Source of the DNA: Candidatus Nitrosopumilus sp.
GTDB lineage: Archaea; Thermoproteota; Nitrososphaeria; Nitrososphaerales; Nitrosopumilaceae
Direction: 5' to 3'
Assembly: GCA_029863275.1 (NCBI GenBank)
Contig: JAOTVS010000017.1
Coordinates: 1 to 33,275, forward strand
Length of the DNA stretch: 33,275 bases
Shown here: positions 1 to 33,275 of the stretch, piece by piece
Layout: every line of letters begins with the position of its first letter
Numbering within the stretch: position 1 is the stretch's first letter
Translations under genes and position numbers: made by a program
Notes under the pieces: generated by a model
What the model was told of the DNA's origin: nothing
The model's input: only the letters and a program-made list of their open reading frames with translations
The model's database searches: none

Positions 1-88
1 TCTGTTTTATCAATTCTTCAACATTTGATCTAGTTAATTCCGGTTTCTGTTCAAGAAGTTTATTTAGAAGATTTTCAGATTCAGACAA
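1..88 (-). CDS. 5' end of a minus-strand gene, possibly an RPA-like ssDNA-binding protein (partial)
   Basis: An open frame runs off the left edge. From a TTG at 86-88 it reads MSESENLLNKLLEQKPELTR and continues nine more codons with no stop. A TATA-like run on the minus strand (about 110-123) is centred about 28 nt before this TTG, matching the leaderless pattern of other genes here. An upstream in-frame stop (TAG) prevents a much longer N-terminus. The leucine-rich 'LLEQKPELTR...VEELI' pattern resembles the N-terminal helical segment of archaeal replication protein A / OB-fold single-strand-binding proteins, but 29 residues are too few to be sure. The existence of a coding start is moderately supported; the function is a guess. 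Confidence 0.45.
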   Translation of the reverse strand, partial: MSESENLLNKLLEQKPELTRSNVEELIKQ

Positions 89-161
89 TTCATTGGTTGT
101 AAACCTCGTCTATTAATAAAAATTTCATTACGTAAATTAGTAGGAGGATTGAAAATCCTTC

Positions 162-1100
162 ATGTCTTGTATTAAAGTTGATAGTTTATCAAAATCTTAT
201 GGATCAATTAAAGCCGTTGATGAAATTACAATGTCAGTAAAGAGTGGCAAAGTTTTCGGGTTTTTGGGACCAAATGGAGCAGGTAAATCCACCACGATCA
301 AACTTTTAACCACACTTATTCACCCATCGGAGGGATCTTTAACTATTCTAGGAATAGATGCTATAAAAAATCCCTTAAAAGTTCGTCATAAAATCGGAGT
401 CGTTTTGCAACAGCCAAGCTATGAACCAACATTATCAGTTGAAAAATCACTTGAAAAATATGGCATGATGTGGAATGTGCCTAAAAAAGAACGTAAAAGT
501 AGGATGGAAAAACTCCTTGTTGATTTTGATCTGACTGAATTTCGCAAAAAGCGAAATGAGGATTTGTCAATTGGTCAAAGAAGAAGAGTCCAAGTAGCTC
601 GTGAATTTATGCATGATATGGATCTTTTATTTTTGGATGAACCAACTGCTGGTTTAGATCCTAGTGCAAGAAGAAAATTACTAGATTATCTAAAAGATAG
701 GGTGAAAACTGGCTTAACAATATTTTTTACGACCCATATACTCACTGAGGCAGAATATCTTTGTGATGAAATAGCGATAATCGATAAAGGTAAAATTCTT
801 GCAATCGATACACCTGATGCACTAAAAAATAGATTTGGTAAAGAAAAAACAATAAAAATTCATCTTCTCGAAAATCAGCAGGAGATTAGTTCTCTTCTTT
901 CTGGTATTCCAGATTGTAAAATTGATTTCAATACTGGAACTAATATCATAATACATTCAGAAAAATCAGAACTAGTATTAATGAAAGTATTAAGAATTTT
1001 AAGTGATAATGGCATCAAAATAGATGATCTTTCTGCAGTCCCTACAAATCTTGAAGAAATTTTCTTAAAAATGGTGGAGGAAAATGTTTCCAATCATTAG
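162..1100 (+). CDS. ABC transporter ATP-binding protein (DrrA/CcmA-like, ABC-2 export type)
   Basis: This is the cytoplasmic ATPase of an ABC exporter, 312 residues. The motifs are in order: Walker A GPNGAGKST near residue 37, a Q-loop (VVLQQPSYEP), the signature LSIGQRRRVQ, Walker B LLFLDEP and the switch histidine in FFTTH. The roughly 90-residue C-terminal extension is usual for daunorubicin-type exporters. The 3' end overlaps the permease start by 17 nt, so the two are translationally coupled and form one transporter. A TATA-like CGTAAATTA lies about 27 nt before the ATG, so the mRNA may be leaderless. The GGAGG at 142-146 and a short hairpin would then lie upstream of the transcript. The substrate cannot be told from sequence. 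Confidence 0.93.
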   Translation: MSCIKVDSLSKSYGSIKAVDEITMSVKSGKVFGFLGPNGAGKSTTIKLLTTLIHPSEGSLTILGIDAIKNPLKVRHKIGVVLQQPSYEPTLSVEKSLEKYGMMWNVPKKERKSRMEKLLVDFDLTEFRKKRNEDLSIGQRRRVQVAREFMHDMDLLFLDEPTAGLDPSARRKLLDYLKDRVKTGLTIFFTTHILTEAEYLCDEIAIIDKGKILAIDTPDALKNRFGKEKTIKIHLLENQQEISSLLSGIPDCKIDFNTGTNIIIHSEKSELVLMKVLRILSDNGIKIDDLSAVPTNLEEIFLKMVEENVSNH

Positions 1101-1845
1101 ACTAGTAAATAGAAATCTAACAATTTCTATTAATCCTGCTTTTTTACTTTGGCAAATAATTTTTCCAGTAATTTACATATTCATTGCAGGATTTGCATAC
1201 TCTTCTTTAATTCAAGAAGTTCCTTTTGGTACTAAGGGTTTAGCTTATCCTGCATTTTTGGCATCAGGTATGATAGGATTTAACATTATGAATAGTACAT
1301 TAGTTTCAGGCATAATTATTTGGAATGATAGAAAATATGGGATGTTTGAACAAATAATGTCTGGACCGTTTACCAGACCACATTATATTTTGAGTAATAT
1401 CTGCACCATTGGAATTATAGGTTTAGTAAGCGCAGCGTTGATTGCAGTAATTGGATACCCTGTTTTCTTTGATTCCATAGAATTCTCTTTAGTTACAATA
1501 CCTCTGATAGTTTTTGCTGCAGTAACCGGCTCAGTATTATTTGGTTCAATAGCCTCAATTATTGCGACAAAATTAAGATCAAGTGAAGGATTTAATGTAA
1601 TTCTCAATACGGCATTTCTTTTCTTTGCATTCGTAAGTACCGCATTTTACCCAGCTGCCGGTGCTCCAGAGCCACTAAAAACTGCATTTTATCTAAACCC
1701 TCTTACTTATTTGGTAGATATCATTCGTGCAGGAATTTTTGGAGAAGTTTCTGAACTAGTAATTTTGGAAATGGGAATATTGGCAATAATCGCAACAATA
1801 CTTTTCATCATTGCAACTAAACTTCTTACAAAATTAGATTTTTGA
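1084..1845 (+). CDS. ABC-2 type transporter permease
   Basis: This 253-residue integral membrane protein has about six hydrophobic segments: near residues 20-40, 55-80, 98-120, 130-160, 170-195 and 230-248. The loop YLNPLTYLVDIIRAG before the last helix is the typical ABC-2 permease signature. It is the membrane half of the exporter whose ATPase lies immediately upstream with overlapping ends. The start ATG at 1084 lies inside the ATPase gene and is preceded by GGTGGAGGAAA, a good Shine-Dalgarno match. Family assignment is firm; the exported compound is unknown. Confidence 0.92.
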   Translation: MFPIIRLVNRNLTISINPAFLLWQIIFPVIYIFIAGFAYSSLIQEVPFGTKGLAYPAFLASGMIGFNIMNSTLVSGIIIWNDRKYGMFEQIMSGPFTRPHYILSNICTIGIIGLVSAALIAVIGYPVFFDSIEFSLVTIPLIVFAAVTGSVLFGSIASIIATKLRSSEGFNVILNTAFLFFAFVSTAFYPAAGAPEPLKTAFYLNPLTYLVDIIRAGIFGEVSELVILEMGILAIIATILFIIATKLLTKLDF

Positions 1846-1858
1846 AACGTAAAATCAG

Positions 1859-1931
1859 TAGCCCGGCCCAGACTCGAACTGGGGTCAAGGGCTTCAAAGG
1901 CCCCTATGCTTGACCGCTACACTACCGGGCT
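1859..1931 (-). tRNA. tRNA-Gln (anticodon TTG)
   Basis: Reading the minus strand, a complete class I cloverleaf is visible. The acceptor stem is AGCCCGG/CCGGGCT with discriminator A. The anticodon stem GGGGC/GCCCT encloses loop CTTTGAA, giving anticodon TTG. The T-arm is built on CCAG-TTCGAGT-CTGG. No intron is seen and CCA is not encoded. It decodes CAA. Its charging in archaea uses GluRS plus the GatDE amidotransferase, whose two genes lie further along this window. It sits convergent to the ABC permease gene. Confidence 0.93.
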
Positions 1932-2338
1932 TCTAAAATCCAGCAGATTAATTCCCTTAATGAACTTTTTATTATATTTTTAAAATAAAATCAAATTACG
2001 ATTCAAAATTAACTTGACATATTTCCATAATTTTGCTTTTCTATTTGCTAAGAAATTAATTTTCTTTTTTTAATATCGTCTCTAAAAGATCCACAATCTA
2101 TTTTTAAAAATCAATAATTTCATGAGAAATTAAATCACTTTTTATTAGAATATTTTTTTTCCTAAATTTCTCATCATATTTGGAATTGTATTGAATAAAA
2201 TTGTGAGGAAACCATGAAAATCTGATCTATTGGCATTTGCATCTCCTAAACCAAAAAATATCAATATTTTAAAGGATTACTCATCATTAAACTAAGTTCA
2301 ATAAGTTTTTCTTAGTCTATTGTTTAGCTGTTTATGTA
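1932..2338. other. Gene-free AT-rich stretch with one inverted repeat
   Basis: About 400 bases without a supportable ORF. It holds the presumed promoter of the tRNA-Gln gene (AT-rich run near 1965-1990) and that of the gene at 2339. A perfect 10-bp inverted repeat, ATGAGAAATT (2122-2131) and AATTTCTCAT (2165-2174), is separated by 33 bases that include a run of eight Ts. C-box-like ATGATGA words occur on the minus strand, but no D box accompanies them. No recognisable RNA fold was identified. Confidence 0.5.
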
Positions 2339-3478
2339 ATGAGTGGATCAAAAGTTGTGGTTTACGGACTTAGTACAGAAGGATATGCAATTGCTTGTCA
2401 AATGGCAATGAAAGGTGCAGATGTCTACATTATTGACGAATCAAACCCATCTGCTATTTCACTTAAGGCAGAAATTGCAAAAATCTATCCCAACGTGACT
2501 TCTCTTATGGAAGATGAACCTCTATTAGCAATGGAGCCAATAGATGTTGCCGTTTCAAAGGCCCAGTATCTATTCTTTACACCAAGGATTAGAAAAACTG
2601 GGCAGGATATAAAGACAGAAATTCATTCTAAATTCAAAGACGCTACAAATTCTTTAAAAAAAAACAGCTCTATAATCTACACTCTTCCTACAGGTTTTGG
2701 GGGAAACAATGAAAATATTTCATTATTAGAACATATTACGGGTTTGGAAGTAGGAAAGCAAATTTCATATTTTTACTACCCCCTAGAGGATCTAAATCAA
2801 CAACCGAAAATAATTGGTTCATTAAATGGAAAAGAAGATCCAAAACTAGCTGAACTCTTATCTACTGGAAAGAAAGAGAAAAAATTTGTAGCAATTTCTT
2901 CATCTGAACATTTTCATGCAATTAATGTATTATCAAGATTTTCAAGTCTTTGTAGCATTTTAGAAGTATGTAAATATGCACAAGATGATATTACTCGAAA
3001 GGACCTTTCATCAGATGACTTTCAAGAAATATTCTTAGATGATATGGTTACAGGATTACATGATTTAAAATCATTGGGTTCTTCTTTTGAGGGAGCAAAT
3101 ACTTTGATGTATCTAATTAATGGAAGTGTTAAAGGAATTGATGGATACATTAAAAGATTAATCGATGAAATTCGTTCTACCTTAAAGAAAAATGATCTAA
3201 AAGCCAGTAGAACTAAAATCGCAATTTCTTGGACTCTTGATCAGAATGCAATGCGCGGTGATAAAATTGAAATGTTACAAAATCTAACTTCTCGATTACG
3301 TGATTATATAGGTGATGTCGAGGCTTATGAAGATCCTCACTTAGATTTATTCCATAGCGATAAAACTACAATTGTTGTAGCATGTTCAAAATTAGATTTC
3401 GAAAATATTGAAAAAAATAAAAAAGACTCCAATCTTATTATTGTAAAAGCAAATCCTATATGCGAAACTATTCAATAA
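2339..3478 (+). CDS. Nucleotide-sugar-dehydrogenase-like protein, probably non-catalytic
   Basis: This 379-residue protein begins with a Rossmann-like strand (KVVVYGLSTEGYAIACQMA) followed by an acidic strand end (VYIIDE), typical of NAD-binding folds. The overall layout suggests the UDP-glucose/GDP-mannose dehydrogenase fold. It has an N-terminal nucleotide-binding domain, a helical middle, and a C-terminal third (about 290-360) with SWTLDQNAMRGDKIEMLQNL and a YEDPH strand. The expected catalytic-cysteine motif of that family is not recognisable; around GFGGNNEN there is no cysteine. I therefore call it dehydrogenase-like only. It lies just upstream of grpE-dnaK-dnaJ on the same strand, but grpE has its own TATA box. 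The real function is unknown. Confidence 0.6.
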   Translation: MSGSKVVVYGLSTEGYAIACQMAMKGADVYIIDESNPSAISLKAEIAKIYPNVTSLMEDEPLLAMEPIDVAVSKAQYLFFTPRIRKTGQDIKTEIHSKFKDATNSLKKNSSIIYTLPTGFGGNNENISLLEHITGLEVGKQISYFYYPLEDLNQQPKIIGSLNGKEDPKLAELLSTGKKEKKFVAISSSEHFHAINVLSRFSSLCSILEVCKYAQDDITRKDLSSDDFQEIFLDDMVTGLHDLKSLGSSFEGANTLMYLINGSVKGIDGYIKRLIDEIRSTLKKNDLKASRTKIAISWTLDQNAMRGDKIEMLQNLTSRLRDYIGDVEAYEDPHLDLFHSDKTTIVVACSKLDFENIEKNKKDSNLIIVKANPICETIQ

Positions 3479-3481
3479 GAG

Positions 3482-3490
3482 TATAAATTA
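3482..3490 (+). promoter_or_regulatory. TATA-box-like element of grpE
   Basis: TATAAATTA is centred about 28 nt before the TTG at 3514 and about 19 nt before the GTG at 3505. By the spacing seen at other genes in the window it favours TTG 3514 as a leaderless start. Confidence 0.5.
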
Positions 3491-3513
3491 GCTTATCGAT
3501 TACTGTGTTTGAA

Positions 3514-4086
3514 TTGTCAAATGAAAATAATTCAGATGAAATTTCCGTGGAGGTAATATCTGAGGAAGATAAAAATAAAATTAATGAATCAATTGAAGAT
3601 ATCTATAATAGAAATTCTTTAGAAGAATTTAAAATCCTTCTTGAAAAAGAAAAAGAAAAATCTCAGGATCTAGAAAATAAATTAAAACATGTTTTAGCTG
3701 ATTTCCAAAATTTAAATAAAAAAAAGCAAACAGAGGTTGAAAATAGCGTAAATACAAGATTAGCTCAATTCATGATAGAATTTCTTAAAATCTACGATGA
3801 TTTTGTTAGAGCAAAAGAAGTTCTTTCAAATAATGAACAAAATACCAAAGGCCTTGATTATATTCTAAATAACATGAATTCATTACTTGAAAAAAATGAT
3901 GTAATTCCAATGGATGCATTAGGAGAAATTTTTGATCCTAATTTACACGAAGCAATTTCCATTATCATTGATCCCAAACTTGATGAAAATACAATTACCA
4001 AAGAAATCAGGAAAGGATATATTTCTCATAATAGGGTTATTAGACCAACACTAGTAGAAATTTCAAAAAAACAAGGTGATAATTAA
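3514..4086 (+). CDS. grpE: Nucleotide exchange factor GrpE
   Basis: GrpE releases ADP from DnaK and resets the Hsp70 cycle in the cytoplasm. The protein is about 190 residues. It has an acidic N-terminus, a long charged coiled coil (about residues 35-75), then the GrpE core with '[12 protein letters not shown]' and the head domain '[14 protein letters not shown]' and '[11 protein letters not shown]', all typical of the family. I prefer TTG 3514 because of the TATA spacing; GTG at 3505 would add three residues. The dnaK start follows the stop by one base, and its Shine-Dalgarno lies inside the grpE end, so the two genes are co-transcribed. Confidence 0.93.
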
Positions 4087-4087
4087 A

Positions 4088-5944
4088 ATGACAAAAATAA
4101 TAGGAATTGATTTGGGAACAAGTAATTCTGCTGCAGCAGTAGTAATGGGCGGAAAGCCTACAATTATTCCAGCAGCAGAGGGAGCCACCGTAGGTGGAAA
4201 GGCATTTCCATCAGTTGTTGCATTTACCAAGGATGGAGATCTCTTAGTTGGAGAACCTGCCAGAAGACAGGCAGTAACTAATCCTGATAATACTATAGTA
4301 GCAGCTAAAAGGAAAATGGGTAGCCAGCATATTTTTAAAATTAAAGATAAGGAGTACAAACCGCAACAAATCTCTTCTTTTATTCTTCAGAAAATAAAAA
4401 AAGATGCAGAGGCTTTTGTGGGCGAAACTATAGAAAAGGCAGTAATTACAGTCCCCGCATATTTTGATGATAATCAAAGACAAGCAACAAAGGATGCAGG
4501 TACAATTGCTGGTTTGGATGTAGTTAGAATTATCAATGAACCCACAGCTGCATCATTAGCATTTGGATTAGACAAAACCAAAGAAGATATGAAAATTCTT
4601 GTATTTGATTTCGGTGGTGGAACATTAGATGTTACTGTAATGGAAATGGGTGGGGGTGTATTTGAGGTAATGAGTACTTCTGGTGATACCCAACTAGGAG
4701 GAACTGACATGGATAAAATTGTAATTGATTACATCCTGGATGAATTTAAGAAAAAAGAGGGTTTAGATCTTTCAAAAGATAACACTGCAATGACTAGAAT
4801 AAGAGAGGCAGCAGAAAAAGCAAAAATTGAACTCTCGACAGTAATGGAAACTGACATTAACCTTCCCTTTATAGCCCAAGATCCTTCAGGAGCAAAAAAT
4901 CTTGAATTAAGATTGACAAGGGCTAAACTCGACGAATTAATCAGACCTATCATTGAAAAATGTAGACCTTCTATAGAGAAAGCACTTGAAGATGCTAAAT
5001 TAGCAAAGACTGATATCAACAAAATTGTAATGGTTGGAGGTCCAACGCGCATTCCAGCAGTAAAAAAATTCGTTAGTGAAATAATTGGAAAAGAAAGCGA
5101 ATCTGGTGTAGATCCAATGGAAGCGGTTGCCATGGGAGCTGCAATTCAAGCAGGAATAATTGCAGGAGATGTGACTAGTGATATTGTACTATTAGATGTA
5201 ACTCCATTAACCTTAGGAATTGAAACTATGGGAGGAGTCAGAGAACCACTTATAGAGAGAAATACAACTATTCCCACTTCAAAAGCTAAAGTGTTTACTA
5301 CTGCAGCAGATAATCAAACTGCAGTCACAATCCATGTAGTTCAAGGAGAACGCCCTATGGCCAATGACAATGTTTCATTGGGAAGCTTTAATCTAACTGA
5401 TTTACCCCCAGCACCAAGAGGAGTACCTCAAATTGAAGTGAAATTTGACATTGATGCTAATGGAATAATCAATGTAACTGCAAAAGATCTTGGCACTCAA
5501 AAAGTAGCCACAATCACCATAGAATCTAACACAAAGTTATCTAAAGATGAGATTGAAAAGCTCAAAGAAGATGCAGAGAAATTCTCCGAAGAAGACAAAA
5601 AGAAAAAAGAAAAAATCGATTTAAAAAACGAGGCTGAAAGTTTTATTTACACCACAGAAAAATTAGTAAATCATGATCTTAAAGACAAGATTACACAAGA
5701 ACAAGGAATCAAAGTAACTGATTGTATAAAAGAGCTAAAAGAAGTAATGGATAAAGATACCGAAGAACTAAAACCAAAACTTGAGGCCTTAAAGTCAACA
5801 GTGAATGAAATCACTACTGAGCTTTACAAAAATACAACTCCTCCACCTGGTCCAGAACAGCAAGAAAGAGAAGGATCACAAGAACAAGCAACAGGTGAAC
5901 AAAAATCTGAATCATCTTCTCCAGATGAAGCAAAAAATAGTTAA
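4088..5944 (+). CDS. dnaK: Molecular chaperone DnaK (Hsp70)
   Basis: This ATP-dependent chaperone is 618 residues from the ATG at 4088. The N-terminal ATPase domain shows [10 protein letters not shown], the phosphate-2 motif [13 protein letters not shown] and the adenosine motif [12 protein letters not shown]. The substrate-binding domain includes [13 protein letters not shown] and the linker DIVLLDV. The tail (about 585-618) is rich in P, E, Q and S. A GTG at 4076 could add four residues. However, AAGGTGAT at 4073-4080 is a strong Shine-Dalgarno placed correctly for 4088, which decides the start. It is downstream of grpE in one operon and is followed by dnaJ. Hsp70 systems occur only in some archaea and are generally viewed as acquired from bacteria. 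Confidence 0.97.
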
Positions 5945-5960
5945 TTACCCAAAATTGATC

Positions 5961-5968
5961 ATTTATAC
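5961..5968 (+). promoter_or_regulatory. TATA-box-like element of dnaJ
   Basis: ATTTATAC is centred about 29 nt before the dnaJ ATG at 5994 in the short dnaK-dnaJ gap. This suggests dnaJ can be transcribed on its own as a leaderless message. Confidence 0.45.
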
Positions 5969-5993
5969 ACCAAAAATAGTTAAAGAATAATTC

Positions 5994-7076
5994 ATGGCTG
6001 CAAAACGTGATTATTATGAAGTTTTAGGAATTTCAAAGGATACTCCTATTAACGAAATAAAATCACAATACCGAAAATTAGCTTTAAAATTTCATCCTGA
6101 TCGAAATAAATCACAAGATGCAGCAGAGCATTTTAAAGAAATTTCTGAGGCATATGCGGTGCTTTCTGATCCTAAAAAGCGAGAGATTTACGATCAACAT
6201 GGTCATGCTGGGGTAGATGGAAGATATAGCACAGAGGATATTTTTCAAGGTGCCAATGCTAATTTTAGTGATATTTTTGGACGTTCTGGAGGTGGGTTTG
6301 ATTCCATTTTTGAATCAATATTTGGTAGAGGAGGAGGTTTTGGAGCACAACAACAAAGAGGATCTGACTATCTTTACCAAACTTCCATTACATTAGAAGA
6401 AGTTCTTTCTGGGAAAAAAATGGAGGTCGAACTGGAAAAAAATATTGAGTGTAATGCTTGTAGTGGTTCTGGTTGTAAACCTGGAACCAACCCAAAAACC
6501 TGTAATAGTTGTAATGGCCAAGGACAAGTTCGTAAAAGTAAAAACATGGGTTTTGCTTCTTTTGTAACAGTCGAACCATGTACCTCATGTAGAGGAAAAG
6601 GATCAACAATTGAGACCCCTTGTATTGAATGTAAAGGAATAGGTAAGAAAAAAGGAACAAAAAAAATAGAATTTGATATTCCTCCAGGTATCGATAATGG
6701 TGATTATACAATTCCAAATGAGGGGGATGAAATCCCTGGCGGGATAAATGGTGATTTAATCGTTAGAATTCACGTGGAGCCCCATCGGGATTTTAAAAGA
6801 GATGGTGCAGATATTTTTTATGATCAGAATGTATCTATGATTGATAGTGCTCTTGGTAAAGAGATAAGTGTACCAGTTTTGAATGGAAGCGAAAAAATAA
6901 AAATCGAAGCTGGCAGTCAGCCAAATACTATCATTAAACTCAAAGGAAAAGGATTACCACGAATGAATTCTAGAGGAAGAGGAGATCAATATGTTAGAGT
7001 GGTAGTTAACATTCCTAAAAAACTCAATAAACATCAAAAAAATCTACTAGAAGAATTTCAAAATTCGTTAGAATAG
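5994..7076 (+). CDS. dnaJ: Molecular chaperone DnaJ (Hsp40)
   Basis: DnaJ is the J-domain partner that stimulates DnaK ATPase and delivers unfolded substrates. The J domain covers residues 1-70, with the HPD motif in ALKFHPDRNK. A Gly/Phe-rich linker (about 75-122) follows. The cysteine-rich zinc domain has CNACSGSGC, CNSCNGQG, CTSCRGKG and CIECKGIG, giving four CxxCxGxG-type repeats and two zinc sites. The C-terminal beta-sandwich domains end near residue 350. At 360 residues it is a complete type I DnaJ. It follows dnaK by 49 bases; the next gene starts only three bases after its stop. Confidence 0.97.
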   Translation: MAAKRDYYEVLGISKDTPINEIKSQYRKLALKFHPDRNKSQDAAEHFKEISEAYAVLSDPKKREIYDQHGHAGVDGRYSTEDIFQGANANFSDIFGRSGGGFDSIFESIFGRGGGFGAQQQRGSDYLYQTSITLEEVLSGKKMEVELEKNIECNACSGSGCKPGTNPKTCNSCNGQGQVRKSKNMGFASFVTVEPCTSCRGKGSTIETPCIECKGIGKKKGTKKIEFDIPPGIDNGDYTIPNEGDEIPGGINGDLIVRIHVEPHRDFKRDGADIFYDQNVSMIDSALGKEISVPVLNGSEKIKIEAGSQPNTIIKLKGKGLPRMNSRGRGDQYVRVVVNIPKKLNKHQKNLLEEFQNSLE

Positions 7077-7079
7077 TAG

Positions 7080-7631
7080 ATGTTTAAAATGAAAATTGCT
7101 TTAGATGTTGATGGAGTAATAGCTGATGTTATTGAATCTTGGATAAATTATAGCAATCAAAAAAGAACTCTGATTTCCAAAGAGGAAATTACAAGTTGGG
7201 ATTTTTGGAAAAAATTTAAAATTAACAGATATGATTTTTACAAAGAACTAGCAATGTGTTGGAAAAATTGGAATGTTCTTCCTCCTATGGAAAATAACTT
7301 ATCTGAAATTACTCAAAGTTTATCAGAATTTGGTCAAGTAGATATAGTTACAGCTAGGGAATTATCAACTGATATTTTTGTAAAGAATTGGCTTGAACTT
7401 CATGATGTGGTTTATGAAAATTATATTTCTGTAATAGATGGAACACTGAAGGCGAATTTGGATTACGATCTTTTCATTGATGATTCTCCATTAAACATCG
7501 AAAAATTCATTGAAAATAAAAAAAATTTCTTCCTCTATTCTCAACCATGGAATAGAAATATTTCTATTTTAAAAGGCAAAAGAATTCATTCACTTTTGGA
7601 TGCTGTTTCTTACTTAAAATCAAAAAATTAA
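7080..7631 (+). CDS. HAD-superfamily hydrolase, 5'(3')-deoxyribonucleotidase-like
   Basis: This 183-residue protein carries the HAD catalytic signature DVDGVIADV near the N-terminus (nucleophile and acid/base Asp in DxDG). It also has a second motif VTARE and a C-terminal DDSPLNIEKF acidic motif. The spacing and the short helical cap resemble the NT5C family, which dephosphorylates deoxyribonucleoside monophosphates; the precise substrate is inferred. ATG 7089 is an alternative start that removes three residues. The start follows the dnaJ stop by three bases, so it is likely in the same transcript. The stop codon overlaps that of the convergent small gene. Confidence 0.7.
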   Translation: MFKMKIALDVDGVIADVIESWINYSNQKRTLISKEEITSWDFWKKFKINRYDFYKELAMCWKNWNVLPPMENNLSEITQSLSEFGQVDIVTARELSTDIFVKNWLELHDVVYENYISVIDGTLKANLDYDLFIDDSPLNIEKFIENKKNFFLYSQPWNRNISILKGKRIHSLLDAVSYLKSKN

Positions 7632-7798
7632 TTAGATTTTTTGCTAATTTCTCTGATTATTACTTGATGTCCCTTTCTAACATGTAAAGAATGTCTTGAT
7701 TTTAAGATTTCATTAATTTTATCACTGTCATAGAACTTCACATTATATCGACCTAGCATTTTTTTACAATTATTACAATAAATTTCTCGAAATTTCAT
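7628..7798 (-). CDS. Small basic protein with one CxxC pair (hypothetical)
   Basis: From ATG 7798 this is a 56-residue basic protein beginning MKFREIYCNNCKKMLGRYNV, with one CxxC pair and a His-rich middle (RHSLHVRKGH). Two cysteines plus histidines could bind zinc, or the pair could be a redox or dimer site; I do not recognise the family. An in-frame ATG at 7825 exists. A TTTAAATT-like box on the minus strand near 7825-7835 lies about 30 nt before 7798, which favours the shorter form. Its stop overlaps the stop of the convergent HAD gene. Confidence 0.6.
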   Translation of the reverse strand: MKFREIYCNNCKKMLGRYNVKFYDSDKINEILKSRHSLHVRKGHQVIIREISKKSN

Positions 7799-7878
7799 TT
7801 TATCACAATAAGTTATTGAACCCAATTTAAAAAACTGTGTAATAAAGAAACTTATTCTAGATTTTCAAGGTTCAAAAT

Positions 7879-7963
7879 GCGGGAGTCACCCAGCCTGGCC
7901 AACGGTGTAAGGTTCAGATCCTTATCTTCTAGGAGTTCGTGGGTTCAAATCCCACTTCCCGCA
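7879..7963 (+). tRNA. tRNA-Leu (anticodon CAG)
   Basis: This is an 85-nt class II tRNA. The acceptor stem GCGGGAG pairs with TTCCCGC, with discriminator A. The anticodon stem TAAGG/CCTTA encloses TTCAGAT, giving anticodon CAG for CTG codons. The extended variable arm and the T-arm GTGGG-TTCAAAT-CCCAC agree with tRNA-Leu. No intron and no encoded CCA are seen. A T-run follows directly. Confidence 0.94.
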
Positions 7964-7991
7964 TTTTTTCTAATTTACAACTTTTTTTGGA
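7964..7991. terminator. Bidirectional poly-T region between tRNA-Leu and gatE
   Basis: A run of six Ts starts immediately after the tRNA-Leu discriminator and a second run of seven Ts follows at 7982-7988, inside the 3' end of gatE. T-runs end transcription by archaeal RNA polymerase, so the first is a likely terminator for the tRNA. Confidence 0.45.
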
Positions 7992-9876
7992 TATTTTTTA
8001 GGAGGAGTTTGTTAACTGTTTCTCCTGAAACTTTACCTCTTAATTCTTTCATCGCTATCCCCATTAGCGGACCAATAGATCTTTCTTTTTGATTTTTAAC
8101 AAGTTGCTCATTCTCATCTACAATCTTCTGGATAATTTTCTCCAAATCTGTTTCATCAACAGTTTCTATTGACATTTTATTCATTGCATCTTCTACATTA
8201 TCTGATTTCCCAGCCATTATATTTTTAAAAATTATCTCTATTGATTCTTTAGCAATTTTTTTTTGCTCTAAAATTTCAAAGGTTTTTCTTATTTCATCAT
8301 TTTTTAACAAACTAGAATCTAAACCACTTCTCTCAAGGTTGGTAATCGTTGAACATAAAATGGAAGCCACAAATGTTGGATTTACATTTGTATTTTTAAT
8401 AATATTTTCAAATAATTCAATGTATTTTGAATCAAAAATTTGTTCTGCCAGCTGTAAATTAATTTCATATATACTTTGTAATTCTTTAATTGACTCATCC
8501 CATGATTTTGGAATATTTTTTTGAGCCAGTTCTAATTCATTTTTTGAAATAATAATTGGCGGGATATCTGTCTCTGGATACATTCTTGCTGCTCCAGGTC
8601 TTGGACGCAAAAACTTTGTTTCTCCATCTTGAGTAGCTAATCTTGTATCAATAGGGATACCGTCGTTTCTGATATGATAGATTCTTGAAATTATTTGGTC
8701 AACAATAATATCAATCATTTCAAATGGAACAGCTAAAATTAAAAATGCTGCATTATTTTTAATTTTTAAAAATTCTTTCAAATTTTCTATATCATTTAAT
8801 TCAATTCCATAATTTGGTAATTCATCTGAATGAAAAACTCCTCCTAAACCAAAAAATCTTATTAATTCAGCTACTTCTTTTCCTAAACGAATTCCTTCAT
8901 AAGGTGAATATCCAAACATCCCTCTCATATTTTTAAACACAATTGTAACAATCTCTTGATTTTTTTTTATTGCATTCTGAATGATTTTTGATTTACATTT
9001 TTTAAATTGTTCTGTGGTTATTTTCCTATCTTCATTCTTATTATGACTCCATTCAATTCCTTGTAATTTTTTTGAAATTTTTAATAATCCATGCTGTCTT
9101 TTAGCCTCGTATTCTACAACTTTTTCTAATTGTTCTAATTGCTGAACTCCTTTAACCTCAATGACTACCCCCCCACCATCCTTAATTGAAACATTAACAT
9201 CTTGTCGAATTGATCCTAATCCTCGCTTAACTTTTTTTGTACTTCTCAATATTCTTCCTAATGCCAATGCAATTTTTTTGATATGTTTTGGATTTGCCTC
9301 AAATGGTTCTGTAGCAATTTCAACTAATGGAACTCCAAGTCGTTCTAACCCAAATTTTCGAACAGAACCTTCATCCCCCAAAATCTTTGCAGCGTCCTCT
9401 TCTAAACAAATTGACTGAATTCCTATTTTACTTCCATCAACTTCCAAATAACCTCCCTGTGAAATTAACATTGTACGCTGAAATCCTGTAGTGTTGGAAC
9501 CATCAACTACCGTTTTTCTCATTGGGTATATTTCACTAAAAATTTTGGATTTTAAAGCAGAGGCAATAATTAATGAAATTCTTTTAGCATCTACATCTAG
9601 TTCGTGAGGTGGTTCTTCATCTTGTTCTACAAGACAACTACTTTCAGGATTTGCAAAATACAAAATAGATTTAGATTTTGATTTTTCAAATAATGCTGCG
9701 GGATCATATTCACCCAATTCACTTTTAGCAGCTCTTAATTTTCGTTGAAATTTAATTGAATATTCTTCAGTTTCAATTGGGGTACAACCACAAAATAATT
9801 TTTTATTCGTAGCTAGCTGCTGATGTATTTCTAATCCCACCTTGATTCCTACATCATTAATGGAAAATTCAGACAT
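7975..9876 (-). CDS. gatE: Glu-tRNA(Gln) amidotransferase subunit E
   Basis: GatE binds misacylated Glu-tRNA(Gln), phosphorylates the glutamyl group and amidates it with ammonia from GatD. The 633-residue length is normal for GatE. The start IKVGLEIHQQL is the GatB/E family signature, and RRKL-type and VEIATEP strands belong to the cradle domain. The middle region (about 270-415) corresponds to the AspRS-like insertion that distinguishes GatE from GatB. The C-terminal YqeY-like helical tail runs from about 480 to the end (SIGPLMGIAMKELRGKV). The ATG at 9876 is preceded by GGAGGA at 9884-9889, which overlaps the gatD stop codon, so gatD and gatE are coupled. The complex serves the tRNA-Gln found at 1859-1931. 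Confidence 0.97.
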   Translation of the reverse strand: MSEFSINDVGIKVGLEIHQQLATNKKLFCGCTPIETEEYSIKFQRKLRAAKSELGEYDPAALFEKSKSKSILYFANPESSCLVEQDEEPPHELDVDAKRISLIIASALKSKIFSEIYPMRKTVVDGSNTTGFQRTMLISQGGYLEVDGSKIGIQSICLEEDAAKILGDEGSVRKFGLERLGVPLVEIATEPFEANPKHIKKIALALGRILRSTKKVKRGLGSIRQDVNVSIKDGGGVVIEVKGVQQLEQLEKVVEYEAKRQHGLLKISKKLQGIEWSHNKNEDRKITTEQFKKCKSKIIQNAIKKNQEIVTIVFKNMRGMFGYSPYEGIRLGKEVAELIRFFGLGGVFHSDELPNYGIELNDIENLKEFLKIKNNAAFLILAVPFEMIDIIVDQIISRIYHIRNDGIPIDTRLATQDGETKFLRPRPGAARMYPETDIPPIIISKNELELAQKNIPKSWDESIKELQSIYEINLQLAEQIFDSKYIELFENIIKNTNVNPTFVASILCSTITNLERSGLDSSLLKNDEIRKTFEILEQKKIAKESIEIIFKNIMAGKSDNVEDAMNKMSIETVDETDLEKIIQKIVDENEQLVKNQKERSIGPLMGIAMKELRGKVSGETVNKLLLKNIQKKL

Positions 9877-9888
9877 TTCTATATCCTC

Positions 9889-11178
9889 CTAATCTGATAA
9901 TTCTGAAGCAACATTTTGCAGCATAATTTTCTTTATTTCTTCTGAATCATGATAATTACCAATAACCCACATTGCTTTTACAAGTGCTACTTCTGGAATC
10001 ATGTTCTCTAATGGAATTATACCTAAATTCAATAAATCACGTCCACTTTCGTATACTGTCATCCTCACTCTACCATCTATACACTGGGATGTCATACCTA
10101 GAAAAATTCCTTTTCCTTTTGCTTTTTTTACGCTTTCATACATTGTTTTTCCAATGTGACCTAATCCAGTACCTTCAAAAATTATTCCTCGGTATCCCAT
10201 CTCGACTATTTGATTCAACAAATTGGGATCATATCCGGGATGGTATTTCACCAAGGCAACTTTAGTATCTAATTTAATTTTCGGTTGATATTCCTTAATT
10301 TTAAAATAATCTCCAGAAAAATTTTCCTGAATTTGATTTTCAGCAATAATAAAAGCCGGACTGCCTCCAATTGTTTGAAATGCGCCTCTTTTACTAGTAT
10401 GATTTTTCCTTACCCTAGTTCCTAAATGACAGGCTATTGTATTATCACTTTCATCTAGATGCATAACAACGTAAACTCCTTTAGGATTACTTGTTGTGAT
10501 AAATTTTGTTGCACCAATCAAGTTAAGCGCTGCATCTGATGAAGCTCGATCAGATGATCTCTGTGAACCTACCAAAACTATTGGAATTGGAAAACCTGCT
10601 AGTGAAAACGATAGAAATGAAGATGTATAATGCATAGTATCTGTTCCATGGGCAATAATTATTCCTGAATAGTCTGATTTTTCAAATTCATTAATTTTTT
10701 TTGCAACAGCTAACCAATGTTCTGGCATTATATTTTCAGAATATTCAGAAAATAAAACTTGGGCATCTATGTTTGCAATTTTTGCTAATTCTGGAACAGA
10801 TGCATTTAATTCATCAGCCGTTAAAATTGGTGTAACAGCACCTGTTCTATAATCAATTTTACTTGCAATTGTTCCTCCCGTTGATAGTAATAGAATTTTT
10901 GGTAAACCTTGGGTGGGCTCTATTTTTCCTTTTTTTTCAATAATCTTTCTTGTTATTTCGTTTTTTTCAACTTTTTTTATTTTTTCTATTTCTAATCCAA
11001 CATTATATCCGCTGTTTAATTTTAGAACAATATGCATATTATCACTGTGCTCATATCTAGGCATAATTATCCCAGAATAAGTCAGGTCTGATAAGATTTT
11101 GACTGAATCCCCAACTACAATATTATTTGATTTTAGAAATTCTAATGATCTTCCTTCATATCCAGTATATTCAGGCAT
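9889..11178 (-). CDS. gatD: Glu-tRNA(Gln) amidotransferase subunit D
   Basis: GatD is an L-asparaginase-like glutaminase that supplies ammonia to GatE. The protein is 429 residues. An N-terminal beta-barrel domain (about 1-85) precedes the asparaginase domain. The two catalytic threonine motifs are visible as LLSTGGTIASK and AHGTDTMHYT, the latter with the TD pair. 'GTGLGHIG' and 'TSQCIDGRV' lie in the C-terminal half. A TATA-like box (about 11197-11207, minus strand) sits about 25 nt before the ATG at 11178, so gatD probably starts a gatD-gatE transcript. gatE follows with a Shine-Dalgarno overlapping the gatD stop. Confidence 0.97.
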   Translation of the reverse strand: MPEYTGYEGRSLEFLKSNNIVVGDSVKILSDLTYSGIIMPRYEHSDNMHIVLKLNSGYNVGLEIEKIKKVEKNEITRKIIEKKGKIEPTQGLPKILLLSTGGTIASKIDYRTGAVTPILTADELNASVPELAKIANIDAQVLFSEYSENIMPEHWLAVAKKINEFEKSDYSGIIIAHGTDTMHYTSSFLSFSLAGFPIPIVLVGSQRSSDRASSDAALNLIGATKFITTSNPKGVYVVMHLDESDNTIACHLGTRVRKNHTSKRGAFQTIGGSPAFIIAENQIQENFSGDYFKIKEYQPKIKLDTKVALVKYHPGYDPNLLNQIVEMGYRGIIFEGTGLGHIGKTMYESVKKAKGKGIFLGMTSQCIDGRVRMTVYESGRDLLNLGIIPLENMIPEVALVKAMWVIGNYHDSEEIKKIMLQNVASELSD

Positions 11179-11210
11179 TTACCAGAAATACTATGTCTAT
11201 TTAATAAAAA

Positions 11211-13397
11211 CTACCTGTAATAAGACGCTACTAGTTTTTCGCCTATCTTGAGGTCCTTTTGCTCTCGAACTTTCTTTACTGCCTCTTCAAAATGTCTCAT
11301 TGTGACTTTGGCATTTTCAGAACTTTTTTCTACATCTTTAAGATCTGGTTGTTTATCCAAAAATTCGTGAATGACCAAGGATACTGCTGTATTTGCTATT
11401 GCTGCAACGTCTGCGCCGCTTAAGCCATCAGTTAACTCTGCAATCTTATCATAATCAACATTTTGTGGGTCACTTACATCGTCTATTACAGGTATTGTTT
11501 TTGCCCCAATTTTTAAAATCATCTTTCTACTTTCTTTATCTGGAAGCGGAATTTGAATAATTTTATCAAATCTTCCAGGTCTAAGTAATGCAGGGTCAAT
11601 CATATCTGCACGATTTGTAGCTGCTAAAACTACCACCCCATGCATATTTTCCATACCATCTAATTCTGTTAGTAATTGACTAACAACTCTTTCAGTGACT
11701 GCTGTTTCACCTCCAGCACCTCTAATTGGAGCAATAGAATCAATTTCATCAAAGAATACTACACATGGTGATGCTTGTCTTGCTCTCCTGAAAATCTCTC
11801 GTATTCCCCGTTCTGATTCTCCAACCCATTTTGATAAAAGTTCTGGCCCTCGAACAGAAACAAAATTTGCCTCACTTTCAGTGGCAACTGCTTTAGCTAA
11901 AAGTGTTTTTCCCGTACCGCTAGGTCCATGAAGTAAAATTCCTCTAGGCATTCTGTGCCCTAATTTATCATATAGTCCTGGATATTTCATTGGCCATTCA
12001 ACGGCTTCCTGAAGCTCTCGTTTTACATCATCTAATCCACCAACTTGTTCCCATTTAACATCTGGATTTTCAATAAAGACTTCTCTCATACCTGATGGTG
12101 TTACTTCAATCAAGGCTTTTTGGAAATCTTCATGATTTACAATTAATTTCTCAAGGGTTTCTGGAGGTATCTTCTCTTCTTCCAAATTTAATACTGGAAG
12201 TAATCTTCTCAAACATTTCATTGCAGCTTCTTTACAAAGATATTCCAAGTCTGCACCAACATACCCATGACTAACAGCAGCAATTTTTTCAATATCAACA
12301 TCATCAGTCAATGGCATGTTTCTGCTATGAATAGAAAGAATATCTTTTCTTCCTTTTTTATCTGGTACTTTGATTTCAATTTCTCTGTCAAATCTTCCTG
12401 GTCTTCTTAATGCAGGATCTATTGCATTTGGTCTATTTGTGGCAGCTATTACAATTACTTTGCCTCTTGCTTCCAAACCATCCATTAATGAAAGCATTTG
12501 TGAAACAACTCTTCTTTCGACTTCACCAGTTACTTCTTCTCTTTTGGGTGCGATGGAGTCAATCTCATCGACAAAAATTATTGATGGCGCTTTTTCTCGA
12601 GCTTCTTTAAAAATTTCTCTCAATCTAGCTTCACTTTCACCATAAAACTTACTCATAATTTCGGGACCTGATATACTAATGAAATGTGCTTGACTTTCAT
12701 TTGCAACGGCCTTTGCAAGTAACGTTTTACCAGTTCCAGGAGGACCAAACAACAACACTCCCTTGGGTGCTTCTATTCCTAATTTTTCAAATATTTCAGG
12801 ATGTCTTAAAGGTAATTCTATCATTTCTCTAACTTTTTTAATTTCGTTTCCAATTCCACCAATATCTTCATAGGTTACTTGTGGAACTCCTCGTAATGTC
12901 TCTCCTTTTTCTGCAATGTGGAATACTGTTTTTTGGGTAACCAATACTGCATCTGCTGCGGGTGTAACACCAATAACTTGGAATGTTAAACGCCCACCAA
13001 AGTATGGCACCATTACATTATCTCCTTTAATCAAAGGAACACTTTCTAATGCATCTGCTAGATATCGTTCATCAATTGGAGGAATTGCCTCTAATGGAGC
13101 TACTACAATTTTTTCAGCAGCTACTGCTTTGATTTTTCTTACTGTAATTGTATCTCCAATGGCGATACCTGAATTGTTTCGACCTAAACCATCAATTCTA
13201 ATAATCCCCTTTCCTTCATCTGAAGGATAAAGGGGAAGACATTTTGCAACTGTTCTCCTTTTTCCTTTAATTTCAATTACATCACCAGTGGATGCTCCAA
13301 GGGTGTCCATTGAGTCATAATCAATTCTTGCTACTCCCCGGCCTACGTCACGTGTATAAGCTTCTAGTACCTTTAAAGAAAGAGCATTTTGACTCAT
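11211..13397 (-). CDS. cdc48: Cdc48/VCP-type AAA+ ATPase
   Basis: This hexameric unfoldase is 728 residues. The N-terminal double-psi barrel and CDC48 domain-2-like region cover about 1-180. The D1 AAA domain has Walker A GPPGTGKT (218-225) and Walker B IIFVDEID. The D2 domain has Walker A GPSGTGKT, Walker B VVFFDEID and arginine-finger segments (RRPGRFD, LRPGRFD). The last residues are ASYYR, which fits a hydrophobic-Tyr-X proteasome-docking tail. A TATA-like GGTATAAAAA (13419-13428, minus strand) is centred about 27 nt before the ATG, so the message is probably leaderless. It is divergent from the L2 gene. Confidence 0.97.
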
Positions 13398-13418
13398 ATA
13401 AGAAATTCAGTCGTCTAA

Positions 13419-13428
13419 TTTTTATACC
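13419..13428 (-). promoter_or_regulatory. TATA box of cdc48
   Basis: GGTATAAAAA on the minus strand is centred about 27 nt before the cdc48 ATG at 13397. It lies in the spacer between cdc48 and the L2 gene. It would overlap a 5'-extended L2 frame, which argues against GTG 13432 as the L2 start. Confidence 0.6.
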
Positions 13429-13500
13429 TTTGTGGTATTACCGGAAGAAACTCAACATAATCACAAGCTTAAAATCTACACTAATCGCGAAACGATCTAC

Positions 13501-14235
13501 TTGGGTAAAAGACCATTAGTAAGACGACGTGGCCGTGGAGGTAATCAATTTAGAGCATCATCTACTGGTAAAGTTGGTCAAAAGGCAAAATACCCTCGTT
13601 TTTCCTTATCTGAGCAACATGTTGGTGATGTAATTGATTTGATCCATGAACGGGGAAGAGAAGCTCCACTTGCCAAAGTAAGATTTGAAGATGGCTCTGT
13701 TTCTTTTGTGCCTGCCGTTCTTGGAACAAAAGTTGGCACAGTAATGAATTTTGGTTTAAAATCAACAATTGAGCAAGGTAATGTAATTAGCGTTCAAAAT
13801 ATTCCTGATGGCACCATTGTTTGCAATATTGAAAGACATTTTGGTGATGGTGGCGCCATAGTAAAATCGGCCGGAACCAACGCAACTGTTTTTTCTCATG
13901 GTGAAGAGGGAGTCACACTAAAACTCCCATCTGGGAAATCTATCACCCTCAATCCCAAAAATCGAGCTATGATTGGTACTCTGGCTGGTGGAGGTTCTAC
14001 TGATAGACCGTTTATGTTGGCAGGAAACAAATGGCGAAGTTTCCGAGCCAAAGGACAAAAATATCCTATTGTAAGGGGTGTTGCCCAAGCAGCTTATGTC
14101 CATCCACACGGAGGTGGCAGACATCAGCATGTTGGACAAAGTTCTACAGTTTCTCGTGATGCACCACCTGGTGCAAAAGTAGGAAGTATTGCTGCCAGAA
14201 AAACTGGACGTGCAAGAATTAAAGAACGAAAGTGA
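13501..14235 (+). CDS. rpl2: Large-subunit ribosomal protein L2 (uL2)
   Basis: uL2 binds 23S rRNA near the peptidyl transferase centre. From TTG 13501 the protein reads MGKRPLVRRRGRGGNQF, matching the archaeal/eukaryotic L2 N-terminus, and has about 244 residues, a normal archaeal size. The conserved C-terminal region AYVHPHGGGRHQHVG holds the histidine-rich segment near the catalytic centre, and a basic tail (ARKTGRARIKERK) follows. The frame is open back to GTG 13432. However, the added 23 residues do not resemble L2 and would overlap the cdc48 promoter, and a CTTAAAATC box is centred about 29 nt before TTG 13501. No other ribosomal protein genes adjoin it. Confidence 0.93.
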   Translation: MGKRPLVRRRGRGGNQFRASSTGKVGQKAKYPRFSLSEQHVGDVIDLIHERGREAPLAKVRFEDGSVSFVPAVLGTKVGTVMNFGLKSTIEQGNVISVQNIPDGTIVCNIERHFGDGGAIVKSAGTNATVFSHGEEGVTLKLPSGKSITLNPKNRAMIGTLAGGGSTDRPFMLAGNKWRSFRAKGQKYPIVRGVAQAAYVHPHGGGRHQHVGQSSTVSRDAPPGAKVGSIAARKTGRARIKERK

Positions 14236-14294
14236 TTTCTGCAATTTTATTACAACCCAAAATTGATTAACAACCTGCAGATAAAAAATTCTGA

Positions 14295-14573
14295 ATGGTA
14301 AATCAAAGAGTTAGAGTTTTTGTTAAAGGAAAAGTACAAGGTGTTTTTTTTCGACAAGCTTTAAAAGTAAAAGCTAAACAAAACAATGTTTTTGGTTGGG
14401 TAAAGAATCTCATTGACGGACGAGTAGAAGCTGTCCTTGAAGGAGATGAAGAAAATGTAAATAATTTAGTTGAATGGTGTCATGGAGGACCAGCAAATGC
14501 TCGAGTTGAAGATGTTGAAATCAGAAATGAAAAATTTACAAATGAATTTTCAGAGTTTGAGGTCAAGTACTAA
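14295..14573 (+). CDS. acyP: Acylphosphatase
   Basis: This 92-residue enzyme hydrolyses acyl phosphates. The N-terminal motif KGKVQGVFFRQ contains the substrate-binding arginine of the VQGVxFR signature. 'VFGWVKNLIDGRVEAVLEGD' carries the catalytic asparagine (KN). The length and the C-terminal 'FSEFEVKY' strand are normal for the family. It follows the L2 gene by about 60 bases on the same strand. The physiological substrate is not known for most members. Confidence 0.93.
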   Translation: MVNQRVRVFVKGKVQGVFFRQALKVKAKQNNVFGWVKNLIDGRVEAVLEGDEENVNNLVEWCHGGPANARVEDVEIRNEKFTNEFSEFEVKY

Positions 14574-14617
14574 AAAAATTATATTCTATAAATAAAATTT
14601 ATAAAATAATGATTTAA

Positions 14618-14935
14618 TGGTAGCAGTTCTGCTGGTTCCAGTCTAGACGGATAACCCCATTTCAAGGCATACAAGATCCGCCACGTTGACGAGGAAGCGT
14701 GGATGCTCCACCTTAGGATTGCTCCCTCCCGGACCTCATCCCTTTCAATGGTTCGGTCTTAGAAGTTATCCCTTCGGATAATTCTAGTCCTGCAACCACC
14801 CGCCTCGGCGTGGTTTCATTTCCGCACACCAAGCGGGAATTACCTACCTAGAGATTTACCCAACAGTTACTGATCTCTGCGTATAGCCGGTTTCAGAATA
14901 GGGCACGGCTGGCACCCTGATCCTCCCCACTACCA
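14618..14935 (-). ncRNA. ffs: Signal recognition particle RNA (archaeal 7S RNA)
   Basis: The minus strand holds about 318 nt of GC-richer structured sequence. Its 5' and 3' ends pair (TGGTAG with CTACCA). Near the 5' end CTGAAACCGGCTATACGC matches the archaeal Alu-domain region (family pattern GGAAACCGCCGATATGCC). In the S domain GAGGTCCGGGAGGGAGCAAT followed by CCTAAGG is the helix 8 SRP54-binding signature, here with a GGGA tetraloop. The RNA scaffolds SRP19 and SRP54 for co-translational membrane targeting. A TATA-like AATATAA at 14956-14962 is centred about 24 nt before the 5' end. Exact ends are set from the terminal stem and may shift by a few bases. Confidence 0.93.
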
Positions 14936-14955
14936 TTTGTTCTTTAAAGTCGTTG

Positions 14956-14962
14956 TTATATT
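14956..14962 (-). promoter_or_regulatory. TATA box of the SRP RNA gene
   Basis: AATATAA on the minus strand lies about 24 nt (centre to end) before the inferred 5' end of the SRP RNA at 14935. It sits just after the stop codon of the tRNA thiolase gene, giving the RNA its own promoter. Confidence 0.55.
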
Positions 14963-14966
14963 TGCA

Positions 14967-15890
14967 TTAGGTTTTGTTTTCTTTTAGTTTTAAAACCATA
15001 TTGCATACAGAGCATGTAATCCCAGTACATTCGCTTCCACATTTCTCACAAATTCTTTTCTGCTTTGGATTTGAATCTTTAACAAATTGAGAAACTTTAA
15101 TTATTGATTGATATAGATTATTTTTCACACCACTGTGTTGATTTTCTAGTGAATTTAGAAATTCACGAATTTCTGTCCTAATTCCTTCATTCATGTGAGG
15201 ACATGGTTCTGATTGAAAAGGAATATTATTTGTAAATGCGTAAAATACAATTTCTGATTCATAAATTTCACAAAATGGTTTTATTTTTCTCAAAGAATTT
15301 CTAGAAGTATCAGGATCCATCCATCCTACTTTATTTACATCACCAGATAACATGTTTATCACAAAGGTCTGTAACGTATCATCTAGATTATGACCAGTAG
15401 CAATTACATCTGCATCAATATCCTTTGCTGCATGTTCCATTGCTCTTCTACGTAAAGTTCCACAAATAGAACAAGAGGATGTTTTTTCATTTTCTCTCAA
15501 ATCTAATGCTTCATCTAATGTTAAATCAAATAATTCTTTATATGAATATGTAAATAATTCTACCTTTAGTCTCTCACAAAATTTTTCAACAATTTCCAAG
15601 GCTTCATTCCTATATCCAGGTATTCCCTCATCAATTGTAATAGCTTTAATTCTAAAATTATGGTTTGAAGCCATTTTGTTCATAATATTTAGTAAAGCAA
15701 GAGAATCTTTTCCACCAGATACTGCAACAGCAACGAGTTCATTATTTTGGATCATTTTATGTTTGGAAATTGTTTTAGCAGTTTTTCTAAGAATTGAATT
15801 TGAAAAACATTGAGAGCATAGTTTTTCACCAGAATACTGTCTAGTATATGCTATCTGATTTTCACATCTATCACAGGTCATTAGACTCAA
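14967..15890 (-). CDS. tRNA 2-thiolation ATPase of the Ncs6/Ctu1/TtuA family
   Basis: This 307-residue enzyme of the ATP-pyrophosphatase (PP-loop) family adenylates uridine in tRNA before sulfur transfer. The PP-loop motif SGGKDS is at residues 58-63. An N-terminal zinc site (CDRC...CSQC) and a C-terminal zinc site (CEKCGSEC...CSVC) flank the catalytic domain, as in Ncs6/TtuA. 'SICGTLRRRAMEHAA', 'ATGHNLDD' and 'EPCPHM' are family motifs, and the cysteines in the first and last are the usual [4Fe-4S] ligands. Whether it acts at U34 (Ncs6) or U54 (TtuA) cannot be decided here. ATG at 15881 is an alternative start. The SRP RNA gene follows downstream. Confidence 0.88.
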   Translation of the reverse strand: MSLMTCDRCENQIAYTRQYSGEKLCSQCFSNSILRKTAKTISKHKMIQNNELVAVAVSGGKDSLALLNIMNKMASNHNFRIKAITIDEGIPGYRNEALEIVEKFCERLKVELFTYSYKELFDLTLDEALDLRENEKTSSCSICGTLRRRAMEHAAKDIDADVIATGHNLDDTLQTFVINMLSGDVNKVGWMDPDTSRNSLRKIKPFCEIYESEIVFYAFTNNIPFQSEPCPHMNEGIRTEIREFLNSLENQHSGVKNNLYQSIIKVSQFVKDSNPKQKRICEKCGSECTGITCSVCNMVLKLKENKT

Positions 15891-15925
15891 ATGAAATTTA
15901 TGATTAATTATTCTTTAGGAATTTT

Positions 15926-17122
15926 CTAGATAGTGAACCACCCAGATCTCATATATGATAATGCAATATTTAGTCCAAATAGCGCAAAAGTAAGACCATA
16001 AATTGCCCACATGATTTTATTTACAGATTTTTCAGATACTCTCTTATCGATAATCGTGTGGATAAATTTACCACCATCCAAAATAGGTAGTGGAAGCATG
16101 TTGATAATACCTATGAAAAAGGAAATCATCCAAAGCCACAACAAAAACATTGAAAAATTAATGTCATCCCATTCGATAAAATTTAAAACTGGTTTGTATG
16201 CCAATGAATTATCCCGCATTATTCCAATCAAACCTCGATCGGGATCTTCTGGAGAGGATGTGATATCAACTGAAAAATCTAGTCTCTCGCCGTCTCTTAG
16301 AACAGACACTTGAGAAGTTTCTCCCGGAGTTAACTCTGGAAAATCAAGGGGATTTAGAATCGGTATTCCATTTATCGATGTAATAATATCATTTTCCAAC
16401 AATCCTGCTTGTTCGGCTCCTGAATTTTCAATAATTGAAAGAACCAAAACCCCTTCAGGTAACTCATAAAATGTACTTAGTAATGGTTCAGGCATTATTA
16501 AAGCAAATAATGGATTGGTCAGCAAGATCGCCCCTAAAACAAATGCAAAAATTACATTGGCAGTGGCTCCTGCACCAATCACTCTTAACTTTGAAATCTT
16601 TTTTGCTTTATCAAATTCTTCTTCATCTGGTTCCACAAAGCCTGCAAACATTGCGATAAAAATTGCAAATCCACCAGTCTTTATCTTTATTTTTTCTAGT
16701 GCAGCTACTATACCATGTGCTCCTTCATGAACAACTAGTACTATTGGAATTGATAAAAGAAAATATGCAATTGATGATGAAGAAGTTAATGTTACACCTG
16801 GAATTAAAACTGTTAATTGTGAGAAATCTGGGGATTCAGCAAAATATTTTACAACATTATCAATCAAAAACCAAAATGCAAAACCCATCATTATAAATCC
16901 CGCAATTACACTTACATCTGCAAAAACTCTGATTCCTCTTCTTGTTCGGCCAAGAATTTTTGTTAAAACAGATTGTACTTGCTTATTTTTATAAACTAGA
17001 CTATAGGCTTTTATCTCAACTCCATATTTTTCAAGTTTAAGTGCCTTTGCAACTATTACGATAACAACCCAAGCTATTAGCACATAGATAATCGAATTCT
17101 GGGTAATAAAATCAAGATCCAA
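15926..17122 (-). CDS. Site-2-protease-type membrane metalloprotease (peptidase M50) with PDZ domain
   Basis: This 398-residue membrane protein probably cleaves membrane-embedded substrates. The zinc motif HEGAH (HExxH, residues 132-136) lies in a transmembrane segment. The third ligand motif, LPLPILDGG (about 341-350), lies in a later one. Between them a PDZ-like domain (about 215-290) contains 'GAEQAGLLENDIITSING'. About six hydrophobic segments are visible, including residues 10-26, 70-90, 115-131, 180-200, 320-345 and 370-390. The start is TTG 17122. It is divergent from cutA, so both promoters sit in a 43-base gap. The substrate is unknown. Confidence 0.92.
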   Translation of the reverse strand: MDLDFITQNSIIYVLIAWVVIVIVAKALKLEKYGVEIKAYSLVYKNKQVQSVLTKILGRTRRGIRVFADVSVIAGFIMMGFAFWFLIDNVVKYFAESPDFSQLTVLIPGVTLTSSSSIAYFLLSIPIVLVVHEGAHGIVAALEKIKIKTGGFAIFIAMFAGFVEPDEEEFDKAKKISKLRVIGAGATANVIFAFVLGAILLTNPLFALIMPEPLLSTFYELPEGVLVLSIIENSGAEQAGLLENDIITSINGIPILNPLDFPELTPGETSQVSVLRDGERLDFSVDITSSPEDPDRGLIGIMRDNSLAYKPVLNFIEWDDINFSMFLLWLWMISFFIGIINMLPLPILDGGKFIHTIIDKRVSEKSVNKIMWAIYGLTFALFGLNIALSYMRSGWFTI

Positions 17123-17133
17123 ACTAACTGTTA

Positions 17134-17144
17134 ATTTTTTAAAC
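17134..17144 (+). promoter_or_regulatory. TATA-like element of cutA
   Basis: A TTTTTTAAACC run is centred about 27 nt before the cutA ATG at 17166. A GATAAAT on the minus strand (near 17152-17159) could serve the divergent protease gene. Confidence 0.4.
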
Positions 17145-17165
17145 CTCGGTCATTTATCGGTTACT

Positions 17166-17477
17166 ATGAAACTAGCAATAATTGTCTCAACTTATCCAGA
17201 CAAAAAATCTGTGATTAAAATTTCAGATGAGCTGGTCAAAACCAAGATTGTAGCATGTGTAAATTTTACCAAAATTTCTTCAATTTATTCATGGAAAGGC
17301 AAGATTGAAAACACTTCTGAATATTTGGCATTATTCAAGACCACCAACAAAAATAAAAAAATTCTTAAAGAAAAAATAAAATCTACCCATCCTTATGATG
17401 TTCCAGAAATTGCCGAACTAAATGTTAACTCTATCAACAAACATTATTTTGATTGGATAACAGACTCTACGATTTAG
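17166..17477 (+). CDS. cutA: Divalent-ion tolerance protein CutA
   Basis: This 103-residue protein is a trimeric ferredoxin-like fold protein of the CutA1 family, associated with copper and other divalent ion tolerance in bacteria; the archaeal role is unclear. The pattern VSTYPDKKSVIKISDELVKT, KIVACVNF, SIYSWKGKIE and THPYDVPEIAEL matches the family closely. Its stop codon overlaps the stop of the convergent pelota gene (TAG at 17475-17477 against TAA on the other strand at 17474-17476). Confidence 0.95.
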   Translation: MKLAIIVSTYPDKKSVIKISDELVKTKIVACVNFTKISSIYSWKGKIENTSEYLALFKTTNKNKKILKEKIKSTHPYDVPEIAELNVNSINKHYFDWITDSTI

Positions 17478-18523
17478 GTTTCTACAGGAAATCGTAATAT
17501 TGAAACAATTCCTCCAAGACCAGTCACCCTCAGACCAATATCCGTAGAAGAATCAACTCCAAATGTTTTGACCCCCTTACTTTCTGCATCATTAAGAAAA
17601 TCTATTATTTGATTTTCATCGTGGGTTTGGATTATTTTTTCTGAAAAAACAAGCGAGTCAACTGCACCATATTCATTTGCCTTGTATGTCTCATCAAAAC
17701 CCATTGTAAACTTTCGACTCTTTTTGTTTGCCATAATCATTATCTCATCAATAATGGAGGAAACTTTGGCTAATTTACTTTCAGACATTATCTCTTTCAT
17801 GGTTTGAGATTTAGTAAAAATGTAAATGCCATCTTCTCCTCCGGAATCTATTCCATCTACAACCTGAATTTTACATTTTACAGATTGAGTTTTTTGAAGA
17901 TAATTGGCAAATTTTTTTTTGGTTTCTCCTGGTCCAAAAATAACAATCGAATCTATCTCTTTAATTATTGAAAATATTGCTTGTTGAATTTCTTCAAAAA
18001 ATTTTTCTATATTAAAACTAGTTTTGTATCTTTTTCCTCCGGATCCTGAATAAATATTTGGAACAAACTGTAGATGAGTGCCCATTAATCTTGCAATACC
18101 ACAATCTCCCGTATCAATTGCGACTAGTAAAAAACCTGTTTGCTTGTTGTTGGATTCAATTAAAATTTTTTCAACAGGCGACCAAACCTTTTTGGTAATA
18201 GTAATACCATCAGTTATTTTAAGAATAATTGAATGATGTGATCCATTTGGTACTAATTCATTACTTGATTCAGAAATTGTTCCACCAATTCTCAATCTGT
18301 CCAAAACATCATCAAGTGAAATTTTTTCTACAGTTAATGCAATTCGTACTCTAATTCTTTCTCCTTTATCTGGTCTTGAATAATCCTTGTCCTGTTTGAT
18401 TACTCGTGTGGTATCGCCTATTACCGTATCACCCTCTTTGATTATCCGACGAAGATTGAATAAATCATCAGAATCTTCAGGAATTACGGAAATGGAATTT
18501 TCATCTATAATCTTTGTAATCAT
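17474..18523 (-). CDS. pelA: Pelota (Dom34) ribosome-rescue factor
   Basis: Pelota recognises stalled ribosomes with an empty A site and, with ABCE1, splits them. The protein is 349 residues with the three expected parts. The N-terminal Sm-like domain (about 1-125) contains EGDTVIGDTTRVI and 'RIRVRIALTVEKI'. The eRF1-like domain 2 has VAIDTGDCGIARL. The eRF1-like domain 3 has 'VDSLVFSEKII' and 'GVKTFGVDSSTDIG'. The GGQ motif of eRF1 is absent, as expected for Pelota. A perfect 14-bp palindrome (18527-18540) lies directly before the ATG at 18523. Confidence 0.96.
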   Translation of the reverse strand: MITKIIDENSISVIPEDSDDLFNLRRIIKEGDTVIGDTTRVIKQDKDYSRPDKGERIRVRIALTVEKISLDDVLDRLRIGGTISESSNELVPNGSHHSIILKITDGITITKKVWSPVEKILIESNNKQTGFLLVAIDTGDCGIARLMGTHLQFVPNIYSGSGGKRYKTSFNIEKFFEEIQQAIFSIIKEIDSIVIFGPGETKKKFANYLQKTQSVKCKIQVVDGIDSGGEDGIYIFTKSQTMKEIMSESKLAKVSSIIDEIMIMANKKSRKFTMGFDETYKANEYGAVDSLVFSEKIIQTHDENQIIDFLNDAESKGVKTFGVDSSTDIGLRVTGLGGIVSILRFPVET

Positions 18524-18526
18524 GAT

Positions 18527-18540
18527 AATCCTGCAGGATT
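18527..18540. repeat. Perfect 14-bp palindrome upstream of pelota
   Basis: AATCCTGCAGGATT is fully self-complementary and ends four bases before the pelota ATG (minus strand). It could be an operator, or a hairpin if it is transcribed. Its role is unknown. Confidence 0.5.
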
Positions 18541-18555
18541 CAAAGACAAAAGAGT

Positions 18556-18972
18556 TTAGCTTTTAACTTCATTCGATTTTTCATCATTAGTTTTTTTCTT
18601 TAGATAATTTTCTACCCAATCTAAAGTAAGAACACCTGATTCAGCTAAATTTGTTAATGAATTTGAAGAAGCCTCACCAGTAATCTTTCCATTATCCCTT
18701 TTTATCTGACGCCACTTTAACGAAGTATTCCCAGTTTTTGAATTATATATGATTCCAAGAACATCTCTTGCATTAACAAAAGTAATGTCTCGAATTTTTT
18801 TAAGAGTAACTTTATCTGCAGCCTCGACGTAAATTGAACCAAGTTTCTCTTCTCGTTCAGCAAAAACCTCATTGTCATCAAGATAGCTTCTAGGGGCATA
18901 TGACTTACAGGTACTTGATATTACAAATCTTCTAAAACTTTCCAATGAAGTTGCCATATCAATTGTAACCAT
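18556..18972 (-). CDS. Conserved-type hypothetical protein, 138 residues
   Basis: From ATG 18972 the protein begins MVTIDMATSLESFRRFVISS and has 138 residues ending in a lysine-rich tail. I do not recognise the family. The central part alternates short strands and helices (DKVTLKKIRDITFVNARDVL, LGIIYNS), and the C-terminal helix is 'LTLDWVENYLKKK'. The frame stays open to 19299, but that extension would run through the candidate guide RNA and into the opposite-strand YjbQ gene. A TTGATAAATGG box (about 18993-19003, minus strand) is centred about 27 nt before ATG 18972, which supports the short form. It lies upstream of pelota on the same strand, with a 32-base gap. Confidence 0.65.
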   Translation of the reverse strand: MVTIDMATSLESFRRFVISSTCKSYAPRSYLDDNEVFAEREEKLGSIYVEAADKVTLKKIRDITFVNARDVLGIIYNSKTGNTSLKWRQIKRDNGKITGEASSNSLTNLAESGVLTLDWVENYLKKKTNDEKSNEVKS

Positions 18973-19047
18973 TTTGAAAGATTGAGCAATTGGCCATTTA
19001 TCAAGCTTCTTGAAAGACTCAATTAGTATCAGTGTGAATCCTGCTTT

Positions 19048-19107
19048 GCAGGCAGTGATGTTTTTATCCCTATGATTGATGATGAGGATCTTGAGTTCTG
19101 AGCCTGC
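19048..19107 (+). ncRNA. Candidate C/D box guide sRNA (2'-O-methylation guide)
   Basis: All elements of an archaeal C/D box sRNA occur in order within 60 nt. They are: terminal stem GCAGGC (19048-19053); C box GTGATGT (19055-19061, one mismatch to RTGATGA); a 10-nt guide; a D'-like ATGA (19072-19075, imperfect); a 3-nt spacer; a perfect C' box ATGATGA (19079-19085); a 12-nt guide; D box CTGA (19098-19101); and the matching stem strand GCCTGC (19102-19107). It lies in the gap between two divergent genes. Such RNAs direct fibrillarin to methylate rRNA or tRNA. The targets are not established. A CCTGC-TTT-GCAGG hairpin overlaps its 5' end. Confidence 0.6.
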
Positions 19108-19144
19108 TATTAGAATTTTTATGGAAGAAGGGTAGTCTTGATTT

Positions 19145-19564
19145 GTGAAATCACTCACTGAATATCTAACTTTTAAAATAAAAACTAGACGGAAATTTGT
19201 TAATATTACTCCTGAAGTTAGAAAATTAGTTACCAAGAGTAAAATCCAAGAAGGCCTTTGTCTTGTAAATGCAATGCATATCACTTCAAGTGTTTTCATA
19301 AATGATAATGAAAGTGGTTTACATAATGATTATGACAAATGGCTAGAGAAACTAGCACCGCATGAGCCAACAAACCAATATGATCACAATAAAACAGGTG
19401 AAGACAATGCAGATGCTCATTTAAAACGACAAATCATGGGACGAGAAACGGTAATTGCAATTACAAATGGTGAATTGGATTTTGGTCCATGGGAACAAAT
19501 ATTCTATGGAGAATTTGATGGACGTAGACCAAAACGGGTCTTGGTAAAAATTATAGGCGAATAA
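19145..19564 (+). CDS. YjbQ-family protein (UPF0047)
   Basis: This 139-residue protein of the YjbQ/UPF0047 family starts from GTG 19145. The conserved core is [19 protein letters not shown], followed by the '[15 protein letters not shown]' histidine motif and the ending '[15 protein letters not shown]'. These are the usual conserved residues, with histidines that bind a metal. Members complement thiamine-phosphate synthase loss in bacteria as a secondary activity, and the physiological reaction is not settled. A TTTTTAT-type box about 26 nt before the GTG fits a leaderless start. The candidate guide RNA lies just upstream. Confidence 0.9.
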
Positions 19565-19569
19565 TAGAA

Positions 19570-19734
19570 TTATCCAAAGTCTACATCTCGTTTTTGACTC
19601 TGCGATTCATTCTTTCTAGCAGCCTCTCTAAACTCGTCATCATGATTTTGAGGCCCATGACCACATTTTACACATGCAACTTTGTAGCCATCTTCATCTT
19701 TTTGATGAGTCTCACAACCACAAAAACATGCCAT
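19570..19734 (-). CDS. Small cysteine-rich, probably zinc-binding protein (54 residues)
   Basis: A short minus-strand frame runs from ATG 19734 to TAA 19570. It reads MACFCGCETHQKDEDGYKVA, then CVKCGHGPQNHDDE and a charged C-terminal tail ending DVDFG. The CxCxC...CxxCGH arrangement is a plausible zinc site. Composition is protein-like throughout and the frame fills the gap between the convergent YjbQ gene and the DtxR gene. I cannot name a family. It is short enough to be missed by length cut-offs. Confidence 0.75.
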   Translation of the reverse strand: MACFCGCETHQKDEDGYKVACVKCGHGPQNHDDEFREAARKNESQSQKRDVDFG

Positions 19735-19790
19735 AGATAGTATTACTCATTAGATGATATATCTTTTAGGATAATCAAATAGTCTATAGA

Positions 19791-20243
19791 TTAATTTTCA
19801 ATTTCACAACATTCACCCTTCGGAATATCATGATCATGAGGACATTTTCTAGGATGCTTCAACATTGTACAAAGTGCATCGGTGAATTGTTTGTTCATAT
19901 GATGTTCTATCCCACATACCATCTCTTCATCGATTTCAACTTTTAGTGCACTATCCATTAGAACTTCTAGTAATCTACTATTTCGCATCATACTGGCACC
20001 CACATTTTCACCTTCTTTTGTAAGAACAACACCAGCTTTATTGTAATTCACCAAATTCTTTTCATTTAATTTTTTTAACATTTGCACAACACTTGGTTGT
20101 CTAACATTGAGCATTTTGGCAATGGTGCTTATTTTTACATCTCCGCCTCTTTCTTTAATATGCCAAATAGCTTTTAGATACATCTCAACATGTTCTGCTT
20201 CAGCTGTTCCCACAAACAGAGTCTCCTCATCTAAACTATCCAT
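19791..20243 (-). CDS. DtxR/MntR-family metal-dependent transcriptional regulator
   Basis: This 150-residue protein has an N-terminal winged helix (about 15-75), including VKISTIAKMLNVRQPSVVQM as the helix-turn-helix and 'LVNYNKAGVVLTKEGE' as the wing. The metal-binding/dimerisation helices follow (LLEVLMDSALKVEIDEEMVC, GIEHHMNKQFTDAL). The Cys and His residues in MVCGIEHHM correspond to family metal ligands. The ending KCPHDHDIPKGECCEIEN is cysteine- and histidine-rich. No SH3-like third domain is present. The start lies two bases after the TrmB-like gene's stop, so they are co-transcribed. The likely effector is Fe(II) or Mn(II), by family. Confidence 0.9.
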   Translation of the reverse strand: MDSLDEETLFVGTAEAEHVEMYLKAIWHIKERGGDVKISTIAKMLNVRQPSVVQMLKKLNEKNLVNYNKAGVVLTKEGENVGASMMRNSRLLEVLMDSALKVEIDEEMVCGIEHHMNKQFTDALCTMLKHPRKCPHDHDIPKGECCEIEN

Positions 20244-20244
20244 A

Positions 20245-21012
20245 TCATACCTTCTTTGAATCTTTTAATAAATATTCAAAATATTCTCTTGCAAAAACAG
20301 CTAATCCAGCATGATCTGCCCAGATTGCAACTATTTCACTTGATTTTACATCACCTCGTTCTGGACCCAATAAAATAACGACATATCTTTTATCAGAGAT
20401 TATTCCTCCTCCAAACAACCCTTTTTTGATTTTTACAGTTGCCACTCTTTTGATAGCCGCTATTGAATCCTTGTCCATTTTGTCAGAAGTAAGAAGAGTA
20501 ATCTCAACCCCTTTATCATGCAGTAACCTTAATTTTGGCAAAGCCAATTTAACTAGCTCTTGTCCTGCTTCAGGTACTGCAATCATCACTTCATTTCTAC
20601 AGGATTCAACCATTTCTAAAATCTTTGAAGTGATATTTACTGCACCAGACAGTACCCAAATATCTGGTTTTTCACTTGTCCCACTCTTTTCATATAATGG
20701 TACTAGTTCGTTTAAAATAACATTCTGATTTTTTGAAAAATCTCTTTCCATTTTCTGCTTTGTAGTTTCTAGTCCAGTAGAAGGAGACTTTGCAAAATAC
20801 TTTGTTGGCCTTGATTCATCTGAACCAATCCAACCTTTTTCTTCAAGCGTTCCTAATACTTCGTAAATTTTAGAATAAGGAACTCCAGACTTTTGACTTA
20901 GATCTGATGCTGTCAACTCTCCATTTTTTAGCAACGAAGTAAAGGTTCGAATTTCATAACTAGTTAATCCTATTTTCTCCAAAGATCGTTTAGTTTTGTC
21001 AGATATGTTCAT
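20245..21012 (-). CDS. TrmB-family transcriptional regulator
   Basis: This 255-residue protein has an N-terminal winged helix (about 10-75), LTSYEIRTFTSLLKNGELTA, followed by the recognition region SGVPYSKIYEVLGTLEEKGW. A short coiled coil (about 80-110) and a C-terminal effector-type domain follow (EVMIAVPEAGQELVKLALPK, 'GVEITLLTSDK', 'ADHAGLAVFAREYFEYLL'). This matches TrmB-like regulators, which in other archaea sense sugars or related small molecules. A GATTTAAATAG-type TATA box lies about 28 nt before the ATG at 21012. It is divergent from the radical SAM gene with about 115 bases between starts, and the spacer holds an inverted repeat that could be its operator. Confidence 0.9.
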   Translation of the reverse strand: MNISDKTKRSLEKIGLTSYEIRTFTSLLKNGELTASDLSQKSGVPYSKIYEVLGTLEEKGWIGSDESRPTKYFAKSPSTGLETTKQKMERDFSKNQNVILNELVPLYEKSGTSEKPDIWVLSGAVNITSKILEMVESCRNEVMIAVPEAGQELVKLALPKLRLLHDKGVEITLLTSDKMDKDSIAAIKRVATVKIKKGLFGGGIISDKRYVVILLGPERGDVKSSEIVAIWADHAGLAVFAREYFEYLLKDSKKV

Positions 21013-21065
21013 GCGATCTAATCGATTGTTTTTGCTATTTAAATCAGATATGCCTACGACCTAAA

Positions 21066-21089
21066 TTCCACACGGGGGCTAGTGTGAAA
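21066..21089. promoter_or_regulatory. Inverted repeat between the TrmB-like and radical SAM genes (possible operator)
   Basis: TTCCACAC (21066-21073) and GTGTGAAA (21082-21089) form an interrupted dyad with one mismatch around an 8-base GC-rich centre. It ends four bases before the TATA box ATTATATAC (21093-21101) of the radical SAM gene, where a bound regulator would block TBP/TFB. Confidence 0.45.
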
Positions 21090-21092
21090 TGG

Positions 21093-21101
21093 ATTATATA
21101 C
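21093..21101 (+). promoter_or_regulatory. TATA box of the radical SAM gene
   Basis: ATTATATAC is centred about 31 nt before the ATG at 21128. The upstream in-frame ATG at 21089 lies before the box, so it cannot be the start of a transcript made from this promoter. Confidence 0.6.
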
Positions 21102-21127
21102 TATTTCAGAAGGTTTTCAGTTATACA

Positions 21128-22792
21128 ATGGCTTTAATTCAGATTTCCAATCAATCAACAAAAAATCTAGGCAAGAAATCTACAATCCGATTCACACAAA
21201 GTATTTGTCCTGATTGCAATATGATTTTGGATGCTGAGGTTTTTGAAAGAGATGATAAAGTCTTCATGTCAAAAATTTGTCCCACTCACGGAGAATGTGA
21301 GGAATTATACTTTGGTTCTTATCAAATGTACAAAAAATTCAGTACATACTGGGTAGACGGAAAAGGCGCTCATGCTCCAAATGTTATGATTGACAAATGT
21401 TCTTGTCCAAATAACTGTGGTCTATGTTCAAATCACTTATCTCACAGTGGATTGGCAAACATGATTGTTACTAACAGATGTGATTTAACGTGTTGGTATT
21501 GTTTCTTTTATGTTAAGAAAGGTCTTGAGGGAGCTTACATGTATGAACCAAATCATGAACAAGTTAGAGGAATGATGAAGACCCTAAAGGCTGAAAGACC
21601 AATTCCTGGAAACTCTATGCAAATTACTGGTGGCGAACCCATGCTAAGAGAAGACATTACTGATCTTATCAAAATAATGAAAGAAGAAGGAGTAGATCAC
21701 ATTCAAATGAATACAAATGGTATTAGACATGCCATGGATCCTGAAGCAGCAAGAGAAGTAAGACTTGCAGGATGTAATAATTTGTATCTTAGTTTTGATG
21801 GTGTAACTGCTAGAACAAATCCTAAAAATCACTGGGAAATTCCTTATGCCCTTGATAGCTGTAGAAAAACTGGGACCACTGTTGTATTTGTTCCAACAGT
21901 AATCAAATCCATCAACGATCATGAATTAGGTGGTATTATTAGATATGCTCAAAAGAATATGGATGTAGTTCATGCTGTTAATTTTCAGCCAGTTTCCTTA
22001 ACCGGAAGAATGGGAAAATCTGAACGTGAAAAATACAGAATTACCGTTCCTGATTGTATCCAAAGAATTGAAGAGCAAACAAACGGTGAGGTAACAGTTG
22101 ATGATTGGTTCCCAGTACCAAGTTGTATGCCACTAACAAATGTAATAGAAGCATTTTCAAGTAAACCAAAATATGAACTATCCATACACTTTGCTTGTGG
22201 TGCAGGAACTTACATCTTTGAGGATGAAGATACAAAGAAATTTGTTCCATTAACCAAATTCTGTGATATTCAAGGAATGCTAGAATTATTTGAAGACAAA
22301 GCCGAAGAAATTCGCTCAGGTAAAAACAAATACTTTACAATGCTTGAAGTTGTCAGGAAACTAAAGGGTTTTGTAGATACAAAGAAACAACCTGCAGGAC
22401 TAGACTTGGCAAAGATGTTTGGAAATATCTTGATGAAACGATCATTTGATTCAATTGGTTCATGGCATGTCAAAGGATTATTCTTAGGTATGATGCACTT
22501 TCAAGACAAATACAATGAAGATCTTGAAAGATTACAAAGATGTGATATTCACTATGTAACACCTGATCTTAGAATTATTCCATTTTGCGCTTTCAATGTA
22601 ATTCCAGAATGGTATAGAGATAGAATTCAAAAGAAATATTCCATTACTGTAGAAGAATGGGAAGAAAGAGAAGGTGTCAAACTTGAAGATGGCCTTTACA
22701 GAGGTCTTATGAGACGTGGAGCAGGTGATGAACTTGCTGCTGGTTGTGCTAAGAGTCAAATGTTCCATGACGCAGCACAAGCTACTATGTAG
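21128..22792 (+). CDS. tes: Radical SAM protein of the Tes/MJ0619 type, probable tetraether lipid synthase
   Basis: The protein is 554 residues from ATG 21128. An N-terminal cysteine-rich region (CPDC, CPTHGE, CSCPNNCGLC) precedes the radical SAM motif CDLTCWYC (Cys 118, 122, 125). Next come 'QITGGEPMLREDI', the usual SAM-binding GGE motif, and a long C-terminal region with further cysteines. This layout and the 'CPxC...CPxHGE...CGLCxNH' pattern match my memory of the Tes/MJ0619 family, whose characterised member joins two archaeol lipids into tetraethers. The producing lineage is known for GDGT membranes, so the role fits, but the exact activity is inferred. It is divergent from a TrmB-like regulator. 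A TATA box lies about 31 nt upstream; the longer frame from 21089 would include it. Confidence 0.75.
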   Translation: MALIQISNQSTKNLGKKSTIRFTQSICPDCNMILDAEVFERDDKVFMSKICPTHGECEELYFGSYQMYKKFSTYWVDGKGAHAPNVMIDKCSCPNNCGLCSNHLSHSGLANMIVTNRCDLTCWYCFFYVKKGLEGAYMYEPNHEQVRGMMKTLKAERPIPGNSMQITGGEPMLREDITDLIKIMKEEGVDHIQMNTNGIRHAMDPEAAREVRLAGCNNLYLSFDGVTARTNPKNHWEIPYALDSCRKTGTTVVFVPTVIKSINDHELGGIIRYAQKNMDVVHAVNFQPVSLTGRMGKSEREKYRITVPDCIQRIEEQTNGEVTVDDWFPVPSCMPLTNVIEAFSSKPKYELSIHFACGAGTYIFEDEDTKKFVPLTKFCDIQGMLELFEDKAEEIRSGKNKYFTMLEVVRKLKGFVDTKKQPAGLDLAKMFGNILMKRSFDSIGSWHVKGLFLGMMHFQDKYNEDLERLQRCDIHYVTPDLRIIPFCAFNVIPEWYRDRIQKKYSITVEEWEEREGVKLEDGLYRGLMRRGAGDELAAGCAKSQMFHDAAQATM

Positions 22793-22828
22793 AATTTTAT
22801 TCAAAACAAACTAAAATTTTTACCAAAG

Positions 22829-22838
22829 AGTAATAAAC
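22829..22838 (+). promoter_or_regulatory. TATA-like element of aglB
   Basis: AGTAATAAAC is centred about 27 nt before the TTG at 22861 and supports TTG as a leaderless start of aglB. Confidence 0.45.
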
Positions 22839-22860
22839 AATTCTGCAATTCAACAAGCCA

Positions 22861-24978
22861 TTGACATCATCGTTGTTTACCATAGGTAAATTTGACTTGA
22901 AATTACAACATTTGTTAATAATTGGAATTTTGGCTATTGCATTTACAACTTCTTTTTTGATTCGTTCACAAGCTGCTGATTATGGTTTTGAATTAATGGA
23001 ATTTGATCCATTTTTTAATTTTAGAGCAACAGAATACCTTGTTGAAAATGGCCTTTTAGAATACTTTGAATGGCATGATACCTTGAGTTGGTATCCTGAA
23101 GGAAGAAACATTTCTGCAACTTCACAAGTCATGCTTCACATAACAGCTGCTGGGACCTATCAATTATTTGGGGGAAATTCTAGTCTTTATGATTTCACAA
23201 TTTTATTTCCAGTAGTTTTTGGTTCACTTTCTGTCATTGTTATTTTTGCTCTTGTACGACTAATTGCAGGAACTACAGCTGGGCTTTTTGCTGCATTATT
23301 TTATTCAGTATCCTTACCACTTGTTGTAAGAGGAATGTTAGGCTGGTTCAAATCTGAACCGTTAGGACTATTCTATGGATTACTAGGGGTATACTTGTTT
23401 TTAAGTGGAATAAAAACCAAAAATAAAAAAATTGCTATTTCCAAAATAATCACTGCAGGAATAATCCTAAGTTTTGGTCTTGCTTCATGGGGAGGAATAC
23501 AATTTTTTGTCATCCCAATTGGCGCTTTTATTCTTGTCTTACCTTTTGTTAGAAAAGATCATAATTTCCTTCTTTGGAGTATTCCTCTTTTTGTAATATC
23601 ATTTTTGTCAACTGTTTTATTGTTTGAAAGACCTGGTACAAGCTTTGTATTTGGTTTAGGAGGATTTTCATTGATTGTCCCAACCATTTTCTTGATCATA
23701 TGTATAATAATTCAAAAATTTAGCAAACAGCAAGTTAAAACTCGTAATGGATTAATCTTTTTATGTGTAATACTAATTATTGGTTCACTTTTAATCGTGG
23801 CAAATGAAAACTCTAAATTTTTACCTCTACCCAGTTTTCGATACTTGAATGCAATAAATCCATTTCTTACCACAGAGAATCCCCTTGTAGATTCTGTTGC
23901 CGAACATGCTACAACTACAATATCTCAGTCATTCTTCTTCCATTCAATTTGGATGATATTTGCAGGATTGGGGATTTGGTTTGTTCTTGACAAAAAATTG
24001 AAAATTAACCATTTAGAAAAGGATTTAATCGTTTTTGCATTGATAATCGGTCTTGTAGGAGTTTACATTGCTTCGGCCTTTGTACGACTGGAAGTTTTTG
24101 CTTCTATATCCATAATTATTCTTTCATCAATCGGATTATCAATTTTAACAAAAGGAATTTTTGGCATTATCGTTGAAAATAAACTCAAAAAAAATTTGAT
24201 GAAATTATCTTTTCTAGCTTTAATTACTTTGCTTCTTGCTATCCCATTGTTTATACCTGAAAATGCAAATTGGGTAACTGTCACAAAATCTCCTCCTACA
24301 ATTCTAAATGGTGGATCAGGTTACAATGTTGCCACCAATGATTGGAAAGAATCTCTAGAATGGATAAAAACATCTACCCCAAATGATTCGGTAATTGCTG
24401 CATGGTGGGATTATGGCTACTGGATTTCTACAATGTCTGATAGACCCTCTCTAACAGATAATGCTACTATAGATTCTAAAAAAATTCAAAAAGTTGCTAA
24501 AACCTTGATAAGCACTCCTGATGAAGCCTGGATTACTTTCCAGGAAATGGGTGCTGACTATGTTCTAGTTTTTGTGGCAGGTCAAAGCTTTGTTAATCAA
24601 AATGGCCAAACCCTTTATACTCTAAACGGAGGAGGAGATGAATCAAAAAAACCATGGTTTATCAGAATTGCAGAAGAACCTTTAGAAAAATACCTACATT
24701 CGGACAGTTCTAGTGGAACAGACTATTTTTGGAATGAGACATTATTGGGAAAACTATTTCCCTTTTCCACTATAGCCTACATTAATACCAGCAATCCTGA
24801 AATCCAATCTGAAACATACCAACCAGGATTATTGCCGATTTATGTAAAAGATATCAAATATCCAATAAATCAAGATGGACCATTTAGATTAGTTTATGGA
24901 TCCCCCTCATTTGTAAATGAAGACGAAATTTTACTTGGGATTTTAATTTATGAAATAAATGATAATTACTCACCCTAA
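22861..24978 (+). CDS. aglB: Oligosaccharyltransferase AglB (STT3 family)
   Basis: This 705-residue membrane enzyme moves a lipid-linked glycan to Asn in Asn-X-Ser/Thr sequons outside the cell membrane. The catalytic WWDYGYW motif sits near residue 516, after an N-terminal block of about 12-13 hydrophobic helices. The first loop carries ELMEFDPFFNFRATEYL, holding the metal-binding Asp, and the C-terminal part is soluble and external. The TTG start at 22861 is supported by a TATA-like box about 27 nt upstream and by the normal N-terminal helix that follows. It is the gene after the radical SAM protein on the same strand, both linked to the cell envelope. Confidence 0.96.
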   Translation: MTSSLFTIGKFDLKLQHLLIIGILAIAFTTSFLIRSQAADYGFELMEFDPFFNFRATEYLVENGLLEYFEWHDTLSWYPEGRNISATSQVMLHITAAGTYQLFGGNSSLYDFTILFPVVFGSLSVIVIFALVRLIAGTTAGLFAALFYSVSLPLVVRGMLGWFKSEPLGLFYGLLGVYLFLSGIKTKNKKIAISKIITAGIILSFGLASWGGIQFFVIPIGAFILVLPFVRKDHNFLLWSIPLFVISFLSTVLLFERPGTSFVFGLGGFSLIVPTIFLIICIIIQKFSKQQVKTRNGLIFLCVILIIGSLLIVANENSKFLPLPSFRYLNAINPFLTTENPLVDSVAEHATTTISQSFFFHSIWMIFAGLGIWFVLDKKLKINHLEKDLIVFALIIGLVGVYIASAFVRLEVFASISIIILSSIGLSILTKGIFGIIVENKLKKNLMKLSFLALITLLLAIPLFIPENANWVTVTKSPPTILNGGSGYNVATNDWKESLEWIKTSTPNDSVIAAWWDYGYWISTMSDRPSLTDNATIDSKKIQKVAKTLISTPDEAWITFQEMGADYVLVFVAGQSFVNQNGQTLYTLNGGGDESKKPWFIRIAEEPLEKYLHSDSSSGTDYFWNETLLGKLFPFSTIAYINTSNPEIQSETYQPGLLPIYVKDIKYPINQDGPFRLVYGSPSFVNEDEILLGILIYEINDNYSP

Positions 24979-24990
24979 TTTTTTCTAAAT

Positions 24991-25000
24991 AAATTTATAC
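24991..25000 (+). promoter_or_regulatory. TATA box of the riboflavin synthase gene
   Basis: AAATTTATAC is centred about 26 nt before the ATG at 25022. It favours 25022 over the in-frame ATG at 25010, giving the usual N-terminus MFTGIVEG. Confidence 0.6.
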
Positions 25001-25021
25001 AAAGAATGGATGACACAATTG

Positions 25022-25606
25022 ATGTTCACTGGAATAGTTGAAGGTATTGGAAAAGTAAAAAAGATATCCAAAGCTACCAAAAACAGAAGTGCAATACACA
25101 TGACAGTAGATTTAGGAAAACATGGAAAAGGTTTGAAGACAGGACAAAGTGTTGCCTTGAATGGAGTTTGTTTGACTGTTACAAAATTATCAAAAACTGA
25201 ATGTAGTTTTGAGATGATTGATGAAACTACAAAAAAAACTGATTTAGGAAATCTTAAACCAGGGGGAATAGTAAATATTGAAAGAAGTTTAAAAGCAGGG
25301 GATCGATTAGAGGGACATTTTGTTTTGGGTCATGTAGATGGAGTAGGTATAATAAAAAAAATACTAAAAAAACCCAAAGAAGTTCAAATTTGGTTTGAAG
25401 TCCCTAAAATTTTATCAAAGTATATTGTAAAAAAAGGTTCAATTGCTATGGATGGAATTAGTTTAACAGTTGTTGATATAAAAAACAATCTAGCCTCCGT
25501 GTGTTTAATACCACACACAATAGAGGTTACCAACTTTAAAACAAAAAAAATTGGAGATAAAGTTAATATTGAAACTGACATTCTCGGGAAGTACATTTTA
25601 AAATAA
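25022..25606 (+). CDS. ribE: Riboflavin synthase, bacterial two-domain type
   Basis: This enzyme dismutates two molecules of 6,7-dimethyl-8-ribityllumazine to riboflavin. From ATG 25022 it is 194 residues, starting MFTGIVEGIG as in most family members. Two tandem lumazine-binding domains are visible: GQSVALNGVCLTV in the first, and GHFVLGHVDGVG with KGSIAMDGISLTVV in the second. Many archaea use an unrelated synthase related to lumazine synthase, so this bacterial-type enzyme is notable. ATG 25010 is an alternative start four residues upstream. It begins the riboflavin cluster but has its own promoter, and the ribB promoter follows it. Confidence 0.95.
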   Translation: MFTGIVEGIGKVKKISKATKNRSAIHMTVDLGKHGKGLKTGQSVALNGVCLTVTKLSKTECSFEMIDETTKKTDLGNLKPGGIVNIERSLKAGDRLEGHFVLGHVDGVGIIKKILKKPKEVQIWFEVPKILSKYIVKKGSIAMDGISLTVVDIKNNLASVCLIPHTIEVTNFKTKKIGDKVNIETDILGKYILK

Positions 25607-25616
25607 ATAATTAATC

Positions 25617-25640
25617 TACCAATTTTTTGGTAATTACCAA
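25617..25640. promoter_or_regulatory. Palindromic element upstream of ribB (possible operator)
   Basis: TTGGTAATTACCAA (25627-25640) is a perfect 14-bp palindrome. A further TACCAA at 25617-25622 pairs with the same TTGGTA, giving three half-sites in alternating orientation. The element ends 12 bases before the TATA box at 25653-25661. It lies just upstream of ribB and its following rib genes. Confidence 0.55.
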
Positions 25641-25652
25641 TAATTTAGTAAA

Positions 25653-25661
25653 CTTTATACC
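25653..25661 (+). promoter_or_regulatory. TATA box of ribB
   Basis: CTTTATACC is centred about 28 nt before the ribB ATG at 25686, indicating a promoter for the ribB-ribH-arfA-amidohydrolase-arfC run. Confidence 0.6.
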
Positions 25662-25685
25662 TCGATCCAAGATGAATTTTACTAC

Positions 25686-26348
25686 ATGTCCCTAGAATCA
25701 GGTCTTCAGTCATTAAAAAGAGGTGAATTTATTTTGTTATTTGATTCAGCAGGAAGAGAAAATGAAATTGATATGGTGGTGGCAGCCGAATATGTAACTC
25801 CTGAACATGTTGCAAGAATGCGTCAACATGCAGGTGGTCTTTTGTGTCTTGCAATAGATAATGAATTTGGAAATTCATTAGGTCTTCGTTACATGCATGA
25901 TATTTTAGCCGAATCATCAACTGATAAAGAAATGATAATGGGTCTTGCCCCATATGGTGATCGACCAACTTTTTCAATTTCAATTAATCATTATCAAACT
26001 TACACTGGCATCACGGATAAAGACCGTTCATTGACAATTTCAGAAATGGCCAAAATCTTCAATATTGAAAACAGGAAAAAAAAATTTGTATCTTCGTTTA
26101 AAACCCCTGGTCATGTTCCACTTTTGCTTGCATCTAAAGGTCTATTGGAAAATCGACAAGGACATACTGAAATGTCAATCTATTTGGCTAAACTTGCAGA
26201 CCTGACACCAGTAACCGCAATATGCGAAATGATGGATGCTGAAACTTATACTGCATTATCAGTAGAGAAAGCAGAAAAATATGCAAAACAAAATTGTATT
26301 CCATTAATTGATGGAAAAGAACTATTAGAATATTCCAAGGTACAATAG
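25686..26348 (+). CDS. ribB: 3,4-dihydroxy-2-butanone 4-phosphate synthase
   Basis: RibB converts ribulose 5-phosphate into the four-carbon substrate of lumazine synthase. The protein is 220 residues with no GTP cyclohydrolase II domain attached. Motifs include FDSAGRENEIDMVVAAEY (the DxxxRENE metal/acid motif), 'MRQHAGGLLCLAI', 'DRSLTI' and the GHVPLL segment near residue 142. The histidine in 'RQGHTEMS' is the second metal ligand. ribH starts two bases after its stop, so the operon is tight. Confidence 0.96.
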   Translation: MSLESGLQSLKRGEFILLFDSAGRENEIDMVVAAEYVTPEHVARMRQHAGGLLCLAIDNEFGNSLGLRYMHDILAESSTDKEMIMGLAPYGDRPTFSISINHYQTYTGITDKDRSLTISEMAKIFNIENRKKKFVSSFKTPGHVPLLLASKGLLENRQGHTEMSIYLAKLADLTPVTAICEMMDAETYTALSVEKAEKYAKQNCIPLIDGKELLEYSKVQ

Positions 26349-26350
26349 TT

Positions 26351-26767
26351 ATGAAAATTGCAGTAGTAGTCTCAGAATTTAATCAAGAGATAACATCTAG
26401 AATGCTTTTGGTGGTCCAAGAAAAAGCAAAATTATTGAATTTGAAAATAACCTATATTTGTAAAGTTCCCGGGAGCTACGATATGCCTATCATTGTTGAT
26501 GCTTTATTACAAAAGAAAAATGTAGATGGAGTAGTTACCTTGGGTGCGATAATAAAAGGACAAACCAAACATGATGAAGTAATTGCTCATTCTGCTGCAA
26601 ACGGGCTAACCCAATTATCTCTGAAATATAAAAAACCAGTTTCCTTAGGAATCACTGGACCTGGTATGCAAGAAAGACAAGCTTTTGCGCGAATAAGGCC
26701 AGTAGCTGAGCGAGCAGTAGAAGCAATAGTAAAAATCAGCAACGAACTTGAAAGGATTAAAGAATGA
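26351..26767 (+). CDS. ribH: 6,7-dimethyl-8-ribityllumazine synthase
   Basis: RibH condenses the pyrimidine diamine with 3,4-dihydroxy-2-butanone 4-phosphate. The protein is 138 residues, normal for archaeal lumazine synthase. The substrate motif VPGSYDMP, the phosphate-binding GAIIKGQTKHDE with the catalytic His region, and 'GITGPGM' are all present. Its 3' end overlaps the arfA start by four bases, showing translational coupling. Confidence 0.96.
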   Translation: MKIAVVVSEFNQEITSRMLLVVQEKAKLLNLKITYICKVPGSYDMPIIVDALLQKKNVDGVVTLGAIIKGQTKHDEVIAHSAANGLTQLSLKYKKPVSLGITGPGMQERQAFARIRPVAERAVEAIVKISNELERIKE

Positions 26768-27510
26768 TTCAAGTTAGCATTTTAAAAATAAATGATTACG
26801 GTCCTTGGACCTTAACTCTTGGAAGCGATAGAGAACATGAATTGCAGATACTCCAGGCATCACTTTACGAGAATCTGCAAAGGCAATTTTCAGAAAAAAA
26901 CTGCTTAGTTTTTTTAAATAGATCTGATGAGTTTTTCGTTATCTCGAACAATTTGAGTCTAGAGGATCATATTGAAGTTCAAAAAAATCTTGAAAAAAAA
27001 TTTGAAATCAGACTTTCAATTTCGATAGGTTTTGCAGATTCCCCGTTTGAGGCAAATAAAAAAGCATACGAAGGAAAGAAGAATAAAATATCTCTAAACG
27101 TAGATCATAATATTTTTGGGTTTGTGGATAATTCCTCTCAAAAAGAAGTCACTATCATGCATTTTGATGTGGATAATCTTTCCTCTAAAAGAAAAACATT
27201 CTCTCCTTTCGAAATCTCTTCAATTATTTTTAGCTTATATTCCAAAATGATAAAATTTTTTATAGAAAAAAATTCACTTTCTTTTTTTATGGGTGGTGAT
27301 AATTTTATGGTTGTTGCAAGCATTAATGGAAAAAAAAATGCAAAGGAGTTCATTGATTTAATCAAAAAGGATGATGGAATTCTTTTGAATTGTGGAATAG
27401 GTACTGGCAAAACTTCTAGAGAGGCTGCCAGTCTTGCAACCAAATCTTTGGATACAATTAGAGAAATCCGAGATTCAGGAAAGGAAAAACCTGAAGTTTT
27501 TGAAATATAA
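26764..27510 (+). CDS. arfA: GTP cyclohydrolase III
   Basis: ArfA opens GTP to the formamidopyrimidine nucleotide that starts archaeal riboflavin and F420 synthesis. The protein is 248 residues. It begins with the typical 'VSILKINDYGPWTLTLGSDRE' pattern. It carries two related halves of about 120 residues, and the second includes FDVDNLS and the palm-like MGGDNFMVVAS (GGDN). The length and fold pattern are those of the GTP cyclohydrolase III family. The start overlaps ribH by four bases, and the next gene starts on the last base of its stop codon (TAATG). Confidence 0.95.
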   Translation: MIQVSILKINDYGPWTLTLGSDREHELQILQASLYENLQRQFSEKNCLVFLNRSDEFFVISNNLSLEDHIEVQKNLEKKFEIRLSISIGFADSPFEANKKAYEGKKNKISLNVDHNIFGFVDNSSQKEVTIMHFDVDNLSSKRKTFSPFEISSIIFSLYSKMIKFFIEKNSLSFFMGGDNFMVVASINGKKNAKEFIDLIKKDDGILLNCGIGTGKTSREAASLATKSLDTIREIRDSGKEKPEVFEI

Positions 27511-28700
27511 TGTTAATTAAAAATGTAAGTACCTTACTTGGAAAAGAGCTAGATTTTGTTTCAAATACCAATGTCAAAATCCAGGATGGCCGATTTAAGA
27601 GAATTCAACCTAATATTGGTCCAAGCGCAAAAGAAGAATCAATTGATGCAGATGGATTATTGTTAATTCCAGGATTTGTTAATTGTCATACCCATGTTGG
27701 TGATTCTATTGCAAAAGATATTACATTAAACAGTTCGGTAGATAATCGAATTCATCCAGTATCTGGTATAAAATCAAAAATACTAAAGGAAACAGATCCA
27801 AAACATCTCAAAATTTTTATGAAAAATTCTTGCCAATCAATGCTCAATAAAGGCATTACAACATTTGTAGATTTTAGAGAAGGAGGATTGGAAGGAATTT
27901 TAATGTTAAAGGAGGTTTTAACAAATGTTCCTATACGTTCAATAATTCTTGGAAGATTAGAATTCTATCAAAATTTTGATGAAATTAAAAAAAATACTTC
28001 ATTTCCAAAAAATAAAATTGAAGAATTAACAAAATTACTCAAAAAATGTGATGGTCTTGGAATTAGTGGAGCAAATGAAAATAGTCAATCAGTACTGAAT
28101 TATTATTCAAAGACATCAAAAATAAGAGCAATTCATTCCTCAGAAACAAAACAGAGCATTTCTACATCAAAAAAAATAACTGGTAAATCCGAAACCATAC
28201 GAGCCCTAAATGCTAAACCTCATTTTATGGTGCATATGACGCACGCATCAAAGGGAGATCTATTTGTCACTGCTAAAAAAACTAGAGGCATTGTAATATG
28301 TCCCCGTGCAAATGCTTCACTTGCAGAAGGAATTCCTAACATTGAATTAATGAAAAAAACGGGATGTACAATTGCATTGGGAACAGATAATGTTATGATA
28401 AATTCTCCTGACATGTTTCGAGAAATGGATTATTTGTGGAAAGTTTCTATGGGAATTCATAAAAAAAGAGTTAGTCCGAAAGAAATTCTAAAAATGGCTA
28501 CTGTAAATGGTGGAAAAATTTTAAAAAAAGAAATAGGTATAATTGAAACTGGAAAATTTGCAGATGGAATATTTATCAATAAACATTCTCTTGATTTAGA
28601 TCCAATGCACAATGTTTATGCATCAATTGTTCATCGAGCATCAGAATCTAATATTAGGGCAGTAATGATTGGAGGTAAAATAGTCCATGGAAAAATTTAA
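27510..28700 (+). CDS. Amidohydrolase-superfamily protein, candidate riboflavin-pathway deaminase
   Basis: This 396-residue protein is of the TrzA/MtaD-like amidohydrolase type. The N-terminal beta-sandwich segment is followed by IPGFVNCHTHVGD, giving HxH (His 60, His 62). Further candidate metal or catalytic residues are His 209 and Glu 212 in HSSE, His 242 or 245 in VHMTHAS, and Asp 293 in LGTDN. HxxE plus Asp is the pattern of metal-dependent nucleobase deaminases. It is enclosed between arfA (stop/start overlap TAATG) and arfC (start inside this gene). This makes an enzyme of riboflavin synthesis, most simply the diaminopyrimidine deaminase, likely. Formamide hydrolysis is the main alternative. 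The reaction is inferred, not shown. Confidence 0.82.
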   Translation: MLIKNVSTLLGKELDFVSNTNVKIQDGRFKRIQPNIGPSAKEESIDADGLLLIPGFVNCHTHVGDSIAKDITLNSSVDNRIHPVSGIKSKILKETDPKHLKIFMKNSCQSMLNKGITTFVDFREGGLEGILMLKEVLTNVPIRSIILGRLEFYQNFDEIKKNTSFPKNKIEELTKLLKKCDGLGISGANENSQSVLNYYSKTSKIRAIHSSETKQSISTSKKITGKSETIRALNAKPHFMVHMTHASKGDLFVTAKKTRGIVICPRANASLAEGIPNIELMKKTGCTIALGTDNVMINSPDMFREMDYLWKVSMGIHKKRVSPKEILKMATVNGGKILKKEIGIIETGKFADGIFINKHSLDLDPMHNVYASIVHRASESNIRAVMIGGKIVHGKI

Positions 28701-29343
28701 TTCAAAAATAATTCTAAGTGCAGCAATATCAATAGATGGAAAAATAGCAACTGTAACTGGTGAGTCTAAATTATCTTCTAAGCAAGATCTAATTAGACTT
28801 CATAAATTACGGTCACAAGTAGATGCAATTCTAGTTGGGAGAAATACTGTTAACATTGATGATCCTTTACTCACCGTAAGATACTCAAAGGGAAAAAACC
28901 CTATTAGAATAATTTTAGACTCTGGCGGAACTATTTCAGAAAGATCAAAAATTTTGCAGACAAGTCATAAAATAAAAACAATTATTGTTGTCTCTAAAAA
29001 AATATCAAACAAAAATCTACAAAAATTAAAAAATTTTCCTATAGAGATAATAACGATTGGTGAAAAGAAGATCAACGTTAATTTATTAATGAATATTCTT
29101 AGAAAAAAAAAAATTAAAACTGTACTTTTAGAAGGAGGTGGTACAATAAACTGGGAATTTATAAAAAATAATTTAGTTGATGAATATTTTATTACCCTTA
29201 CACCGTTCATTCTAGGGGGGAAAAATTCAATTTCTTTGGTTCAAGGTGAAGGATTTGGCAAAATTTCAAAATCCACAAAACTTCAATTAGTTAGAACAAA
29301 GAGGCTTGGAAATGAGATTGTTTTGAATTATGTCAAACTCTAA
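28687..29343 (+). CDS. arfC: 2,5-diamino-6-ribosylamino-pyrimidinone 5'-phosphate reductase (RibD C-terminal type)
   Basis: This NAD(P)H-dependent reductase acts on the ribose side chain in riboflavin synthesis. The protein is 218 residues and forms only the dihydrofolate-reductase-like domain, without the deaminase domain fused in bacterial RibD. 'SAAISIDGKIATVTGES', 'LRSQVDAILVGRNTVNIDDP', 'IRIILDSGG' and LLEGGGTINWEFI are the family motifs. The gene starts 14 bases before the amidohydrolase stop, with GGAGGT at 28671-28676 as Shine-Dalgarno. It is the last gene of the cluster. Confidence 0.94.
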   Translation: MEKFNSKIILSAAISIDGKIATVTGESKLSSKQDLIRLHKLRSQVDAILVGRNTVNIDDPLLTVRYSKGKNPIRIILDSGGTISERSKILQTSHKIKTIIVVSKKISNKNLQKLKNFPIEIITIGEKKINVNLLMNILRKKKIKTVLLEGGGTINWEFIKNNLVDEYFITLTPFILGGKNSISLVQGEGFGKISKSTKLQLVRTKRLGNEIVLNYVKL

Positions 29344-29408
29344 GTTAGGATAAAGTATCAATAAACCTCTAAGTTATTATAGTTAATTTGGAACACAAGT
29401 ACGAGAAA

Positions 29409-29657
29409 TTGGCAGCAAAAAAGAAAACCACAACAAAAAAGAAACCTACCACAAAAAAGAAAGTTACCAGCAGCTCAAGCAAAAAAACAAAATCTACCAC
29501 TAAAACCAAAAAACCTGCATTTGGTGGATATGCAATTGACTTTACAGGTCGTAAAGAAACTGTTGAACAAGTGTTTGGTAAAAAACCAATTGCCCCAAGT
29601 GAAATGACTAAAAAAATCTGGGCATTTGTTAAATCAAACGATCTTTCTAATAGGTAG
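29409..29657 (+). CDS. Small lysine-rich protein with SWIB-like C-terminus
   Basis: From TTG 29409 this is an 82-residue protein. The first 40 residues are almost only K, T, S and A (MAAKKKTTTKKKPTTKKK), like a histone tail. The remainder (about 45-82) contains GKKPIAPSEMTKKIWAFVKS, which resembles the SWIB/MDM2 motif (GKKP...EMTKKLWxYIKKN) but ends soon after. A DNA- or chromatin-associated role is therefore plausible, not proven. A TATA-like GTTATTATA (about 29373-29381) lies about 31 nt before TTG 29409 and too close to the earlier TTG at 29388, which would add seven residues. A hairpin with a T-run follows the stop. Confidence 0.8.
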   Translation: MAAKKKTTTKKKPTTKKKVTSSSSKKTKSTTKTKKPAFGGYAIDFTGRKETVEQVFGKKPIAPSEMTKKIWAFVKSNDLSNR

Positions 29658-29666
29658 CAACAAATA

Positions 29667-29693
29667 GTTAACAAAAAACAAGTTAACTTTTTT
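29667..29693 (+). terminator. Hairpin plus poly-T terminator
   Basis: GTTAAC (29667-29672) and GTTAAC (29682-29687) form a 6-bp stem around an A-rich loop and are followed by six Ts. It starts ten bases after the stop of the lysine-rich protein and would end its message. Confidence 0.5.
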
Positions 29694-29755
29694 CTCATCT
29701 TTTAATTATTTTTAATTTAATAAACTTTAGATAAAGGAATTATCCAAAAAATATA

Positions 29756-30313
29756 ATGTCAACTGCTTCTTTACGTCGAGATCATGAGTTAATTGAAAAA
29801 GTAATTAAAGCAATGGAAACTACCATCCAACTTCTTGTTAAGGGAAAACAAATTCCTGAATCAATTCTTACTCCTGTAATTGATTTTTCCAAAAACTTTA
29901 CTGATGTGTGTCACCATAGTAAAGAAGAAAATGCATTATTTCCTGCATTGGAACAGGCCGGGATGCCACGAAATATGGGGCCGATTGCTATGATGTTAAT
30001 AGATCACGAACGTTCAAGAGAAATTGGAAAACAAATGGAAGAGTCTGCAAAAGAATACATTGAATCTGGAAATTCTTCAAATCTAATTAATGATATGAAA
30101 CAATACACTGAACACATTACTGAACATCTTTGGAAAGAGAATAACAAATTATTTTTGATGGCAGAAGCTCGATTACAATATGTTTCAGAAAAAGTTGATA
30201 AACAACTAAATGATATTGAAGAACACAAACTAAAAGAAACTGGAAAAACTAGGGATCATTATGAAAAGTTAGTTGAGAGTCTTACTCAAGATGTTTCTAA
30301 ACAAGGAAACTAG
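29756..30313 (+). CDS. Hemerythrin-like HHE-domain protein
   Basis: This 185-residue helical protein has the hemerythrin/HHE metal-binding pattern: RRDHELIEKV near the N-terminus, 'CHHSKEENALFPAL', 'DHERSREIG' and 'HITEHLWKENNKLFLMAEA'. The His and Glu residues in these segments bind a di-iron centre. A charged helical tail of about 40 residues follows. Possible roles are oxygen, nitric oxide or iron sensing or repair; the sequence does not choose among them. The ATG 29756 is preceded by a TTTAGATAA-type box about 27 nt upstream. It converges on the aldehyde dehydrogenase gene 11 bases away. Confidence 0.9.
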   Translation: MSTASLRRDHELIEKVIKAMETTIQLLVKGKQIPESILTPVIDFSKNFTDVCHHSKEENALFPALEQAGMPRNMGPIAMMLIDHERSREIGKQMEESAKEYIESGNSSNLINDMKQYTEHITEHLWKENNKLFLMAEARLQYVSEKVDKQLNDIEEHKLKETGKTRDHYEKLVESLTQDVSKQGN

Positions 30314-30324
30314 GTATTACAAAT

Positions 30325-31716
30325 TTATTCTACATAATGATGATGAGTTAGGTTTTCATAGAATCTAACTGCTTTAATATTTACAAATTCTAGCATTCCA
30401 TATCTTGATAATTCCCTTCCAAACCCACTATGCTTTACCCCACCAAAAGGAATTCTAGGATCTGAAAGTACAACATTATTGACGCTGACTATGCCTGATT
30501 CTATCCTTCTAGACATTTTCTCAGCTTTTTGCAAATCTTGTGTCCATATGCTTGCACCTAATCCAAATTCAATGTTATTTGCTAGTCTGATTGCTTCACT
30601 CTCATTTTCAACTATTGTTATGGGGGCAACTGGACCAAAAGTCTCCTCTTTTGCAATTCGCATATCAGGTTTAACATTTGTAATAATTGTTGGTTGGTAA
30701 AAATATCCTTTTCCCTCAATTTCTGAACCTCCCAAAAGGATTTCAGCTCCCTTTTCTTTTGCATCCTCTACAATTCCAGATATTGTTTCTAAACCATCCT
30801 TACTTGAGAGCGGGCCAATATCTGTTTCAATAGATTTAGGATCTCCTATCTTTAGTTGAGATGCTTTTTTAATAAATAATTCAATGAAATCTTTGGCAAT
30901 ATTTTTTCCCACAAAAAATCTTTTTGAAGCAACACAACTCTGTCCACAATTAATGAATCTTCCTTTAACTGCGCCTTCTGCTGCCTTTTCAATTATGGCA
31001 TCATCTAACACTATAAACGGATCACTACCACCAAGTTCCAACACACATTTTTTTAAATTTCTAGCTGTTCGTTCGCCAACCTTTGTACCTGCAGTTGTAC
31101 TACCCGTAAATGTAACTGCATTGACATCTGAATCGATGAGATGGTTTGCAGATTCTACACTACCTACTACAGTTTGAAATATACCATCGGGCATTCCTGA
31201 TTCCGTAAATGCCTTTTCAATTTCTATTCCTGATTGCATAGTTATTCTAGCTGGTTTCATTACAATTACATTGCCTGCCATTAAACATGGTGCGGCAAAT
31301 CTCAAAGCTTGCCAATATGGAAAATTCCATGGCATTATGGAACCAATTACTCCAAGTGGTTCAAAAGTTAGAAAGCTTTTTCGAGCATCAGTGTTTAAGA
31401 CTTCATCTGCTAGAAAACTATCTCCATAATCAGCGTAAAATTCTAAAGCCCATGCACATTTTTCAACCTCTCCAATTGACTCTTTGAGAGGCTTTCCCAT
31501 CTCAGAGGTAGCAATTTTTGCTAGGTCGGTTTTGTGTTTTCTCAAATATTCAACTAAATTGTAAATGTAACTTCTACGTTGTTCTAAATCTTTTTTCCAT
31601 TCTGGAAAGGCGCGTTTAGCTTTTCCTACCAATTGAAAAACTTGGTCTTTATCCATCTGGGAATATCTTGAAATCTCTTCACCAGTTGCTGGATTTGTGG
31701 TAATAATTTGATTCAA
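30325..31716 (-). CDS. Aldehyde dehydrogenase, succinate-semialdehyde-dehydrogenase-like
   Basis: This 463-residue NAD(P)-dependent enzyme oxidises an aldehyde to the acid. It has the general-base motif VLELGGSDPF and the catalytic cysteine in FINCGQSCVAS. 'MPWNFPYWQALRFAAPCLMA' and 'KEETFGPVAPI' are family segments. Overall it resembles GabD/succinate semialdehyde dehydrogenases. In this lineage succinate semialdehyde is an intermediate of the hydroxypropionate/hydroxybutyrate cycle, but the substrate here is not determined. The start is TTG 31716, with AAATATAGG (31737-31745, minus strand) centred about 25 nt upstream. Confidence 0.9.
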   Translation of the reverse strand: MNQIITTNPATGEEISRYSQMDKDQVFQLVGKAKRAFPEWKKDLEQRRSYIYNLVEYLRKHKTDLAKIATSEMGKPLKESIGEVEKCAWALEFYADYGDSFLADEVLNTDARKSFLTFEPLGVIGSIMPWNFPYWQALRFAAPCLMAGNVIVMKPARITMQSGIEIEKAFTESGMPDGIFQTVVGSVESANHLIDSDVNAVTFTGSTTAGTKVGERTARNLKKCVLELGGSDPFIVLDDAIIEKAAEGAVKGRFINCGQSCVASKRFFVGKNIAKDFIELFIKKASQLKIGDPKSIETDIGPLSSKDGLETISGIVEDAKEKGAEILLGGSEIEGKGYFYQPTIITNVKPDMRIAKEETFGPVAPITIVENESEAIRLANNIEFGLGASIWTQDLQKAEKMSRRIESGIVSVNNVVLSDPRIPFGGVKHSGFGRELSRYGMLEFVNIKAVRFYENLTHHHYVE

Positions 31717-31826
31717 GGATCTGTTCCAATAACTACCTATATTTAATTTAGTCAGCTAATTTTCAGGTTTTATTATTTAAATTGATTAGACATTAAATTA
31801 TTTGGAATAACTTTGTAAAGGTTCAT

Positions 31827-32342
31827 TCAGAATAATTGCTGCATATCTTTTTTCATTTCATCAATTTTCTTTGCATAGGCTTTTTTCGATTTATCATTTT
31901 TCTTTAAATTTAAGACATTCTGACAAGACGGACACTTGAACATTCCCTCCAAAGCATCTTCAAAGGTAACTCGTGGACAGTCTTCGTTGCCACAATGATA
32001 AAAATCAGAATAATTTTCATAATCTAATCTTTGTTGTAATCTTTCGGTAATTTTCTTTTTTTGGCCTTCAATAAAATGCTCTACTTCCTCTCGTCTAGTT
32101 CTCCATCTGTAGACAAACCACCCTTTACGTTCATCTTTTACTCTAATTCCTGTAATCAAAGATTTTCCAAATAAATCATACAAAACTTTTCTAACCATGT
32201 TTATTCTTAAACCAGTGGAACTTGCTATTTCTTCGTCAGTTGCATCCTCTGCTTTCAATAGGGATCTTGCAACTTTTAGATACTCATCCCCGCCAATCAT
32301 TGATGCAATTCTTACAAAAGGATCCTCGTACTTGTCTACCAA
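31827..32342 (-). CDS. tfe: Transcription factor E, alpha subunit (TFE)
   Basis: TFE helps the archaeal RNA polymerase open promoters. The protein is 171 residues from TTG 32342. The N-terminal extended winged helix (about 5-90) includes LLKAEDATDEEIASSTGLRI, 'MVRKVLYDLFGKSLI' and 'GWFVYRWR'. The zinc ribbon has CGNEDC and CPSCQ near residues 117-140. A lysine-rich tail follows. ATTAATAATAG (32363-32373, minus strand) is centred 26 nt before the TTG, so the message is probably leaderless. The gene follows trm56, but from its own promoter. Confidence 0.95.
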   Translation of the reverse strand: MVDKYEDPFVRIASMIGGDEYLKVARSLLKAEDATDEEIASSTGLRINMVRKVLYDLFGKSLITGIRVKDERKGWFVYRWRTRREEVEHFIEGQKKKITERLQQRLDYENYSDFYHCGNEDCPRVTFEDALEGMFKCPSCQNVLNLKKNDKSKKAYAKKIDEMKKDMQQLF

Positions 32343-32362
32343 CTTTAATGACTAATTACATT

Positions 32363-32373
32363 CTATTATTAAT
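32363..32373 (-). promoter_or_regulatory. TATA box of tfe
   Basis: ATTAATAATAG on the minus strand is centred 26 nt before TTG 32342 and overlaps the last codons of trm56. It supports TTG as the start. Confidence 0.5.
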
Positions 32374-32902
32374 CCCTTGTCTCTTTCATTTCCACAGTTT
32401 TCCCCCTTTTTGTGGGTATGATCTTTCTTTTTGCTCCTGAAAATACTTTCTCAAATTGACTGCCTTGTTGAATCCGATCCAAAAGTATGGCAAGAGCGCT
32501 AACTTCAGAATGCGGTTGACTCCCGATACTTACATTATAGTCAGCAAATTCATAAATTTCTCTGGGTACTTTTTCGGCGCCAACTACAACAAGTAATTTC
32601 TTTTCTGTTCTCAGTTCAGATTGTATTTCATCAATTTTTTCTCCATACATCGAAAGATGAACAATTTTGAAGCCATTTTCTTTTTTCAATTTTATAATTG
32701 ATTTCCAATTATCAATAAATTCAATTAAAAAATTTCCGCCCCAAGTCTTGTTTATCTTTTCTAAGGTGTCTTTGATATCGGGATTTACCTCAGTCATAAA
32801 AATTGTATTTGAACCAAATGCCCTTGCAACCAAAGCTACGTGAGTAGTTACCCTATCGTCTCTTACAACTCTTTGACCAATTCTTACTACTTCAATTTCC
32901 AT
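32369..32902 (-). CDS. trm56: tRNA (cytidine-56-2'-O)-methyltransferase
   Basis: This SPOUT-class enzyme methylates C56 in the T-loop of archaeal tRNAs. From ATG 32902 it has 177 residues, starting [20 protein letters not shown], the usual Trm56 N-terminus. '[10 protein letters not shown]' and the knot region [20 protein letters not shown] followed by '[19 protein letters not shown]' hold the SAM-binding trefoil-knot loops. In-frame ATGs at 32911 and 32959 exist, but the extra residues are not conserved-looking. Its start overlaps the end of hflX by 11 bases, so they are coupled. Confidence 0.94.
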
Positions 32903-33275
32903 AGGGATCATTGGTTTTTGACAAATTATTAATAAAATTATATGAGCTTTGATTTTCAATAATATTTTTTATTAAAGTTTTCATTTCAGTTAGGTTTTTT
33001 TCTGCCAAGGCAGATACTGCAATCCATTTTTTATTATCTGTTAAATTTAAAATTTTAACTCTTTCTAGGATTTCAAAATTTGATACTAAATCTGATTTAT
33101 TTAAAGCAAAAATTATTCTATCTTGTTCCACACCTACATCATTTAATGTACGCATACAACTAGCAAATTTCTTTTTTAATTCAAATAATGAATCGCTAAT
33201 ATCTATTACAAGAATAATAATATCCGTATAGATCAATTCTTCTAGGGTAGACTTGAATGCATCTATCATATACGC
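32892..33275 (-). CDS. hflX: GTPase HflX, C-terminal part (partial at window edge)
   Basis: The last roughly 127 codons of an HflX-family ribosome-associated GTPase are seen; the gene continues beyond the right edge. After [13 protein letters not shown], which corresponds to the region after the G3 motif, the protein reads '[10 protein letters not shown]', 'ILNDVGVE'-like linker residues, the G4 motif NKSDL and the G5 region 'AVSALAEKN'. The N-terminal HflX domain and Walker A lie outside the window. It overlaps the trm56 start by 11 bases on the same strand. Confidence 0.88.

Follow-up and report, generated by a model that had tools for sequence, protein, structure and literature searches.

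In bacteria and fungi, the ring deamination of riboflavin synthesis is carried out by RibD/Rib2, enzymes of the cytidine-deaminase (CDA) fold, and fungal Rib2 also acts after reduction. Another set of enzymes, the isocytosine and guanine deaminases, converts a ring 2-amino group to oxygen by C2-NH2 hydrolysis. For archaea, PMC8305020 (2021) records three riboflavin gaps in Haloferax, among them the phosphatase (EC 3.1.3.104), and cites predictions by Rodionova et al. 2017 for two of the gaps: HVO_1235 (ArfB) and HVO_2483/MJ0699, the latter placed in its table after arfC and before the gap of the phosphatase, which is the position of the deaminase. In Haloferax, deletion of arfA is reported to cause riboflavin auxotrophy. 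By elimination and from the order of the table in PMC8305020, HVO_2483/MJ0699 were apparently proposed as the deaminase in 2017, the word itself being absent from the main text of PMC8305020; a deaminase role for the family considered below is thus apparently not a new idea. Our literature search, in which subscription journals were mostly outside coverage, returned neither an ArfD nor an experimental report on the archaeal deaminase, and in the literature found the riboflavin/F420 deaminase of archaea is a pathway gap without an experimentally assigned enzyme.

We consider here a locus in which a COG0402-type amidohydrolase gene, referred to as AHS, lies among riboflavin genes. The DNA analysed (hereafter the window) is a 33,275-nt stretch, positions 1-33,275 of the forward strand of contig JAOTVS010000017.1 (GCA_029863275.1), from Candidatus Nitrosopumilus sp., an ammonia-oxidising archaeon. 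Seven consecutive co-directional genes, all on the forward strand, run from an STT3/AglB-like gene through ribE (bacterial-type riboflavin synthase with two lumazine-binding domains; 25010..25606; NF006767, 222.9 bits), ribB (DHBP synthase; 25686..26348; TIGR00506, 211.7 bits) and ribH (lumazine synthase; 26351..26767; TIGR00114, 131.6 bits), each of these three above its cut-off, to arfA (GTP cyclohydrolase III, GCH_III; 26764..27510; PF05165, 6.5e-47), AHS (27510..28700, 396 aa from an ATG start) and arfC (28687..29343), the last encoding a RibD_C reductase without a deaminase domain (TIGR01508, 195 bits against a cut-off of 186; PF01872, 4e-51; no PF00383). The TAA stop of arfA (27508-27510) overlaps the AHS ATG at 27510 by one base, and the start of arfC (28687) lies 14 bases inside the 3' part of AHS, so that AHS is translationally coupled to both neighbors. 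The family matches and coordinates thereby confirm the placement given in a preliminary description of this DNA, which had AHS between arfA and arfC with an overlap at either end. Because the order ribB-ribH-arfA-AHS-arfC is kept in 24 of 24 sampled genomes of the Nitrosopumilaceae, a chance arrangement is excluded. From its setting and the distribution of its relatives, AHS is very probably the 2,5-diamino-6-ribitylamino-4(3H)-pyrimidinone 5'-phosphate deaminase.

Other features of the window touch on the same pathway or adjoin the cluster. The riboflavin synthase at 25010-25606 is of the bacterial/eukaryotic two-domain RibE type; most crenarchaeal genomes surveyed carry a second PF00885 protein (archaeal RibC type) in its place. 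A small gene at 7080-7631 encodes an NT5C-like 5'-nucleotidase (HAD-type), a kind of protein that may merit consideration for the riboflavin-pathway phosphatase (EC 3.1.3.104), and a radical SAM protein with an HMPTM zinc ribbon (PF23545) is encoded at 21089-22792, upstream of the aglB-like gene.

The AHS protein belongs to NF005552/PRK07213, scoring 327.3 bits against a curated cut-off of 294 over residues 1-387. NCBI names this family "chlorohydrolase," a name that is not supported by the gene context of AHS. Its Pfam matches are confined to PF01979 (1.4e-37) and PF07969, with PF00383, the cytidine deaminase fold of RibD/Rib2, absent from them. Scores fall well under the equivalog cut-offs for MTA/SAH deaminases (127 versus 617 bits for PRK08393, 107 versus 522 for PRK07228), and far under the NCBIfam cut-offs of guanine and other deaminase families as well.

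The residues that the preliminary description had picked out as those of an amidohydrolase are all borne out: H60 and H62 in NCHTH, H209 and E212 in HSSE, H242 in VHMTH, and D293 and N294 in LGTDN. Across 156 aligned sequences, the metal and catalytic set H60, H62, H209, E212, H242 and D293 is invariant; it comprises the metal ligands H60 and H62 of the HxHxxD motif (27687..27704, forward strand, as for all codons given here), the third metal histidine H209 and catalytic glutamate E212 of the HxxE element HSSE (28134..28145), the active-site histidine H242 (28233..28235) and the metal aspartate D293 of TDN (292-294; 28383..28391). A further set of positions separates 120 rib-type sequences from 36 paralogues. 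The rib-type group is defined by D65 and by K88 (27771..27773), each found in 120/120 members and 0/36 paralogues; independent of this definition are E124 of DFRE (121-124; 27870..27881), present in 119 of the 120 and absent from the paralogues, R266 (117/120) and N294 (120/120 versus 0/36, the paralogues having Gly or Ser). HxHxxD, K88, E124 and TDN are common to archaeal AHS proteins whether or not their genes are linked to riboflavin genes, whereas the MTA/SAH-deaminase-like paralogues, including those of the same archaea, mostly have HxHxxM and TDG, with neither K88 nor E124. In a 64-row maximum-likelihood tree, a single branch (SH-aLRT 100) splits rib-type AHS from the paralogues, and the crenarchaeal AHS proteins form one supported group; because this tree comes from a quick search and contains several long branches, we do not rely on its finer branching order. 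Orthologue calls were made from residues and tree because paralogues score well by E-value, which failed as a test on its own (paralogues reach 2e-51 with the divergent profile, as in G111). The window AHS, which carries D65, K88, E124 and N294, shares its operon with arfC and ribH and falls in the rib-type clade, is an ordinary orthologue that does not differ from the rest of its family.

An AlphaFold2 model of AHS built from 57 orthologues (mean pLDDT 96) finds its best PDB fold matches among adenosine/MTA/SAH deaminases (4gbd, 1p1m, 4f0r), atrazine hydrolases, isocytosine deaminase (Vcz 7ww2, TMq 0.87) and guanine deaminases. The comparison with known deaminases suggested in the preliminary description has thus been made on the model, and the predicted fold is one shared with deaminases, those of isocytosine and guanine included. 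MTA/SAH/5'-deoxyadenosine deaminases (4gbd, 1p1m, DadD) are both the best fold matches and the nearest sequence relatives of AHS, but differ in having HxHxxM, in lacking K88 and E124, and in having TDG where AHS has TDN, with the SH-aLRT 100 branch lying between them. Vcz (7ww2/8is4) and the guanine deaminases (2uz9, 6ohb) have the same barrel fold as AHS (TMq 0.80-0.87), and their hydrolysis of the 2-amino group on a 2-amino-4-oxo-pyrimidine ring is chemically the nearest reaction to the one proposed, which by analogy would be the same chemistry; the likeness is one of fold and reaction, with sequence identity to AHS at 15-18% and substrates that are free bases rather than a ribityl-phosphate. 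RibD/Rib2 and AHS would act on the same pyrimidine intermediate of the pathway, but the cytidine-deaminase fold of RibD/Rib2 has no match in AHS, and AHS in place of those enzymes would be a non-homologous replacement.

We hold with high confidence that AHS is a mononuclear-metal amidohydrolase of the TRZ/ATZ, guanine-deaminase-like COG0402 group that deaminates the ArfC product and so fills the missing step of archaeal riboflavin synthesis. In the mechanism that we propose, the substrate of AHS would be the ArfC product, 2,5-diamino-6-ribitylamino-4(3H)-pyrimidinone 5'-phosphate, whose 2-amino group would be removed by hydrolysis with formation of 5-amino-6-ribitylaminouracil 5'-phosphate and release of ammonia. 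A single metal, Zn or Fe, bound by H60, H62, H209 and D293 would activate water, while E212 would protonate the ring nitrogen with assistance from H242 and D293; these are the catalytic roles described for such residues in guanine-deaminase-like enzymes. The archaea-specific D65, K88, E124, R149/R266 and N294 are predicted to set specificity, perhaps toward the 5-amino group and the ribityl-phosphate.

Linked AHS and riboflavin genes recur, in gene arrangements that differ, among Nitrososphaeria, Bathyarchaeota, Heimdallarchaeota, Aenigmatarchaeota, Altiarchaeales, Methanothrix, archaeon B26 (L062) and four or more crenarchaeal families, with identities of 20-38% in the distant lineages. The arrangements include ribH-arfA-AHS-arfC (Bathyarchaeota L037), AHS-arfC (Heimdallarchaeota L080, and also G018 and G102), ribH-ribB-AHS-arfC (Aenigmatarchaeota L082), AHS-ribB (Altiarchaeales L088) and a divergent arfC|AHS pair (Methanothrix L078). 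Among the crenarchaeal families we find arfC-AHS (f30), ribB-ribC-ribH-arfA-AHS (f18), arfC-arfA-ribB-ribC-ribH-AHS (f15) and AHS divergent from ribB-ribC-ribH-arfA (f3), where the label ribC denotes a second, weaker match to PF00885 or to the RibH profile. That the link has been re-formed repeatedly argues for function rather than for shared ancestry of one gene order. Orthologues consistently found away from riboflavin genes had been expected to count against a role in the pathway; such separation is seen in Halobacteria, Methanobacteriaceae, Sulfolobaceae and Thermoplasmata. ArfC is nonetheless encoded in all 12 AHS genomes tested across archaea, a set that includes Haloferax, Methanobacteriaceae and Thermoplasmata, and every sampled member of the Sulfolobaceae has it as well. 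The AHS proteins of Sulfolobaceae and of family f20 are very divergent (20-25% identity).

The preliminary description had also asked whether orthologues accompany arfA and arfC in genomes lacking a RibD-type deaminase. We searched 151 Thermoproteota genomes for AHS, ArfC, CDA-fold deaminases, lumazine synthase and ArfB, and found near-perfect co-occurrence of AHS with the pathway. AHS is present in 59 of the 60 genomes with a strong lumazine synthase (RibH) match, all 59 calls being verified by residues or, in the window's family, through the alignment together with gene order. Among the 91 lacking such a match, AHS was found in 3 (Fisher p ~4e-37, for genomes that are non-independent and uncorrected for phylogeny); at the family level, it occurs in 10 of 11 RibH-positive families. 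The sole RibH-positive genome without AHS (G060; 90% complete, 7% contaminated) also has no ArfC. In all three RibH-negative carriers (G018, G096 and G102), AHS stands beside arfC; F420 synthesis uses the same intermediate as the riboflavin pathway and may explain AHS and arfC without lumazine synthase there. Other AHS-profile matches in RibH-negative genomes, where inspected (a part of them), are paralogues.

Of the 62 AHS-bearing Thermoproteota, 61 have ArfC. In one complete genome of 2.4 Mb (G080; L144, L234, L235), AHS and lumazine synthase are present but TIGR01508 (ArfC) finds no match, although three genomes with its genus code do have one. As possible counter-examples we considered genomes with ArfC and no AHS, in families f2 (G075, G087, G123, G141), f33 (G108), f21 (G050, G124) and f20 (G048, G086); none has a lumazine synthase match, and so riboflavin synthesis is not completed by this route in them. 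The ArfC-like reductases of G087, G075, G123 and G141 (L132), which lack both lumazine synthase and AHS, are stand-alone genes that may serve F420, another pterin-like reduction, or reflect pathway loss. Beyond the Thermoproteota, 93 of 97 Methanobacteriota score above the AHS family cut-off, including 27 of 27 without any CDA-fold protein. A CDA-fold match (E<=1e-3) is absent from at least eight AHS-bearing Thermoproteota (G064, G070, G076, G082, G088, G102, G118 and G130), and likewise from the controls M. jannaschii and S. acidocaldarius.

Which other genes could take the steps in question was examined in the window's own genome, which is 1.76 Mb and 99% complete. The alternative first raised for AHS was the formamide hydrolase step of ArfB, that is, deformylation of the ArfA product, a reading suggested by its position directly after arfA and by the ability of amidohydrolases to cleave formamides. 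AHS has no PF02633 match, and NF033501 is not among its best 25 NCBIfam matches. Two proteins of the creatininase family are encoded in the genome, and for one of them the top NCBIfam match is ArfB; their ArfB scores, 68.9 and 45 bits, lie under the cut-off of 180, which leaves some room for AHS in that role. In nearly all sampled Sulfolobaceae (L118/G055 and others), however, the arfA-arfC-ribB cluster has an ArfB-like creatininase gene at ~1 kb from arfC while AHS lies elsewhere, M. jannaschii matches both the ArfB and the AHS families, and the fold neighbors of AHS are ring deaminases. We therefore disfavor the formamide hydrolase role and judge it very unlikely. The Sulfolobaceae creatininase is a good candidate for the crenarchaeal ArfB. 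With an ArfB candidate elsewhere in the genome, the steps left unfilled are those of the deaminase and the phosphatase.

Two further alternatives grant AHS a place beside the pathway without the ring deamination. In one, AHS would be a hydrolase with a repair or housekeeping role toward reactive intermediates of riboflavin synthesis, with deamination left to a promiscuous CDA-fold enzyme such as a ComEB/dCMP deaminase. A CDA-fold protein is indeed present in all Nitrosopumilaceae sampled and in the window genome, where our search for a RibD-type deaminase returned only that single ComEB/dCMP-deaminase-like gene, whose product could in principle be promiscuous toward the pathway intermediate. 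Yet a CDA-fold protein is missing altogether from many AHS genomes that make riboflavin, and G035 is the only AHS genome with a CDA-fold gene within a few kb of arfC, which makes this division of labor very unlikely. Slightly less probable still is that AHS is a DadD-like deaminase of MTA/SAH/5'-deoxyadenosine whose place in the operon is incidental. The superfamily and fold are common to both (4gbd, 1p1m, 4f0r), and the window genome yielded no close COG0402-type gene besides AHS. Against this stand the D65/K88/E124/N294 set in place of the HxHxxM/TDG signature, the presence of AHS together with a paralogue in several genomes (e.g., G064, G082 and G112), and a distribution of AHS that tracks RibH. 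Deamination of the ArfC product thus remains our preferred role for AHS, and no dedicated candidate for that step other than AHS was found in the window genome. The preliminary description's proposal of AHS as the missing deaminase after ArfC is supported, as a prediction, by rib linkage, co-occurrence, the absence of RibD/Rib2 from many genomes, the residue signature and the fold.

The link to the earlier prediction runs through Haloferax, whose AHS relative is 32% identical to the window protein. In Haloferax marinum, AHS and asd are 3.7 kb apart, separated by birA, and asd is HVO_2487 in Haloferax (PMC8305020); from this synteny HVO_2483 is very probably a member of the AHS family. The M. 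jannaschii control genome matches NF005552, and MJ0699 is probably a member too. The family has the same metal ligands and rib-type signature as the window protein. New here are the extent of the linkage, the test of co-occurrence with lumazine synthase, a set of signature residues that takes in the divergent crenarchaeal members, and the evidence against the ArfB reading. This comparative evidence makes the AHS family the clear candidate for the archaeal deaminase, with a signature that separates it from look-alike deaminases. More broadly, it seems likely that in nearly all archaea the ring deamination of riboflavin and F420 synthesis is carried out by metal amidohydrolases of the TIM-barrel fold that share one origin and are marked by HxHxxD/K88/E124/TDN, the divergent Sulfolobaceae and other crenarchaeal versions included. 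These would have replaced RibD/Rib2 entirely and in a few lineages would accompany arfC without lumazine synthase, possibly for F420 only.
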